NCBI RefSeq assembly: GCF_026410255.1
Contig: NZ_JAPMLL010000005.1
Span: 124,001 to 188,000, forward strand
Length of the DNA stretch: 64,000 nucleotides
Direction: 5' to 3'
Origin: Xanthomarina sp. F1114
GTDB taxonomy: Bacteria; Bacteroidota; Bacteroidia; Flavobacteriales; Flavobacteriaceae
A program made the translations under genes and the position numbers. This document shows positions 1 to 64,000 of this stretch, piece after piece. Position 1 is the first letter of the stretch, and every line of letters begins with the position of its first letter. The notes under the pieces were generated by a model. The model was not told the origin of the DNA. It searched no databases and was given only the letters and a program-made list of their open reading frames with translations.

Positions 1-917
1 AACGGGACCAACTAATTTATCTTTCCAATTAGACCAGTTATATTTTTTTGAAAAAATAAACAACAACAGAGGAAACACAATAAAAACAGGCACAAAGATT
101 TCAGAGAAAGCAGCTGTAGTTGGTTCAGACATATCTTTTAAAACCGAATGTGTTTGGAATGCCGTCCAATCTGCCGTAACCAGTAAAGCCGTAAACAAGT
201 TATTTGCAGCATGAAAACCAAGCGCAAGCTCCATTCCTTCGTCCATTAAAGTCATTATTCCCAAAAACAAACCTGTTCCTATATAATAGACCATAATAAC
301 ATTTCCTAATTTGTCTACTTCAGGATTTGCAATATGTAACATTCCAAAAACAACAGACGTAGTAAGTAATGGCACCCATTTATTTTTTGCTAAAACACCA
401 ATTCCTTGCATTAAATAACCTCTAAATAGATATTCTTCAAAACTTGTTTGTAAAGGAACTAATACAACGGCTATAACACATAAAATAATAAATGGCTGCA
501 TTTTAAAATTTACTACATAATCTTCCGGAGTTAAATAGTAATCAAGAAAAATAAATCCAGAGCTTACCACACCCCAAAGTATAAAGGCAAACCAGATACG
601 TTTCCAATCTATTTTACTCCTGGCTGTAGTTAAGGATGTAATACTTTGTTTATGAAGAAGTCTTACTACCAAAAACAATCCAACTAACCCAAAAGCAAAA
701 GAGAGTAGCATTAAAAATAGATTTAAATTTGGCTCCAACATGGTCATCATTTTCGTTTCATCCAAACCAAAAACACTTTCACCATCGTTCATGGCTTTCA
801 TAAAAACAGCCACTGTAAACGGAATTTGTCCGATTACCACAGCAATAACAATTAAAACTATTCCAACTAAATATCTCCACCAATCGTGTAAGACGTTAAA
901 AGCTTGAGCTATATACA
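1..917 (-). CDS. CPBP family intramembrane metalloprotease, partial
   Basis: The reading frame starts at an ATG at 917 and runs off the left edge, so the C-terminus is missing. It encodes a polytopic membrane protein. The translated segment around 395-420 reads EEYLFRGYLMQG, the EExxxR metal-binding/catalytic motif of the CPBP (CAAX protease and bacteriocin-processing) family. A later FHAANN segment gives the second conserved His/Asn motif. The start lies 4 bases after the menC stop on the same strand, so the two are probably co-transcribed. The substrate cannot be told from sequence. Family assignment is firm; the biological role is unknown. Confidence 0.85.
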
Positions 918-921
918 TAGG

Positions 922-1956
922 TTATAAATTAAAATTCCAGTTTTCATTTTTTTGGTACTGCAATGTACCATTTTTTACATTTAAAGGCGAAGCAAAATTA
1001 TTAGTAAATAAACTCCCTGTTCCAAGTCCTTGAGGCATAGCACTGTTTAGGGTATAAGTCCATTGTGCAATCGCATTTAAGCCCACATTACTCTCTAAAG
1101 CGCTTGTAATCCACCAACCTATATTTTGTTTTTCGGATAAATCAATCCAATCTTTACTTCCTGAAAAACCACCAACCAAACTTGGTTTTAAAATAATATA
1201 TTGAGGGTTTATTGTTTCAAGTAAGGTTGTCTTTTTTTCTTTTGAAAAAACACCAATTAACTCTTCGTCTAAAGCAATTGGTAAAGGTGTTTTTTCACAC
1301 AAACTAGCCATATCTTCAATTTGACCTTGTTTTATAGGTTGTTCTATAGAATGAATATCTAATTCTGAAAGTAGTTTTAGTTTTTCTAAAGCTTCTTCAA
1401 CTAAGAATGCACCATTAGCATCTACACGTAATTCGATGTCTTTTGGAGAGAACTCTTTTCTTATGGATTTTAAAAGATTAAATTCCGTTTGAAAATCGAT
1501 AGCGCCAATTTTCATTTTAATACATGAAAACCCAGCTTCAATTTTTTCTTTAATTTGTTGTTTCATGAAGGCTTCGCTTCCCATCCAAATCAAGCCGTTA
1601 ATAGAAATGGCATCTTTACTTTGAGTAAATTCTGATGGAAATATCTCGAAAGGATCTTTACTATTAAGAGAAGCAAATGCCGTTTCAAGTCCTAATTGAA
1701 TGCTTGGAAACTTATAAAGTTCATCCAATAAAACAGGTAATCCTAAATGAATATTTAAACAGGTCCATTTTAAAATATCTTCGTAATGTGGTACATCGTC
1801 TACACTCAATCCTCTAAATAAACCACATTCTCCAACACCAGTTTTTCCGTCTTTTTCAAGAATTATAAACCAAGTTTCCTTAGTTTTTAAAATCCCTCTA
1901 GACGTACCACTGGCTTGTTTAAAATTTAAAATATAATTCTGGTAATTTGCTTTCAT
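922..1956 (-). CDS. menC: o-succinylbenzoate synthase (MenC), enolase superfamily
   Basis: MenC dehydrates SHCHC to o-succinylbenzoate in menaquinone synthesis. The 344-residue protein shows the superfamily acid/base and metal residues in order: KMK at 147-149, VDANG with Asp179, EQP with Glu205, LDEE around 230, and LKPS with Lys257. Start choice: a TTG at 1968 would add four residues, but it lies inside a good -7 promoter element (1966-1973), so ATG at 1956 is preferred. menA, menB, menD and the isochorismate synthase follow on the same strand within 11 kb, which makes a muconate-cycloisomerase or dipeptide-epimerase role unlikely. The CPBP protease gene follows directly. Confidence 0.88.
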   Translation of the reverse strand: MKANYQNYILNFKQASGTSRGILKTKETWFIILEKDGKTGVGECGLFRGLSVDDVPHYEDILKWTCLNIHLGLPVLLDELYKFPSIQLGLETAFASLNSKDPFEIFPSEFTQSKDAISINGLIWMGSEAFMKQQIKEKIEAGFSCIKMKIGAIDFQTEFNLLKSIRKEFSPKDIELRVDANGAFLVEEALEKLKLLSELDIHSIEQPIKQGQIEDMASLCEKTPLPIALDEELIGVFSKEKKTTLLETINPQYIILKPSLVGGFSGSKDWIDLSEKQNIGWWITSALESNVGLNAIAQWTYTLNSAMPQGLGTGSLFTNNFASPLNVKNGTLQYQKNENWNFNL

Positions 1957-1965
1957 AGTTAGTTT

Positions 1966-1973
1966 CAAAAATA
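1966..1973 (-). promoter_or_regulatory. Putative -7 promoter element of menC
   Basis: Reads TATTTTTG on the minus strand and matches the Bacteroidota sigma-A -7 consensus TAnnTTTG. It ends 9 bases before the menC ATG, implying a very short leader. No clear -33 TTG is visible. Confidence 0.4.
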
Positions 1974-2018
1974 CTCAAAATATTTTGTACATTAGACTTC
2001 AATATATATTAAATAGTC

Positions 2019-2954
2019 ATGCCAGAATTTCCAAATCTTATTTATTTTGCCATTCCATTTTTTATAGTTTCCATGCTTCTGGAATTGTTTATTACAACCA
2101 GACAAAAAATTAAAACTTACGAAACTAAAGATGCCTTTACATCTATTGCCATGGGCTTGGGTAATGTTGCTATTAATTTAGTTAGCAAAGGTTTGGTTTT
2201 ATTGGCTTTCTTTTTTGTGTATGAAAACTTTAGATTATTCACTATTCCATTGGCTTGGTGGAGTGTTATTTTGTTATTTTTTGTAGACGATTTATCTTAT
2301 TATTGGTTCCACAGAGTTTCTCATGAATGTAGACTTTTTTGGGCTTCGCATGTGGTGCATCATTCCTCAGAACATTATAATTTAAGTACGGCCTTAAGAC
2401 AAACTTGGTCTGGTGGTTTTTATTCCTTTGTGTTTTGGTTATGGTTGCCTTTACTTGGGTTTCATCCAGCCATGATTTTATTGCAAATGTCTATAAGTCT
2501 GTTATATCAATTCTGGATTCATACCGAAACCATTAACAAACTACCAAAATGGTTTGAAGCTGTAATGAATACGCCTTCTCACCACAGAGTACACCATGGA
2601 AGTAACCCTATTTATTTGGATAGAAACCACGCAGGAATCCTAATTATCTGGGATAAACTTTTTGGAACTTTCCAAGCTGAATTAGATGACGAAAAAGTTA
2701 TTTATGGATTGGTAGAAAACATCCATACGTATAACCCAATTAAAGTTGCTTATTTAGAATGGTATCATATGTTAAAAGATGTGTTTTCTGGAAAAAAATC
2801 TATTTCTAACCGGATTAAATATTTAGTAAAACCTCCAGGTTGGAAACATGATGGAACTGGAAAATCGAGTGATGATTTGAGAAAAGAATGGCTTGATGCC
2901 GGTTTAAAGTCACCGTCTCAGTTTTCAGTTGATAATAAAAATGAGATTGTATGA
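2019..2954 (+). CDS. Sterol desaturase / fatty acid hydroxylase family protein
   Basis: A 311-residue membrane di-iron oxygenase. Histidine clusters HxxxH (98, 102), HxxHH (111-115) and HHxxHH (188-193) form the expected eight-histidine iron site between hydrophobic segments at about 5-25, 45-70, 80-95 and 135-165. Members of this superfamily hydroxylate or desaturate lipids, sterols or carotenoids. The substrate here cannot be deduced. Its stop overlaps the start of the next SDR gene by four bases (ATGA), so the two are translationally coupled, and a joint lipid-modifying role is a reasonable inference. Confidence 0.85.
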   Translation: MPEFPNLIYFAIPFFIVSMLLELFITTRQKIKTYETKDAFTSIAMGLGNVAINLVSKGLVLLAFFFVYENFRLFTIPLAWWSVILLFFVDDLSYYWFHRVSHECRLFWASHVVHHSSEHYNLSTALRQTWSGGFYSFVFWLWLPLLGFHPAMILLQMSISLLYQFWIHTETINKLPKWFEAVMNTPSHHRVHHGSNPIYLDRNHAGILIIWDKLFGTFQAELDDEKVIYGLVENIHTYNPIKVAYLEWYHMLKDVFSGKKSISNRIKYLVKPPGWKHDGTGKSSDDLRKEWLDAGLKSPSQFSVDNKNEIV

Positions 2955-3742
2955 CCCTTAATGAAAAAGTAATTTGGATTACCGGAGCTTCAAGTGGCAT
3001 TGGCAAAAGTTTAGCTATAACACTTTCTAATGAGAATTGTAAACTGATACTTTCTGCTCGAAGAAAAGCTGAATTAGAAAAAGTAAAAGCATTATGCAAG
3101 CAACCTGAAAATATAGCTGTTTTAACATTAGACTTAGCAGAAACAGAAACGCATGCTTCTATTGCTGGAGATGCAATTTCTTTATTCGGTAAAATAGATA
3201 TCCTTATTAATAATGGAGGAATTAGTCAACGTTCTCCCATAATTGATACAGATATAGCTGTAGACAGAAAACTAATGGAAGTAGATTATTTGGGAACTGT
3301 AGCTTTAAGCAAAGCTCTTTTACCTCATTTTGTAGCTAATAAAACCGGACATTATGTTGTTGTTTCCAGCCTTATGGGAAAGTTTAGTTCCCCCTTACGG
3401 TCAGCCTATTGCGGAGCAAAACATGCTTTACATGGATTTTTTGACGCTTTAAGGTTAGAGCATAGTGCAGATAATATAAAAGTAACCATGATTTGTCCGG
3501 GATTTGTAAATACCGACGTAGCCAGAAATGCATTAACTTCAGATGGAAGCAAACAAATACATCAAGACACAATGACCGAAAACGGATTAAACGTAGATGT
3601 ATTCACTAAAAAAATGATACAAGCTATACGTAAAGAGAAATTTGAAGCCTATATTGGAAAAAAGGAGGTTTTAGGGGTATATTTAAAACGTTTTTTTCCT
3701 AAGTTACTACATAAGCTAGTACTAAAAAGCAAGGTTACCTAA
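2951..3742 (+). CDS. Short-chain dehydrogenase/reductase
   Basis: A 263-residue classical SDR. It has the Rossmann cofactor motif TGASSGIG (11-18), NNGG (87-90), catalytic Ser140, and Tyr153/Lys157 in YxxxK. The PGFV segment after the active site is also typical. It overlaps the upstream di-iron hydroxylase gene by four bases, so the two probably act together, for example on a lipid or alcohol intermediate (inference). It converges on the next gene with only 3 bases between stop codons, leaving no room for a separate terminator. Confidence 0.87.
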   Translation: MTLNEKVIWITGASSGIGKSLAITLSNENCKLILSARRKAELEKVKALCKQPENIAVLTLDLAETETHASIAGDAISLFGKIDILINNGGISQRSPIIDTDIAVDRKLMEVDYLGTVALSKALLPHFVANKTGHYVVVSSLMGKFSSPLRSAYCGAKHALHGFFDALRLEHSADNIKVTMICPGFVNTDVARNALTSDGSKQIHQDTMTENGLNVDVFTKKMIQAIRKEKFEAYIGKKEVLGVYLKRFFPKLLHKLVLKSKVT

Positions 3743-3745
3743 ACT

Positions 3746-4501
3746 TTAATTTAGTTTTACAATCTCTACTTCTCCAATAGAAATTCCACTATCCAATCTA
3801 GCGTTACCTTTATAAGTTACAGTCGGTTCTCCATAAGATACTATCTTTAACCTATCAGATACATTAAACTGAAAACTACCATCTCCGTATGCTGTAATTT
3901 TGGTGGATTTACTTTGTGCATCTAAAGTGTTGACATTAGATTCACCATAAGCAGTTATCTTTTGGTTCACAACAGTTCCTTTTTCAATTTTGAAAAAACT
4001 CTCACCATAAATAGTTACTTTCAGATCTTTTAATTCAACATCATTCATATAAACCTGAGATTCACCATAAATATTTAGTGTCATTCTATCTGAATTAACA
4101 GGACTATCAAATACTATTCTTTCTTCGCCACGCAAAGAAAAACTAACAGCCTTTTTATAGACTACAATAACTTTCACTACAGTACCTTTATATAATGGTA
4201 CAGTTCTGTTTTTCGAGCTTTTCTCAATATCCTTTTTTGTTGTGTATTCTGCTCCGTCTAAATATAATTGTAAGGTGTGCTTTTTAACTTCCACATGAAA
4301 CTTTTCTAAAGGCTCGCTAATATGTTCTATTATAACCTCTTCCTTTTCACCTGTTTTAAAAGTAACCTCAATATGAGGACTAACAATTACCTTATTAAAG
4401 CTATTGACAGCAATATTCCTATTTTGGGAAAATACAGTTGTTGAAAACAATAATAAAGTAATTGCTAAAACTTTGATAGACATCTTGTATAATAAATTCA
4501 T
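3746..4501 (-). CDS. Secreted GIN-domain (DUF2807) protein
   Basis: 251 residues. An N-terminal signal peptide (hydrophobic about 8-25, ending VFSQ) is followed by a repetitive beta-rich region. The recurring YGE/YGD turns (for example IYGES, AYGES, AYGDG, SYGEP, residues about 150-235) are typical of the DUF2807 head GIN domain, a predicted beta-helix found in many Bacteroidota exported proteins. Function is not established; the family is sometimes called a putative adhesin head. It is a single gene, convergent with the SDR gene. ATG at 4501 is used; an internal ATG six codons in is also possible. Confidence 0.75.
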   Translation of the reverse strand: MNLLYKMSIKVLAITLLLFSTTVFSQNRNIAVNSFNKVIVSPHIEVTFKTGEKEEVIIEHISEPLEKFHVEVKKHTLQLYLDGAEYTTKKDIEKSSKNRTVPLYKGTVVKVIVVYKKAVSFSLRGEERIVFDSPVNSDRMTLNIYGESQVYMNDVELKDLKVTIYGESFFKIEKGTVVNQKITAYGESNVNTLDAQSKSTKITAYGDGSFQFNVSDRLKIVSYGEPTVTYKGNARLDSGISIGEVEIVKLN

Positions 4502-4681
4502 GAGATATGTTTTTGTAAGGTTATATAGTATAGATAATCTTTTTTCTTAACTGTTACAGTTGAATTGCTTTCTTTTATTACAGTGGGGTAATTTACACAG
4601 TTATCTCAAGGTTAAAAACCTGCTTATCATTCACTATACATCATATCTTTTTGAAGCTATAATTATAAGATTTTGAAAAAA

Positions 4682-5359
4682 TTAAAGTTCGATACTCTCC
4701 CCTATTTCTAATAGCATTAAATCTTTATTTTTATCGAAGAATTTACGTTTAGCCTCTTCATGGTCTATTTCTATATAGCCAAACGTATCAAAGTGATAAC
4801 CAAGAATTTTATCGCATTCTATAAAATTACTAGCGAGGATAGCATCATTTACTCCCATGGTAAAATTATCTCCAATTGGTAGAATAGCCAGATCTAATTT
4901 AGTTTGCATAGGGATTAATTTCATATCCATTGTCAAGGCGGTATCACCTGCTATATAAATATTTTTACGTTCGCCTTCAATTACAAAACCTCCTGGTTGT
5001 CCGCCATAACTCCCATCTGGAAAAGAAGATGTATGAATGGCATTAACAAACTTTACATTTCCAAATTCAAAATCCCAACTCCCTCCATGATTCATAGGGT
5101 GACCTTCAAAACCTTTATTTTGAAAGTGTGTTACCACTTCAAAGTTAGATACAATTACAGCATCTGTACGTTTAGCAATGGCTTCAACATCCAAAATATG
5201 ATCTTGATGTGCATGAGTTAATAAAATATAGTCTGCTTTTAAAGACTCTAAATCTATATGCGACGCTTTTTCATTAGCCGAAATAAATGGATCAACTAAA
5301 ATATGAACGTCATTAACTTCAATTCCTAAACTAGCGTGACCGTAAAAAGTAATTTTCAT
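4682..5359 (-). CDS. UPF0173 metal-dependent hydrolase (metallo-beta-lactamase fold)
   Basis: 225 residues starting MKITFYGHASL, the characteristic N-terminus of the UPF0173 family. The HxHxDH zinc motif is HAHQDH at 49-54, and further ligands lie around the AGDTALT and GYHFDTFG segments. The frame is open upstream to a TTG at 5446, but the encoded extension is atypical, so ATG at 5359 is chosen. Family members are predicted cytosolic hydrolases with unknown substrate. It lies between menaquinone genes but no link to that pathway is evident. Confidence 0.85.
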   Translation of the reverse strand: MKITFYGHASLGIEVNDVHILVDPFISANEKASHIDLESLKADYILLTHAHQDHILDVEAIAKRTDAVIVSNFEVVTHFQNKGFEGHPMNHGGSWDFEFGNVKFVNAIHTSSFPDGSYGGQPGGFVIEGERKNIYIAGDTALTMDMKLIPMQTKLDLAILPIGDNFTMGVNDAILASNFIECDKILGYHFDTFGYIEIDHEEAKRKFFDKNKDLMLLEIGESIEL

Positions 5360-5562
5360 TTTGAGAGATTTTAATAGATTGAAACTGGAATTTACAAAAA
5401 AACTCAAACAAATTTTAGTAATTTGCTTGAGTTTTTCAATCCCCAAAATATGAAGCTATTTAATATGCTTCAAAATATTGATAATAGAGTATCAATACAA
5501 TAAATATAAAACATATTAATCTGAATTACAACTAATTACCTTGTTTTATTATATTTAGTTCA

Positions 5563-6468
5563 TTATAATAAATGACCAATTGCTAACAAAACGCTTAAAG
5601 CAAAAGTAGATAAAGCCAATTTTTTTAACTCAGGATCTAACAGTTTTGGTTCTGTATTGTTCTTTACAACAATTAAATGTTTAATTAAAGGAATATAAGC
5701 TATAAAAAATATTAGGTTGAAAACAGATGTGTAGTAAAGAATTCCAAAAAGTGCAGATAATACAATAGCAGAACCCACCAAAAAATAATGATAGATTTTA
5801 CCATTCTCGAACCCCATTTTAACAATTAGGGTGTTTTTATTAGCATTTCTATCGGAATTAATATCACGTAAATTATTTAAATTTAATACTGCAACACTAA
5901 GCAAACCAATAGTAAAAGCTGGAAGGAAAACGACATGATCTAATTGTTTTGAAAATAAAATATAACCTCCAATAACACTAACAAGTCCAAAAAACACAAA
6001 TACAAACAAGTCTCCTAATCCTCTATATCCATAAGCATTACTTCCAACGGTATACTTTATAGCGGCATAAATAGACACCAGACCAATCCCGAAAAATAAC
6101 AAGCCTAAAAGGAAATGTTTTGATCCAAAAGCAGATAGAATTAATAGAAGAGCCAAGCCGATAGTTATAAGAATGTTTATTTTTATAGCATCAAGCATTT
6201 TTTCTGGAGTGATTTCTCCACTTTGTATGGCGCGTTGTGGTCCAATACGTTCGTGATTATCTGTTCCTTTAATACCATCTCCATAATCGTTTGCCAGGTT
6301 AGATAATATTTGTAAGCTTAAAGTGGTTAAAAGAGCTAAAACGAATATCGACCAATTAAAAAAGCCATTGTATTCTGCTAGACTAGCAGCTACAATAATT
6401 CCTGAAATAGACAATGGAAGTGTTCTTAACCTAAAGGCAGACAACCAGGTTTTATATTTTTTTGACAT
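5563..6468 (-). CDS. menA: 1,4-dihydroxy-2-naphthoate polyprenyltransferase (MenA)
   Basis: A 301-residue UbiA-superfamily integral membrane enzyme. It attaches the polyprenyl chain to DHNA with loss of CO2, giving demethylmenaquinone. The first Asp-rich motif lies at 57-70 (NLANDYGDGIKGTD) and the second in a DINSDRNAN segment near 200; both coordinate magnesium-prenyl diphosphate. About eight hydrophobic helices are visible. It follows menB on the same strand, 23 bases after the menB stop, so the two form an operon. Confidence 0.92.
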   Translation of the reverse strand: MSKKYKTWLSAFRLRTLPLSISGIIVAASLAEYNGFFNWSIFVLALLTTLSLQILSNLANDYGDGIKGTDNHERIGPQRAIQSGEITPEKMLDAIKINILITIGLALLLILSAFGSKHFLLGLLFFGIGLVSIYAAIKYTVGSNAYGYRGLGDLFVFVFFGLVSVIGGYILFSKQLDHVVFLPAFTIGLLSVAVLNLNNLRDINSDRNANKNTLIVKMGFENGKIYHYFLVGSAIVLSALFGILYYTSVFNLIFFIAYIPLIKHLIVVKNNTEPKLLDPELKKLALSTFALSVLLAIGHLL

Positions 6469-6491
6469 AAATACGTTTAAAGTCTATAGAT

Positions 6492-7331
6492 TTAAGGAAT
6501 CCATTTTTTTGGAAAGTTAGGTTTGCGTTTTTCTAAAAAGGCATCACGCCCTTCTTTCGCCTCGTCTGTCATATATGCTAAGCGAGTTGCCTCTCCTGCA
6601 AATACCTGCTGGCCTACCATTCCATCGTCTGTTAGATTCATAGCAAATTTTAACATTTTTATAGATGTTGGAGATTTAGCTAAAATTTCCTGAGCCCAAT
6701 TATAAGCTGTACTTTCTAACTCTTCATGAGGTATTACAGCGTTTACCATGCCCATCTCGTAAGCTTCCTGAGCTGAATAATTTCTTCCTAAGAAAAAGAT
6801 TTCACGGGCTTTTTTCTGTCCTACCATTTTTGCTAAATAGGCCGAGCCATAACCCCCATCGAAACTTGTAACATCAGCATCTGTTTGTTTAAAAATAGCA
6901 TGTTCTTTACTGGCTAGAGTTAAATCGCAAACTACGTGTAAACTGTGCCCTCCTCCAACTGCCCATCCTGGAACCACTGCAATTACGGCTTTTGGCATAA
7001 ACCTAATAAGTCGTTGTACTTCCAAAATATTCAACCTGTGGTAGCCATCATCCCCCACATAACCTTGATGTCCTCTTGCTTTTTGATCGCCTCCAGAACA
7101 GAAGGAATATACACCGTCTTTGGTGGAAGGACCTTCAGCAGAAAGTAAAACAACACCTATGCTTACATCTTCACTGGCATCGTAAAAAGCGTCGTATAAT
7201 TCTTTAGTAGTTTTTGGTCTAAATGCGTTTCGAACATCTGGCCTATTAAAAGCTATTCTAGCCACTCCATTACATTTCTTATAGGTAATATCTTCGTACT
7301 CTTTGGCTACAACCCAATCAATATCCTTCAT
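6492..7331 (-). CDS. menB: 1,4-dihydroxy-2-naphthoyl-CoA synthase (MenB)
   Basis: 279 residues, crotonase fold. It closes o-succinylbenzoyl-CoA to DHNA-CoA. Oxyanion-hole segments are SGGDQ (79-83) and GWAVGGGHS (122-130), followed by SFDGGYGSAYL. The motif QTDADV puts an Asp at 151, where E. coli-type MenB has Gly (QTG). This marks the type II enzymes, including mycobacterial MenB, which use an internal carboxylate rather than bound bicarbonate. It is the first gene of a menB-menA unit. Confidence 0.95.
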   Translation of the reverse strand: MKDIDWVVAKEYEDITYKKCNGVARIAFNRPDVRNAFRPKTTKELYDAFYDASEDVSIGVVLLSAEGPSTKDGVYSFCSGGDQKARGHQGYVGDDGYHRLNILEVQRLIRFMPKAVIAVVPGWAVGGGHSLHVVCDLTLASKEHAIFKQTDADVTSFDGGYGSAYLAKMVGQKKAREIFFLGRNYSAQEAYEMGMVNAVIPHEELESTAYNWAQEILAKSPTSIKMLKFAMNLTDDGMVGQQVFAGEATRLAYMTDEAKEGRDAFLEKRKPNFPKKWIP

Positions 7332-7355
7332 AAATTTAGTTTTAATTTAAAGCAT

Positions 7356-7363
7356 CAAAAATA
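7356..7363 (-). promoter_or_regulatory. Putative -7 promoter element of menB
   Basis: TATTTTTG on the minus strand, 24 bases upstream of the menB ATG. A TTG lies 22 bases further upstream, slightly longer than the usual -33/-7 spacing. Confidence 0.4.
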
Positions 7364-7464
7364 AGTATTTTCGAGCAATTTTAACCAACCTTATATTTTT
7401 TATGGTGTCGTACCTTCTAATTATCATCTACATTTTATAACTTGCCCCCAAATTACAAAAGATT

Positions 7465-7890
7465 ATGAAGGTTGTAAATTCGTCTATTACACATTTGATA
7501 GAAGATACTATCGCTTCTAAAATAGGTGATTTTTATTTCTTTAAAGATTTTATTATTGCAGAGTTTAAAGAAGAAAGTCATGTTTCTTTTGCTCAATTTG
7601 AAGATATTATGGAAATGGGTAAAGAAAAATATAATTCTAAACCCGTTGGTTTTATTTCAAATAGAATTAACTCTTATTCGGTTAATCTTATTGATATGTT
7701 CGAGAATTCTAATTTTTCAAATTATTTATCTGCTTATGCTATTGTTTCTTACAGTGAAGTGACAACAAAAGTATTAGATCTAGAAGATCATTATTTTTCC
7801 ATTCCCAGAAAGCGCTTTAATAATTTAATAGAAGCAGCAAACTGGATTCAAGATGAACTAGAAATTAAAAAAAACGACAACAAAAAATAA
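7465..7890 (+). CDS. Hypothetical SpoIIAA/STAS-like protein, copy 1
   Basis: 141 residues, no signal peptide or membrane segment. It shares a pattern with the next gene: a GDFYFFKDFIIAEF strand near residue 23-36, a PVGFISNRINSY segment near 60, an aromatic-rich LEDHYF, and a RKRFNNLIEAANWI helix at the C-terminus. This small alpha/beta layout resembles the STAS/SpoIIAA-like cytosolic proteins common in flavobacteria, but that is a fold-level guess. The second copy starts 1 base after this stop, so the pair is one transcript from a tandem duplication. Function unknown. Confidence 0.7.
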   Translation: MKVVNSSITHLIEDTIASKIGDFYFFKDFIIAEFKEESHVSFAQFEDIMEMGKEKYNSKPVGFISNRINSYSVNLIDMFENSNFSNYLSAYAIVSYSEVTTKVLDLEDHYFSIPRKRFNNLIEAANWIQDELEIKKNDNKK

Positions 7891-7891
7891 T

Positions 7892-8344
7892 ATGGCCATC
7901 TCAATTCGTGAATCTCATCTTTCACATCGCATAATAAAAACCTATGAACTTAAGGTTGGGACTTTCTATTTTTTTGAAGATTTTATTGTGGTAGAATACG
8001 CCAAAGATACTCTTGTTTCTTTTAGTGCCATACAACCTATTATGGCTAAGAGAAATAAATACTTTCCCAATAACAGACCATTTGGGCTAATTGTAAACAA
8101 AATTAATCCTTATAATACAGTACCATCTGATGCTGTAAAACTTGAAAAAGAAGTTCCAAATCTAGTTGCTACAGCCGTAGTAGGCTATAACTGTAGTCAA
8201 ACAATACATTTCGATTTAGAAAATTATTTTTTCAAAAAAATTAATCGTAAATTATTTAATTCTTTAGAACAAGCTGATACATGGCTTAGTGAGATATTTA
8301 AAACGGAACAGCTGGTTATATCAAATAAATCCCATCTTCTTTAA
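7892..8344 (+). CDS. Hypothetical SpoIIAA/STAS-like protein, copy 2
   Basis: 150 residues, a diverged paralogue of the preceding gene. Matching segments are VGTFYFFEDFIVVEY, PFGLIVNKINPY, LENYFFKKINRKLFNSLEQADTWL. It has a longer C-terminal tail (about ten residues), whose coding sequence runs 29 bases into the 3' end of the convergent cvfB-like gene. No catalytic residues are recognisable. The two copies may form a hetero-oligomer (inference only). Confidence 0.7.
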   Translation: MAISIRESHLSHRIIKTYELKVGTFYFFEDFIVVEYAKDTLVSFSAIQPIMAKRNKYFPNNRPFGLIVNKINPYNTVPSDAVKLEKEVPNLVATAVVGYNCSQTIHFDLENYFFKKINRKLFNSLEQADTWLSEIFKTEQLVISNKSHLL

Positions 8345-9146
8345 TTTCTATAAGTCTTTGTTTATATAAAGTTCCAACAGCCTTCTTAAAGCTTTTTTTA
8401 CTCATCTGAAGAATTTGCTTAATATCTTCAGGGTTAGACTTATCTGTTAGTTTTAGATACCCACTATTATCACGAAGTTCTATCATAATAGCATCGGCAT
8501 TAGGTTCAATGTTTCTATAACCTATTTGGCCTAAAACAACATCGATTTTATTATCAGGTCTAATTTTCTTGATATAACCTTTTAAACGATCGCCTACACT
8601 AAGATCTTGGAAAATATCATCTTTAAAAATAAGGCCTAAATGTTTTTTATTAATAATAACATTCATACCTAAATCTGAAGGATGAGAGACAATTAAATCC
8701 ACTTCTTCAAACTCTTTAACAGTAAGCTCTTTATTATCTAAAAACTGATTAGTTTTACTAGAAGCCACTAATCTGTTAGTCTTTTCATCTAAAAAACAAT
8801 AGACAAAATACCAGCCTCCTTTTTTCATTTTAAAAGCTTGCTCTCCAAAAGGACAAAACAGTTCCTTAAGCATACCCCAATCTAAAAAGGCACCATGTTC
8901 TGTAACAGCATTACATCTTAATAAAGCAAAATCGCCTTTTTTGATATAAGGTTTATCTGTTACTGCAACTAAGCGTTCCTCATTATCTAAATAGACAAAA
9001 ACCTCTATTTTTTCCCAAATTATAAACGATTCTGGTACATATCTATTTGGTAGTAATATTTCGTTTCCTTCATTATCTGCCAAATAAATTCCTTGTTCAG
9101 ATTCTCGAATTATTTCTAAGGTATTGTATTCTCCTAAATTTATCAT
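8316..9146 (-). CDS. CvfB-like S1 RNA-binding protein
   Basis: 276 residues. Successive OB/S1-type beta-barrel segments (about 1-60, 62-130, 140-215) are followed by a C-terminal winged-helix-like domain that includes MSKKSFKKAVGTLYKQRLI. This is the architecture of the CvfB/YitL family, cytosolic RNA-binding regulators known in Firmicutes and widely present in Bacteroidota. An upstream TTG at 9203 is rejected because it lies upstream of the -7 element at 9151-9158. The last 29 bases overlap the convergent STAS-like gene, so the two transcripts are complementary at their ends. Confidence 0.8.
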   Translation of the reverse strand: MINLGEYNTLEIIRESEQGIYLADNEGNEILLPNRYVPESFIIWEKIEVFVYLDNEERLVAVTDKPYIKKGDFALLRCNAVTEHGAFLDWGMLKELFCPFGEQAFKMKKGGWYFVYCFLDEKTNRLVASSKTNQFLDNKELTVKEFEEVDLIVSHPSDLGMNVIINKKHLGLIFKDDIFQDLSVGDRLKGYIKKIRPDNKIDVVLGQIGYRNIEPNADAIMIELRDNSGYLKLTDKSNPEDIKQILQMSKKSFKKAVGTLYKQRLIEIKEDGIYLI

Positions 9147-9150
9147 GCTA

Positions 9151-9158
9151 CAAAGGTA
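9151..9158 (-). promoter_or_regulatory. Putative -7 element, possible leaderless start of cvfB-like gene
   Basis: TACCTTTG on the minus strand, only 4 bases before the ATG at 9146. Transcription beginning about 7 bases downstream of this element would start at or next to the initiation codon. Confidence 0.45.
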
Positions 9159-9184
9159 ATAATATTCGTTATTAGAAATAAAAA

Positions 9185-9220
9185 AAGCGTTACTATTCCA
9201 CAAATAGAAAAGTAACGCTT
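9185..9220 (-). terminator. Rho-independent terminator after the DUF2853 gene
   Basis: Perfect 9-base arms AAGCGTTAC (9185-9193) and GTAACGCTT (9212-9220), followed on the minus strand by a run of Ts. It lies between the DUF2853 stop and the cvfB-like promoter. Confidence 0.75.
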
Positions 9221-9238
9221 AAATGCTATTTAAACAGT

Positions 9239-9580
9239 CTATTTATAAACTGATTCTTTTTTAAAATGTTTGGTTAATAAATAATAAACTACTGCTCTAT
9301 ATTTATTTCTATTAGATTGTCCGTATTGGTCCAATACGGCTTGAATTCCTTTATCCAAATCTGGACTATCTTTTAAACCTAGTTTTTTTATTAAAAAATT
9401 ATTTTTTACAGTAGCTAATTCTGAAGGATCTGTTCCAGAAACTGTTGATGCATCTGCATTATAAATTGATGGTCCACAACCAATGGTGACTTTTGTTAGT
9501 AAGTCCATATCTGGATTAACACCACATTTGTCTTTTAAATCTGCTGCATACTTTACAATTAAGTCGTCTCTTTTTCCCAT
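9239..9580 (-). CDS. DUF2853 family protein
   Basis: 113 residues, small soluble alpha-helical protein beginning MGKRDDLIVKYAADL with the family-typical IGCGPSIYNADAS and QSNRNKYRAVVYYLL segments. DUF2853 proteins occur across Proteobacteria and Bacteroidota and have no assigned function. It is a single gene bounded by its own downstream terminator and a 159-base AT-rich upstream region that contains a weak TATATTTA box. No link to its menaquinone neighbours is visible. Confidence 0.8.
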   Translation of the reverse strand: MGKRDDLIVKYAADLKDKCGVNPDMDLLTKVTIGCGPSIYNADASTVSGTDPSELATVKNNFLIKKLGLKDSPDLDKGIQAVLDQYGQSNRNKYRAVVYYLLTKHFKKESVYK

Positions 9581-9739
9581 GTTAAATTTAATTTTGAGAT
9601 TAATAATAAATAGATTTTAAATATAATCATTATTAATATAATTTGACAGCATAATCCATTGATATTTTCTTAATATTTTAATTTTTTATTGTTTTAATAT
9701 TAAAAAACAGATTAAACTAAAAATATGTGTTCTTTCTAT

Positions 9740-11500
9740 TTATTTTATAAATTTAAAATAATCTAATAACACTTGATCATTGATAGTTCTTGGCGTAAAA
9801 ATCTCTAATACTCTTGGCTGATCAGATTCGTTAAAAAATGTTTTTAATAGAGTTTTTAATTGTTTCTCATTGGAGGCTGATACATAATCTAACTCGTACA
9901 TTTTACAAAGGTGTTTTGCCGAGAGCTTGTGTGTGGTCTCAAAATAAGTATCAAATTTTTTATTGTCTTTATGTCCTGGGAGAATTCTAAAAATTCCTCC
10001 TCCTTGATTATTTATAATAATAATTCTAAAGTTATTAGGAATATAGTTGTTCCACAAAGCATTGCTGTCGTAAAAGAAACTTAAGTCGCCAGTAATTAAA
10101 ACAGTAGGCTTTTTATGAGCCTTAGAACACCCAATAGCTGTACTTGTACTTCCATCTATTCCGCTTGTACCACGGTTACAAAAAACTGGGATATTTTTAT
10201 TTAAGTCGAAAAGTTGAGAATATCTAATGGCTGAGCTATTCCCTAATTGTAAAACCAGTTGCTCTGGTAAGTTATTTATAACAATATCAAAAACCTTAAA
10301 ATCGGAAAAAGGAATGTTTTCTACATATTCTTTATGCTTTTCTTTTCTCTTTGCCCTTATTTCATTCCAATACGAACTATAATCGCTTTTTACAAAATGA
10401 GTTAGTCTAGGTAATAAAGAATTAAAAAACTGATTTGGCGTAGCTTCTATATGTTTATCTAAACAGAAAAATGTATCATTTGCAGATTTTTTATCAATAT
10501 GCCAATGATGTTTTGGTTGAAATTTACGCAAGAAACCTTTTATTTTCTTTGAAACAATCAATCCTCCAAAAGTTACTAAAATATCTGGTTGTAAGTCTTT
10601 AAACTCCTCTTCAGTTAATGGCGCAATCAACTTATCAATACTATTAAAAAACTGTTTGTTATGAATGTTAGAAGTAGTCTCTGTTAACACTATAACACTA
10701 GTATCTTTAGCTAATTCGTCCAGAATTTTCTGTTCCACTTGGTCCGGTTTATTGGCTCCAACCAAAATCATTTTTTTAGGATAGCTATTCCAATCGTCGT
10801 AACATTCTTGAATAAAGAAATCGTCAATTTTTTTCTTTTTTACTTCAACATCAATAACTTTTGGGTTGGCTATGGGAGTCTCTGTAGTTTCATACAAAGG
10901 TTCTTCAAAAGGAATATTAATATGAACGGGACCATTTGATAAAACAGCTCTATTAATGGCCGTATTAATTTTGGTTTCATTTTCCTCATCCAATTCTTGC
11001 TTAACTCCAAGCATGCGTTCCAGTTTATTTTCTATCGATCTAATAATTGCTGGCTCAGACTCGTTTAGATTTTTAGGTGCATGTTCAAAATTCAGTCTTA
11101 GATTGGCCGAAAACAATATATGATTGGCAAATACGTCTTTCTGATTGATGGTTTGTCCATCTCCAATCCCCACTAAATATCTAGGTCTGTCTGCCGATAA
11201 AACTACTAGAGGAATATTGCTGTAAAAAGCTTCTGAAATTGCTGGATAATAATTCAACAAAGCACTTCCAGAGGTACAAACTAGTGCTACAGGGCTTTCT
11301 ATTTGTTGGGCAATACCTAAGGCAAAAAACCCGGCACAACGCTCGTCTACAATACTGTAGCAAGTAAAATACGGGTCGTTAGTAAACCCAATAGTTAAGG
11401 GTGCATTTCTACTTCCTGGAGAAATTACAATATGTTGAATGTTTTTGGCTTTGCACAACTGAATAACAGTTTGAGCCAGAGGGATTTTTGAATATAGCAT
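9740..11500 (-). CDS. menD: 2-succinyl-5-enolpyruvyl-6-hydroxy-3-cyclohexene-1-carboxylate synthase (MenD)
   Basis: A 586-residue thiamine diphosphate enzyme. It couples isochorismate with 2-oxoglutarate to form SEPHCHC. The N-terminal PYR domain has ISPGSRNAP (26-34) and the cofactor-activating Glu53 (VDERCAGFFALG). The C-terminal PP domain has the ThDP/Mg motif from GDLSF (471-475) to the double Asn at 497-498, followed by GGGIFRILPG. Its start lies 50 bases after the isochorismate synthase stop, so it is co-transcribed with that gene. Confidence 0.95.
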   Translation of the reverse strand: MLYSKIPLAQTVIQLCKAKNIQHIVISPGSRNAPLTIGFTNDPYFTCYSIVDERCAGFFALGIAQQIESPVALVCTSGSALLNYYPAISEAFYSNIPLVVLSADRPRYLVGIGDGQTINQKDVFANHILFSANLRLNFEHAPKNLNESEPAIIRSIENKLERMLGVKQELDEENETKINTAINRAVLSNGPVHINIPFEEPLYETTETPIANPKVIDVEVKKKKIDDFFIQECYDDWNSYPKKMILVGANKPDQVEQKILDELAKDTSVIVLTETTSNIHNKQFFNSIDKLIAPLTEEEFKDLQPDILVTFGGLIVSKKIKGFLRKFQPKHHWHIDKKSANDTFFCLDKHIEATPNQFFNSLLPRLTHFVKSDYSSYWNEIRAKRKEKHKEYVENIPFSDFKVFDIVINNLPEQLVLQLGNSSAIRYSQLFDLNKNIPVFCNRGTSGIDGSTSTAIGCSKAHKKPTVLITGDLSFFYDSNALWNNYIPNNFRIIIINNQGGGIFRILPGHKDNKKFDTYFETTHKLSAKHLCKMYELDYVSASNEKQLKTLLKTFFNESDQPRVLEIFTPRTINDQVLLDYFKFIK

Positions 11501-11550
11501 CTTAGAAAAAATCTGACTGTAAATGTAATAAATAGCCCAGCGAAATAAAA

Positions 11551-12690
11551 CTATTGTAATACCTTTTTCATCACTAAAGATTTGGCTCTAGTTTCTTGCC
11601 ATTCTGCTTCAGGGTTAGAATCTTTAGTAATACCTCCTCCTACGTAAATTAATGCATTTCCATCTAATATTTGCATACAACGCAGATTTACAAATAGGCT
11701 GGAGACCTTCCTTATAGAAGCATATGCATTATTTTCAACATTACGTCTATTGGTGTTTCTAGAGGTTTTTTGTTTTAAATTTAATTCCCCTAAAAACCCT
11801 GTATAAAATTCTCTATTATAATTTTCTTCTTTTATAATAAATTGCTTTGCTTCTTCTTTTGGCATTCCACAAACCGCTGGAGTTGGATGTAATTGATTAA
11901 GTAATTCTTTAAAACTAGAGTTCTTGAAATTTAAAATTCCAGAAATATTAGTTTGCAAATGAAGCAAATTACCTGCTTTAACTGTTTTAACATCTGAAGT
12001 ATGAACGTTTTCTGTAGCTCCTTCTAGGTTCTGCAAAATAAAATCTGTGACAAATTGTTGCTCTTCTTTTTCTTTGTTTTGCCAAAGAACATCTTCTGTG
12101 CCCTCAAATTTCTGTGTTCCGGCCAATGCCATCGTTTTAAAACGGGAGCCTTCTGTGGCAATTAAACTTTCTGGTGTAGCACCAAGCCATAATCCTATTT
12201 TTGGATGATACCAACAGTACACAAAAGCCGTTGGGTAGTTTTGAAGTAAACTCTTTAAAGTGTCTAATGGGTTTACATCCTTAAGACCTACTTTTTCGCA
12301 TCTTGATAAAACAACTTTTTGAAATAACTTCTCCTCTATAACATCAATTCCCTTTTGAACCAATTCTATATGATATTTATGAGCGGCTTCAGTATTTTGA
12401 GCTGCTTCTACTCCCGCATTTACTCGGCTTTGTTTAGTAAATAGGTTTAAATTTACAGAACCGCAAGTTATAGTTAGAGAATCTTTAACAGGAATTAAAA
12501 CAGAAAGCTTGGTTGAATCAAAAGGAGCAAAAACAAAACCCTCTTCTGAATAGTCTTTAATTGTATATAATTTATTTGTTTCTTGAAGCATGGCTTTTAC
12601 CTCAGCTTCTTTAGGTTTTCTATATACTACAAAGGGCAACTGTTCTATTAATTGCTGTTGAATATTTTGAAAAAATTCGTCGGAGATCAT
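11551..12690 (-). CDS. menF: Isochorismate synthase (MenF-type)
   Basis: 379 residues, chorismate-binding fold. It converts chorismate to isochorismate, the entry to menaquinone synthesis. Lys125 in KLFQKVVLSR corresponds to the general base. ATPESL, AGTQKF, HPTPAVCG and the C-terminal GGGITKDSNPEAEW, which carries a metal-binding Glu, match the family. The ATG overlaps the thioesterase stop (TAATG), giving translational coupling. Siderophore-type isochorismate synthase is the alternative, but adjacency to menD decides for MenF. Confidence 0.92.
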   Translation of the reverse strand: MISDEFFQNIQQQLIEQLPFVVYRKPKEAEVKAMLQETNKLYTIKDYSEEGFVFAPFDSTKLSVLIPVKDSLTITCGSVNLNLFTKQSRVNAGVEAAQNTEAAHKYHIELVQKGIDVIEEKLFQKVVLSRCEKVGLKDVNPLDTLKSLLQNYPTAFVYCWYHPKIGLWLGATPESLIATEGSRFKTMALAGTQKFEGTEDVLWQNKEKEEQQFVTDFILQNLEGATENVHTSDVKTVKAGNLLHLQTNISGILNFKNSSFKELLNQLHPTPAVCGMPKEEAKQFIIKEENYNREFYTGFLGELNLKQKTSRNTNRRNVENNAYASIRKVSSLFVNLRCMQILDGNALIYVGGGITKDSNPEAEWQETRAKSLVMKKVLQ

Positions 12691-13115
12691 TATTTCTTTT
12701 TTGGAAGTGAAATAGTTGATAATCTACAAACAGAAATTAGGTTATCGTTATCGTCCGTTACTCTAATATCTATTAATTGAGTGGTTCTACCTTTGTGTAA
12801 AAACGTAGCTTTAGCGTATACATAACCTTCTGTTACACTTTTTAAATGATTCGCAGTAATTTCCAATCCGCGCACAAATTTATTTTCTATATCTATAAAT
12901 ATATGCGATGCAAAACTACCAACACTTTCTGCAAGGGCAGCCGTTGCGCCTCCATGCAAAACACCGTCTGGCTGATAAACTCTGGAATTAACCGGCATTC
13001 GAGCTACTAGAAAATCGGAACCATAATCGACCATTTCAATATTTAAAGTTTCCATTAAGGTGTTTTTACTGGCTGCATTGGCTTTTGCTAGCACACTTTC
13101 TTTAGATAATTGCAT
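12690..13115 (-). CDS. Hotdog-fold thioesterase, probable DHNA-CoA thioesterase (MenI-like)
   Basis: 141 residues, single PaaI-type hotdog domain. When read from ATG at 13115, Gln48, His54 (VLHGG) and Glu63 fall at the same numbers as the catalytic residues of E. coli MenI/YdiI, which hydrolyses DHNA-CoA. Its stop overlaps the isochorismate synthase start, and menD follows. The context supports release of DHNA for MenA. The frame is open further upstream to 13196, but that extension runs into the divergent hydrolase gene. A generic phenylacetate-type thioesterase remains possible. Confidence 0.85.
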   Translation of the reverse strand: MQLSKESVLAKANAASKNTLMETLNIEMVDYGSDFLVARMPVNSRVYQPDGVLHGGATAALAESVGSFASHIFIDIENKFVRGLEITANHLKSVTEGYVYAKATFLHKGRTTQLIDIRVTDDNDNLISVCRLSTISLPKKK

Positions 13116-13155
13116 AGAAAATTGTATTTTTAAAATCGAAATGTAAAAGTACAAA

Positions 13156-13791
13156 ATGAATTTAGAAGAAAGACAAATATCATACACAACTACCAATAGT
13201 TATTCTACGTTAAACAGCCTAACAGATAAAACAAAAAACGTTTGGTTTGTTTGTCATGGAATGGGCTTTTTAAGTCGCTATTTTTTAAGATACTTTACCG
13301 GCTTAAACGCTGAAGAAAACTATATAATTGCTCCGCAAGCGCAAAGCAAATATTACTTACCACCCAAGTTAAAACATGTGGGCTCTAGTTGGTTAACTAA
13401 AGAAAACACGCTTAGAGAAACAGAGAATATTATGAATTACTTTGATGCTGTTTTTGAAGCTGAAAACATTCCAAAAGATAAAAATTTAATTGTGTTAGGT
13501 TATTCTCAAGGAGTAAGTGTTGCATTGAGATATGTGGCGAAAAGAAAATTGAATTGTGAACAATTAGTCATGCATTCTGGAGGAATCCCGATAGAGTTAG
13601 AGCCTGAAAATTTCGATTTTTTAAACGCTAAAGTTTCTATAATATATGGAACAGAAGATCCATATCTAGATGAAAAACGCATGATCCAAGAAATAAATAG
13701 AGGTAAAAAACTGTTTGGAAAGGACATAAATATTATTTCTTTTGAAGGAAAACATGAAGTGAATATAGAGCTTATTAAGGTTTTAGTTTAA
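13156..13791 (+). CDS. Alpha/beta hydrolase (esterase/phospholipase-like)
   Basis: 211 residues, cytosolic. It has an HGMG oxyanion segment near 34, nucleophile Ser117 in GYSQG, acid Asp168 in YGTEDPYLD and His200 in GKHEV, so the catalytic triad is complete. It belongs with the small carboxylesterase/phospholipase hydrolases. It is divergent from the thioesterase-menF-menD operon with 40 bases between starts. No menH is seen in the window, so a role in the menaquinone pathway is possible but not supported by specific motifs. Confidence 0.75.
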   Translation: MNLEERQISYTTTNSYSTLNSLTDKTKNVWFVCHGMGFLSRYFLRYFTGLNAEENYIIAPQAQSKYYLPPKLKHVGSSWLTKENTLRETENIMNYFDAVFEAENIPKDKNLIVLGYSQGVSVALRYVAKRKLNCEQLVMHSGGIPIELEPENFDFLNAKVSIIYGTEDPYLDEKRMIQEINRGKKLFGKDINIISFEGKHEVNIELIKVLV

Positions 13792-13931
13792 AAACCATGG
13801 ACACGTCTTATATAGCAAACAGACATTCAAAACTTCTGTTATGAGATTTGAGTAATGATTAGGATTTCCAGATAGCGGCTAAAAAAACTTTATATCTCTT
13901 CTCTTGAAAATATTTATACCATTAAAAAATT

Positions 13932-13970
13932 AAACTTCCCTGCCAAACTCATGGTCTTTCAGGGAAGTTT
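13932..13970. terminator. Bidirectional terminator between hydrolase and DoxD-like gene
   Basis: Arms AAACTTCCCTG (13932-13942) and CAGGGAAGTTT (13960-13970) pair perfectly. Pyrimidine/T-rich tails lie on both sides, serving the plus gene ending at 13791 and the minus gene ending at 13990. Confidence 0.75.
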
Positions 13971-13989
13971 TCTTTATAAAAAAGAGATC

Positions 13990-15009
13990 CTATTTTTCAA
14001 TTTGAATCTCCCATTCTGCGCCACTAATATCTATAAGTTTTAGCTTGTAAGTTTCGTTTTTTGCATATTTCATCCCTTCTAAATTCATAGATAGAATAGC
14101 TTTAGCCCCCAACGGAATAATTAAACTGTGTTTTCCTGGCTTCACTTTAGCTATATAATAATTACTAATATTGTCTAAATTGAACTTAGAAAGATCTGCT
14201 CCATTTTTATTCAAAACTATATTTCCATTACTGTCTAATAACTGAATACCAATTAAGAACGAACCATAAACATCTGCTCCCTCTACTCTAAAAACTTCAA
14301 ACTCTAAAGTATTATTTTTTATAGAAGCATCACTTAGTTCCACTTTAGGTTTTACAGATTTATTATGAAGAGTTCCAAAAACACCTCCATGGAAATACTG
14401 ATTGGTATAAAGAGTTAGAGCAAATATAGCCAAGGCACCAACTAAAACAATTTGCTTTAAATTTCTTATTGGTAAGACTCCGGAACCTAGAAAAGAGAAC
14501 CATTTGGTTTCTGTAAATTTATATTTTCTATCCATGAAGAACTTATCCATAGAGTAATATCCGCTTCCACTTAAGAATAAAGCAAAACCACTAGCTATTC
14601 CTAAAACTCCAATTTGCCATTCGTCTAAACAGGTAGTTCCAATCCACCCAGAACCTAATAAAATTCCCATGGCTAAAAAGAATACACCAATACTCATTAA
14701 GCGGGTAAAGAATCCGAACATGATGAGAAGTCCTACAATTCCTTCTATAATAGTAAAAGCAACCATGTTCCACCATAAAACATCTGGATTAGACACCAAA
14801 TATTCAATAAGTGGTTTAATTCCTAAGGCATTAGGCAGGAAGTGATTGAATTTTTCGCCAATATATCCGGCTTCTTCAGGGTTGAGTTTGTTTTCTAAAA
14901 CTAATCTGCGCCAGAACGCAGAAAAATAAGTCCATCCAATAACTAATCTGATAGACAATGTAAAAAGTCCAGTCATATTAAACGACTGTTTATCTGTAAA
15001 TTGTTTCAT
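13990..15009 (-). CDS. DoxD/DoxA-type membrane protein (TQO small-subunit-like)
   Basis: 339 residues. The N-terminal DoxX/DoxD domain (about 15-165) has four hydrophobic helices. After a further membrane segment near 190-205, the C-terminal extracytoplasmic domain (about 215-338) resembles the DoxA part of archaeal thiosulfate:quinone oxidoreductase, so both subunits are fused. In Bacteroidota these fusions are common, but thiosulfate oxidation is unproven. The gene follows a small hypothetical gene by 58 bases and is probably co-transcribed with it. Confidence 0.75.
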   Translation of the reverse strand: MKQFTDKQSFNMTGLFTLSIRLVIGWTYFSAFWRRLVLENKLNPEEAGYIGEKFNHFLPNALGIKPLIEYLVSNPDVLWWNMVAFTIIEGIVGLLIMFGFFTRLMSIGVFFLAMGILLGSGWIGTTCLDEWQIGVLGIASGFALFLSGSGYYSMDKFFMDRKYKFTETKWFSFLGSGVLPIRNLKQIVLVGALAIFALTLYTNQYFHGGVFGTLHNKSVKPKVELSDASIKNNTLEFEVFRVEGADVYGSFLIGIQLLDSNGNIVLNKNGADLSKFNLDNISNYYIAKVKPGKHSLIIPLGAKAILSMNLEGMKYAKNETYKLKLIDISGAEWEIQIEK

Positions 15010-15067
15010 TAAAATTGATATTTATATAAAGTAATATTGATGATTAAAAATGTATAGCGAAAAAAAA

Positions 15068-15445
15068 CTAAGCTAAATCGAGTTTTAATCTACTGTATAA
15101 AATATACAATGGTCTACCTATGTCTGGAGAGGCATTAGATGACTTTATTTGGTTTACTTCTCCAAAAACAGTCGAAAATAAAAAAGGATTACTTATTGAA
15201 ACTGTACGTAAATCTAAATCAACAGTTTTTTGAGTTTGAACTGTTTCAACTTGATTAAAGATTAGACTATTACAAGAGTTCTCTTGAGAAAATGAAACTC
15301 TTGTTTTGTTTAGAGGACGTTGGTACTCAAAATTGAAAAGCACAGAACCAGATTCTTTTACAGAACAAGGTGTTAAAGAAAATAGTACCACTAGAAGTAT
15401 AATGGAATTTCTTAAAAATTTAATATGTGGATTTGTATTTTTCAT
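15068..15445 (-). CDS. Hypothetical exported protein
   Basis: 125 residues from ATG at 15445 (a TTG one codon earlier is less likely). A hydrophobic stretch at about 14-26 ending LTPCSV looks like a signal or anchor segment, with Cys27 as a doubtful lipobox cysteine. The remainder is hydrophilic, rich in Ser, Asn and Val, with no known motif. It sits directly upstream of the DoxD/DoxA-type gene on the same strand, so it may be an accessory of that protein. Function unknown. Confidence 0.6.
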   Translation of the reverse strand: MKNTNPHIKFLRNSIILLVVLFSLTPCSVKESGSVLFNFEYQRPLNKTRVSFSQENSCNSLIFNQVETVQTQKTVDLDLRTVSISNPFLFSTVFGEVNQIKSSNASPDIGRPLYILYSRLKLDLA

Positions 15446-15455
15446 CAATTGCGCG

Positions 15456-15463
15456 CAAACATA
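15456..15463 (-). promoter_or_regulatory. Putative -7 promoter element of the 15068-15445 gene
   Basis: TATGTTTG on the minus strand, 10 bases before the ATG at 15445. It probably drives this gene and the DoxD-like gene. Confidence 0.4.
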
Positions 15464-15638
15464 CTGCTTTTTGCACTATAGACTAAAAATAAACACTTAA
15501 CAATTAGTTAAAGTATAAGAGGTTAAAATGCTAGTGTTTTAAAAGACTTACACTATAGATAATACAAGACTTAATAATGTTGTTTTACATTCATTCTATA
15601 GAATGTATAGAAACAGAAAATTCTACCTATAATGTATC

Positions 15639-16400
15639 TTACAGTATTTTTCTAATTCCTATAAAGACAAAAATCAGTAAGGAATAAAATATAAAAAAAG
15701 GAATTATATCATCTTTAAGTCCAGAAACCAACATGATACTAATTACTAATAATTGGAATCCAAGACCAAAAGTGGATACTAATGTCATCAACCAATTTGG
15801 AAAGTTTTTGCTTTTGGCAGCACTTCTATCCAGCCTATAAATTATTTTATCAAATCCACCATAAAGAATTTTATACAGACCAAAAAGGATGTTTACATGC
15901 TTTTGTTTTTCTCCAGGTAAAGCCATTGGAACTTCATTTTCAAAAACTCTACTTGTTGTATCTCCGTTATGTTTATTTCTTAAAATAGTGTAGTAATAAT
16001 TATATAATGTGCCTTGAAGTTGAATTCCAAAAACCGCCAAAATCGTGGTTAGAATATTCGAATCTGTAATATGCCATAGTGCCAGAAAAATAAAGATATT
16101 TAATATAATGTCTGAAACAGAATCAAAATAACGCCCTGTATATGAAGGTGTTTTTTTTATTCGTGCCAATTCTCCGTCTGCTGCATCTAAAACCGATTTG
16201 AGAATTAAGAAAAAACCAGCTAACCAAAACTGATTATTGAAAATACAAACAATGGCAATAATGCCCGAAATAATAAAAGAAACAGTAACCTGAATGGGGG
16301 ATACAGAAGTGTTTTTGATAGAATTTGCTATAATTTTGGCAGGAATTCTTCCGTAGTCTGAAAGATCTATAAACTTATGCTCCTTGGGTAATTTAGACAT
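15639..16400 (-). CDS. CDP-alcohol phosphatidyltransferase family protein
   Basis: 253 residues, six predicted membrane helices. The diagnostic motif DGxxAR(x8)GxxxDxxxD is complete: Asp75-Gly76, Ala79-Arg80, Gly89, Asp93 and Asp97. These enzymes transfer a phosphoalcohol from CDP-activated lipid or alcohol to an acceptor in phospholipid synthesis. The N-terminal region before the first helix and the long C-terminal half do not match PgsA or PssA closely, so the acceptor is unresolved. It stands alone, with no close co-directional neighbour. Confidence 0.82.
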   Translation of the reverse strand: MSKLPKEHKFIDLSDYGRIPAKIIANSIKNTSVSPIQVTVSFIISGIIAIVCIFNNQFWLAGFFLILKSVLDAADGELARIKKTPSYTGRYFDSVSDIILNIFIFLALWHITDSNILTTILAVFGIQLQGTLYNYYYTILRNKHNGDTTSRVFENEVPMALPGEKQKHVNILFGLYKILYGGFDKIIYRLDRSAAKSKNFPNWLMTLVSTFGLGFQLLVISIMLVSGLKDDIIPFFIFYSLLIFVFIGIRKIL

Positions 16401-16560
16401 TTTGGGCTTTTCTATACAGCATTTTATAATGTCTTAGTTTCCTAAACATCAATTGAATTCTAAAAGATGTAAAGATACGATTTATAAGAGCATCTTCTTT
16501 TTAAATATTTTGGATCTTTGTAATTAGCGCAGACAAATTATCACAGCGCCTTTAAGGGAA

Positions 16561-17508
16561 CTATTTAATCAGGTTTTCGACTATATCTTTTGTTGGCAGA
16601 ATAGCATTAGTATACTCAATGCTTGGGCCAGCAACCCACACAGTTTTGTAGGTAGCTTGAGTAGCAGCCTTGGTAGTGGCATTCATTCCTATAGAAAAAC
16701 GAATCATTTTAACCCATTTTTTAAGTTTTTTATTCTTATTTAAAATAGATTCTAATTTAGATTCCTTGGTTCCAATTTTTTGAACATAAGGAGTATTAAT
16801 AACTGTACAAGGCGTTCCAGAAATACGCTGAGTCATAACAATATCTTTGGCTCCATAATCTACACAAGCTTGCTTATATTCGTCTGTAACTCCTGCTTCG
16901 ATAGAGGCAATAAACGGACTTCCAACAGAAACCCCAGCTGCTCCATAACTAAGCATTTTATCAATATCTGCTTTACAGCCTACACCTCCAGCCGAAATAA
17001 CTGGAATAGAAATATTTTTAGTTAATAGCTCTATTAATTCTTGAGGAGAAAAATCGCCTCTATGACCTCCAGCTTCATTGTTTACGGCTATAGCTGCATC
17101 TGCACCTAAGCTTTCTACTTTTTTAGCAAACTTTAAGTCGGTAACATCACAAAAGACCTTAATTCCCACAGCATGCGCCTGATTGATAGTTTCTTCAGGG
17201 CTTCCTAAAGATGTGATAATAAAGTCGCAACCCTCTTCGCATAGTACGCGAAGTTGCTCTTTGTATTTTAAATTGGATTTATTTACAATTAAATTATACC
17301 CAAAAGATCCACCTTCTACTTTTGCAGCTTTTAATTCTTTTATAGAGGCTCTCAAATCGTCTAAGGTTCTATAATTTAAAGCTGGAATACAACCGGCAAT
17401 TCCACCTTTCATGGCTTCAATAACCATTGCTGTATTGGATACCAGAAACATTGGAGCTTGAATAATTGGGTGTTTTATGTTTAGTAATTCTGTGAGTTTA
17501 GTCTGCAT
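16561..17508 (-). CDS. Nitronate monooxygenase family protein, copy 1
   Basis: 315 residues, FMN-binding TIM barrel of the NMO/2-nitropropane dioxygenase family. N-terminal HPIIQAPM, central AIAVNNEAGGHRGDF with the active-site His, then ISAGGVG and GVSVGSPF phosphate-binding loops. ATG at 17508 fits the family N-terminus; the open frame upstream to 17583 is rejected. Members detoxify propionate-3-nitronate or act as enoyl-ACP reductase-like flavoproteins; which applies here is unclear. A second family member lies at 29556-30533. Confidence 0.82.
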   Translation of the reverse strand: MQTKLTELLNIKHPIIQAPMFLVSNTAMVIEAMKGGIAGCIPALNYRTLDDLRASIKELKAAKVEGGSFGYNLIVNKSNLKYKEQLRVLCEEGCDFIITSLGSPEETINQAHAVGIKVFCDVTDLKFAKKVESLGADAAIAVNNEAGGHRGDFSPQELIELLTKNISIPVISAGGVGCKADIDKMLSYGAAGVSVGSPFIASIEAGVTDEYKQACVDYGAKDIVMTQRISGTPCTVINTPYVQKIGTKESKLESILNKNKKLKKWVKMIRFSIGMNATTKAATQATYKTVWVAGPSIEYTNAILPTKDIVENLIK

Positions 17509-17580
17509 TAGATTTGATGTGTTTTTATAACTTAAATTAGTGCCAATTTGTAAATATTGTCTTTTTTCAAGTTTAGGACA

Positions 17581-17588
17581 CAAATATA
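17581..17588 (-). promoter_or_regulatory. Putative -7 promoter element of nitronate monooxygenase copy 1
   Basis: TATATTTG on the minus strand, 72 bases upstream of the ATG at 17508, implying a leader of about 65 bases. Confidence 0.35.
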
Positions 17589-17647
17589 AACAATTTATTA
17601 TGCATGCATAACATATTTAAAGAATCTTAATTACATAATAAACAAAA

Positions 17648-17675
17648 AAACGCAACCAAATAAATGATTGCGTTT
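17648..17675 (-). terminator. Terminator downstream of dnaK
   Basis: Arms AAACGCAA (17648-17655) and TTGCGTTT (17668-17675), followed on the minus strand by a run of about seven Ts. It lies 90 bases past the dnaK stop. Confidence 0.7.
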
Positions 17676-17700
17676 GTTATATATGTGTTCAGTCGTATAA

Positions 17701-17756
17701 GATCCTTCGCCTTAGCTCAGGATAAGCAATTCACACAATTTTGTTCGACAAAATTG
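17701..17756. repeat. REP-like repeat plus short perfect hairpin
   Basis: Positions 17701-17726 read GATCCTTCGCCTTAGCTCAG and then GATAAG. This resembles the dispersed REP-like unit CCTTCGACTnCGCTCAGGA seen between genes in many Bacteroidota genomes (recalled pattern, not searched). It is followed at 17736-17756 by the perfect hairpin CAATTTTGT-TCG-ACAAAATTG. The unit sits between the dnaK stop and its terminator, so it would be transcribed in the dnaK 3' untranslated region. Confidence 0.45.
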
Positions 17757-17765
17757 GTTCTCTGC

Positions 17766-19673
17766 TTACTTCACTTCTTCGAAATCTACGTCTTCTACGT
17801 CGCTTCCTTCGTTAGAATCATTGCTTTCTGCATTTGCATCAGGTCCTGCTTCTGCTCCACCTTGCGCATCTGCTTGAGCTTTGTACATCTCTTCGCTAGC
17901 TACTTTCCAAGCTTCGTTAATTTTCTCTAAAGCTGGATCGATAACTGCTATATCTTTAGTTTCGAATGCTTTTTTCAATTCCTCTAAAGCTTCTTCAATT
18001 GGTTTCTTTTTATCATCAGATAATTTATCACCAAATTCTTTTAGCTGACTTTCAGTTTGGAAAATCATAGCATCTGCAGCATTCAATTTATCTGCTTTTT
18101 CTTTAGCTACTTTATCTGCTTCAGCATTTGCTTCGGCATCTTGTTTCATCTTTTGGATTTCTTCTTCAGTTAAACCAGAAGATGCTTCAATTCTAATATC
18201 TTGTGTTTTATTAGTAGCTTTATCTGTAGCCGTTACATGAATAATTCCATTTGCATCAATATCGAATGTTACTTCAATTTGAGGAGTTCCTCTTTTTGCT
18301 GGTGGAATACCATCTAAATGGAAGCGTCCAATAGTTTTATTGTCGGCCGCCATAGCTCTTTCTCCCTGTAATACATGGATTTCAACAGATGGTTGATTGT
18401 CTGCAGCTGTAGAGAACACTTGACTTTTCTTTGTTGGAATAGTTGTGTTAGCTTCAATAAGCTTTGTCATTACATTACCCATAGTTTCAATTCCTAAAGA
18501 TAAAGGTGTAACATCTAATAACAATACATCTTTAACATCTCCAGATAAAACACCACCTTGGATTCCTGCACCTAAAGATACAACCTCATCTGGGTTTACA
18601 CCTTTACTTGGAGCTTTTCCAAAGAATGATTCAACAGCATTTTGTACTGCTGGAATACGTGTAGAACCACCTACTAAAATTACTTGGTCAATATCATTTT
18701 TAGATAAACCAGCTGCTTTTAAAGCAGACTCACATGGAGCAATAGTACGTTTAACTAAATCGTCAATTAATTGTTCAAATTTAGCACGAGTTAACGTACG
18801 CACTAAGTGTTTTGGTCCTGATGCTGTAGCTGTAACGTATGGTAAATTGATTTCTGTTTGAGCAGAAGATGATAATTCAATCTTTGCTTTTTCAGCTGCT
18901 TCTTTTAAACGTTGTAAAGCCATTGGGTCTTTACGTAAGTCTATATCTTCTTCAGCTTTAAACTCGTCTGCTAACCAATCAATTACTTTTTGGTCTACAT
19001 CGTCACCACCTAAATGTGTATCACCTTCTGTAGAAAGCACCTCAAAAACGCCATCTCCTAATTCTAGGATAGAAACGTCATGTGTTCCTCCACCAAAATC
19101 GAATACAACTATTTTTTGGTCTGTTCCTTTTTTATCTAAACCGTAAGCCAAAGCTGCAGCTGTTGGTTCGTTAATAATTCTTCTTACTTTTAAACCTGCA
19201 ATTTCTCCAGCTTCTTTAGTTGCTTGACGCTGACTATCATTAAAATAAGCAGGTACTGTAATAACAGCTTCAGAAACTGTTGCTCCTAAGTAATCTTCAG
19301 CTGTTTTCTTCATTTTTTGAAGAATCATTGCTGATAATTCTTGTGGAGTGTATAAACGTCCGTCAATATCAACTCTTGGCGTATCGTTTTCACCTTTTAC
19401 TACTTTGTAAGGCACTCTTCCTGCTTCTGTATTAGACTCAGAAAATTTGTTACCCATAAAACGTTTAATAGAAGAAACCGTTTTTGTAGGGTTTGTTACT
19501 GCCTGACGTTTTGCAGGATCACCAACTTTAATCTCGCCTCCTTCTACAAAAGCAATAACAGATGGTGTTGTGCGTTTTCCTTCTGCGTTAGGAATTACAA
19601 CAGGCTCATTACCTTCCATAACAGAAACACATGAGTTTGTTGTTCCTAAATCGATTCCAATAATTTTACTCAT
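17766..19673 (-). CDS. dnaK: Molecular chaperone DnaK (Hsp70)
   Basis: 635 residues, normal length. The N-terminal ATPase begins with [17 protein letters not shown] (phosphate 1 loop) and contains [13 protein letters not shown] and [13 protein letters not shown]. The substrate-binding domain follows from about 385, with the allosteric linker [12 protein letters not shown]. The acidic C-terminal tail ends EDVDFEEVK, typical for DnaK and its co-chaperone contacts. No dnaJ or grpE is adjacent, which is usual in flavobacteria. The upstream 270 bases show no clear CIRCE-type inverted repeat. Confidence 0.98.
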
Positions 19674-19943
19674 AATCTTTATTTGTTTTTATTTATCCGG
19701 ATCAATATTCAATAATATAGATTTACGGAAACTTTATGTTCATTTTAATTTCGAGTTGTTTATTTCAATCATTATGCCAACAATTTTACACTGACAAGCT
19801 GTCATAAATTTAAAAGCCAATTCTCAAGACCCAAGACTATACTGCTAAAATTTAAAAACTGTCAGAGTCCAAAAATTATTGGAAAAACATTTAAAAACAT
19901 AAAAATGATAGTATATTAACCCTATATTTATAATTAATACCCT

Positions 19944-21023
19944 ATGAAAAAATATTTACTCGGTTTTCTCCTTTTTTCATTTTGCCTAATTAATGGTTAT
20001 TCTCAACAGCAGAAAACAAACAGTACTAAACCATCGGACACTTTAAAACAAAAGAAAGTCGATTTTTCTCTGATGCCTTTTCTAAGCTATAACAGAAATT
20101 TAGAACTCATGATTGGAGCTATTCCAATGCTTATGTATAAGTTAGACTCTAAAGATGCTATTTCACCCAAATCTTTATCGGGTTTATCTGCTGTTTATAC
20201 AACTAATGGTTCCTATTTTATTTCTCTTTTCAATAAATTCTTTTATAAAGAAGACTCATGGCGGGGTAAGTTCTTTGTGCTTACCGGCGACAATAATTCA
20301 CAGTTTTACGTGAACGACCTTGAAGTCCCAGGCTTTTATGACTATGCCACCAAAATAACAGTTGTAAGTGTGGGTGTACAAAGAAAAATTATAGATCATT
20401 TATATGGAGGATTAACTTATACTTATGCACATTATAAAACCGATTATGAAGATGAAATACAACCTGAAAATATCACCCAAACAAATGCCATTGAGTTAAA
20501 TGTATTATACGATACAAGAGATGCTTTCTATTACCCCATGAATGGAACAAAAACCTCTTTACGTTATATCGCTTTCCCAACATGGTTTGGAAACGATGCA
20601 AATGCAAATAAAATATTATCTGAATACAACAAATATATACCTATGAAAAATGGAAAAGATGTTATTGCTGCAAGGTTTTCGGGAAAATTTGGCTTAGGAG
20701 AGATCGCTTTCCAACAGCAGGTAACAATTGGATCTAAGGATATTCGAGGTTATTCTGAAGGAAAGTATCGTGGAGATGGCTTAATGGCTTTACAAGGAGA
20801 ATACCGTTATAATTTTAATAATAAAATGGGGCTTGTTGGATTTGCAGGAGTTGCAACAATCTATGGATCAGACACTGAAGATTTTAATTGGAAAGCCTAC
20901 CCTGGAGCTGGAGTTGGATATCGCTACCGAGCTTTTAAAGCAGTTAAATTCAATATTGGATTAGATGCAGCGGTAGGAAAAGACGATTGGGGTATCTACT
21001 TTAGAATTGGAGAAGCTTTTTAA
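19944..21023 (+). CDS. BamA/TamA-type outer membrane beta-barrel protein
   Basis: 359 residues with a signal peptide (about 1-20, ending YSQ). No POTRA domains are present; the mature protein begins almost directly with barrel strands. The hallmark surface-antigen segments are present: YDTRDAFYYPMNGTKTSLRY (about 193-212) and IRGYSEGKYRGD (about 267-278), the latter being the Omp85 L6-type motif. The C-terminus ends in Phe, as outer membrane barrels do. It lacks the length of BamA itself, so it is a short Omp85-like protein of unknown cargo. A TATATTTA box at 19923-19930 may be its promoter. Confidence 0.75.
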   Translation: MKKYLLGFLLFSFCLINGYSQQQKTNSTKPSDTLKQKKVDFSLMPFLSYNRNLELMIGAIPMLMYKLDSKDAISPKSLSGLSAVYTTNGSYFISLFNKFFYKEDSWRGKFFVLTGDNNSQFYVNDLEVPGFYDYATKITVVSVGVQRKIIDHLYGGLTYTYAHYKTDYEDEIQPENITQTNAIELNVLYDTRDAFYYPMNGTKTSLRYIAFPTWFGNDANANKILSEYNKYIPMKNGKDVIAARFSGKFGLGEIAFQQQVTIGSKDIRGYSEGKYRGDGLMALQGEYRYNFNNKMGLVGFAGVATIYGSDTEDFNWKAYPGAGVGYRYRAFKAVKFNIGLDAAVGKDDWGIYFRIGEAF

Positions 21024-21113
21024 AATAGAAACCTAAAAAAACACTTGCAAACTAAGCAATACTATTTCTTAATAATAGGGACCTTATCTCTTAATTTCAA
21101 CAGAAAGTTCTCG

Positions 21114-21121
21114 TATATTTG
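21114..21121 (+). promoter_or_regulatory. Putative -7 promoter element of sdaA
   Basis: TATATTTG, 23 bases upstream of the ATG at 21145. Confidence 0.4.
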
Positions 21122-21144
21122 TAATCATTTTAAAACGATTAAGT

Positions 21145-22572
21145 ATGTTGGAATGTATTTCGGTTTTCGATATGTTAAAAATAGGAGTTGGGCCATCCAG
21201 CTCTCACACATTAGGTCCATGGCGTGCTGCAGAACGTTGGATTGAAGAGCTTAAAGCTGCAAATAAATTTGACAAAGTAGAGCAAATATCTGTAGACCTA
21301 TACGGTTCTCTATCTCTTACAGGAAAAGGTCATGCTACAGACTATGCTGTTATGCTCGGTTTGAGTGGTGGCGACCCAGAAACTATACAAATAGATTCTA
21401 TAGAAGGAATTATAAGTTCTATTAAAGAAAACAAAATTTTACAGTTTAATAATGAAAAGCAAGTTTCTTTTAATCCAGAAACCAATATAATATTTAACCG
21501 AAAATTTCTGCCTTATCATGCTAACGGTTTAAGTTTTACCGCAACTATAGATGGTAAAAAATTAAAATCGACTTTTTACTCAATCGGAGGAGGTTTTGTG
21601 GTAAAAGAAGAACGAAAAAATTCGAAAAAAAATAAAGAGATATTACTAAACACCTTTCCCTATCCTATTGTAAAAGGAACTGAACTTTTAGCCTATTGTT
21701 CTGAGTTAAACTTACCAATTTCTAGCGTAGTTCTTGAAAATGAAAAGTCATTGAGAAATGAAGATAATATAGATTTTGAATTGCAACGAGTGTGGACTAC
21801 TATGTTGGAATGCATGTATACTGGCTGTCATACCGAAGGCAACCTTCCGGGCGGGCTTAATGTGAGACGTCGTGCTTTTGATATGCATAAAAACTTAATA
21901 GGAGACTCCCCATATTCTAATCCTCAAGAATGGTTGGAAGCTATTAGAAAAACAGAAGTTAAATTTAGACAAATCCTTAAATGGGTTAGTTGCTTTGCTT
22001 TAAGTGTTAACGAGGTAAATGCAGCTTTAGGCCGTGTAGTTACAGCTCCTACAAATGGGAGTGCTGGAGTAATTCCTTCTGTACTTATGTATTATATGGT
22101 TATAGAAAATCATAAAGCCAATTTTGAAGAAATAAAACGTTTTTTATTAGTAGCTGGAGAAATTGGAAGTATCTTTAAGAAAAATGCTACTATTTCTGCT
22201 GCAATGGGAGGTTGTCAGGCCGAAATTGGTGTATCTTCTGCCATGGCTGCTGGTGCCCTATGCGAATTATTAGGTGGTTCTCCAGATCAAGTATTGGTTG
22301 CTGCAGAAATTGCTATGGAACATCACTTGGGATTAACCTGTGATCCTATTGGTGGACTGGTGCAAATTCCTTGTATTGAAAGAAACTCTATGGGTGCAAT
22401 AAAAGCTATTAATGCAGCAGAGTTAGCTTTAGATACAGATCCTGCCAATGTAAAAGTACCATTTGACAAAGTGGTTTCTACCATGTGGGAAACAGCTAAA
22501 GATATGAGCTCTAAATATAAAGAAACAAGTGAAGGTGGATTAGCAGTAGGAGTAAATATTCCAGATTGTTAA
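21145..22572 (+). CDS. sdaA: L-serine ammonia-lyase (L-serine dehydratase), iron-sulfur type
   Basis: A 475-residue single-chain enzyme that deaminates L-serine to pyruvate and ammonia. The beta-domain signature [17 protein letters not shown] opens the protein (about 14-30). The alpha domain carries [12 protein letters not shown] (about 300), GGCQAEIG (about 353) and the cysteines of [17 protein letters not shown] (about 395-412) that hold the 4Fe-4S cluster. The gene stands alone between its own promoter and a downstream terminator. Confidence 0.95.
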
Positions 22573-22601
22573 ACCTGTTAAACTCTATAAAAGAGAAAAC
22601 T

Positions 22602-22655
22602 AAAGTAGCCTGTAGTAAATAATGCTGTTTTATACCGGGATTAGCTACTTTTTTA
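22602..22655 (+). terminator. Terminator after sdaA
   Basis: Arms AAAGTAGC (22602-22609) and GCTACTTT (22644-22651), followed by further Ts. The loop is long (34 bases), so the stem may be extended by weaker pairs. Confidence 0.55.
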
Positions 22656-22725
22656 GCGTGCCTCTCTTCGAAACTATCAATTATTTACTATTTTTACATC
22701 CATTTAAAATATCAAACCATATAGC

Positions 22726-23544
22726 ATGTCTGTAGCAAAAAAAGAGTACAAAAGAATTACCGTAAAAACCTTAGTTGATATGAAAGCTAATGGTGAAAAA
22801 ATATCCATGCTTACAGCATACGATTATACCATGGCCAAGATTGTAGATGGCTCTGGAGTAGATGTAATCCTGGTTGGAGACTCTGCAAGTAATGTAATGG
22901 CTGGACATGAAACCACCTTGCCTATTACTTTAGATCAAATGATATATCACGCCTCTTCAGTTGTAAGAGCTGTAGAACGCGCATTAGTAGTAGTAGATTT
23001 ACCTTTTGGAAGTTACCAAAGCGACCCTAAAGAAGCTTTGCGTTCCGCTATTAGAATTATGAAAGAATCTGGTGGTCATGCTGTAAAATTAGAAGGTGGA
23101 AAAGAAGTAAAAGAATCTATAAAACGTATTCTCAATGCAGGAATTCCTGTAATGGGACATTTAGGATTAACACCTCAATCCATCTATAAATTCGGAACTT
23201 ATACTGTAAGAGCAAAAGAAGAAGAAGAAGCTATCCGTTTAAAACAAGATGCGCTTATGCTTGAAAAAGCTGGTTGTTTTGCTATTGTATTAGAAAAAAT
23301 ACCAGCTAAACTAGCTCAAGAAGTAGCAGAAAGTGTTTCCATTCCTGTAATAGGAATTGGTGCTGGACACGGTGTGGACGGACAAGTATTGGTTTTACAT
23401 GATATGATTGGAATGACTCATGAGTTTCATCCACGTTTTTTAAGACGTTATATGAATTTATATGAAGACATGACTAATGCTATCTCCCAATATGTGGATG
23501 ATGTGAAGTCTAAGGACTTTCCTAATGATGAAGAGCAGTATTAG
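22726..23544 (+). CDS. panB: 3-methyl-2-oxobutanoate hydroxymethyltransferase (PanB)
   Basis: 272 residues. It makes ketopantoate from 2-oxoisovalerate and methylene-tetrahydrofolate, the first committed step to pantothenate and CoA. Typical segments are [30 protein letters not shown] (metal-binding Asp), VKLEGG (about 117) and [13 protein letters not shown]. The start [16 protein letters not shown] is the usual Bacteroidota N-terminus. The RluA-type gene follows 26 bases later. coaBC and coaE, later steps of the pathway, lie elsewhere in the window in separate operons. Confidence 0.96.
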
Positions 23545-23570
23545 TAGCTAGAAAAAATCTCTAATAATTC

Positions 23571-24275
23571 GTGAAATCTGTGTCTAAAGTACTGTCAACA
23601 AAAGAAAACCTTCAAGTTCTATACGAAGACAATCACATTATTATAGTTAATAAACGTGCTGGAGATATTGTTCAAGGCGATAAAACTGGAGATAAACCTT
23701 TAAGCGATGTTGTTAAAGAGTTTATTAAAGACAAATACAACAAACCTGGGAACGTCTATCTTGGAGTGGTACACAGATTAGACAGGCCAACCTCCGGCAT
23801 AGTTATGTTTGCTAAAACTAGTAAAGCATTGCCAAGACTCAATAAAATGTTTGTTAATAAAGAAACAAGCAAAACGTATTGGGCACTAGTAAAACATGAA
23901 CCTCCCAAAAAACAGGACACCTTAATCCATTGGTTACGAAAGAATCCGAAAAACAACAAATCTACTGCATTCCCTAATGAAGTTCCTGATGGTAAAAAAG
24001 CCATTCTACATTACCAGGTTATTAAAGAATTAGATAATTATTTTCTGTTAGAAGTTAATTTAGAAACAGGTAGACATCATCAAATACGGGTACAATTATC
24101 AAATATCGGGTGCTCGATTAAAGGAGATTTAAAATATGGGTTTAATAGAAGTAATAAAGATGCGAGTATTAGTTTACATGCCAGAAACCTGCAGTTTATT
24201 CATCCTGTTTCAAAAGAAAATATAGATGTAACTGCTCCCCTACCTAAAGATCCTGTTTGGGATGCTTGCCTATAG
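23571..24275 (+). CDS. RluA family pseudouridine synthase
   Basis: 234 residues. The catalytic Asp71 lies in HRLDRPTSGIVMFAKT, and the RluA C-terminal uracil-binding segments TGRHHQIRVQLS and KGDLKYG are present. There is no N-terminal S4 domain, placing it with the short RluA/RluC-like enzymes; the RNA target cannot be told. It starts at GTG: an in-frame stop at 23565-23567 excludes any longer form and no early ATG exists. It is likely co-transcribed with panB. Confidence 0.88.
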   Translation: MKSVSKVLSTKENLQVLYEDNHIIIVNKRAGDIVQGDKTGDKPLSDVVKEFIKDKYNKPGNVYLGVVHRLDRPTSGIVMFAKTSKALPRLNKMFVNKETSKTYWALVKHEPPKKQDTLIHWLRKNPKNNKSTAFPNEVPDGKKAILHYQVIKELDNYFLLEVNLETGRHHQIRVQLSNIGCSIKGDLKYGFNRSNKDASISLHARNLQFIHPVSKENIDVTAPLPKDPVWDACL

Positions 24276-24361
24276 ATAATACGATATAAAAATTTCACCA
24301 AGAGGTTGTCTCTAACGGGACAAAACCACGGAATAATACCTTTAATTAAAAAACTATATTT

Positions 24362-25189
24362 TTAATTCTTGGAAGCAAAAGGATATTCAATAGTTAGTTT
24401 TACTCCTTCATTGGGTTTTGAATATAAATCGAATTTAGCATCAATTAGCTCTGCTCTACTTTTCATATTAATAAGCCCTGAACCCTTTTCAGTTAATTCA
24501 CTATCAAAGCCTTTCCCATCATCTGTCGCAACAATAAGCAGTTGATTATCTGAAAAATCCAATTCAATTTTCAAGTTTTTAGCCTCGGAATATTTAACAG
24601 AATTTGAAAAGAACTCTTGCAGAATTCGGAATAAAATAATTTCATGTTTTTTATTTGTTAACGACCGTTTAGTTCCTTTAATCTGCAATTCGGCAGAAGC
24701 AAATTTCATTCGTTTTAATCTATCTAATTCGTTAGTAATAGATTTTTCAAAACCAATATTTAAAATAACATCGTTGTTTAAAGATTTGGAAAGAGATCGT
24801 ACTTCCTTTAAACTTTCTTTTATGGTTCCGGTTGTAAGGTCTAAAGTCTCTTTCATATCTTCAGGAACCTTTGTTGCTAACATATTTAATTGCATACTGG
24901 CAAAAGCTAATAATTGTCCTACGTTATCATGTAATTCCCACCCAATATGTTTTAATGTTTGCTCTTGAATTTCGGTTTGCGTTAAGGCAATTTCCTCGTC
25001 GAAAGCTTGTTGTTGCTTTATTTTGTCTAATAATAGTTTATTCTTTCGTTTCTGAAAAACAACAAAGAAAATAACAACCAAGGAGGTAACTATTAAGAGA
25101 ACCCCAATCATATAAATTAATAAGTAGCGTTCAGCAGAAGTAGAAACTGTTGGTTGAGTTTGTAAAAAAAGACTAATTAATTGAATCAT
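24362..25189 (-). CDS. Orphan sensor histidine kinase (HisKA_3/NarX-like)
   Basis: 275 residues. There is a short N-terminus, one membrane helix (about 24-45), then a coiled linker. The dimerisation/phosphoacceptor domain carries His87 in ELHDNVGQLLA, the HisKA_3 pattern. An HATPase_c domain follows with Asn196 (N box) and DDGKGF at 223-228. It has almost no extracytoplasmic part, so it probably relies on a partner for sensing. Its start overlaps by 17 bases the end of a seven-helix membrane protein gene. No response regulator gene is adjacent; the expected partner would be a LuxR/NarL-type regulator elsewhere. Confidence 0.88.
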   Translation of the reverse strand: MIQLISLFLQTQPTVSTSAERYLLIYMIGVLLIVTSLVVIFFVVFQKRKNKLLLDKIKQQQAFDEEIALTQTEIQEQTLKHIGWELHDNVGQLLAFASMQLNMLATKVPEDMKETLDLTTGTIKESLKEVRSLSKSLNNDVILNIGFEKSITNELDRLKRMKFASAELQIKGTKRSLTNKKHEIILFRILQEFFSNSVKYSEAKNLKIELDFSDNQLLIVATDDGKGFDSELTEKGSGLINMKSRAELIDAKFDLYSKPNEGVKLTIEYPFASKN

Positions 25190-25886
25190 TTTTCGGTTTT
25201 AGTACTATTAGAACAACGGTAAAAGAGAGGTACATAAATATCTTGGCATACAGCATAATCATCCATTTTAATTCAGCCTGAACTGGGTCTGTATCTGCAT
25301 TCCCACAAACAAAGTGTACTAATGGCATAGTGACGAATAACCAAATTAAGAGTATGGCGCTTATATAAAAGTTAATATCTTTATTAAACTCTAAAACATT
25401 ATTGCTTTGCAACATTTCATATAAATAAAAGATTGCGGAAAGCATAATTAGAGACATATGTCCAATTCTAATTATTTTAAATGTACCATTGAAAAACTGT
25501 GAAAAATTGAAAGCAATACTAGCCAAGGAAATTATTAGAAATAAAAATACGGCATATTTAAGAATTGACCTTAAAAATTCTATTTTTAGTACTTTCCTGT
25601 AATACCAGACTATAAAAACAGCGGACCCAATATACCACGTTAAATTAACCCACCAAAAGTTAAATTTGATTTGAGTGTTCTCTATGAGATGAAACAAACC
25701 AAAATAATTTAAAACCCATCCATAAAACCCAAACAGCTCTGCAACAAAGACATAAAATAAAAAGTATATAAAATATTTTACTACTGTATGCTTATAATCC
25801 TTAAGCACTAAAAGTCCAGTAATAGCAGCTATGAATACAACTGCTAGATTAATATTTACGTAATTGCTAAGTAAAAAATCCTTCAC
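25173..25886 (-). CDS. Seven-helix membrane protein paired with histidine kinase
   Basis: 237 residues with about seven hydrophobic helices (near 12-30, 38-60, 77-97, 107-128, 135-155, 170-190, 210-230) and no large loops. It is a diverged paralogue of the protein at 26530-27249: both have FWW..(T)W/FW.IGS..F....Y in helix 3. It starts at GTG. It overlaps the downstream kinase gene by 17 bases, so the pair is translationally coupled. The proposal that it supplies the kinase's sensory input is an inference; it matches no family I can name. Confidence 0.75.
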   Translation of the reverse strand: MKDFLLSNYVNINLAVVFIAAITGLLVLKDYKHTVVKYFIYFLFYVFVAELFGFYGWVLNYFGLFHLIENTQIKFNFWWVNLTWYIGSAVFIVWYYRKVLKIEFLRSILKYAVFLFLIISLASIAFNFSQFFNGTFKIIRIGHMSLIMLSAIFYLYEMLQSNNVLEFNKDINFYISAILLIWLFVTMPLVHFVCGNADTDPVQAELKWMIMLYAKIFMYLSFTVVLIVLKPKNDSIN

Positions 25887-25937
25887 TTTTAAAACATTTA
25901 ATAGGTAAAATAATAATTTTCAATTTAATACAAATAA

Positions 25938-26236
25938 TTAAAAGAATGAATAAAACATAATACTTCCAATGTACCAAAATATTGTATAAACCCAATAATT
26001 TTTCCTAAAAACTGTTTTGTCAATTATCAGTTTTAATTCACTTAAAGACTCATATTTAGATAAAAGTAATGGATAATATGCAATTAATTCAATCAAAACA
26101 ACATACCCAAGAAACAAAATCCAATATTTAGTGGAAGTGTTTTTATATTTTTTATATAAAATAAATCCCGTAATGGCTGAAACAAAATAAGGCCCTTAGT
26201 AATAAAACTATAATAGGTAATTATAAAATCATTCAT
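25938..26236 (-). pseudogene. Broken third copy of the seven-helix membrane protein
   Basis: Reading from ATG at 26236 gives MNDFIITYYSFITKGLILF. One base appears lost around 26183-26190. In the shifted frame the protein continues VSAITGFILYKKYKN to FWYIGSIMFYSFF and then stops at 25938. This matches the first 100 or so residues of the intact protein at 26530-27249 (for example AVIGIMFYKKYRN and FWNIGSVLF). The remaining four helices are gone. It sits between a truncated copy of the small anchored protein and the intact paralogue at 25173, so it marks decay of one duplicated unit. Confidence 0.8.
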
Positions 26237-26250
26237 TCCTTCAATAAATT

Positions 26251-26514
26251 TTATTGAGGATACTTAGCTGATGGAGGTATTCCGGGATCTCCTTCATTTA
26301 ACCCACCTCCTCCAGAAATATCTCCTCCAGGTGGCAACATATTAATTAAGGTACTGTTTCCTTGAGATATGTTCTCTACGCCTGTTGGCACTAAAAGCAT
26401 GGTGGTGTAACCAACTTCTCTGTCAGTTGGATAAGCGCCTAAATACACTCTTACGCCATCCATTATGTAACCTAACTCTTTAGATTCGTTTTCAGCATAA
26501 TTTTTAAATTTCAT
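26251..26514 (-). pseudogene. N-terminally truncated copy of the small anchored protein
   Basis: An 87-residue open frame starting MKFKNYAENES. From residue 5 it is nearly identical to the last half of the 166-residue protein at 27253-27753 (two substitutions across about 60 residues, then a divergent Gly/Pro-rich tail ending YPQ). The membrane anchor and first 80 or so residues are missing, so it would be cytosolic if made. It lies directly after the intact seven-helix gene (16 bases) and before the broken one, repeating the order of the intact pair. It could be expressed; functional status is uncertain. Confidence 0.65.
26325..26503. repeat. Direct repeat, copy B (within truncated gene)
   Basis: About 179 bases that match 27327-27505 with about eight differences. 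The first 135 or so bases differ at a single position. The spacing between copies is 1002 bases. Confidence 0.9.
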
Positions 26515-26529
26515 AGTCTTATTTTATAA

Positions 26530-27249
26530 TTAGATTTCTTGTTCTGGATCACACAAAATTAATGCTAAAGAAAATGTTGAATACATAAATAAGTTTGAAA
26601 ATAAATACACATTACTTCTTAAATTTAAATAACCAATATCGTAAGCAGAAAAATATGCTTCATAAAATAATAGTGTGGTTATAATTAACCACCATAAAAA
26701 CATAGTTATGCTAACTATTGAATTTAAAGATTTATAAAATACCAATATTTTATCACTATTGAGGATTTCAATAAAATACAATGAAATGCAATTTAGAATG
26801 ACTAAAGCCCCAAAAATATTGACAAACTTTAATAGTGAATTAAAGAATGCATCTACATTTTGGCTAATATAAATAATAGAACTTGCTAAAAATATCAAAC
26901 AAATATATTTTACAATTTTCTTAAAGGTTCTATTTTTTAGTATCACGTAATAATAATAAGACATAAATAAAACACTTCCAATATTCCAAAAGATTGTGAA
27001 CCACCAAAAATTTCTACTAAAATAGGTACCTTTCAAGTAGTTTCCTAAACCATGAAGCTCTTCAATTTCTATAACATAAGATGGATAACTCCCTATAAAA
27101 TCAACTAAAGCAACATAAACTAAATAATATATAAAAATTTTGCTGTTATAATTCCTATATTTTTTATAAAACATAATACCTATAACAGCACACACAACTA
27201 AAATTAAATCATTTAATTGTGAGCCATAATTATATATAAAATCTAACAT
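26530..27249 (-). CDS. Seven-helix membrane protein, copy next to anchored protein
   Basis: 239 residues, about seven hydrophobic helices, rich in aromatic residues (FWWFTIFWNIGS, MSYYYYVIL). Short loops and a cytosolic C-terminus ending DPEQEI. It is paralogous to 25173-25886 and to the broken copy at 25938-26236. It starts 3 bases after the stop of the anchored protein at 27253, so those two are co-translated. No catalytic motif is visible; a sensory or channel-like role is only a guess. Confidence 0.72.
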   Translation of the reverse strand: MLDFIYNYGSQLNDLILVVCAVIGIMFYKKYRNYNSKIFIYYLVYVALVDFIGSYPSYVIEIEELHGLGNYLKGTYFSRNFWWFTIFWNIGSVLFMSYYYYVILKNRTFKKIVKYICLIFLASSIIYISQNVDAFFNSLLKFVNIFGALVILNCISLYFIEILNSDKILVFYKSLNSIVSITMFLWWLIITTLLFYEAYFSAYDIGYLNLRSNVYLFSNLFMYSTFSLALILCDPEQEI

Positions 27250-27252
27250 GAT

Positions 27253-27753
27253 TTATTGTGGGTAATTAGCTGGTGGTGGCATTCCGGGCTGTCCTCCATT
27301 TAAACCTCCTCCAGGAATATCACCACCTCCAGGTGGCAACATATTAATTAAGGTACTGTTTCCTTGAGATATGTTCTCTACGCCTGTTGGCACTAAAAAC
27401 ATGGTGGTGTAACCAACTTCTCTGTCAGTTGGATAAGCGCCTAAATACACTCTTACGCCATCCATAGTATAACCTAGTTCTTTAGATTCGTTTTCGGCAT
27501 AGTTTAAATAATCTCTCATATCCTTTAAAGACCACCAAGCAGATCGGTTGTCTGGACGCCTAACAATAGAGTCGCTAATTAAAGCATGTCTTTTATCAAA
27601 AGCTGCATCTAAGACTCTGGCTTCTTCTGAAGTTATCAGTCCTTTTGGCGCTACAATTGTTACTTGTGTTTTAGTTTCACAGTTTGAAAAAAAATAATAA
27701 GTGACCAAAGCACCAATAATAACTCCTAAAATTAATAGACTTAATTTTTTCAT
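27253..27753 (-). CDS. Small membrane-anchored protein with Gly/Pro-rich tail
   Basis: 166 residues from ATG at 27753 (an in-frame TTG two codons earlier is rejected). One N-terminal anchor helix (about 3-22) is followed by SNCETKTQ; the Cys is not in a good lipobox because Asn precedes it. The exported part carries VRVYLGAYPTDREVGYTTMF, then SQGNSTLINMLPPGG and a Gly/Pro-rich tail ending NYPQ. I do not recognise the domain. It heads a co-directional row: this gene, a seven-helix protein, decayed copies of both, another seven-helix protein and a histidine kinase. This suggests an extracytoplasmic input component (inference). Confidence 0.7.
   Translation of the reverse strand: MKKLSLLILGVIIGALVTYYFFSNCETKTQVTIVAPKGLITSEEARVLDAAFDKRHALISDSIVRRPDNRSAWWSLKDMRDYLNYAENESKELGYTMDGVRVYLGAYPTDREVGYTTMFLVPTGVENISQGNSTLINMLPPGGGDIPGGGLNGGQPGMPPPANYPQ
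27327..27505. repeat. Direct repeat, copy A (within intact anchored-protein gene)
   Basis: Partner of 26325-26503. The near-identity includes synonymous positions, so the copy is recent or has been homogenised. Confidence 0.9.
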
Positions 27754-27792
27754 GATCAAAATGATTGATTAATAGATTCTAAATGTATTAAA

Positions 27793-27845
27793 AAGATTGA
27801 AAATTCTTTCAATAATTGTTAATAAAATCATATTCTTTCAATCTT
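27793..27845 (-). terminator. Possible terminator downstream of yifB
   Basis: Perfect arms AAGATTGAAA (27793-27802) and TTTCAATCTT (27836-27845) with a 33-base loop, followed on the minus strand by TTTTAATA. AT-rich, so only moderate. Confidence 0.4.
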
Positions 27846-27869
27846 ATAAAATTCCAGTTTTTTCAGAAA

Positions 27870-29408
27870 CTAACCCAACCAACCTTCTCTATCAAGACTT
27901 CTGTACTGTATAGCTTCGCTAATATGAGCTCCTTGAATGTCTTTACTTGCTTCCAAGTCGGCAATAGTTCTAGATACTTTTAAAATACGGTCGTAAGCTC
28001 TTGCCGAAAGGTTTAAGCGTTCCATGGCTGTTTTTAGCAACTGCATAGAAGCCTCATCTAGCAAACAGAATTTTCTAATCTGCTTTGTGTTCATTTGCGC
28101 ATTATAATGTACTTTATCTGAATCCTCAAAACGTTTAGTCTGTATGATTCTTGCTGCAGTAACACGTTTTCTAATTTCAATGGACGATTCGCTTTTTCTA
28201 GTATCAGAAAGTTTTTCAAATGGTACCGGAGTCACTTCTATATGAATATCTATTCTATCTAATAAAGGTCCTGAAACCTTGCTTAAATAGCGTTGCATTT
28301 CGGCTGGAGATGAAGTTATTGGAGAGTCTGGATCGTTAAAATAACCGCTCGGACTTGGATTCATACTGGCAACCAACATAAACGATGACGGATAAGTAAC
28401 TGTAAATTTTGCTCTGGAAATGGTAACTTCTCTATCTTCTAATGGCTGGCGCATCACTTCCAGAACATCGCGTTTAAATTCTGGTAATTCGTCTAAAAAT
28501 AAAACTCCATTGTGAGATAATGAAATTTCACCAGGTTGTGGGTAGCTCCCTCCTCCTACTAAGGCAACGTTTGATATGGTATGATGTGGACTTCTAAAGG
28601 GACGTTGTGCCATAAGCCCCGTGCTATCTTTAACACGTCCGGCAACCGAATGTATTTTTGTAGTTTCTAAAGCCTCATGCAAAGTCATAGGTGGTAAAAT
28701 ACTTGGCAAACGTTTGGCCAACATTGTTTTTCCTGCACCTGGTGGCCCAATTAAAATAATATTATGCCCACCGGCAGCTGCTATTTCCATACAGCGCTTT
28801 ATAGATTCTTGTCCCTTAACATCGGAAAAATCAAACTCCGGAAAATTCAAGCTCTTATTAAACTCTTCTTCTACATTAATAATGGTTTGTTCTAACGGCT
28901 CTCCTTTATCAAAATACTCAATCACTTGTTGAATATTCTCAACGCCATATACCTTCAATCCAGAAACAATACCAGCTTCTTTTGCATTTTGAATTGGTAG
29001 AATAAACCCATTAAACCCTTCCTCCTTGGCTTTTATAGCAATGGGCAAAGCTCCTTTAATAGGTTGCAAAGAACCATCTAAAGACAATTCTCCCATAATA
29101 AGAAAGTCTTCCAGGTTTTCAGCTTGAATTTGATTGGTTGCTGCCAGAATTCCCATCGCTAAAGTAAGGTCGTATGCAGAACCTTCTTTGCGTAAATCGG
29201 CCGGAGACATATTTATAATAATCTTCTTAACGGGAATTCTAAAACCGTTGTTCTGCAAAGCTGCTGCAATTCTATAGTTACTTTCCTTAATAGCGTTGTC
29301 TGGTAAGCCCACCAAGTGATACCCTACACCAGTGTCTACGTTAACCTCCACAACTATTGTAGAAGCTTCAACTCCAAAAACTGCGGATCCAAAAACTTTT
29401 TTAAGCAT
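27870..29408 (-). CDS. YifB/ComM family Mg-chelatase-like AAA ATPase
   Basis: 512 residues, full length for the family. The N-terminal Lon-protease-like ChlI domain (about 1-170) has the [15 protein letters not shown] segment. The AAA core has Walker [18 protein letters not shown] (about 220) and Walker [10 protein letters not shown]. The C-terminal Mg_chelatase_C region is [19 protein letters not shown]. ComM-type helicases promote branch migration during uptake of foreign DNA in Vibrio; in flavobacteria the role is assumed, not shown. It is divergent from the second nitronate monooxygenase gene. Confidence 0.92.
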
Positions 29409-29529
29409 AATTGAATGGTTTCTTTAAATGTAAGCCAAATAAAACAATTATTGAAATATGAAAGTACTGATTAAAACAAACTCCGTTATTATCTGGAAAT
29501 AAATCTTTTCAAACAAAAGTTAAGATTGG

Positions 29530-29537
29530 TATCTTTG
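29530..29537 (+). promoter_or_regulatory. Putative -7 promoter element of nitronate monooxygenase copy 2
   Basis: TATCTTTG, 18 bases upstream of the ATG at 29556. No good -33 TTG is present. Confidence 0.45.
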
Positions 29538-29555
29538 CATTTAAAGCTAATAAAA

Positions 29556-30533
29556 ATGAACAATCCTTCTTTTATAAAAGAGTTAAGTATACCTGCAATT
29601 GCTGCTCCCATGTTTTTAATTTCTGGACCACAATTGGTTATTGAGTGTTGTAAAAATGGAATTGTAGGCACTTTTCCTGCTTTAAACCAAAGAACGAGTG
29701 AAGGTTTTGAAGCTTGGTTGATAGAAATTAAAACAGCTCTCTCTAATTTTGAAAAAGAAACAGGAAAAAAAGCAGCTCCTTTTGGTGTAAATTTGATTGT
29801 TCATAATACAAACCCTCGTTTACAAGCGGATTTAGAATTATGTATTAAGCACAAAGTTCCTATTATTATTACGTCTTTGGGTGCTGTTTCAGAATTGGTT
29901 GACGCTATACACAGTTATGGCGGCTTGGTGTTTCATGATATTATTAAAAAACGCCACGCTGAAAAAGCTACTGAAGCAGGTGTTGACGGGTTAATACTTG
30001 TATCGGCAGGTGCTGGTGGGCATGCCGGAACCATAAACCCCATGCCATTAGTTGCCGAAATTAAAAGTTTTTTCAAGAAAACTATCATTCTTGCTGGAAC
30101 AATAAGTACAGGCCGTGATATTGCTTCTGCTTTGCAAATGGGAGCTGATTTGGCCTATATGGGAACTCGGTTTATTAATACTATAGAAAGCAAAGCGCCC
30201 AAAGAATACAGAGAAATGATTATTGAAACTGGAGCAAGCGATATTGTTTATACTGCTGCCATTTCTGGCGTTGCTGCCAACTTTTTAGGTCCTAGTATAA
30301 AAGCTATGGGAATTACCGAAGAGATGCTTAAAAGAAAAAAGAAAATCGATTTTGGTGAAGAATTAACAGCGCATAAAGACGATGCTAAAGCTTGGTCTAC
30401 TATTTGGTCTGCCGGACAAGGTGTCACCAATATTCATGATGTACCAAAAGTTTCTGAATTAGTATCTGAGCTCAAAAAAGATTTTATATCTGCTATTGAA
30501 GAACAGGCAAAATACTTGGAAGCTTATAAGTAA
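29556..30533 (+). CDS. Nitronate monooxygenase family protein, copy 2
   Basis: 325 residues from ATG at 29556 (the longer TTG start at 29526 overlaps the -7 element). FMN TIM barrel: IPAIAAPMFLISG, VNLIVHNTNPR, IITSLGAVSEL, VSAGAGGHAGT with the active-site His, ILAGTISTGRD and ADLAYMGTRF. It shares the fold and motif order with the protein at 16561-17508 but is clearly diverged, so the two are old paralogues. Substrate unknown. It is monocistronic. Confidence 0.83.
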   Translation: MNNPSFIKELSIPAIAAPMFLISGPQLVIECCKNGIVGTFPALNQRTSEGFEAWLIEIKTALSNFEKETGKKAAPFGVNLIVHNTNPRLQADLELCIKHKVPIIITSLGAVSELVDAIHSYGGLVFHDIIKKRHAEKATEAGVDGLILVSAGAGGHAGTINPMPLVAEIKSFFKKTIILAGTISTGRDIASALQMGADLAYMGTRFINTIESKAPKEYREMIIETGASDIVYTAAISGVAANFLGPSIKAMGITEEMLKRKKKIDFGEELTAHKDDAKAWSTIWSAGQGVTNIHDVPKVSELVSELKKDFISAIEEQAKYLEAYK

Positions 30534-30854
30534 TCTATTAACTTTATTTTATCTACTTAACACAGATTATACAAGGTTAATCTAAAAATTTTTTTATGAC
30601 ATTTAAACAAATAAAACCTTAGTCACCTTACATAAATAGAATTCAGAATTTTTCGTCAAAAAAATTGCAGGTTACACCATATCCACAACCCCTTTAAACA
30701 CTTATAAATAGGGAGCTACAAGAGGTTCACTCGTAGATACTCCGTATCAAAGCCATACAAACCCTATATCAAAGCCGTATAAACCTTATGGTTAGGGTGT
30801 CAAAAAAAGTATTGCAACTAGTAAAGCTATACAACCTTGCACCAGTACTCAAAA
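30534..30854. other. Intergenic region with a short tandem repeat
   Basis: 321 bases between convergent genes. No open frame of interest. It holds a two-copy 22-base tandem repeat at 30745-30788 and no convincing GC-rich terminator. Confidence 0.6.
30745..30788. repeat. Two-copy 22-base tandem repeat
   Basis: Unit 1 (30745-30766) begins TATCAAAGCCATACAAACCC. Unit 2 (30767-30788) begins TATCAAAGCCGTATAAACCT. The units differ at a few positions. Confidence 0.7.
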
Positions 30855-31814
30855 TCAAACTTTCTTGACAAACTCCAAAGCCCGTTTTTCATTATAATAA
30901 AAACCTCCAGATTGAAAAAAACCTACATGGCCTCCATGATTTGGCATTTCCAAAAAAAGATTTGGATTGTTTTTAGCTTCTTTTACAGGATAACATTCAG
31001 CTGATAAAAACGAATCGTTTAGAGCATTAATAAGCAAGGTTGGAGTTTTGATGTTGGTTAGAAATTGCAAGCTACTACTCTGCTTATAATAATCTTGAGC
31101 ATTCTTAAAACCATGAGCTTTAGAGGTGTACAAGTTATCAAAATCATAAAGAGTTTTAATAGAACTAATGTCGGCCTCGTTTATTTCATTTCTGTGCTGT
31201 TGTGCCTTTAAATACAACTTTGTTTTTAAGTTCTTTTTAAATGTATCATGAAAAACTCTATTTTTAACAGTGTGCAATTCTTTAGCAGACCCAGCTAAAT
31301 AACAAGGCACAGAAACGGCGATACCTGCTTTAATCTGTTCTGGAATATTTTGAGTTTCCCCTAAATATTTTAAAGTAACATTGCCTCCTAAGCTAAAGCC
31401 CTTAATATAAATTTGAGAGTATTTAGTGGAATTTAAAACATGTTGAATAACCTGTTCTAAATCTTCGGTTTCTCCGGAATGATAGGAACGGAAGGCCATA
31501 TTATCTTCCCCACTACATCCACGAAAATTAATTGAAACGGCATCAATATGGTTTTGATTAAATATTTTAGCGGTTCCAATCATGTAATGTCTTTGTGCAT
31601 TGCCTTCCAAACCATGAAGAATAATAATGAGTTTATCTGTTTTTGTATCTGAAAAACTCCAATCTAAATCCATAAAGTCGCCATCAGATAAGGTGATGCG
31701 TTCTCTTTTTTGAACCAAACCATTAACTTTTCTGAATAAACCAGAATACACAGTTGATATAAATCCGTTTCTGAAAAAAATCGGAGCTTTATAAGTAGAT
31801 TCTATAACAGGCAT
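30855..31814 (-). CDS. YheT-family alpha/beta hydrolase
   Basis: 319 residues. HGLEGN near 67-72, FRGCSGE near 98, nucleophile Ser141 in KGFSLGGN, Asp in NALNDSFLS near 267, and His in NHGGHVGFF near 295. This is the UPF0017/YheT layout of cytosolic esterases (the EMB8/ABHD1-3 group). The physiological substrate is unknown. It starts 3 bases after the adenine deaminase stop, so the two are co-transcribed, although no metabolic link is obvious. Confidence 0.87.
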   Translation of the reverse strand: MPVIESTYKAPIFFRNGFISTVYSGLFRKVNGLVQKRERITLSDGDFMDLDWSFSDTKTDKLIIILHGLEGNAQRHYMIGTAKIFNQNHIDAVSINFRGCSGEDNMAFRSYHSGETEDLEQVIQHVLNSTKYSQIYIKGFSLGGNVTLKYLGETQNIPEQIKAGIAVSVPCYLAGSAKELHTVKNRVFHDTFKKNLKTKLYLKAQQHRNEINEADISSIKTLYDFDNLYTSKAHGFKNAQDYYKQSSSLQFLTNIKTPTLLINALNDSFLSAECYPVKEAKNNPNLFLEMPNHGGHVGFFQSGGFYYNEKRALEFVKKV

Positions 31815-31817
31815 TCT

Positions 31818-33437
31818 CTATACTTCTAGATTTGTAAATTTGAATGTATTTCCATCAAACAAGCCTTTATCGCTTAATTTTAAAGATGGAATTACCAATA
31901 AAGCCATAAAACTCAAAGTCATATAAGGTGCATGTAATGTGCTTCCCAATTGTTTTGCCATCTGGTCTAATTCGGCATACTGTTTTCCAATGGTTTCGGC
32001 ATCTTGGTCACTCATAATACCTGCAACTGGAAGTGCCACGACCTTAGAATCTTTATCAGAAACAGCACAAATACCACCTTTATTTTCAATAAGCAAATTA
32101 ACAGCTTTACAGATTGCTTCGTCACTAACTCCTACTGCAATAATATTATGAGAATCGTGACCAACAGAACTTGCAATGGCTCCTTCTTTTAATCCAAAAT
32201 TCTTTATAAAAGCAATGGCTGGTTTCTGATTTTGATATCTGTTAACAACGGTCATTTTTAAAACATCTTTTTCAATATTTGAAACTATATTTCCGTTTTG
32301 CAACAGACTTTCTTCAATAAGCTCGTTGGTAACCAACTGACCTTCTAAAGCTTCAATAACTCTAATCTCTTTCGCAGAAGATTCAAATTTAAAATCAGAA
32401 ACTTCTTTTTTATCTGTATGAAAGTTGTTTAAAATTTTAAATGGTATGGAATTAATTTTTGAAACACCTTTATCAAATACCAATTCCCCATTAATATAGG
32501 TTTGAAGAGTTTCAAAATCTTTTAAATCTTTCACAACAATACAATCTGCAGCATCACCAATTTGCAATAAACCAACATCTAAATTATAGTGTTTTACAGG
32601 ATTTACACAAGCTGCTTGCAAGACTTTAAAAACATCCATACCTTTATTTACAGCTCTTTTACAGAGATTATTTATATGGTGCAGCAGTAAATCGTCTGGA
32701 TGCTTATCGTCGCTACAAAACATGATATTTTCAAAATACTCAGGAAGCAAATCGATAAGGGCTTCAAAATTTTTGGCAGCTGAGCCTTGTCTAATTAGAA
32801 CTTTCATCCCTTTTTGAAGCTTTTCTAGGCCTTCTTCAAAAGTAAAACACTCGTGATCTGTACTAATTCCTGCTTGAATGTATTTGGTAACATCATCACC
32901 TCGTAAACCTGGTGCATGTCCATCTACTGGCTTGTTGTAATGTTTGGCCCATGCTATTTTTTTTAAAACTTCTTCGTCATCAAATAAAACACCTGGATAA
33001 TTCATCATTTCGGCTAGATACTTAATGTCAGGATTTGCCATTAACGCTTTAATTCCATCAGAATCAATTACAGCTCCGGCCGATTCGAAATTTGTAGCTG
33101 GCACGCAAGAAGGCGCTCCAAAATTGAATTTAAAAGGGGTTTCTTTTCCGTTATTTATCATGAATTCAACACCTTCAATCCCCAAGACATTAGCTATTTC
33201 ATGTGGATCTGAAACGGTTGCAACGGTTCCATGCTTCACCGCAATTCTAGCAAATTCACTTGGAACCAACATGGAGCTTTCTATATGAATATGAGCGTCT
33301 ACAAACCCAGGTAGAATATATTGGTCTTCGTGATGCTCTTTTTCCTCTATATTAAAAATCCTCCCATCTTTAATGGTAATTTCACCTTTAAAAATACGAC
33401 GATTAAGAATATCCACTATCTGACCTTGAAGAATCAT
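31818..33437 (-). CDS. ade: Adenine deaminase (Ade)
   Basis: 539 residues, amidohydrolase superfamily. It converts adenine to hypoxanthine and ammonia in purine salvage. The metal-binding motif [14 protein letters not shown] lies at about 43-56, with later ligands in DGHAPG, STDHECF and [12 protein letters not shown]. The C-terminal half carries the adenine-deaminase-specific [13 protein letters not shown] segment. Length and order match the bacterial Ade family. First gene of the ade-yheT-like pair. Confidence 0.93.
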
Positions 33438-33551
33438 TTTTATTGATTTTTTAAATTTTTATAAATATAGAAAACAAGCTGTCTAATAAAAATCGAACTA
33501 CAAAAATTTTATTGGTATTAGAATACTTATTATTTTAGAAATTGGCAAAAA

Positions 33552-33577
33552 AAAGACTGCCTTCTTAGACAGTCTTT
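33552..33577 (-). terminator. Terminator after the response regulator gene
   Basis: Arms AAAGACTG (33552-33559) and CAGTCTTT (33570-33577), followed on the minus strand by a long T run. It lies 25 bases past the stop at 33602. Confidence 0.8.
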
Positions 33578-33601
33578 CTTTCTATAATTCTATTTTGGCG
33601 A

Positions 33602-34312
33602 CTATGCATTTTGGTTAACTACCAATCTAAACCCTTCTCCGTGAATATTTAAAATTTCAACATTTTCGTCTAATTTTAAGTACTTTCTCAATTTAGCAAT
33701 ATACACGTCCATACTTCTTGATGTAAAGTAATTATCGTCTCTCCAAATTTTAGTTAAGGCCAATTCTCTTGGCATTAAATCGTTTTCATGTAAGGCTAAC
33801 AAACGCAGCAATTCATTTTCTTTAGGAGATAATTTAACTTGTTCTCCTCCATCAAAAACTAAGAAACGCAATTTCGAGTTTAGGTCAAACTTTCCTATTT
33901 TAAACTCAAACTGCTTGCTGTCTGCTACTGTTTCTGTGGCTTTACGCTGCATAATGGCTTTTATTTTCATTAATAAAACCTCACTATCAAACGGTTTGTT
34001 TAAATAATCGTCTGCACCTACTTTATACCCTTTTAAAACGTCTTCTTTCATGGCTTTAGCTGTCAGGAATACAATAGGTACATCTGTATTTTTCTCTCTA
34101 ATTTCTTTAGCTAAAGTAAATCCATCTTTATAAGGCATCATGACGTCTAAGATACATAAATCGAAGTCGTCTTTCTTGAACTTTTCAAAGCCTTCCATTC
34201 CATTTTTGGCATGGGTTACTTCATAATCGTTCATGGTTAAATAATCTTTAAGGATGGTTCCAAAATTTGGATCATCTTCAACTAATAGTATTTTCTTTTG
34301 TTGTTCATTCAT
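33602..34312 (-). CDS. OmpR-family response regulator
   Basis: 236 residues. The receiver domain (1-120) has acidic residues VEDD (11-14), phospho-acceptor Asp56 in ILDVMMP, Thr84 and Lys106 in LNKPF. The winged-helix DNA-binding domain (about 135-233) has SPKENELLRLL and SRSMDVYIAKLRKYL. The stop of its kinase gene is 5 bases upstream, giving a normal kinase-regulator operon. Resembles the RprY type of Bacteroidota; target genes unknown. Confidence 0.92.
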   Translation of the reverse strand: MNEQQKKILLVEDDPNFGTILKDYLTMNDYEVTHAKNGMEGFEKFKKDDFDLCILDVMMPYKDGFTLAKEIREKNTDVPIVFLTAKAMKEDVLKGYKVGADDYLNKPFDSEVLLMKIKAIMQRKATETVADSKQFEFKIGKFDLNSKLRFLVFDGGEQVKLSPKENELLRLLALHENDLMPRELALTKIWRDDNYFTSRSMDVYIAKLRKYLKLDENVEILNIHGEGFRLVVNQNA

Positions 34313-34317
34313 AGCTT

Positions 34318-35895
34318 TTACGATATTAATGGAAGTTTAATAATAAACAAACTTCCCTTGTCCTTTTCACTTTCAACTGATATATGACCTTGATGGTCTT
34401 CTACAATTCGTTTAACATAGGCTAAACCTAATCCATGACCTTTTACATCATGCCTGTCCCCCGTGTGTTCTCTATAAAATTTTTCGAAAACACGTTTTTG
34501 CGCAGCTTTCCCCATTCCACTGCCTTGATCTTTTATTTTAATAATTATATTAGTTCCTACATTTTCAGTAGAAACATGAATTATTGGTGCTCTGGATTCT
34601 GGGGTATACTTTATAGCGTTATCCAGAATATTTACAATAACATTTGTAAAATGTGTTTCGTTTGCTAATACCATAGAATTTGTTGCAGCCAGATCTACAT
34701 GAATTTCACCGTTTTTATCTTCTACAATTAACTCTACATGTGTTAGCGCATCTTCTATTAAGTCGTGCATTATAACACGTTCCTTACTAATATTTAGTTC
34801 GTTTTTTTCAAGTTTAGATATTCTTAATACATTTTCTACTTGCGCGTGCATGCGCTTATTTTCATCTTTTATCATTCCCAGATAACGCAGCACCTTTTCT
34901 TTATCATCAATAATTTTAGGATTTCTAATAGCATCTAAAGCTAAATTTATTGTAGCAATAGGAGTTTTAAACTCGTGCGTCATGTTATTAATAAAATCCG
35001 TTTTTATTTCCGAAATTTTACGTTGCTTTATTAATTGCATCAAGGCACTTGCATAAGCAATAATGATAATAGAGGTGAAAATTATTGAAAGCAAAGTCAT
35101 TCTAATAATAGACGACTGTACAAACGTATTTCTCTTTGGAAAATTAACTAGTAATCTATAATTACTTATATCGTTTTTATTTTGAAAAATTGGAACACTA
35201 AAAGTAGATTCCGTTAATAATTCAAAATCGTCCGATTGAATTTTAGTTGCTAAATCGTTACTATAAATAGCAAATTGAAAATCTATATCGATATTATCTT
35301 CTAATAATTTCAATTTTAAAAGTCTATTTATTTCAGCTCTGCTTACACGTTTATGAATAGGAACTCGGTAAGATAAATCCTCGTATGCTGTGTCGTAAAA
35401 TATTTCGACACCTTTTGAGAGTTTACCAAATTCGAACATCATGGCATCTAAATTCAAATTAGAATTAGATTCTAATGCATTTCCCTTTAAAATTTTCGTT
35501 TCTCTATCGCTCAGTACCTTTTTTATATTAATACTATCTAAGCCTATGTCAAAGATCGATGAAGACAATTTATAATTCTCTTCTAAAATACTGTTTCTAT
35601 AAATTAATTTTTCGTTGGAGCCTCTTCCTTCTTCTTTTAAATATAATTGTCGAAATGCCATGGTATCAGGTTTAACACCTTGGTCTAAAAGATCTTGGAA
35701 TTTTAACACATAATCTTTAAACTCTGTATCTTCTATTTTTTTAGAAGTAAAACTCAGAGCCTTTTTTACATTAAACGTAAATTGGTCTTCCTCGTTTTTA
35801 AGAGAGTTGTTAATATAATAAGCTTGAACGAAAATAATACCTACTAACGATAAACTCATTAATAGTATCAGTATAACGAATAACTTTTTGCTCAT
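34318..35895 (-). CDS. Sensor histidine kinase (partner of 33602-34312)
   Basis: 525 residues. Helix 1 at about 5-27 and helix 2 at about 262-287 enclose a periplasmic sensor domain of about 235 residues with no recognised fold. HisKA carries His307 in THEFKTPIATI. HATPase_c has Asn426 (NILDNAIKY), DQGSG at 456-460 and GHGLGLAYV near 487. This is the RprX-like layout. A TAATTTTG box ends 4 bases before the ATG, so the transcript may be leaderless. The response regulator gene follows directly. Confidence 0.92.
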   Translation of the reverse strand: MSKKLFVILILLMSLSLVGIIFVQAYYINNSLKNEEDQFTFNVKKALSFTSKKIEDTEFKDYVLKFQDLLDQGVKPDTMAFRQLYLKEEGRGSNEKLIYRNSILEENYKLSSSIFDIGLDSINIKKVLSDRETKILKGNALESNSNLNLDAMMFEFGKLSKGVEIFYDTAYEDLSYRVPIHKRVSRAEINRLLKLKLLEDNIDIDFQFAIYSNDLATKIQSDDFELLTESTFSVPIFQNKNDISNYRLLVNFPKRNTFVQSSIIRMTLLSIIFTSIIIIAYASALMQLIKQRKISEIKTDFINNMTHEFKTPIATINLALDAIRNPKIIDDKEKVLRYLGMIKDENKRMHAQVENVLRISKLEKNELNISKERVIMHDLIEDALTHVELIVEDKNGEIHVDLAATNSMVLANETHFTNVIVNILDNAIKYTPESRAPIIHVSTENVGTNIIIKIKDQGSGMGKAAQKRVFEKFYREHTGDRHDVKGHGLGLAYVKRIVEDHQGHISVESEKDKGSLFIIKLPLIS

Positions 35896-35899
35896 CGTC

Positions 35900-35907
35900 C
35901 AAAATTA
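35900..35907 (-). promoter_or_regulatory. Putative -7 element of the kinase-regulator operon
   Basis: TAATTTTG on the minus strand, 4 bases before the ATG at 35895. Confidence 0.4.
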
Positions 35908-35972
35908 ACATTTTAACATTTACTTTACTTAGCATTTAACCTTACATTAACAAAAATGTTAAAATTTGAATT

Positions 35973-36560
35973 TTATGCTATTAAGTTAACGATTTTATCG
36001 TGAGTAAGTTGCACTTGTTGTTGGGTTTCTTTCAAATCTTTATTCACAATTACAAAATGAGATTTCTCTATTTTGGCTTCATCACTCCATTGGTTGTTTA
36101 TAATGGCTTGAATTTTTTCTACAGTAGTATCATCTCTCTTTAATAAACGCTCCATTCTTAAGTCTAAAGGAGCGGTTACCGTTATAATATAATCGCAACT
36201 GGTATATGCACCATTTTCAAAAAGAATGGCAGATTCTTTTAAAACATAAGGTGCATTTTGTTTGCTAACCCACGTTTTAAAATGTAATGCTACCTCTGGA
36301 TGAACAATGGCATTCATTTTTTTTAAACTCTCTTCACTATTAAAAATTATATCTGCAAGAAAAGGTCTATTTAAAGTATTGTCTTTATAAGCGTTATCTC
36401 CAAATAGATCGATAAGTTTTTTTCTAATAACTTCTGAAGTATTCATAAGCTGTTTGGCTTCGTTATCTGCAATATATATCGGAATTCCTAAAGCATTGAA
36501 TTGCTTGGCAACTGTTGTTTTTCCACTTCCTACTCCTCCTGTTAAACCAATTATTTTCAT
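35973..36560 (-). CDS. coaE: Dephospho-CoA kinase (CoaE)
   Basis: 195 residues. It phosphorylates dephospho-CoA at the ribose 3'-OH, the last CoA step. P-loop GLTGGVGSGKTT (5-16), then the ADNEAK segment near 31 and lid residues RMERLLKRDD near 140. Length is normal. Its ATG lies within the end of the YbbR-domain gene (4-base overlap), so it is the last gene of the glycosyltransferase-YbbR-coaE unit, an order often kept in flavobacteria. Confidence 0.95.
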   Translation of the reverse strand: MKIIGLTGGVGSGKTTVAKQFNALGIPIYIADNEAKQLMNTSEVIRKKLIDLFGDNAYKDNTLNRPFLADIIFNSEESLKKMNAIVHPEVALHFKTWVSKQNAPYVLKESAILFENGAYTSCDYIITVTAPLDLRMERLLKRDDTTVEKIQAIINNQWSDEAKIEKSHFVIVNKDLKETQQQVQLTHDKIVNLIA

Positions 36561-37525
36561 TCTATAATTATAAATTCTATATGTTCTTGAGACAATTTAA
36601 TATGCTTTACATTCTTAGGTTTCTGAGATAATTCCGGAATTAAAAAATCAGATCCATCTTCCAGTTTATTATAATCGCAAACAATTTCAAAATCGGTGGC
36701 TTGAACATTGTTATAATTAGACAAACTTGTGTAATAAGTTACATAAACTTTTTTAGGAAAGTACTTAATTGTAAGGTTTTTTGGGATGTTTATAACTGAG
36801 ACTGGAACTTTTAAATGCCCTTCGGTAAATTTTTCGACTGTTCCGTGGATAGCGACCTTAGAAAGAGAGAAGCTTAGATTTCCATTTTCATTTTTAGGTA
36901 GTTTCAAATTAACTACCTGATCAATATTAGACTTTATATCTTTTATCTGAATAGAATCTGTCTCAATCGTAGTTATTTCAGAAACCAAAATATCTGGACC
37001 AATTATTTTTATTGAGTCCGGCACTATTTTTATGGAATCTAGCAAATCGAATCCTTTATTAAAGTGAAAATCCCCTTTTAATTTAACAGGAACTTTTTTA
37101 ACTGTATTTACGTCGTATCTAAACCTGAGTGTATCTGGTGTAATACTTACAATTTCTTCACTTTTAGAAAACTGTTCGTTTAAGTCGGAAAATCCTTGGT
37201 GTTTATTCCAAACATAAAACTCTTTATTTTTGGTAATATGTTTCCCGAAGTCTATATTAATTTCTGGTTTTTTAAAATAATATTTAAGAAGATTAAAGCC
37301 TTGACTCTTTAAGGTAATATGAAGTTTTTGTGAATTATTATTTAATACCAAATGCTTTTCCGGAATACCTGTTTTTTTTATGTTAAAAGTGATGGTATTA
37401 GTAAAGGTGTTGGATAGTTTTAAAAGCAAAAGCACAATAAAAGAGAACAAAACAAATAAAATAAACACATTTATTTTTTTATTTTTTACTGAGGCTAATA
37501 TTTTAGTTCTAATTTTTTCTAGCAT
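36557..37525 (-). CDS. YbbR-like domain protein
   Basis: 322 residues. One N-terminal membrane helix (about 20-38) is followed by tandem beta-rich YbbR-like repeats, for example PVKLKGDFHFNKGFDL near 150 and PVSVINIPKNLTIKYFPKKV near 245. In Firmicutes YbbR (CdaR) regulates the c-di-AMP cyclase CdaA. No cdaA lies in this window, so only the domain assignment is safe. It overlaps the glycosyltransferase gene upstream by 7 bases and coaE downstream by 4. Confidence 0.82.
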   Translation of the reverse strand: MLEKIRTKILASVKNKKINVFILFVLFSFIVLLLLKLSNTFTNTITFNIKKTGIPEKHLVLNNNSQKLHITLKSQGFNLLKYYFKKPEINIDFGKHITKNKEFYVWNKHQGFSDLNEQFSKSEEIVSITPDTLRFRYDVNTVKKVPVKLKGDFHFNKGFDLLDSIKIVPDSIKIIGPDILVSEITTIETDSIQIKDIKSNIDQVVNLKLPKNENGNLSFSLSKVAIHGTVEKFTEGHLKVPVSVINIPKNLTIKYFPKKVYVTYYTSLSNYNNVQATDFEIVCDYNKLEDGSDFLIPELSQKPKNVKHIKLSQEHIEFIIIE

Positions 37526-38532
37526 GTTGTTTTAAAGAATAAGTCTGGAAATATATTATCTGGTGTCTTATTTATAAAATTTATTAAAATTGTTGACTTT
37601 AAAAACCCAAAACCATAACCAAAAAATTGAATAACAATTGCATAAAGTGACAACAAGGCTATTTTTAAACTCTTAGTACTATATAAGGCCATTATAAAAG
37701 CCACCAGAAAATACAGAGCATATAATATCAACGGAATTTTAATAGCAGTAAAAACAGCTAAAAACGTGGCTACAATAAAACCTAAAACAAATCCTGATGG
37801 AAACCAATAAGTTATTTTCTTTGTTTCGGGGTGCCATTTATTTAAAATAGGTCTAACCAATCCAAATTTATTTACTTGTTTATAGAATTTAGACCAAGAA
37901 ATACGGCGTTTATGATACACATATGCTTCTGGAATTAGCTTTGTTTTATACCCAAGATTCCATAATCTAATGGACAAATCTGGATCTTCGCCTGGATGAA
38001 TTTCCCCAAAACCTTTAGATTTATTAAAAGCCTCTATAGAAAGTCCCATATTAAAACTTCTAGGCTGAAAGGTATTCACACTTTTTTTATTTCCTCTTAT
38101 TCCTCCTGTTGTAATCATTGACGTCATTGAGAAATTTATAGCTTTTTGGATGTCTGAAAAAGAATCATGCGAGGCATCTGGACCTCCAAAACAATGCACA
38201 AAATTTGAATTTAAGCTTTTTTCAACTTCCTCTAAATAGTGTGGTGGCAAAATACAATCGCTATCTAAAATAATATAATAGTTGCCTTTTGCTTGTTTCA
38301 TACCAAAGTTTCTTGAGTCTCCCGGGCCCGAATTACTTTTTTTGAAATATGCTATATTCAACTTTTGATTATAGGATTCAACTATTTTTTCAGATGTAAT
38401 AGATGAGCCATCTTCAATAATTACTACCTCAAAATCTAAAGTTGTATCTAATTTTGTAAAACTATCTAACAGCTCTTGTATTTCGTCTGGACGATTATAA
38501 ACGGGAATTATAAATGAAAACTGTAATTGCAT
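37519..38532 (-). CDS. Family 2 glycosyltransferase
   Basis: 337 residues from ATG at 38532. GT-A domain: SFIIPVYNRPDEI at 6-18, EDGSS at 40-44, the metal-binding DSD at 90-92, and HPGEDPDLSIRLWNLG near 205. Two or three membrane helices follow in the C-terminal third (about 255-310), so the enzyme is membrane-bound. Donor and acceptor unknown. A GTG twelve codons upstream is rejected because it would lie above the promoter element at 38537-38544. Confidence 0.87.
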   Translation of the reverse strand: MQLQFSFIIPVYNRPDEIQELLDSFTKLDTTLDFEVVIIEDGSSITSEKIVESYNQKLNIAYFKKSNSGPGDSRNFGMKQAKGNYYIILDSDCILPPHYLEEVEKSLNSNFVHCFGGPDASHDSFSDIQKAINFSMTSMITTGGIRGNKKSVNTFQPRSFNMGLSIEAFNKSKGFGEIHPGEDPDLSIRLWNLGYKTKLIPEAYVYHKRRISWSKFYKQVNKFGLVRPILNKWHPETKKITYWFPSGFVLGFIVATFLAVFTAIKIPLILYALYFLVAFIMALYSTKSLKIALLSLYAIVIQFFGYGFGFLKSTILINFINKTPDNIFPDLFFKTTC

Positions 38533-38536
38533 ATAA

Positions 38537-38544
38537 CAAATGTA
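38537..38544 (-). promoter_or_regulatory. Putative -7 element, possible leaderless start of glycosyltransferase gene
   Basis: TACATTTG on the minus strand, 4 bases before the ATG at 38532. Confidence 0.45.
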
Positions 38545-38560
38545 GCTAAACCAATAAATA

Positions 38561-38584
38561 AAAGCCACTCGAATGAGTGGCTTT
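38561..38584 (-). terminator. Terminator after the first T9SS cargo gene
   Basis: Perfect arms AAAGCCACTC (38561-38570) and GAGTGGCTTT (38575-38584), a GAAT loop and a T-rich tail on the minus strand. A T run is also present on the plus strand. Confidence 0.8.
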
Positions 38585-38612
38585 TTAAAATAAAATTAGA
38601 CTTAGCTAAACT

Positions 38613-41600
38613 TTATTTTTTTATGACTTTTATTGTTTTAGTGGCATTTTCAATAGTTACTTTAACAAAATAAGTACCAGATTGAAGATTTGACATATCG
38701 ACATCCATATTCGCTGAATTAGAAGCCGTACGTAGCACTTCTTGACCTAATAAGTTAAACACTTCTACACTTTGAATGGTCTGAACACTTCTTAAGTTTA
38801 AAATATTGTCTACTGGGTTCGGGTAGTATTTAAAACTTAACAATTCTGATTCTTCAATACTCAATGCTTCATCAATAGAAATATTATCTAGGTGTAAATA
38901 AAATTGATTAGCATCTGAATATGCCTGAAAACCAATATAGTATACTCCTGTTGTTGCTGGTGTAAAGTTTTGAGACTCGCTCATAGGTGCACTGTTAACA
39001 ACGCTTGGATAATCTGCAATAATGTTTGTCATTGATGCAGAATCTCTATCTGTACCATAAGCTACCTTTAAAGCCTCTGGAAAAGTAGTACCAGTACCTC
39101 CATAATCGTAAGTTATGGTATAAGTTTCTCCTCCAGTTAAATTAACCCCTCGAGTAAAAAACCAAGAGTTAGCAGCGTTCGATGTATCCCACTTATATCT
39201 TAAATGGTTTGGAGTAAATCCATAGCTTGTAACAGAAACTACTTCCCATTGAGTAGAACCAGCTCCTTCATTAATAATAGAAGTACAATCTGGTGTTGCT
39301 GTCGATTCTTGAAAATCCACAGTATAAGGAACGTTTACAGCATCGCATGTAGTTATAAAATTGAAAGGGCCTGTCCAAGAAGAATAATCTCCACTACCAC
39401 AATTAGCTCTTACATAAAACGCATAATTATTCGCAGCTACTAAACCGCTTTGTGAGTAAGGGTTTGAAACGTCCGTAACAGTTGGATTTCCTGTTGCTGT
39501 TTCTCCAGCTGTTATATCTATAAACTCGATATCCCATAAAGTTTCACTGCCTCCAGGGTTCCAATTTAAATCAGCAGAATTTGTTGTTACGTTTGAAACT
39601 GATAATGCGGATGGAGCTAAACATGTAGGAGTAGCTTCCCAGACTACATCATCAATTAAAAGACTATTTGCTGGAGAGCCCGTGTGTCTAAAAGCTGGGT
39701 AATTGGAATATGTTCCTGCAGGAGGAACTACTGTATGTTCAGTATATGTTAAAGATGAAGCTGTTATTGATTCAATGGCTACAAAAGAATCTGCATCTAT
39801 AGGATTCACTAAATATCCAAATTCTACTACTCCATTTGAAGAAAAATTACCTCTCAAATTAAATCTTAGCCAATGTGAACCATCTCCTAAATTAGACACT
39901 GGTTGCATAGCAACAACTGCCATATTTGTAGCTGAATTACTGTACAAGTATAATGTATTAGGTGCAGTATTTGCCGATGTAGTTTGAGTATTTACTGAAC
40001 CAGTAGTACCTACTTTCTCCCAACAGTTTGGTAGCTCGGGAGAAGTTACTCCATCAAAATTTTCTGAGAATTCTGTTACAAGATCACATGAAGTAGCAAA
40101 ATTGTAAGGTCCTGACCAAGTACTTAGTTCTCCACCTCCACAATTTGATCTCACATAAAACTGATAATCATTAGCTGCTGTTAAACCAGTTTGAGTATAT
40201 GGGTTTGCCACATCTGTTGATGTTGCGTTTCCTGTAACCGATCCTCCTGCTGTTATATCTACTAATTCTATATCCCAGGTAGTTTCACTTCCACCAGGAG
40301 TCCAGCCAAAGTCTGCAGAGTTTGGAGTAATATTAGAAACTACTAAATTAGAAGGCTCAACACAAGAAGGAACCTCTCTAACTTGAACTTCATCTAAATA
40401 AATATAAGCATCTCCACCACCGTAATTACTTGTACCTACAAATTTAACCAACACATTGTTTGAAATATTAGATGAAATATCATAGGATACTGGAGTCCAT
40501 TCAGCTTGATCCGTTAAGCCATTGGCAATAGAAGTATAAGTTGCTCCTCCATCGGATGATACTAGAACTTCAAAATTACCTCCCGTTGGGTTTTTATAAT
40601 AAAACTTTAATTGCAAAGAAGGTAACGCAGAAGCATCAAAAGTAGGTGTAATTAATTCTGACGTCAATCCACTACTATTAAAATAAGAGTTAAATCTCAT
40701 GCCTCTTCCTGAAAAACCAGTCTCATAGCTAGTAAAATGGTAGCTTTCAATTGTTGTTGTTCCTTGAACAGACCAGCATGCTGGTTGTCCAGAGGTAATC
40801 CCTTCAAAAGACTCTAAATAAGGATAAGCAGTAACGTTTTCACATAGAGTTGTAAAAGCAATAGGACCATTCCAACTACTCAATTCTCCCCCACCACAAT
40901 CTGCTTGGACGTAGTATTCAAAATCAGTACCACTAGCAAGTCCTGTTTTTATATATGGATTACCTACTCCTGAGTCTGTTGCTACACCTGATGGAGGTGT
41001 ACCAGCCGGTACTATTTCAACATTATACAATGAGGCACTTCCATTTTCTGTCCAAGATAATTCTGCCTGAGATGTTGTAATTGCTGTTGCTGCTAAATCT
41101 GTTGGAAACGGACAAGCTTGTGTAATACCACCGAAAACAATATTAGATCTATAACCTCTAAAACTCCCCTCTGTTGGAGAGGTTGGATCAGGATCTGAAC
41201 TATCACTATAAGCAACTAAAGTCATATTGGAACTCGTATCTGTAGACTGCCAATAAATGGAACAGTTATATCCAGGTTCGTTTTCATGAACACCAACAAT
41301 TAAATTATCAGTCCCATTATAAGTAAAAGGTGTGTCTAGTGTTAAATTAAGCCAATTTCCGACAGCTGGAAAAGAGACCGTTCCTGAATAAGCTTGCGTC
41401 ATATTGGTCAAGTCTTCCCAATCTGTGGTACTTGCATATTCCGATTTAGACGAATGCCCCATATAAATAGTCCATGCTGTACTTTCAGAGGTAGATGTAG
41501 CTGTAATATCATCCAAATAAAAAGAGATAGATGTAATATCTCCAGAAGCATTAATTTCTGAAGCCAAAAATATTTGTTGACTATAAGAATAGCCATAGCA

Positions 41601-41714
41601 ACTATAAACTGGCAGATTATTTGTTGTATTGGTACTAACACCAACCTGTACTTGCGAAAAGTTCGCTTGAGTTATTGCAAAAAGAAATGCAAATAACAAA
41701 GTAATTTTTTTCAT
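38613..41714 (-). CDS. T9SS type A cargo protein with FN3 and jelly-roll modules
   Basis: 1033 residues, secreted. A signal peptide (1-20, ending NFSQ) leads into a beta-rich N-terminal domain. Then about three fibronectin type III modules (near 200-290, 450-540, 700-790) alternate with MAM/carbohydrate-binding-like jelly rolls. Each FN3 module repeats a frame such as NSADxxWxPGGSETxWDIE and NPYxQ(S/T)GLxAANxYxFYVR. The C-terminal domain (about 960-1033) begins YYPNPVDN, contains VFNLLGQEV and ends in a basic VIKK, the type A sorting signal recognised by PorU. Probably a surface adhesin or carbohydrate-binding protein; no catalytic domain is seen. Confidence 0.85.
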   Translation of the reverse strand: MKKITLLFAFLFAITQANFSQVQVGVSTNTTNNLPVYSCYGYSYSQQIFLASEINASGDITSISFYLDDITATSTSESTAWTIYMGHSSKSEYASTTDWEDLTNMTQAYSGTVSFPAVGNWLNLTLDTPFTYNGTDNLIVGVHENEPGYNCSIYWQSTDTSSNMTLVAYSDSSDPDPTSPTEGSFRGYRSNIVFGGITQACPFPTDLAATAITTSQAELSWTENGSASLYNVEIVPAGTPPSGVATDSGVGNPYIKTGLASGTDFEYYVQADCGGGELSSWNGPIAFTTLCENVTAYPYLESFEGITSGQPACWSVQGTTTIESYHFTSYETGFSGRGMRFNSYFNSSGLTSELITPTFDASALPSLQLKFYYKNPTGGNFEVLVSSDGGATYTSIANGLTDQAEWTPVSYDISSNISNNVLVKFVGTSNYGGGDAYIYLDEVQVREVPSCVEPSNLVVSNITPNSADFGWTPGGSETTWDIELVDITAGGSVTGNATSTDVANPYTQTGLTAANDYQFYVRSNCGGGELSTWSGPYNFATSCDLVTEFSENFDGVTSPELPNCWEKVGTTGSVNTQTTSANTAPNTLYLYSNSATNMAVVAMQPVSNLGDGSHWLRFNLRGNFSSNGVVEFGYLVNPIDADSFVAIESITASSLTYTEHTVVPPAGTYSNYPAFRHTGSPANSLLIDDVVWEATPTCLAPSALSVSNVTTNSADLNWNPGGSETLWDIEFIDITAGETATGNPTVTDVSNPYSQSGLVAANNYAFYVRANCGSGDYSSWTGPFNFITTCDAVNVPYTVDFQESTATPDCTSIINEGAGSTQWEVVSVTSYGFTPNHLRYKWDTSNAANSWFFTRGVNLTGGETYTITYDYGGTGTTFPEALKVAYGTDRDSASMTNIIADYPSVVNSAPMSESQNFTPATTGVYYIGFQAYSDANQFYLHLDNISIDEALSIEESELLSFKYYPNPVDNILNLRSVQTIQSVEVFNLLGQEVLRTASNSANMDVDMSNLQSGTYFVKVTIENATKTIKVIKK

Positions 41715-41741
41715 AATAAATTTGATTTTAGTTAATTCTAT

Positions 41742-41754
41742 TAAAAATATTGAT
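41742..41754 (-). promoter_or_regulatory. Shared promoter-like box of the first T9SS cargo gene
   Basis: Reads ATCAATATTTTTA on the minus strand, containing TATTTTTA, a one-base variant of the -7 consensus. It lies 27 bases before the ATG. The identical 13-mer precedes the other T9SS gene at 45371-45383. Confidence 0.5.
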
Positions 41755-42056
41755 TTATAACAATTAAAACCTTGTTTACCTAAACTAATCGACTAAAGGA
41801 GTTTTTATGCGCTTAAATACCTATTTAAATCTATTATTTTAAACATATTATTTGATTTTTAACCTTTTTGGGTGTTTATCCGTAATTATGGAAACTAGAT
41901 TGGTTATAAAATCATTAACTATTAACATTATACGTATTTATTTTGTAAAGAGTTTCTTAGGTACATTTTTATGCCGTAGACAACTAAAACGATGAATGCT
42001 TGGAAAAGGATTTTAATAATTAGTTGAAATTGAATTCCGAAAACACTGTTAAAGCA

Positions 42057-42083
42057 AAAACCCAGACTTAAAGTCTGGGTTTT
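42057..42083 (-). terminator. Terminator after the second T9SS cargo gene
   Basis: Perfect 13-base arms (42057-42069 and 42071-42083) based on CCCAGACTT/AAGTCTGGG, flanked by A and T runs. It could also act on the plus strand. Confidence 0.85.
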
Positions 42084-42110
42084 CAAATAGTTTAATTTCT
42101 AATTCGCTTA

Positions 42111-45100
42111 TTAGTTCTTAATTATGCGAATAGTTTCTGTATTATTATCAACTGTTACTTTTACAAAATAAGCACCTGATTTTAAATTAGACATATCTAC
42201 ATCGCTATTAACAGTATTAGGAGCCGTACGTAGTACTTCTTGACCTAACATGTTGTATATAGCAACGTTTTGAATTTCCTTTTGTCCTATTAATTTTAAT
42301 GTATTTTTAACAGGGTTCGGGAAATAGCTAAACAAGTTATCTGCGCTATAATCTTGAATGCCAATCGTTGGGCAATTAAGACTAATGGTGTGTGTTCCTG
42401 TTGTTGAACTCGAACTACTGTAGTGCGCGATATACACGTAGTATGTCTCTCCATCAACCGAATTAGCAATAGTATATGTTTCAGTACCTGTTGAGGAATC
42501 AATACAAGCCACATTAGTAAGTGTTCCACAAGTGCCACTAGCAATAGCTAACTTATGGTCGAAATCTGCAGAAACTTCAATATCCATATCACCGCCATAG
42601 CCTGTAAAGGAATACCAAACACCATAATCGGCCATAGAACAACCACTATCTTCTGGTGTACCGGCAGAACTTGTGCTATAACCAGAAACAGAATCTCCAC
42701 ATTGTAAAGCTGTTGCGGTAGCGCAAGTTTGGTTAGCTGGTGGTGGTGGTGGTGTTCCTACACAAATATCGAAAGTTGTTGTAGCTCCACTAGAACCAGA
42801 ATATGTATAAACTTGTACTAAATACGTAGTACCAATAGTTAAGCCAGTTAAATTTGCCGTATCAGGATCACTACATAAAATTGGTGTTCCTAAAGAACCA
42901 CATCCTGGTGTAGCATCATAAAAAACCATATACATATCTGTAGGGCTTCCAGCTTTATTTGTTAATGATACGCGATGTGATGTAGCTGTAGCTGTAAAAC
43001 TATACCAAACATCATTATTTGGAGTTCCGTAGCAAGTTCCATCATCTTGACCAGAATCTGTAGCACCTGCAACGGTACCAGAAGTAACTACCGCACAAGA
43101 ATAATCAGCATTAACGGTTAGTGCTTCAGCTCCTGAACATTCATCGTTTGCTGGAGGACAAGCAGTTTGAGTTTGATTTGGACTTGTAACAGCGCAGTTA
43201 GCGTTATCGTCTGGAGTCGCTGTAATAACAACATCTGTTCCATTGGCATAAGGTCCAAAAGTTAACATTGTTATATTGTTTGCAATCTGTGCAGGGTTCC
43301 CTTGATCATCCACAATACTTAATGATGCTGATGTTCCCATATCTGTAACATCCACAAGGACATTAAAATCTCCTCCTGGATTACCACAAATATTATCCAC
43401 ACTGAAGTTCATAGTGGCTGGGGTACAACTTAAATAATATCCACATAAATCAAATGTTCCTATTTGGTCATTACTATAATCCCAAACTCTCAAGTAATAA
43501 GTATCACTTACCGTAAGACCTGTATATGTTTTTGGCCAAGAGTTTCCACAAGTTCCAACTTCGGTTAAAGAGCCTGGCGTTCCAGAGTAAAGCACACCAG
43601 AAACAGAAGTTAACACTGATATATTGGATACATTCAAAGCTAAATCGGATGCAGGAGCAGTGATTTGATACCATAAATCACCATTTCCGGGAGAAGGATT
43701 CCATTGGCTAGAACAACTTGGAGCAACTTCTCCAGAATCATTCGTAGCTTCATTAGAGATTCCAACTATGGTATTTGCACCACAAGCAGTACCTTCATCT
43801 AAAGTCAAAACAATTGCTCCATTTGGAGTATCGTTAGCTGGAGGCGCTATAGCCGTAAAGTTAACTGGCCCAGCCCATGTACTCAATCCATCGGTATCGC
43901 AATTTGATTGCACATAAAAATCGTAACTATTTCCAGCTGTTAAACCAGTAGCTGTATCTGTTGTAACTCCAGCTGTTGTAGCCCCCATAGAAACAGGAGT
44001 ATCTACATCTGGATCTTCACCAACATTCATTACTGCCCAATTGTAACCAGAAGTTGCATTAGCCTCAGCATCCCAAGAAACAGTTGCAGAAACATCTCCT
44101 GAAAGAACGGTAACAGATAAATTAGTAGCTTCAAGACATGTTGGCGCTGCATTTACAACACTATTCATAATAAATGAAGTTGTCCCTTGAATCCAATCTG
44201 TTATAACAATATAATAAGTAGTTCCTGCTGTTAAAGCAGGAGTAGATAACATAATATCTGCACTAGAACTTCCGTTTGTATAAGAAGCGATACAATTTGG
44301 TGCTGAATCTGGACAGTTATCTAAAACAAAAACACCATAATAAGAATTCGTAAAATCTGTAACGGTTAGATCTAGAGTTTCACCCGTTTCAACCGCTGTG
44401 TACTCAAACCAGTATTCAAGGTCATTATAACTAGCACTACAAGGGTTAACATTTGGTGCTGTATTACTATCTGAAAAACTTCCCTCACCAGTGGTTGTAG
44501 CACCTGCTTGTGGCGTGCCAGGTGTTAAGACCATCGCATTTTCACATACTGCTCCAGGTAGTGTACAACCTGATTCAAAATCTCCTAAAGAGAAGTCACA
44601 GGCTGCATCTGAGTGTTCAACAGATAATGTTACCGTATCTCCAATAGTGTATGGGCCAGCTGTTACTGTTCCTGCTACAATAGGAAAAGATCCTCCTAAA
44701 CCATCTGTAACATTTGTACCATCGCCAACTGTAGAAACTACTACGTCAACGCTAAATTGACTATTTCCACAATCATCAACAACTGTTGAGCTATCCACAA
44801 CTGCTGGAACACATGTTGGAGCTGGTGATACAACCACATCGTCTAATACAACTGCATACCCCCAAACACTCGTACCAGAAAACCTTATTTGAGTTGTTGC
44901 GGTTGTAGTGTAAGCATCTAATAGGTAAGATTCATCAGTAGGACTACTTATACTCGTAGTAAAATGCTCAATGGTAGACCATGAACCTCCACCATCTGTT
45001 GAAATCTCTACCAACAATGTATTTTGGTCTGAACCCCATGCTAATTGGGAGTGAACAAACGTCAGTATAAAACCTCCAGCAGATAAATCCATAGAAGGAG

Positions 45101-45341
45101 TCACCAATGAAGTTGTTGAAGCTGTGTAACTACCTCTATAAAAAGTTGCAGAAGTTGATCCATTAATCGGACAAGTTTGGCCACCTAATCCAGCCCCACA
45201 AGCAGCCCAAGAAATAGCTTCAGCATCTTGAACTTCAGTAAATGCACCAGGTACACCTCCTTCAAAATTTTCCGAAAACTGCGCATAACCTTGCCAACAA
45301 AAGGCAAGCATAGCAATTAATAAAATCGTAATTTTTTTCAT
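42111..45341 (-). CDS. T9SS type A cargo protein with PPC-like repeats
   Basis: 1076 residues, secreted. Signal peptide 1-20 (ending GYAQ). A MAM/jelly-roll-like domain (about 21-175) follows, starting FSENFEGG. Then come one FN3 module (near 400-500) and about four bacterial pre-peptidase C-like (PPC) units. Each PPC unit has an opening N/DxxCxxAxxL, a central WYxxT/F segment and a closing TYYxxV. A short PPPPP linker lies near 865. The C-terminal sorting domain (about 1003-1076) begins YFPNPVKN, has IYNMLGQEV and ends RIIKN. Likely a surface or extracellular binding protein; no enzyme domain seen. Confidence 0.85.
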   Translation of the reverse strand: MKKITILLIAMLAFCWQGYAQFSENFEGGVPGAFTEVQDAEAISWAACGAGLGGQTCPINGSTSATFYRGSYTASTTSLVTPSMDLSAGGFILTFVHSQLAWGSDQNTLLVEISTDGGGSWSTIEHFTTSISSPTDESYLLDAYTTTATTQIRFSGTSVWGYAVVLDDVVVSPAPTCVPAVVDSSTVVDDCGNSQFSVDVVVSTVGDGTNVTDGLGGSFPIVAGTVTAGPYTIGDTVTLSVEHSDAACDFSLGDFESGCTLPGAVCENAMVLTPGTPQAGATTTGEGSFSDSNTAPNVNPCSASYNDLEYWFEYTAVETGETLDLTVTDFTNSYYGVFVLDNCPDSAPNCIASYTNGSSSADIMLSTPALTAGTTYYIVITDWIQGTTSFIMNSVVNAAPTCLEATNLSVTVLSGDVSATVSWDAEANATSGYNWAVMNVGEDPDVDTPVSMGATTAGVTTDTATGLTAGNSYDFYVQSNCDTDGLSTWAGPVNFTAIAPPANDTPNGAIVLTLDEGTACGANTIVGISNEATNDSGEVAPSCSSQWNPSPGNGDLWYQITAPASDLALNVSNISVLTSVSGVLYSGTPGSLTEVGTCGNSWPKTYTGLTVSDTYYLRVWDYSNDQIGTFDLCGYYLSCTPATMNFSVDNICGNPGGDFNVLVDVTDMGTSASLSIVDDQGNPAQIANNITMLTFGPYANGTDVVITATPDDNANCAVTSPNQTQTACPPANDECSGAEALTVNADYSCAVVTSGTVAGATDSGQDDGTCYGTPNNDVWYSFTATATSHRVSLTNKAGSPTDMYMVFYDATPGCGSLGTPILCSDPDTANLTGLTIGTTYLVQVYTYSGSSGATTTFDICVGTPPPPPANQTCATATALQCGDSVSGYSTSSAGTPEDSGCSMADYGVWYSFTGYGGDMDIEVSADFDHKLAIASGTCGTLTNVACIDSSTGTETYTIANSVDGETYYVYIAHYSSSSSTTGTHTISLNCPTIGIQDYSADNLFSYFPNPVKNTLKLIGQKEIQNVAIYNMLGQEVLRTAPNTVNSDVDMSNLKSGAYFVKVTVDNNTETIRIIKN

Positions 45342-45740
45342 ATTAAATAATTGATTTATTGATTAAGCTCTAAAAATATTGATAATAATTAGTTAAGGAA
45401 GTGTTAATGTGGTAAAATCGATAAAATACGTTTTATACAGTTAAAATACATGTTGTTGGAAGTTTTAGATGTAAAAAACAGAATCAAAGACTTATTATTA
45501 GGCCTGTTTGTTTTAAATTTTAATTTTATTACCAAGTCGTAGCTAATTATTTAGCATAATAGTAAGTTCTGCCACAATTAATAGAACAAAAAACTATTAT
45601 TACTAAGGAAGTAAGAGCTAACTCTTTACTAAGTAAACCTATACATAATTAATCCATTAATACCCTGAAGTTATTATAATAAGAGGTAACAAAAATAGGG
45701 TTATTTGGATATAAAGACAGAAAACTTAAATAATACAATT
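45342..45740. other. Divergent intergenic region
   Basis: 399 AT-rich bases between a T9SS cargo gene and a lipoprotein gene. Holds the shared box at 45371-45383. Apart from this no gene, strong hairpin or TAnnTTTG box was seen in it. Confidence 0.55.
45371..45383 (-). promoter_or_regulatory. Shared promoter-like box of the second T9SS cargo gene
   Basis: ATCAATATTTTTA on the minus strand, identical to 41742-41754. It lies 29 bases before the ATG at 45341. Confidence 0.5.
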
Positions 45741-46727
45741 ATGAAAACTAAAATTTTACTACTAAGCTTTATCATTACTGTACTAAATAGCTGTGATTCT
45801 TCTTCAGACCCTATTACACCAGTCGTGGTTCCAAATACGTTTAATCATTTATATATTGAAACTCAAAACATTGGAAATTTTGAATGTAATACCTGGGATT
45901 TTAATGAAGATTTTGGGACTTCTCCTGCGGGATACAAAAGAACCGATGTCTTGCTTCCTGCAACTTTTGGTACAAGTTTAAAAATGACACAATCTTCTGC
46001 CTATTCTAAAGTTGCTATTCAAGGTGCTAACCGTTATGTAGTTTCTTCGGGAGACAGAGTTCTTGTATATGATGTATCTTCTGCAACAACTACTGCTCCT
46101 TTGGAGTTCTCCATTCCCCATATAAATGCTATGAGATTTATAGATGACCGTTTCTTTATGGTGGTTAATTACGAGTTAAAAGAATATGATGTGATGACCA
46201 TGACGCCTATTACCACATTTAATCCCATACAGCTTTTACCTACAGCAGGATGCTCTAATATGACCTCTAATGGCGATTTCTTATATATTATTGCTAGCCA
46301 TAAGTTTTATAAAATTGATACCTCTGGCTCTGGATCTCTCGTTGTTAATTACCCAAAGCAACTATCTCTAACAAATTTAAGCGGATTAGAATACGTTAAT
46401 AACCCGAATCCAGCATCGCCATGTCATGATACCTTTTATTTAATTAGAGAAGATGCTACTTCTAAACAGCTTATAAAACTCGATGAAGATACAGGGCAAG
46501 AAACTGTAGTTTCAGATTTAACAAATACCTTTGTTTCTAATGGAAGTAAAATTTCGACTGTACTCGATTATACTACAGAATACTATTATATCTATAGTTT
46601 AAACTCTCACGTTTTAAATACCTCTACAGTAACAGCAATCGATTTAACTCCTAGCTCTGGCGTGGTTACACCAGTATCGGTTAACACTGTTCCTGGCTAC
46701 TACTTTGGAGTACAATTAAAGGATTAA
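45741..46727 (+). CDS. Hypothetical lipoprotein with predicted beta-propeller-like body
   Basis: 328 residues from ATG at 45741. A signal peptide ends in the lipobox-like VLNSC (Cys17), followed by an acidic/Ser linker SDSSSD-type region that suggests surface or periplasmic anchoring. The rest is beta-rich with recurring phrases such as NRYVVSSGDRVLVYDV, DRFFMVVNYELKEYDV and SHKFYKIDTSGSG, which look like propeller blades. No known family recognised. It is divergent from the T9SS cargo gene and ends at a bidirectional terminator. Confidence 0.65.
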   Translation: MKTKILLLSFIITVLNSCDSSSDPITPVVVPNTFNHLYIETQNIGNFECNTWDFNEDFGTSPAGYKRTDVLLPATFGTSLKMTQSSAYSKVAIQGANRYVVSSGDRVLVYDVSSATTTAPLEFSIPHINAMRFIDDRFFMVVNYELKEYDVMTMTPITTFNPIQLLPTAGCSNMTSNGDFLYIIASHKFYKIDTSGSGSLVVNYPKQLSLTNLSGLEYVNNPNPASPCHDTFYLIREDATSKQLIKLDEDTGQETVVSDLTNTFVSNGSKISTVLDYTTEYYYIYSLNSHVLNTSTVTAIDLTPSSGVVTPVSVNTVPGYYFGVQLKD

Positions 46728-46749
46728 TTTATTTTATTATTTACTTTAA

Positions 46750-46794
46750 AAAACACGAGGTCGACTAAATAAATTTTAGACAACCTCGTGTTTT
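46750..46794. terminator. Bidirectional terminator between lipoprotein gene and fabI
   Basis: Perfect 12-base arms AAAACACGAGGT (46750-46761) and ACCTCGTGTTTT (46783-46794). It serves the convergent genes ending at 46727 and 46814. Confidence 0.8.
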
Positions 46795-46813
46795 ATGTTA
46801 TAAAACAAAGAGC

Positions 46814-47635
46814 TTATTCGGTTCCTTTTACAAAAGCTTCCATAACTTCATTACTTACTCCCATATTACTAAAACCACCATCGTGGTATAAGTTTTGTAA
46901 AGTTACCATTTTTGTTAAATCGCTAAACATAGCTACCGTATAATTAGCACAATCTAAGGCAGTTGCATTTCCTAGAGGCGACATTTTATCAGCATAGGCA
47001 ATAAAACCATCAAATCCTTTTACCCCACTTCCAGCTGTTGTTGGAGTTGGAGATTGCGAAATAGTATTAACACGAACTGTTTTTTCTTTTCCAAAGAAAT
47101 ATCCAAAACTTCTAGCAACACTTTCTAAATAAGCCTTATTATCTGCCATATCGTTATAATCTGGAAATACACGTTGAGATGCCATATAAGTTAAGGCAAT
47201 AATGCTTCCCCATTTATTCATGGCGTCCTTTTTGTATAAAGTTTGCATCACCTTATGAAAAGACATAGCTGAAATATCTGTTCCTTTTTGAGTCCAATCG
47301 TAATTTTGATCTGTGTACGAGTTTCCTTTTCTCACGTTAATAGACATTCCAATAGAATGTAAAACGAAATCTAATTTACCTCCTAAAATTTCTACTGCCT
47401 CATCGACTAACTTTTCTAAGTCTTCCAATGAAGTGGCATCTGCAGGAATAATTTGTGAACCAGTTTTCTCGGCTAATGCGTTTATTTGCCCCATTCTTAA
47501 AGCTACTGGTGCATTTGTTAAAACAAAGGTTCCTCCTTCTTCATGAACACGTTCTGCTGTTTTCCAAGCTATAGAGTTTTCGTCGAGTGCTCCAAATATA
47601 ATTCCTCTTTTTCCTTTCAATAAGTTATTAGACAT
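46814..47635 (-). CDS. fabI: Enoyl-[acyl-carrier-protein] reductase (FabI)
   Basis: A 273-residue SDR-type, NADH-dependent enzyme for the last reduction in fatty acid elongation. The cofactor loop GALDENSIAWKTAERV (15-30) is the FabI variant of the Rossmann motif. The active site is Tyr160-x6-Lys167 (YNDMADNK), with Tyr150 before it. SQSPTPTTAGSGVKGF follows. It is monocistronic, with a TAACTTTG box 42 bases upstream. Confidence 0.95.
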   Translation of the reverse strand: MSNNLLKGKRGIIFGALDENSIAWKTAERVHEEGGTFVLTNAPVALRMGQINALAEKTGSQIIPADATSLEDLEKLVDEAVEILGGKLDFVLHSIGMSINVRKGNSYTDQNYDWTQKGTDISAMSFHKVMQTLYKKDAMNKWGSIIALTYMASQRVFPDYNDMADNKAYLESVARSFGYFFGKEKTVRVNTISQSPTPTTAGSGVKGFDGFIAYADKMSPLGNATALDCANYTVAMFSDLTKMVTLQNLYHDGGFSNMGVSNEVMEAFVKGTE

Positions 47636-47677
47636 AGTGCTAGTTATTTTTGTTTAGTGTTACGTTTTTATAGTAGT

Positions 47678-47685
47678 CAAAGTTA
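47678..47685 (-). promoter_or_regulatory. Putative -7 promoter element of fabI
   Basis: TAACTTTG on the minus strand, 42 bases before the fabI ATG. Confidence 0.4.
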
Positions 47686-47721
47686 ATAAAACTTTCACCT
47701 ATATTCTTAAGTATTATTTTT

Positions 47722-49374
47722 TTAATTAAGCAATTGCTTGGCATGAGCTAAGGCAGAACTTGAAACTTCTGTTCCACCAAGCATCTGCGCTAATTCTACC
47801 AAACGTTCGTCGTAGTTTAACTCCTTCAAGTTTGATATAGTAAAATTGTCCACATCTTCTTTATACACTTTAAAATGTGTATGACCTTTAGCTGCAATTT
47901 GTGGAATATGAGTAATAGCAAATACTTGCATATATTGACTCATATCTAACATAATCATTCCCATTTTATTAGTGATTTCGCCAGAAACACCAGAATCAAT
48001 TTCATCAAACATAATAGTAGGTAATTGTTTGTATTTAGACAGAATAGATTTTATGGCCAGCATAATTCTAGAAAGTTCCCCACCAGAAGCTGCTTTTTTA
48101 AGCTCGTTAAACTGCCCGCCTTTATTGGCTGTAAATAAAAACGACAATTCGTCTTTTCCATTAGCTAAATACACATTACTTGAGTTTAAAGAAATTTCAA
48201 ACCTGGCATTTGGCATCCCTAATGTGCTTAAAATTTGTTCTAATTGCTTTGTTAACTTCGGAATAGCTTTTAGTCGGTTATCATGAAGTTTCTTAGCATG
48301 TTTACTCAAAAGGTTCTCTTCAGTTTTTAACTCTTCCTCCTTTTTCAGAATATTTTGGTCTAAATTTTCTGTATCTGAAACTTTTAAAGCAAGATTATCT
48401 TTTATTTCTATTAATTCTGAAACCGAAGATACCAAGTGTTTTTTTAATAGATTATTCAATAATAACAATTTAGTATTTACCTTCTCCAAACGTTCTGGAT
48501 CTGCATCTAGCTGGTCTTGAAGTTTGTCGATTTCCGTAAAAACATCATCTAATTCAATAAAACTACTTTCAATTCTTTCAGCAATACTTTCATATTTACT
48601 AGAGAAAGAACTTATTTTTGTGAAATTTGTTTTTAATTGTTTTAATAAGAATAAAACACCTATTTCCTCTTCGTTCATAACCTGAGATGCATGTAAAAGA
48701 GATTCTTTTATCTCTTCTACATTGCTTAAGGTTTCAAATTCTTCCTCCAGCATAACCAATTCATCTTCTATAAGGTTTGCTTCGGTTAATTCCTTTAATA
48801 AAAACGAATTGTAATCGTATTCCTTAAGAGCTTCTGCTTTAGAACTCAACAAAGCTTCTAACTCTTTATTACGTGCTTTATATTGTTTTAGCTGGAGCGC
48901 ATAAGTCTCTAACAACTCTTTATTGTTTGCTAAAGCATCGATAATTTCAAACTGAAAAGAATCGTCTACCAACTGAAGTGTTTCGTGCTGAGAATGAATA
49001 TCTATCAGTTTTTCGCCTAAAAGTTGCAAGCTACTTAGGTTTACAGGAGAATCATTTACAAAAGCTCTGGATTTACCTGAAGGTAAAATTTCTCTTCTTA
49101 TAATAGTTTGAGTTTCGTAATCAAGATCGTTGGACTGAAAAAAGTTTTTTAAATTATAGTTTGTAACATCGAAAACAGCTTCAATAATACATTTTTTTGA
49201 AGTATCTTTTATACTGTTTAAATCGGCCCTTTTTCCTAAAATAAGAGATAAACCTCCTAATAGGATAGATTTTCCTGCTCCGGTTTCTCCCGTAATAATA
49301 GAAAAACCTTGGTTAAAATTAACCTGAAGGCTATCTATTAAAGCATAATTTTTTATGGATAAAGATGTAATCAA
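47722..49374 (-). CDS. recN: DNA repair protein RecN
   Basis: A 550-residue SMC-like ATPase for double-strand break repair. Walker A GETGAGKS at 29-36, long coiled coils at about 150-360, ABC signature AASGGELSRIMLAIK near 430 and Walker B TIMFDEIDSGVSGE near 455. The start is TTG: the frame closes upstream at a stop within a few codons and no ATG gives the conserved N-terminus ITSLSIKNYALID. It is the last gene of the bamD-rpoZ-coaBC-DUF4835-recN row. Confidence 0.93.
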   Translation of the reverse strand: MITSLSIKNYALIDSLQVNFNQGFSIITGETGAGKSILLGGLSLILGKRADLNSIKDTSKKCIIEAVFDVTNYNLKNFFQSNDLDYETQTIIRREILPSGKSRAFVNDSPVNLSSLQLLGEKLIDIHSQHETLQLVDDSFQFEIIDALANNKELLETYALQLKQYKARNKELEALLSSKAEALKEYDYNSFLLKELTEANLIEDELVMLEEEFETLSNVEEIKESLLHASQVMNEEEIGVLFLLKQLKTNFTKISSFSSKYESIAERIESSFIELDDVFTEIDKLQDQLDADPERLEKVNTKLLLLNNLLKKHLVSSVSELIEIKDNLALKVSDTENLDQNILKKEEELKTEENLLSKHAKKLHDNRLKAIPKLTKQLEQILSTLGMPNARFEISLNSSNVYLANGKDELSFLFTANKGGQFNELKKAASGGELSRIMLAIKSILSKYKQLPTIMFDEIDSGVSGEITNKMGMIMLDMSQYMQVFAITHIPQIAAKGHTHFKVYKEDVDNFTISNLKELNYDERLVELAQMLGGTEVSSSALAHAKQLLN

Positions 49375-49455
49375 AAGAATTTCTAGAATTTAGGTTAAAG
49401 ATAGTTAATTTCAAGAAAAAGCCTTGTTGTAGTTCTTACTTGTATAATAGTAAGC

Positions 49456-50343
49456 TTAGAATTTTATTTCCCGCCATTGGCCAGAATACATAGGAGCAAT
49501 ATTGTTAAGAACATCTATTAGCTTTGTAATTTCTACTTGAGGTCCTGCACTAAATATATCTGTTATTTCGTCTGCCTTGGCATCAAAAAATGTTCTTAAA
49601 AGAAACGAATTAGGCCGTACCCTATTCATGGCTTCCAAACTTATTAAAGAATTAGCGATATTAGATTTAGCTTCCTTTTGGTTTTCACTCATTAAATCTA
49701 AACCTTCTCTATGATATTGATACATAACTTTTCTGTAGCCCTCAAAAGTTTGAGATAGCATATTGTCTACTAACATATATCTAGATTGGTTACCGTCGCT
49801 TAATTTCCATCCTTTGGTATTTTCTACCTGAGAGTAATTTACTATGGTTTGAGCTTGTCTAAAATATGGATCTCCACCGTTTAACTCGAAGGTATCCGCA
49901 TCTATTCCTAAAATCATATAGACATGGAAAGCTAAGACCGAAATTAAATTAGATTCGAAGGAATTAGGGTTAAAAACCATATTCTGAAATTCCAGATATC
50001 TAAAAGTAAAGTCTTTATCGTTTACGTTATGAACTGTTGTTGTATAAGACGATCCATAAACAGGTCTTGAAGATTGCACTTGAATAGTAGCCTTAAAAAC
50101 ATCTCCCGAATGTTCTGTAATATTAATAAACATAGAACTTTCAATACGCTCCTGCGAAGAGAACTCCTTATCTGTCCATTTAGTGGTATTTACAAACTCG
50201 AAAATTTGATTTTCTAAGGTCTTAAAAACAGGTAAGTTACTGTTTCCTGTTTGGTCTGCATTAATAACTACCTTACAGTTTAATTCTTGTGCTTGGATTG
50301 AAAAACTAGAACACAGCAATAAAAATATGAAAATCCTATTCAT
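49456..50343 (-). CDS. DUF4835 family exported protein (PorD-like)
   Basis: 295 residues, signal peptide about 1-18 (ending IQAQ). The mature part has LNCKVVINADQTGNSN near the N-terminus and GGDPYFRQAQTIVNYS near 165, both typical of DUF4835. Some annotation schemes call the family PorD and link it to type IX secretion; I cannot confirm a T9SS role from sequence. It overlaps the coaBC stop by 8 bases. Its place between coaBC and recN is a conserved flavobacterial order as far as I recall. Confidence 0.78.
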   Translation of the reverse strand: MNRIFIFLLLCSSFSIQAQELNCKVVINADQTGNSNLPVFKTLENQIFEFVNTTKWTDKEFSSQERIESSMFINITEHSGDVFKATIQVQSSRPVYGSSYTTTVHNVNDKDFTFRYLEFQNMVFNPNSFESNLISVLAFHVYMILGIDADTFELNGGDPYFRQAQTIVNYSQVENTKGWKLSDGNQSRYMLVDNMLSQTFEGYRKVMYQYHREGLDLMSENQKEAKSNIANSLISLEAMNRVRPNSFLLRTFFDAKADEITDIFSAGPQVEITKLIDVLNNIAPMYSGQWREIKF

Positions 50344-51544
50344 GTAATTTTTTTATAATTTCGTTTAAAAGATCTTTTGCTACCTCTGCTTTAGATTTTA
50401 ATTTATAAGCGGTAATTTTATCTTTATCATCAATGATGGTTACTTTATTGGTTTCAGTTTTGAAACCTGCTCCTTTATCTTGTAACGAATTTAAAACAAT
50501 TAAATTTAAATTCTTTCTTTTTAATTTTCCTTTTGCATTTTCTAGCTCGTTTTCCGTTTCCAAAGCAAAACCTACTAGAATTTGATTTTTCTTGATAGCT
50601 CCTAATGATGCTAGAATGTCTTTTGTTTTTTCTAATTCAATAGTTAGACTTGGATCGTTTTTCTTTATTTTTTGATCGGCTACTAATTTAGGTCTGTAGT
50701 CGGCCACTGCTGCTGCCAAAATAGCCACATCTACCTGATTGAAATGCTTATGTGCTTCTAAATACATCTCTTCTGCAGAAGTAACAGGAAAAATTTTTAC
50801 TAAACTATGATTTAAGCTAAGATGTGTAGGTCCAGAAATTAAAACAACCTCAGCTCCTAGATTAGCAGAAGCGTTTGCTATTTCAAAGCCCATTTTCCCG
50901 CTAGAGTGATTTCCTATAAAACGTACAGGATCTAAAGCCTCGTATGTGGGTCCGGCAGTAATTAAAACTTTTTTACCATGAAGAGGTAACTTTTTAACTA
51001 TATCTTTTTCTATAAACGAAAGAATATCTTCAGGTTCTGCCATTCTACCTTCTCCATATAAACCGCTAGCCAACTCGCCACTTGTAGCTGGAATAATTAT
51101 ATTCCCATAGCTTTCCAATTTTATAAAAGATTGTTTTGTAGTTGGATGTTTATACATATCCAAATCCATAGCAGGCGCAAAATACACAGGGCATTTTGCC
51201 GATAAATAAGTAGCTAAAAGCAAATTATCGCAAGTGCCATTTGCCATTTTAGACAAGGTATTTGCTGTGGCAGGAGCAATAATAAAAAAATCTGCCCAAA
51301 GACCTAATTCTACGTGATTGTTCCATAAATCACTATCCACATCGTCAACAAATGTTGAGTGAACCGGGTTCTTGGACAAGGTAGAAAGTGTTAACGGAGT
51401 AACAAAGTCTTTTGCAGATGGTGTAATAACTACTTTTACATGAGCTCCTGTTTTTACAAAAAGCCGAACTAATGAAGCAGCCTTATAAGCGGCAATTCCA
51501 GCACTAATGCCTAAAAGGATATTTTTGCCGCTTAATATAGACAT
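50336..51544 (-). CDS. coaBC: Bifunctional phosphopantothenoylcysteine decarboxylase/synthetase (CoaBC)
   Basis: 402 residues. The N-terminal CoaC flavoprotein has GISAGIAAYKAASLVR (12-27), the His in NNHVELGLWAD near 75, APATANTLSKMANG and PAMDLDMY. The C-terminal CoaB domain has ITAGPTYEALDPVRFIGNHS near 195, SGKMG and the KKND loop near 290. It adds cysteine to 4'-phosphopantothenate and decarboxylates it. It starts 5 bases after the rpoZ stop. Confidence 0.96.
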   Translation of the reverse strand: MSILSGKNILLGISAGIAAYKAASLVRLFVKTGAHVKVVITPSAKDFVTPLTLSTLSKNPVHSTFVDDVDSDLWNNHVELGLWADFFIIAPATANTLSKMANGTCDNLLLATYLSAKCPVYFAPAMDLDMYKHPTTKQSFIKLESYGNIIIPATSGELASGLYGEGRMAEPEDILSFIEKDIVKKLPLHGKKVLITAGPTYEALDPVRFIGNHSSGKMGFEIANASANLGAEVVLISGPTHLSLNHSLVKIFPVTSAEEMYLEAHKHFNQVDVAILAAAVADYRPKLVADQKIKKNDPSLTIELEKTKDILASLGAIKKNQILVGFALETENELENAKGKLKRKNLNLIVLNSLQDKGAGFKTETNKVTIIDDKDKITAYKLKSKAEVAKDLLNEIIKKLHE

Positions 51545-51549
51545 CTTGT

Positions 51550-51879
51550 TTATGCTTGAGTATCGTCTTCTGTGTTTCTGTAATAAATTTTATTATCTAA
51601 CCATTCTTGCACTGCTAAAGCGTAAGGTTTTGGTAGTTTTTCATAAAATTTAGAAACTTCAATTTGCTCTTTGTTTTCAAAGATTTCTTCTAAACTATCG
51701 TTAAAAGTTGCAAATTCTTCAAGTTTTTCAATTAACTCTTTTTTAATTTCAGAATTAATTTGTTCTGCTCTTCTAGCAATAATGGAAATAGCCTCGTAAA
51801 TGTTACCAGTAGGCTCGTCTATTTTATTTCTGTTGTATGTAATTGTATTAACAGGAGCTTTGATTTTTTTTAAATCCAT
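51550..51879 (-). CDS. rpoZ: DNA-directed RNA polymerase subunit omega (Bacteroidota type)
   Basis: 109 residues. NIYEAISIIARRAEQINSEI at about 27-46 is the omega/Rpb6 helix pattern (YE(A/V)hxIhaxRAxQI). The C-terminal PKPYALAVQEWLDNKI is the Bacteroidota-specific extension. Between bamD and coaBC on the same strand, with 10 bases from the bamD stop. This position is typical for the phylum. Confidence 0.88.
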   Translation of the reverse strand: MDLKKIKAPVNTITYNRNKIDEPTGNIYEAISIIARRAEQINSEIKKELIEKLEEFATFNDSLEEIFENKEQIEVSKFYEKLPKPYALAVQEWLDNKIYYRNTEDDTQA

Positions 51880-51889
51880 TTTATTCTAT

Positions 51890-52702
51890 TTAGCTTTTAG
51901 TACTATATTCTTCTAATTCTTTATTAATATCTTCTAACATTTCATTAGCCTCTTCCATACGTTCAGAATCACCATAATTCTTTTTGTAGTTATTGTAGTA
52001 GCTTTTGGCTTTTTCCAAACGTTCTTTTTTCTTAGATTCTATACTATTCATAGATACTTTATATGCAGAATCTAATTTGTAGAAAAATGCATCTTCTCTA
52101 TATACTGAACCTGGAAAATCTAAAATAAAATTATCGAATGCTTTAATTGACGCATTATAATCTCCAGTATATCCAGCAATTTTATTGTATTGCTTTGCTA
52201 TCTCGTAGGCTTTCAATTCTAATTTAAAATCTAAATCTTGGATTAACTTATTTGCTTCTGGAACATACTCTGAGTCCGGAAATAAATTAATAAATACTTG
52301 TAATTTATCTATAGCATCTCTAGTTTCTGTTTGATCCTTAGAATGAACAGGCGATAGCATATAAGTGGCTTTACCACTTAAAAAAGCTGCTTCGTCTACT
52401 TTTTCACTGTCTGGGTAAGCTGAAGCAAAACGCTCGAATTGGTAACTAGCCAAATAATAGTCTTTCATTTCATAAAAACTATTAGAGTATAAAAACATCA
52501 ACTTTTCGGCTTGTGGTTTCCCGCGATAATTAGGAACAATTTGAGCAAAAAGTTTATTTGCTTTCGCATATTTCCCTTTATTATAGAGCTCTTCCCCTAC
52601 TTTAAACTTTTGGGCAACATCTGGCTTTTTTAAGGCTTTTTGATAGGAGCTACAAGAACTTAAAACAGTGAAAGTTATAAATAAATAAAAAAGTTTCTTC
52701 AT
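51890..52702 (-). CDS. bamD: Outer membrane protein assembly factor BamD
   Basis: A 270-residue lipoprotein. The signal peptide ends in LSSC (Cys17), so it is acylated. TPR-type helical repeats cover about 35-240, with KFKVGEELYNKGKYAKANKL, SYQFERFASAYPDSEKVDEA and FINLFPDSEYVPEANKLI showing the typical (A/F)xxYPxS turns. It works with BamA in inserting barrel proteins. First gene of the five-gene row ending with recN; a TAATTTTG promoter box lies 17 bases upstream. Confidence 0.92.
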   Translation of the reverse strand: MKKLFYLFITFTVLSSCSSYQKALKKPDVAQKFKVGEELYNKGKYAKANKLFAQIVPNYRGKPQAEKLMFLYSNSFYEMKDYYLASYQFERFASAYPDSEKVDEAAFLSGKATYMLSPVHSKDQTETRDAIDKLQVFINLFPDSEYVPEANKLIQDLDFKLELKAYEIAKQYNKIAGYTGDYNASIKAFDNFILDFPGSVYREDAFFYKLDSAYKVSMNSIESKKKERLEKAKSYYNNYKKNYGDSERMEEANEMLEDINKELEEYSTKS

Positions 52703-52719
52703 AATTTTTAAACAGGAGG

Positions 52720-52727
52720 CAAAATTA
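52720..52727 (-). promoter_or_regulatory. Putative -7 promoter element of the bamD operon
   Basis: TAATTTTG on the minus strand, 17 bases before the bamD ATG. Confidence 0.45.
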
Positions 52728-52809
52728 AGCTATTTTAATGGATTTTAAAAATATTATTTTAAGCTAAAATAAACGCTTAAACACGCTTTATTTAAGGTTT
52801 AAGGATAAT

Positions 52810-53697
52810 TTAACTTTTTTGCAATTTTTTTATAAATCCTTCTATCTTCAGTTTTAAGGAATCTGTAGCTGGAACTAAAGGTAATCTTACGGTATCTTTA
52901 CAAAGTTTTATTTGCTCTAATACAGCTTTAATTCCCGACGGATTGTTTTCAGAAAAAATTAAAGAAATTACATCCAAAAATTGATAATGAATCTTATAAG
53001 CTTGATTAGAGTTACCTTCTAATCCTAATTTAATCATTTTTGAAAACTCTTTAGGAAAAGCTTGACCTATAACCGAAATCACTCCTACTCCACCCGCTAA
53101 AGTTACCGGTAAAGCTAGATCGTCATCGCCTGAAATAATTGAGAAATTTTCTGGTTTATTTTTAATTAATTGAAAATATTGTCCTAAACTTCCAGCAGCT
53201 TCTTTAATAGCAACAATATTATCAAAGTCTGTGGCTAATCTAATTACTGTTTCTGGCAACATATTAGAGGCTGTTCTTCCAGGAACATTATATAAGACTA
53301 TAGGTCTTGGTGAGGCCAAAGAAATAGCTTTAAAATGCTGGTAAATCCCTTCTTGAGTAGGCTTACTATAGGCTGGAGAGACCGACAAAATTGCGGAAAT
53401 ATGCGTGAAATCTGTTGATTTTAATTCTTCAAGTACATCGGCTGTATTGTTTCCTCCAATTCCCAAGACTAACGGCACACGATTGTTATTAGTTTTAACT
53501 ATAGTAGCAATTATCTCTTTTTTCTCCTCCTTTGTAACAGTAACACTTTCTCCTGTTGTTCCACTAATTACTATATAATTGGTTCCGTTTTCTATATTAA
53601 AATTTACAATACTTCTTAAGGCTTCATGATCGACACTTAAGTCGTTTTTAAATGGTGTTATAATGGCAATCCCTAAACCTGATAATTTGTTTTTCAT
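52810..53697 (-). CDS. dapA: 4-hydroxy-tetrahydrodipicolinate synthase (DapA)
   Basis: A 295-residue TIM-barrel aldolase condensing pyruvate with aspartate semialdehyde in lysine/diaminopimelate synthesis. Schiff-base Lys165 in VAIKEAAGS, Tyr136 in VLYNVPGRT, Thr47-Thr48 in SGTTGES. All active-site residues are present. Its ATG overlaps the stop of the DUF6913 gene by 4 bases, so the two are translationally coupled. Confidence 0.96.
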   Translation of the reverse strand: MKNKLSGLGIAIITPFKNDLSVDHEALRSIVNFNIENGTNYIVISGTTGESVTVTKEEKKEIIATIVKTNNNRVPLVLGIGGNNTADVLEELKSTDFTHISAILSVSPAYSKPTQEGIYQHFKAISLASPRPIVLYNVPGRTASNMLPETVIRLATDFDNIVAIKEAAGSLGQYFQLIKNKPENFSIISGDDDLALPVTLAGGVGVISVIGQAFPKEFSKMIKLGLEGNSNQAYKIHYQFLDVISLIFSENNPSGIKAVLEQIKLCKDTVRLPLVPATDSLKLKIEGFIKKLQKS

Positions 53698-54218
53698 GAA
53701 TGTAATTTATTTAATACGTTTAAATATTTTTTTAATTCGGTTTTAAAAAGATCTAAATTCTCTAAATCGGCTTTAATAATTAAATCGTTAATCCGTTTAT
53801 CCATTTGAAAAACACCTACTTTAAATGGTGCTTTAGAGGCTGCAGTTAAATATTTTAACTCCAATACATCTGTTGCGTAATAACTAATTAACATATCGAA
53901 TTCAGTATCTAAAAAAGCTTGTAATTCGGTGTTATTTATTCTACCATTCCATGTAAAATCTTTCGTATTATAGCAAGTATCCCAAGAATAGTCTAACTTA
54001 TCTTTACTTTCTGTAAAAGCAATAATTTTCAGCTTATTAGACCTTACACTTATGGTTTGAGCCAAGGATTTTAAAGCTTCAAAATCGGTAGTTTCATCAG
54101 CGTTTAAAATTATTCCTATATGTTCTATTTTATCAGTATTAAAACGTGTTTCTCGTTTTTTTAAAATACTATTTAACTTCTTTTTTATAGATTTTTCTTT
54201 TAAACCCTTTAAAATCAT
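53694..54218 (-). CDS. DUF6913 family protein
   Basis: 174 residues from ATG at 54218, which fits the -7 element at 54239-54246; a longer start at 54260 does not. A basic N-terminal helix (KGLKEKSIKKKLNSILKKRETR) precedes an alpha/beta body with HIGIILNADETTDFEAL, FDMLISYYATDVLELKYLTA and FKVGVFQMDKRINDLII. The body faintly recalls glycosyltransferase-B folds, but no catalytic residues are clear. It is found upstream of dapA in related flavobacteria (recollection). Function unknown. Confidence 0.7.
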   Translation of the reverse strand: MILKGLKEKSIKKKLNSILKKRETRFNTDKIEHIGIILNADETTDFEALKSLAQTISVRSNKLKIIAFTESKDKLDYSWDTCYNTKDFTWNGRINNTELQAFLDTEFDMLISYYATDVLELKYLTAASKAPFKVGVFQMDKRINDLIIKADLENLDLFKTELKKYLNVLNKLHS

Positions 54219-54238
54219 TATATATTTATACTTTGTTA

Positions 54239-54246
54239 CAAAGGTA
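54239..54246 (-). promoter_or_regulatory. Putative -7 promoter element of DUF6913-dapA operon
   Basis: TACCTTTG on the minus strand, 20 bases before the ATG at 54218. Confidence 0.45.
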
Positions 54247-54290
54247 GTAAAAGTACTCACAAAAAATTATTAAAACACACATGTTTCATC

Positions 54291-55052
54291 ATGAACTTTA
54301 AACCTCTTTTTACACTAGTTTTTATTACATTTATTGTTGGTTGCAAACAAGAAACGCAACATTTAACACGAATTGAAGGAAAGCAAATTCCTATTACAGA
54401 TAGCTTAGAAACAGACGAGAAAATTGAGAGCTTTATAAAACCTTATAGAACTCATTTAAATAAAGATATGGACAGTGTAATTAGCTATGCTGCCGATACT
54501 TACTCTAAAAGTGATGGAGAGTTAAATACGGCGATAGGAAATCTATTTGCCGATGTTATGTTTGAGGAAGGAAATCCTGTTTTTAAAAAACGAACAGGAA
54601 AAGATATTGATATGGTTCTGGCCAATCATGGAGGTATTCGTGCCATTATTTCCGAAGGCAATATTACAACCAGAACAGCTTATGAAATAATGCCATTTGA
54701 AAATAGCATTGTTGTTGCTCCAATAAAAGGGAGTCAAGTAAACCAAATGATTGCTTATTTGCTTAGGGCAAAAAGAGCACATCCTATTTCTAAATTAAAA
54801 ATTGCCGTAGACAAAGACTATCAGTTAATAGAAGCAACTATAAACAACAAACCAATAGACACCTCTAAAACATATTATGTTGCCACTAACGATTACCTAT
54901 ATGACGGAGGAGATGGCATGGATTTCTTTCATCCAAGCGATACTTTATATGTGTTAAATTACAAAATACGAAATGCTTTTCTAGATTATTTCAAGAAACA
55001 CGATACAATTAATCCTGTGCGCGACGACAGGTTTATAAAGTTAGAAGAGTAG
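54291..55052 (+). CDS. 5'-nucleotidase C-terminal domain lipoprotein
   Basis: 253 residues. The signal peptide ends in the lipobox IVGC (Cys18). The remainder is the 5'-nucleotidase C-terminal substrate-binding domain: GELNTAIGNLFADVM near 70, MVLANHGGIR near 108, MPFENSIVV near 133, and YYVATNDYLYDGGDGMDFF near 205, which stacks the nucleoside base. There is no metallophosphatase domain; that half is encoded by the next gene 87 bases downstream. Together they probably form a split periplasmic UshA-like enzyme. Confidence 0.88.
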   Translation: MNFKPLFTLVFITFIVGCKQETQHLTRIEGKQIPITDSLETDEKIESFIKPYRTHLNKDMDSVISYAADTYSKSDGELNTAIGNLFADVMFEEGNPVFKKRTGKDIDMVLANHGGIRAIISEGNITTRTAYEIMPFENSIVVAPIKGSQVNQMIAYLLRAKRAHPISKLKIAVDKDYQLIEATINNKPIDTSKTYYVATNDYLYDGGDGMDFFHPSDTLYVLNYKIRNAFLDYFKKHDTINPVRDDRFIKLEE

Positions 55053-55090
55053 TAATTATAAAGCTTTCGTAAGGATCTGATATATTAAAA

Positions 55091-55113
55091 GCAATCGAAG
55101 TCGAAGAATGACA
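55091..55113. repeat. Possible degenerate REP-like fragment
   Basis: GCAATCGAAGTCGAAGAATG and then ACA resembles one arm of the REP-like unit described at 17701-17756. It lies between the two 5'-nucleotidase genes. The match is partial and not checked by search. Confidence 0.25.
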
Positions 55114-55139
55114 ACTAAAAAATAATTTATTTTAAACTC

Positions 55140-56057
55140 ATGAAAAGGAGAAATTTTATTCAAAAAACATCTGCAGCAACAGCTTTAGTAACCGTAGGAA
55201 GTTTAGGGCTATCATCTTTTGCATCTACTAAAAACGCGACAAAAATTACCATACTACATACCAACGATGTCCATAGTCATATCGATCCTTTTGGCCCGGA
55301 AGACGGCAGAAACCCAAATAAAGGAGGTGTTGCTAGAAGAGCAAGCCTGATTCAGGATATTAGAAATGAAAACCCAAATACACTTTTATTAGACGCTGGA
55401 GACATTTTTCAAGGCACCCCATATTTTAACTATTACGGGGGTGAATTGGAGTTTAAACTTATGAGTAAGTTAAAATATGACGCAGCAACTATAGGAAACC
55501 ACGACTTCGACAATGGTATTGATGGCTTATACGCGCAACTACCTCACGCTGAATTTGATTTTATTTCTGCCAATTACGATTTTAAAAACACCATCTTAGA
55601 CACACACGTTAAACCTTACAAAATATTTAATAAAGCTGGTATAAAAATTGGTGTTTTTGGAGTAGGTATAAAATTAGATGGACTAGTTTTAAAAGACCTC
55701 TACAAAGAAACTGTTTACCATGATCCTATTGAAATTGCTCAAGATATGAGTAGAATACTAAAAGAGGAAGAACAATGCGATTTGGTTATCTGTTTATCTC
55801 ATATTGGTTATAAGTATAGAAATAACCCTGATAAGCCTAGCGACTTAAAGCTTGCGGCTAACACAAAAGATATTGATTTAATTATTGGCGGACATACACA
55901 TACCTTTTTACCTAAGCCAACGGTTGCCCAAAATATTGAAAATAAAAATGTTCTTGTAAATCAAGTGGGCTGTTTTGGTATTAATTTAGGACGTATAGAT
56001 TTTACTTTTGATGCTGACAAAAACAAATCGGCAAATGGCGCTTCTATTATTGTCTAG
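55140..56057 (+). CDS. 5'-nucleotidase metallophosphatase domain protein, Tat signal
   Basis: 305 residues. The N-terminus MKRRNFIQK plus a hydrophobic stretch is a twin-arginine signal. The calcineurin-like catalytic domain has HTNDVHSH with Asp43 and His45, LDAGDIFQG near 85, GNHDFDN at 119-125, CLSHIGYKY near 219 and GGHTHTF at 250-256, so all metal ligands are present. The nucleotide-binding C-terminal half is absent and supplied by the upstream gene. It converges with the first YhhN-like gene, overlapping by 11 bases. Confidence 0.88.
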   Translation: MKRRNFIQKTSAATALVTVGSLGLSSFASTKNATKITILHTNDVHSHIDPFGPEDGRNPNKGGVARRASLIQDIRNENPNTLLLDAGDIFQGTPYFNYYGGELEFKLMSKLKYDAATIGNHDFDNGIDGLYAQLPHAEFDFISANYDFKNTILDTHVKPYKIFNKAGIKIGVFGVGIKLDGLVLKDLYKETVYHDPIEIAQDMSRILKEEEQCDLVICLSHIGYKYRNNPDKPSDLKLAANTKDIDLIIGGHTHTFLPKPTVAQNIENKNVLVNQVGCFGINLGRIDFTFDADKNKSANGASIIV

Positions 56058-56832
56058 TTAAGCTATAAGTGGTCTTTGATGGTATAAATTCTGAAGTTAA
56101 TTTATTACTAACCGGATCTCTTTTACGCAATCTATTTTCTCCAATAACAAAGTTGAACAGAAAGAATAAACCAACCAAATGCAAGGTATGGTTTAACATA
56201 ACAAAACTCCAATTGTAGATATAGTAATTACTTATATAGTGTAGAATATCTGAAAACACAAAACTTAATGTAGTAAATAAAAATAAAATAGCCTGCTTGG
56301 TATCTGAGCTTAAATAAACAATAAACGAAACAAATGCCAACACCAACAACGAGATACTTTTAGCCACAAACAAATTAACCTCTGTTGTATCGATAATTTG
56401 AGTTTTTACAACTACAAATAATTCGTATAGAAAGTACGAATTTATACTTATCACAATCAGTAAATAAGCTGCAACTACCTTATCAAATCTAATGCGTTTA
56501 ATTTTTGATGCTATATAAATTGTAAGAGCTAAATAACTCAAAAAATGCATCAATCCAGAAAATTTTATCAGGGTGTTTTTGTTTAAAAATAATGAAGAAA
56601 AATCTCCTATAAAAGACAAAACAAAAAAGACTATAAACAAGTAGTGGACATAGCGATTTTTAATATAATAGAACATTACAAAAATTGGAATAAACAGAGG
56701 TCTTGTAATCTGTATCAACATGCTGTTTTCGCTTAGAGAAGCAAGAACATTTAGAATCATCAACAAAAACAGAACACAAAGAAATATCCTGTTGTAACTA
56801 TATTTTAGCCAGTCTTTCACAGTAATAAACAT
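56047..56832 (-). CDS. YhhN-like integral membrane protein, copy 1
   Basis: 261 residues with about eight hydrophobic helices. RPLFIPIFVMFYYIK near 44-58, SFIGDFSSLFL near 77 and SFVFSDILHYISNYYIY near 190 follow the YhhN/TMEM86 pattern (paired Asp-containing helices). Known family members are lysoplasmalogenases, but this sequence is remote and that activity is uncertain. It has its own promoter box and an upstream element shared with the next two paralogues. Its last bases overlap the end of the convergent 5'-nucleotidase gene. Confidence 0.68.
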   Translation of the reverse strand: MFITVKDWLKYSYNRIFLCVLFLLMILNVLASLSENSMLIQITRPLFIPIFVMFYYIKNRYVHYLFIVFFVLSFIGDFSSLFLNKNTLIKFSGLMHFLSYLALTIYIASKIKRIRFDKVVAAYLLIVISINSYFLYELFVVVKTQIIDTTEVNLFVAKSISLLVLAFVSFIVYLSSDTKQAILFLFTTLSFVFSDILHYISNYYIYNWSFVMLNHTLHLVGLFFLFNFVIGENRLRKRDPVSNKLTSEFIPSKTTYSLTRQ

Positions 56833-56845
56833 AAGTAGGTTGACT

Positions 56846-56853
56846 CAAATATA
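56846..56853 (-). promoter_or_regulatory. Putative -7 promoter element of YhhN-like copy 1
   Basis: TATATTTG on the minus strand, 13 bases before the ATG at 56832. A diverged form of the shared upstream box lies at 56865-56888. Confidence 0.5.
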
Positions 56854-56864
56854 ATTAATTACAA

Positions 56865-56888
56865 CGATATAAACATGCAGTTCATCGA
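56865..56888 (-). promoter_or_regulatory. Shared upstream box, diverged copy (YhhN-like 1)
   Basis: A 24-base segment matches the box at 57736-57766 at about 16 of 24 positions, keeping the TCGAT-type ends. Confidence 0.35.
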
Positions 56889-56967
56889 AAAGTATGTTAA
56901 AATCTAAAAGAACCGTCTCTTTTATAAATTTAAAGATTCAAGAAATATAATTATAAAGACTGTCCGC

Positions 56968-57696
56968 TTAGGATTTAATAATCCATTTAAACGTTTTTAC
57001 ACTTCTAGTTCTGGCATGTAAGTAGAAAAAGAAAAATGCCATAACAAATAATAATGTAGAGGTAAAATTAAGTATGTCTGTCTCTGAGATATAAAAATAA
57101 GCAACCTGGATAAATTCGGAAAACACAATACATAGGCAACCTATAAATAATAGTAAGGTTTTTTTATTATCGTTATAAGAATAGTTAATTAAGGCGAAAG
57201 TTAGCAACAGAAGCATCACTATATTATAAACTAATTCTATATAAATTAAATTAGAATGGTCTATAACTGGATACACAATTGTTATTAACATATAAACAAT
57301 ATAAACATTCAAAACAGCTAAAATACTGAGTGATAATTTATAATTTTTAAACACCTTTTTAAAGTCTAAATCTTTTAAAACTTCAATAAGTAATAAAATA
57401 TATGCCAATATATAAATGGTGTTTCCTATAACATAATAAGTGTCTAAAGCTGTAGTTGTATCGAGATAAAACTGAGCCACAGTGGATAATTCTGAAATAG
57501 AAAAAAGCACTAAAAACCCTGTAAAATAAATTGATTTATCTTTTACATTTATAAAATAAACTAAGGTGATTAACGGAACAATCAGCGATTTGGAAATAGC
57601 TGAAACAAGATACTCCCCTTGCACCTGAAAAAGCGCAAAAGAAACACAAAGCATGATAATAAATGCAATTAAAATGTTTGATTTATTTAAAATCAT
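56968..57696 (-). CDS. YhhN-like integral membrane protein, copy 2
   Basis: 242 residues from ATG at 57696; a TTG at 57717 overlaps the promoter and is rejected. About eight helices. It shares the layout of the neighbours: SLIVPLITLVYFINVKDKSI near 40, FSISELSTVAQFYL near 68 and IGCLCIVFSEFIQVAYFYIS near 190. The Asp of the YhhN helices is replaced by Glu (SEL, SEF), so lysoplasmalogenase activity is doubtful. Closest in sequence to copy 3. Confidence 0.65.
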   Translation of the reverse strand: MILNKSNILIAFIIMLCVSFALFQVQGEYLVSAISKSLIVPLITLVYFINVKDKSIYFTGFLVLFSISELSTVAQFYLDTTTALDTYYVIGNTIYILAYILLLIEVLKDLDFKKVFKNYKLSLSILAVLNVYIVYMLITIVYPVIDHSNLIYIELVYNIVMLLLLTFALINYSYNDNKKTLLLFIGCLCIVFSEFIQVAYFYISETDILNFTSTLLFVMAFFFFYLHARTRSVKTFKWIIKS

Positions 57697-57714
57697 ACAA
57701 TCATCATTTGAAAG

Positions 57715-57732
57715 CAAATATATACAAATATA
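57715..57732 (-). promoter_or_regulatory. Two overlapping -7-like boxes of YhhN-like copy 2
   Basis: TATATTTG occurs twice on the minus strand, at 57725-57732 and 57715-57722, 10 bases apart, 28 and 18 bases before the ATG at 57696. Confidence 0.5.
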
Positions 57733-57735
57733 GTT

Positions 57736-57766
57736 ATTAATCGGTAAAATACTGCTTTTTATCGAT
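57736..57766 (-). promoter_or_regulatory. Shared 31-base upstream box (YhhN-like 2)
   Basis: On the minus strand it begins ATCGATAAA and ends TTACCGATTAAT. It matches 58615-58645 at 24 of 31 positions without gaps. The ends are identical and the mismatches lie in the middle, as expected for a two-half operator. Confidence 0.55.
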
Positions 57767-57868
57767 GAAATACATTTGATTTCTCAGTCCAAATATTACA
57801 AAAGGGAATAATTAGTAGCAAATCAACCACTTAGAACTATGATTAATGCGCTCTTTAAAATATAATTT

Positions 57869-58561
57869 TTAAATATAGCTATTAGAACGCGAACTATTAT
57901 TTTCTTTTACAGTAGCCTGGAAATAAAACAGAAGGAAAGCACTTAATTCTAGCAGTATTGAAACAAACCTAAGTCCAACCATTTCTTCAGAAAGATAAAA
58001 ATAACCAATCCATAAAAATTCCGAAAAAGTAATAGCTAAACATCCACAAAACAGCAAGAGAGCTTTATTGCTTTCGTTAAGAATATAGTTGAAAAACGAC
58101 ATAGTTAAGATAGCCAAGAGAATAACATTATAAGTTTGTTCTATAATTTGAACTACTATTAAATGATTAGTCTCAAACATAATAGGACTAATTATAGTAA
58201 CCATAACATACATTATATACACATTGAGCAAAGTAAGAACTACAAAATGGATAGGGAATTTTTTAAGAACCTGTCTCAAGCTTACCGTTTTTACTATTTC
58301 TAGCAATAAGAAAACATAGGAGAGCATAAACAAACCATTACAGATAAAATAAACTGTTTCATTATAACTTTGTTGATCGAAAAAATTGATAAGATCTGCT
58401 ATGGAATATGTCAGTAAAAACAAACTAAAATACAAAGGTTTTTTTTTAACTTTTACAAAATAAAAGACAGTAATAATTGGAGCTATAAGCATTTCTAAGA
58501 AGATATCTCCGCTAAAATGAAAAAGCTCAAAAAGAGAATATGCTAAAAAATTATTTGCCAT
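57869..58561 (-). CDS. YhhN-like integral membrane protein, copy 3
   Basis: 230 residues from ATG at 58561; the open extension to 58615 lies above the promoter and is rejected. About eight helices. LIAPIITVFYFVKVKKKPLY near 24, YSIADLINFFDQ near 51 and CGCLAITFSEFLWIGYFYLS near 173 match copy 2. One Asp-type helix (IADL) is kept while the second has Glu. Function unknown. Head of a row of three separately promoted paralogues. Confidence 0.65.
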   Translation of the reverse strand: MANNFLAYSLFELFHFSGDIFLEMLIAPIITVFYFVKVKKKPLYFSLFLLTYSIADLINFFDQQSYNETVYFICNGLFMLSYVFLLLEIVKTVSLRQVLKKFPIHFVVLTLLNVYIMYVMVTIISPIMFETNHLIVVQIIEQTYNVILLAILTMSFFNYILNESNKALLLFCGCLAITFSEFLWIGYFYLSEEMVGLRFVSILLELSAFLLFYFQATVKENNSSRSNSYI

Positions 58562-58592
58562 AAAACACTGACTAATTGTTAGTTCGTACGCA

Positions 58593-58600
58593 CAAATATA
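58593..58600 (-). promoter_or_regulatory. Putative -7 promoter element of YhhN-like copy 3
   Basis: TATATTTG on the minus strand, 31 bases before the ATG at 58561 and 14 bases from the shared box. Confidence 0.5.
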
Positions 58601-58614
58601 TCTAATAAAATACA

Positions 58615-58645
58615 ATTAATCGGTAAGTAAGCACTCTTTATCGAT
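58615..58645 (-). promoter_or_regulatory. Shared 31-base upstream box (YhhN-like 3)
   Basis: Minus strand begins ATCGATAAA and ends TTACCGATTAAT; partner of 57736-57766. It lies just past the end of the convergent-side ligA gene. Confidence 0.55.
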
Positions 58646-58664
58646 TAAAATATTTAATTACAGC

Positions 58665-60659
<1,995 letters not shown>

Positions 60660-60662
60660 TTA

Positions 60663-61538
60663 TTAAAAATTTTTTAAGCCTTTTAACATGCGATTATTTC
60701 CAAATATATCCAGTTTCAACTCCAAGTCGTTAAAACCCTTTTCCTGTAATAATTGTTTAGTTTCGTTTCCAAGATATTGATTAATTTCAAAAAACAACAA
60801 TCCGTTATTCTTCAAATTTTCAACAGCAAAATCGGTAATAATCTCATAAAACTTCAAAGGGTCATTATCTTCAACAAACAAAGCTAAATGAGGCTCGTGT
60901 TTTAATACATTATTCTTAATTTCCAATTTTTCCAAATCTCTTACATAGGGAGGGTTTGATACTATAACGTCAAACTTTATGTCGAGGTTTTGCGGCCAGG
61001 AATTCTTATCTAGGATGTCCGTATTAATCAGGTTTATATCTACTTTATTTAATTCAGCATTTTGTTTAGCTACTTTTAAAGCTTCAGCACTAACATCCAC
61101 AGCAAAAACCTGAGCATTTGGAAGTTCTTTTGCTAATGATATAGCAATGCATCCAGTACCGGTACCAATATCTAAAATGGTAAAAGGTTGCGAACTTAGA
61201 ATTTTATGCTTTGAATACTGAATTACAAGCGAAACAAGTTCTTCCGTTTCAGGTCTAGGAATTAACGTGTGTTTATTGACATGAAAAGGAAGTCCGAAAA
61301 ATTCAGTTTCTCCAATTATATATTGAATAGGTTCTTCTAGCTTTAATCTACTTAAAGCTTCAAATAAAGGTTGTTCTTCTTCTTTTGAGACACTTAATTC
61401 TGGCTCTAGAACTAGAGCTATTCTATTAATCTTTAAATAATGTAATATTAAGATATTAAAAATGCTACCTACTTCGTTGGCACCAAAAATAACGTCTAAT
61501 TCTTCATGAAATATATTTTGAATGTCCTTTAATCTCAT
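60663..61538 (-). CDS. prmC: Peptide chain release factor N5-glutamine methyltransferase (PrmC)
   Basis: 291 residues. The N-terminal helical domain (1-75) leads to the methyltransferase fold with SAM loop LDIGTGTGCIA (122-132) and the Gln-binding NPPY motif at 195-198. IPRPETEEL near 93 is the family signature. It methylates the GGQ glutamine of release factors. Its ATG overlaps the stop of the GNAT gene by 4 bases; ligA follows directly. Confidence 0.95.
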   Translation of the reverse strand: MRLKDIQNIFHEELDVIFGANEVGSIFNILILHYLKINRIALVLEPELSVSKEEEQPLFEALSRLKLEEPIQYIIGETEFFGLPFHVNKHTLIPRPETEELVSLVIQYSKHKILSSQPFTILDIGTGTGCIAISLAKELPNAQVFAVDVSAEALKVAKQNAELNKVDINLINTDILDKNSWPQNLDIKFDVIVSNPPYVRDLEKLEIKNNVLKHEPHLALFVEDNDPLKFYEIITDFAVENLKNNGLLFFEINQYLGNETKQLLQEKGFNDLELKLDIFGNNRMLKGLKNF

Positions 61539-62023
61539 AATGCTTTTATCATCCAGACATTACACGAATAATGTCCCGTATTTCCCATTGGTTTATCCAG
61601 AGATTTAAACCCCACTTTAGAATATAGTTTTTGTGCTGAAACCATATATGGTAAGGTTTCTAAATAACATTTTTTGAATTTGAAAATTATGGCACTTTCT
61701 AAACATTTTTGGATTAGCTTTTTGCCTAAACCGAGTCCTCTTATTTCCTTTAAAAAATACATTTTTTGAAGTTCGCAGATTTGATTCTCAAAACCAGCTA
61801 AGGGAGCAATTCCTGCACCACCCACTATCTCCCCTTCTTTTTCAATTACAAAATAAACAGACCTTTCGGCACTATACGTTTCTGTCATTTTATCTAAAGA
61901 GGTATCTTCATAAGCTGTTCCTACTTTTGGTGCACCTAATTCTACTAAAACATTTCGAATTACTTCTGCCATTTGTTCATTATCCTCGGTAGATATTTCT
62001 CTAATAACAATATTATTGCTCAC
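61535..62023 (-). CDS. GNAT family N-acetyltransferase
   Basis: 162 residues, single GNAT domain. VGGAGIAPL (beta4), LQKMYFLKEIRGLGLGKKLI with the acetyl-CoA pyrophosphate loop RGLGLGKK, and LETLPYMVSAQKLYSKVGF at the C-terminus. It starts at GTG; no in-frame ATG precedes the conserved core. Substrate unknown. First gene of the GNAT-prmC-ligA operon, divergent from ribD with 35 bases between starts. Confidence 0.87.
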   Translation of the reverse strand: MSNNIVIREISTEDNEQMAEVIRNVLVELGAPKVGTAYEDTSLDKMTETYSAERSVYFVIEKEGEIVGGAGIAPLAGFENQICELQKMYFLKEIRGLGLGKKLIQKCLESAIIFKFKKCYLETLPYMVSAQKLYSKVGFKSLDKPMGNTGHYSCNVWMIKAL

Positions 62024-62058
62024 TTTATTATGTTATTTTTACACTGAAATTTGTCGGG

Positions 62059-63072
62059 ATGAAGATACATGAAAAATACCTAACACGTTGTATTGAAATT
62101 GCTAAAAATGGTCTTGGAACTACGGCTCCAAACCCAATGGTTGGCTGTGTAATTGTGTTAAATAGTGAAATTATAGGCGAAGGCTTTACAAGTGCTTATG
62201 GTTGTAATCATGCCGAAGTAAATGCTATAGCAGCTGTTAAGGATAAATCTTTATTAAAAAAAGCAACATTATATGTTACTTTAGAACCTTGTAGCCATTT
62301 TGGGAAAACTCCTCCATGTAGCGATTTAATAATAAAACACCAGATTCCAAACGTAGTTATTGGAACTACAGACACACATAGCCAGGTTGCAGGAAAAGGT
62401 ATTGAGAAACTAAAATCTTCCGGCTGCCATGTAATAGTTGGTGTACTTGAAGATAAATGCAAAGAACATCATAAACGTTTTTTTACCTTTCACAATAAAA
62501 AAAGACCATATATTATTTTAAAATGGGCAGAAACAGAAGACGGGTTAATTGCCCCTGAAACTAGAGATAAACAAAAACCTGTTTGGATTACCAACGAGCA
62601 ATCTAGACAATTAGTCCATAAATGGCGTGCAGAAGAACAGGCTATTTTTGTTGGAACTAAAACAGTTCTTGAAGACAACCCAAGTTTAACTGTAAGAGAT
62701 TGGATTGGAAAAAACCCCATTAGAGTGGTTCTAGATAGAAGAAATAGACTTTCAAAAGATTTTCAAATTTTTAATAATGAAGCCATAACCCTTGTTGTTT
62801 CAGAAAATGAAATAGAGTTTTCAACAAATTTAGCCACTAGATTTTGCCATTATTTGCATAAAGAAAACATCCAGTCTATAATTATAGAAGGTGGAAGACA
62901 AACACTTCAAACCTTTATAGATGAAAAACTCTGGGACGAAGCTAGGGTTTTTACTGGAAAAGCTATTTTTAACAAAGGTGTTAAAGCTCCCGTTTTTAAA
63001 GGAAAACAAATTCAAGAGTTTTCCATTTTAGATGATAAATTAAGAATATATACAAATAAATCAGCCTGCTAA
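62059..63072 (+). CDS. ribD: Riboflavin biosynthesis protein RibD (deaminase/reductase)
   Basis: 337 residues. The N-terminal deaminase domain has zinc ligands His51 (HAEVNA, Glu53 catalytic), Cys78 and Cys87 (PCSHFGKTPPC). The C-terminal reductase domain (about 148-337) has ILKWAETEDG and RVVLDRRNRL, and IIIEGGRQTLQTF near 277. It performs two early steps from the GTP-derived pyrimidine. No FMN riboswitch is possible in the 35-base leader. The HAD gene follows 38 bases later. Confidence 0.95.
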   Translation: MKIHEKYLTRCIEIAKNGLGTTAPNPMVGCVIVLNSEIIGEGFTSAYGCNHAEVNAIAAVKDKSLLKKATLYVTLEPCSHFGKTPPCSDLIIKHQIPNVVIGTTDTHSQVAGKGIEKLKSSGCHVIVGVLEDKCKEHHKRFFTFHNKKRPYIILKWAETEDGLIAPETRDKQKPVWITNEQSRQLVHKWRAEEQAIFVGTKTVLEDNPSLTVRDWIGKNPIRVVLDRRNRLSKDFQIFNNEAITLVVSENEIEFSTNLATRFCHYLHKENIQSIIIEGGRQTLQTFIDEKLWDEARVFTGKAIFNKGVKAPVFKGKQIQEFSILDDKLRIYTNKSAC

Positions 63073-63110
63073 AATTTATTTTTAACAAGCGAGATAGACA
63101 AAAAATAAAA

Positions 63111-63722
63111 ATGATTAAAACCCTAATATTCGATTTTGGTGATGTTTTTATTAACTTAGATAAAGAAGGAGCTATGAACCAGGCTCTAGAAATTTTTGAG
63201 CTAGAATTCCTTTCAGAAGAAATAATGGCAATTAACAGTTTGTACGAACAAGGCCTAATTTCAACAGAAGAATTTATAGAATTCTATCTAGAAAACTTCC
63301 CAGATTTAACCAAAGAAACTGTTTTAGAAGTATGGAATTGCATTTTAAAGGACTTTCCTGTTCATAGATTAGATTTTATTAAGAAGTTAGCCTCAGAAGA
63401 GAAATATCAACTTATTTTATTAAGCAATACCAACACGCTACATATAGATTGGATAAAAAACAACGTTACATTTTACGAAGAATTTAAAAGTTATTTTAAT
63501 GTTTTCTATCTGTCGCATGAAATTAAATTAAGAAAACCCAATGCAGATATTTATCATTTTGTATTAACTGAAAACAATCTGAAGCCGGAATCCTGTCTAT
63601 TTATAGATGATACTGAAGAAAACACAATAGCTGCAAACAAATTAGGCATCCACACATGGAACATCGATCCTAAAACAGAAGATGTTACTAATTTATTTAC
63701 CATTAAAAAGAACCTCTTTTGA
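63111..63722 (+). CDS. HAD superfamily hydrolase (YihX-like)
   Basis: 203 residues. Nucleophile Asp8 in LIFDFGDVF, motif II LLSNTN near 105, Lys in KLRKPNADIY near 145 and motif IV FIDDTEEN near 165. Helical cap between motifs I and II (about 15-85), the layout of YihX-type sugar phosphatases. Situated after ribD, it might supply the dephosphorylation step of riboflavin synthesis that RibD does not perform, but this is only suggested by position. The EamA gene start overlaps its stop. Confidence 0.82.
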   Translation: MIKTLIFDFGDVFINLDKEGAMNQALEIFELEFLSEEIMAINSLYEQGLISTEEFIEFYLENFPDLTKETVLEVWNCILKDFPVHRLDFIKKLASEEKYQLILLSNTNTLHIDWIKNNVTFYEEFKSYFNVFYLSHEIKLRKPNADIYHFVLTENNLKPESCLFIDDTEENTIAANKLGIHTWNIDPKTEDVTNLFTIKKNLF

Positions 63723-64000
63723 TAGATCTGTTATTAAGCATTCTTGCTTCAACCTTTATTTTTCTACTTTTCAAATTGTTTGATAGGTTTAAAGTAAACA
63801 CGTTACAAGCCATAGTAATTAACTATATAACTGCTTGTTTCTGTGGCCTGATAACGTCTAAGAACCATTTTAACCTCCAAGAAATAATTTATTCAGAATG
63901 GGTTTTTGGCGCTTTAATCTTAGGACTTCTGTTCATTCTTATTTTTAATGTTATGGCTATTACATCACAACTCAATGGAATATCTGTTGCCTCAGTTGCT
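63719..64000 (+). CDS. EamA/DMT family transporter, partial
   Basis: 94 codons before the window ends, open at the right edge. It starts at TTG (63719), overlapping the HAD stop (TTGA), so translation is coupled. Three hydrophobic helices are visible (about 2-18, 28-45, 62-82). The segment FNVMAITSQLNGISVASVA is typical of the first half of flavobacterial EamA permeases. Substrate unknown. Confidence 0.7.
   Translation, partial: MIDLLLSILASTFIFLLFKLFDRFKVNTLQAIVINYITACFCGLITSKNHFNLQEIIYSEWVFGALILGLLFILIFNVMAITSQLNGISVASVA

Follow-up and report, generated by a model that had tools for sequence, protein, structure and literature searches.

Organization of the A-T-K locus

The window (the whole 64,000-nt stretch of Xanthomarina DNA analysed here) carries a duplicated 7TM, anchored-protein and kinase locus, as the initial annotation had it, with A, T1, A', T', T2 and K all on the minus strand. 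The A ORF (27253-27759) encodes 168 amino acids if read from the first TTG codon, or about 165 from an ATG. The ORF list places it 3 nt from T1 (26530-27249), which encodes a seven-helix membrane protein of 239 amino acids related to the T2 product (E 1.6e-25, 29% identity). T2 (25173-25886; 237 amino acids) initiates with a GTG codon and adjoins the kinase gene K (24362-25189; 275 amino acids), the two ORFs sharing 17 nt; both the near contact of A with T1 and the T2/K overlap had been annotated correctly. A' (26251-26514) is the remnant of a second A gene. It shares with A a 254-nt direct repeat, 89% identical by nucleotide comparison, whose copies (26250-26503 and 27252-27505) flank T1. T' (25911-26222) was recognized by its match to the T profile, over approximately positions 5-103 of 233, and represents only the N-terminal part of a 7TM gene; an open piece of 59 amino acids is listed at 25938-26117. 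These remnants had been described as truncated and frameshifted copies. Both are indeed truncated, and T' is further broken by four stops (one TGA, one TAG and two TAA), but A' is not frameshifted, its 87-amino acid open frame corresponding to the C-terminal half of A. Scans for promoters and terminators gave counts at chance level across the region (21 found against 22.0 expected, and 2 against 1.5, respectively).

The K protein matches the Pfam families HisKA_3 (E 4.5e-11) and HATPase_c (E 1.6e-9), both above the Pfam cut-off. Residues H87, N196, G225 and G227, which we take to belong to the phosphoacceptor histidine, N box and G box, are invariant in 19 aligned sequences, the window's included. 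A single hydrophobic stretch can be read near the N-terminus, with about 20 residues ahead of it; having a single helix and hardly any sequence N-terminal to it, K bears out its description as a kinase with almost no sensor region.

The AF2 model of T2 (pLDDT 93.2, pTM 0.89) consists of seven long helices, with the N-terminus predicted outside and the C-terminus inside. The chain stops about 10 residues past helix 7 and contains no signalling module. T belongs to no Pfam family, as judged from T2, from 32 diverse T proteins and from 114 T proteins searched at E 0.1, which gave weak single-member matches. The 7TMR-DISM family PF07695 stayed below cut-off for T2 (E 0.29; 11.5 bits against 29), matched one of the 32 diverse proteins at 0.0016 and was not among the families found for the 114. 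GPCR chains top the structure lists, with scores (Z 12.9, rmsd 4.2, 218 aligned; Foldseek best E 0.13) that common helical bundles and arrangements also reach; the confident model looks GPCR-like, although such scores prove no kinship. A rhodopsin reading was rejected: the consensus of 114 T proteins has Asn in helix 7 (FANIFMY), where T2 itself has Lys (YAKIFMY); the retinal site of microbial rhodopsins is a lysine in this helix. No T-K fusion was seen among the class- and phylum-level T-profile matches listed, the open frames of which do not exceed 290 amino acids.

Protein A combines an N-terminal hydrophobic helix, a helix-strand domain and a Gly/Pro-rich tail ending in PPPANYPQ. Its AF2 model (pLDDT 87.8) has helices at residues 2-22, 41-50, 52-63 and 75-91 and strands at 94-105 and 115-125. 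The Pfam search returned no family for A, and no usable fold match was present among the matches listed (Foldseek best E 0.4; VIA best Z 3.4). Syntaxin, the best match of the A profile to the sequence of a solved structure (0.083), was taken as chance. The family is present in 79 of 149 family genomes (E 1e-3). Most members are predicted to be exported and anchored or lipidated; an export signal is, however, absent from 16 of 84 A proteins of the named set (see below) and from at least 12 of the 65 matches to A in the first set, which fits poorly with an extracellular role.

Association of T with K and exchange of T genes

The gene set occurs across the phylum Bacteroidota. Two samples were analysed: 80 named genomes, chosen by kinase similarity, and 149 family genomes comprising 101 K loci and 101 T places. 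The partnership proposed for the 7TM gene and the kinase withstood a search for their independent occurrence: in every one of the 80 named loci T immediately precedes K, and 78 of them also have A. The arrangement in the window is thus more than chance. At class level, a short HisKA_3 kinase adjoins T in all 28 T loci read. The T and K frames overlap in 74 of 81 cases when each is taken from its first possible start, a choice that favours overlap. In the 51 of 80 named loci where the cassette is single-copy and both neighbours were found, the T-K partial correlation is 0.607 (p 0.001) beyond the neighbours, as compared to 0.049 for A-T and 0.044 for K-A, which indicates strong co-evolution of T with K, over and above that of the neighbouring genes, but none of this kind for A. 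Together with gene order, and with the exceptions below, this supports the proposal that the kinase borrows its sensor from a separate 7TM protein; most likely, the seven-helix protein does the sensing for the sensor-less kinase. Linkage alone could also keep T and K together, since they form one close or overlapping pair of genes.

Among the 49 K loci of the 149 genomes that have no adjacent regulator gene, R (see below), three lack a T match within 400 nt: in G034, K and A-T are on different contigs; in G122, K is present and A and T are absent; in G084, the T gene beside K has been lost and another T lies upstream. Seven of the 101 T places are more than 3.5 kb from any K, several of them at contig ends, and A-T pairs without an adjacent kinase are found in G086, G106 and G108. 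The five genomes in which T and K stand apart or alone (G034, G122, G086, G106 and G108) were counted against the partnership. In G010, the genes after A-T encode an unrelated PF06580 kinase and a LytTR regulator; this was read as A-T being a transferable sensor unit and was counted in favour. No A-T-K system was found in a literature search covering titles and the starts of abstracts, with subscription papers and preprints outside its scope. One paper, PMC5399024, concerns an OmpR/BaeS pair.

Several relatives (L145, L146, L152, L167 and L171) have a further, intact T gene lying between T1 and the final T, and all five have decayed A' counterparts between their T genes, L167 having an 89-amino acid A as well. 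Positions 26495-27347 of the window differ from Xanthomarina sp. F2636L at 3 of 853 nt (99.6% identity), the surrounding 400-nt blocks being 73-91% identical, with one 97% block at 18001-18400. Both ends of the near-identical segment fall inside the A and A' copies, and the T1 proteins of the two strains are identical over the 235 columns kept. Judged by these alignments, T1 is a recent exchange of a putative receptor, with breakpoints in the A repeats.

Regulators R and RR2

In divergent relatives the order is A-T-K-R, R being a NarL-type regulator (REC-GerE) encoded next door. R is adjacent to 52 of the 101 K loci in the 149 genomes and absent from the remaining 49, including the window. The initial remark that no response regulator is adjacent is therefore true of the window but not of the system. 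A second NarL-type regulator, RR2, is encoded elsewhere in the window genome (G000 contig C3, 6359-6985). With presence set at 190 bits or more, RR2 was found in 48 of 48 R-less genomes, standing alone in every one, and behind its own 670-amino acid kinase in all 19 R-bearing-only genomes that have it. The RR2 kinase was sought genome-wide in the window genome and in the surroundings of RR2 elsewhere. The window genome has only three HisKA_3 kinases. The two other than K each lie near a receiver gene and match the RR2 kinase with 63 and 54 bits, whereas its RR2-adjacent relatives in other genomes reach 322-689 bits (nine compared); the RR2 kinase is thus absent from the window genome. Since RR2 stands alone in R-less genomes and behind its own kinase in R-bearing-only ones, we infer that K drives RR2. 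In the window lineage, K has apparently traded its original regulator for a different one. R and the RR2 kinase may have gone missing in a single event passed down through a clade, so that the 48 genomes are not 48 tests. Class-specific residues in K and RR2 are no more than suggestive, since any clade that splits will show a few.

Other candidates were discarded. The best R-profile match elsewhere in the window genome (148 bits) is a regulator beside a 668-amino acid HisKA_3 kinase. An L136-type regulator has a degenerate phosphorylation site and is widespread (46 of 48 R-less, 26 of 33 R-bearing-only and 35 of 68 K-less genomes). In the other lone NarL-type regulator of the window genome, Glu occupies the phosphorylation site and the acidic pair contains Ser.

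It is possible, if somewhat doubtful, that K was simply orphaned by the loss of R in the window lineage and that RR2 is unrelated to it. R is missing at 49 loci, and mirror-tree support for K-RR2 is weak: the partial correlation of 0.29 (p 0.003) is smaller than that of K with the neighbour rluA (0.44), and RR2 also correlates with rluA (0.20) and panB (0.16). RR2 also stands alone in the K-less genomes G140 and G083, but these are only 75% and 88% complete. Also against this reading, K keeps its kinase motifs, occurs in 31 other genomes at 61-83% identity to the window protein and is accompanied by RR2 in all 48 R-less genomes.

A probable sensor encoded apart from its kinase

It seems probable, on the whole, that A-T-K is a two-component system in which the sensor is encoded apart from the kinase and K passes phosphate to a NarL-type regulator. 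T would be a seven-helix receptor forming a complex in the membrane with the single helix of K, and signalling would run from T to K, binding of a signal by T altering K autophosphorylation. A might act at the outer face as an accessory protein, presenting or gating the signal; the conserved tail at its C-terminus is a candidate contact. Phosphate from K would go to R, the product of the next gene, in divergent relatives; in the window lineage, where R is gone, it would most likely go to RR2, whose 670-amino acid kinase no longer lies beside it.

Alternatively, T might be a transporter or enzyme-like membrane protein that is monitored or controlled by K, as in transport-coupled sensing, rather than a sensor. 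Transport is conceivable because T has no known family; its weak single-member Pfam matches include the transporter families TctB, ThrE, AzlD and TauE (no MFS match was among them, structure comparison covering Foldseek's list only), and the kinase-free A-T pairs of G086, G106 and G108 would fit. T is, however, short (about 235 amino acids, seven helices), the nearest solved structures among the matches listed are receptors, albeit with scores in the common-bundle range, and duplicates of T occur at 22 of 80 named loci, whereas K is almost always present as one copy. We therefore consider a transporter unlikely. Quite improbable is that K is a lone intramembrane-sensing kinase with T and A as co-regulated neighbours having another task, such as targets of the pathway: residues of its N-terminal helix region are strongly conserved in the R-less class (e.g., R21 0.91, Y22 0.85, M27 0.89) and G122 keeps K without A and T, but T is linked to K and co-evolves with it whereas A, equally close, does not, and the T-K order is kept in class-level loci.

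Returning to T as the sensor of K, one may speculate, with considerable reserve, that across Bacteroidota a GPCR-like receptor family serves as the separate subunit of sensor-less kinases, which would belong to at least two unrelated families; that the receptor genes are duplicated and pass between species via flanking repeats of the accessory gene; and that in 48 Flavobacteriaceae genomes the kinase was rewired from its own regulator to one left without a partner when another kinase was lost. Such a receptor class would have escaped notice in a major bacterial phylum because its sensor and its kinase are encoded by separate genes, with no family name for the sensor. Genomes lacking both R and the RR2 kinase would then offer a natural case of two-component rewiring. 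The repeated duplication of T, and its exchange between species, would be in keeping with diversifying pressure on a receptor and so hint at a signal that varies.

T resembles microbial rhodopsins and GPCRs in its predicted seven-helix bundle; its profile, however, matched no solved-structure sequence at E 1 and its consensus lacks a conserved TM7 lysine. DesK-DesR, NarX-NarL and UhpB-UhpA are HisKA_3/NarL-type two-component systems. K has their kinase core and HATPase_c domain, and a REC-GerE regulator adjoins it in divergent relatives. A-T-K differs in that its sensor is a separate 7TM protein accompanied by a further, mostly exported protein, and in that the window locus and 48 further R-less loci have no adjacent regulator. 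In 7TMR-DISM receptors and in BtsS, the 7TM region and the signalling module or kinase are parts of one protein. Coupling of a 7TM receptor to a histidine kinase is described for the LytS-type receptor kinase BtsS (PMC10653868). The likeness lies in this coupling; T and K, however, are separate proteins, and T2 falls below the PF07695 cut-off. In UhpC-UhpB, a separate membrane sensor serves a HisKA_3 kinase, UhpC being transporter-like and UhpB carrying many helices. T is instead a seven-helix protein of about 235 amino acids, and K has one hydrophobic stretch. UhpB is nonetheless the best NCBIfam match of K (2.6e-23), albeit below cut-off (82.5 bits against 408), and in both systems a second membrane protein would sense for the kinase.

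Organization and turnover of the putative receptor genes

All six units of the locus lie on the minus strand. The first in transcription order is an ORF for a small anchored protein (A, 27253-27759), followed after 3 nt by the ORF of a seven-helix membrane protein (T1, 26530-27249) and then by two remnants: an A gene reduced to its C-terminal half (A', 26251-26514; 89% DNA identity to A) and a T gene of which only the front remains, with four stops in it (T', 25911-26222). A second seven-helix ORF (T2, 25173-25886), related to T1 (29% identity), stands directly before the kinase gene K (24362-25189), which comes last and which T2 overlaps by 17 nt. The K protein has the Pfam domains HisKA_3 and HATPase_c and a single hydrophobic stretch, with about 20 residues ahead of it. 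The gene downstream of K is convergent and, judged from its sequence, presumably encodes a pseudouridine synthase; thus, as the initial annotation had stated, no response regulator adjoins K in the window. Elsewhere in the window, a response regulator gene (33602-34312; receiver domain at 157962-158291 of contig C52) is directly preceded on the same strand by a 525-aa ORF, and the span 33602-35895 is possibly an ordinary two-component pair with a putative kinase.

An intact T gene occupies the site of T' in five relatives (L145, L146, L152, L167, L171), where A remnants at differing stages of decay lie between the T genes. T proteins from single, upstream and last positions are intermixed in a tree of 119 sequences (36 changes; bootstrap not fully settled). 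Across the block containing T1 and adjoining ends (26495-27347), 3 of 853 sites differ between the window and Xanthomarina sp. F2636L, whereas the flanking 400-nt blocks giving a match between 18401 and 31748 are 73-91% identical; both breakpoints fall inside A-derived repeats. We read this combination of a near-identical block, divergent flanks and repeat-borne breakpoints as the probable trace of a recent between-species replacement of T1. Only one other block is highly similar to F2636L (97%, 18001-18400); it falls within a 635-aa ORF (17766-19673).

Conservation of the A-T-K set

Counted at E 1e-3, T is present in 69 and A in 79 of the 149 genomes of the family set. K scores fall into two clearly separate groups: 101 loci, from 81 genomes, reach at least 160 bits, and the next score is 100 bits; 94 of 101 T places lie within 3.5 kb of a K in the upper group, several of the other seven being at contig ends. 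A search of the genomes in GTDB with an alignment of the kinase gave at least 588 matching stretches (569 confirmed), of which the best 80 loci were kept. By title these belong to Flavobacteriaceae genera or unplaced relatives, one being labelled Algicola. T lies immediately upstream of K in all 80, multiple T genes occur in 22, and A is found in 78, both misses having K less than 850 nt from a contig end. Since these loci were selected by kinase similarity to the window, they say little about distant relatives.

At class level the T profile has matches in 60 of 375 genomes and at phylum level, in a set with many genomes in common, in 50 of 335, of which three fall outside the class; the A profile matches 15 of the 375 class genomes. 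In all 28 class-level T loci read (6 from the same family, 22 from others), T is adjoined by a short HisKA_3 kinase (26 by script, 2 by inspection). A same-strand ORF of 122-346 aa ends just before T in 25; its N-terminus is hydrophobic (at least 1.6 on the script's scale) in 14 and under the line in 11, and several have C-terminal Pro- or Cys-rich motifs, even beyond the reach of the A profile. A NarL-type regulator follows by profile in at least 20 of the 28, the loci ending 1.5 kb after T and some being truncated by this limit. The probable split-sensor set A-T-K is a system of the whole class. The pre-T proteins from outside the family at L313, L320, L327, L330 and other loci have Cys/Pro motifs at their C-termini, HGKVCPPYC for example, and not all of them are matched by the A profile.

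Co-evolution was assessed on the 51 of the 80 loci in which A, T and K are each present once and the two neighbouring genes, panB and rluA, were located. After removal of panB and rluA, the T-K distance correlation was 0.607 (p 0.001). Being equally near to T, A provided an inner control, with partial correlations of 0.049 for A-T and 0.044 for K-A. T and K belong together. Counter-cases do occur: K lies on one contig and A-T on another in G034, G122 has K but neither A nor T, G084 has lost the T beside K, and G086, G106 and G108 (L242, L243, L244) have A-T pairs, some duplicated, with no adjoining kinase. In G010 (L241, 3553-6292) the genes after A-T encode a PF06580 kinase and a LytTR regulator, which places the A-T unit beside an unrelated kinase family. 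We read A-T-K as a probable split-sensor two-component system; that it forms a conserved unit is well supported.

Regulators and possible rewiring

A NarL-type REC-GerE regulator, R, adjoins K at 52 of the 101 K loci; conversely, 52 of 53 R loci (at least 196 bits) adjoin K, the remaining one being in G100. All 49 R-less K loci score at least 250 bits against the window's K, and the R-bearing ones at most 249.5, with the sole exception of G148 (264.6). R was absent from the 80 best kinase-similar loci when searched at E 1e-40. Of the regulators in the window's own genome, which has 21 receiver-domain matches, only three give high scores with the R profile (148, 110 and 86 bits; next 42). One lies beside a HisKA_3 kinase. 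Another (L136; contig C22, 74911-75540), of a NarL type widespread in the family, carries Glu at the position of the phosphorylated Asp and has a Ser within its acidic pair, and looks like a phosphate-independent receiver. The third, RR2 (contig C3, 6359-6985), is encoded on its own and retains its catalytic residues.

With the line set at 190 bits (next matches at most 176; G021, at 173, counted as lacking it), RR2 is found in 71 of the 149 genomes: 48/48 R-less, 19/33 R-bearing-only and 4/68 without K. Its surroundings were read in all 71 (in G036, over the 1.5 kb upstream). RR2 is alone in all 48 R-less genomes and directly downstream of its own kinase (about 670 aa) in all 19 R-bearing-only ones; the four K-less genomes comprise two with the kinase and two with RR2 alone (in assemblies of 75% and 88% completeness). 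The window's own genome, searched whole, lacks the RR2 kinase: its other two HisKA_3 kinases reach 63 and 54 bits in comparison with this kinase, as against 322-689 bits for nine kinases beside RR2 elsewhere; in the other 47 R-less genomes the RR2 kinase was looked for in RR2's surroundings. Lack of R and absence of the kinase beside RR2 thus coincide, and the two may reflect one event. The K-RR2 mirror-tree correlation is weak (0.29, p 0.003, 37 genomes) and not above that of K with rluA (0.44); a control from RR2's own locus, K-sucB, gave 0.12 (p 0.16). Rewiring may plausibly have occurred in this lineage.

Predicted structures

No Pfam family was found for T or A. The A model (pLDDT 87.8) comprises four helices, one of them N-terminal, a pair of long strands and a tail, and gave no usable structural match. 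An N-terminal hydrophobic segment is present in 67 of 84 A proteins of the 80-locus set, 16 being without and one between. Nine arrays contain two or more A genes (L075, L080, L102, L157, L158, L164, L172, L184, L219); in each, one or more of the A proteins, about 117-120 aa long, lack any export signal, and in most the other A is anchored. The T2 model, built from 114 aligned sequences, has seven long helices (pLDDT 93.2, pTM 0.89), and the basic character of the loop following helix 1 is suggestive of an N-out, C-in topology. The structures in Foldseek's list that resemble the model best are GPCRs, at values that common helical bundles also reach (Z 12.9, rmsd 4.2, 218 aligned).
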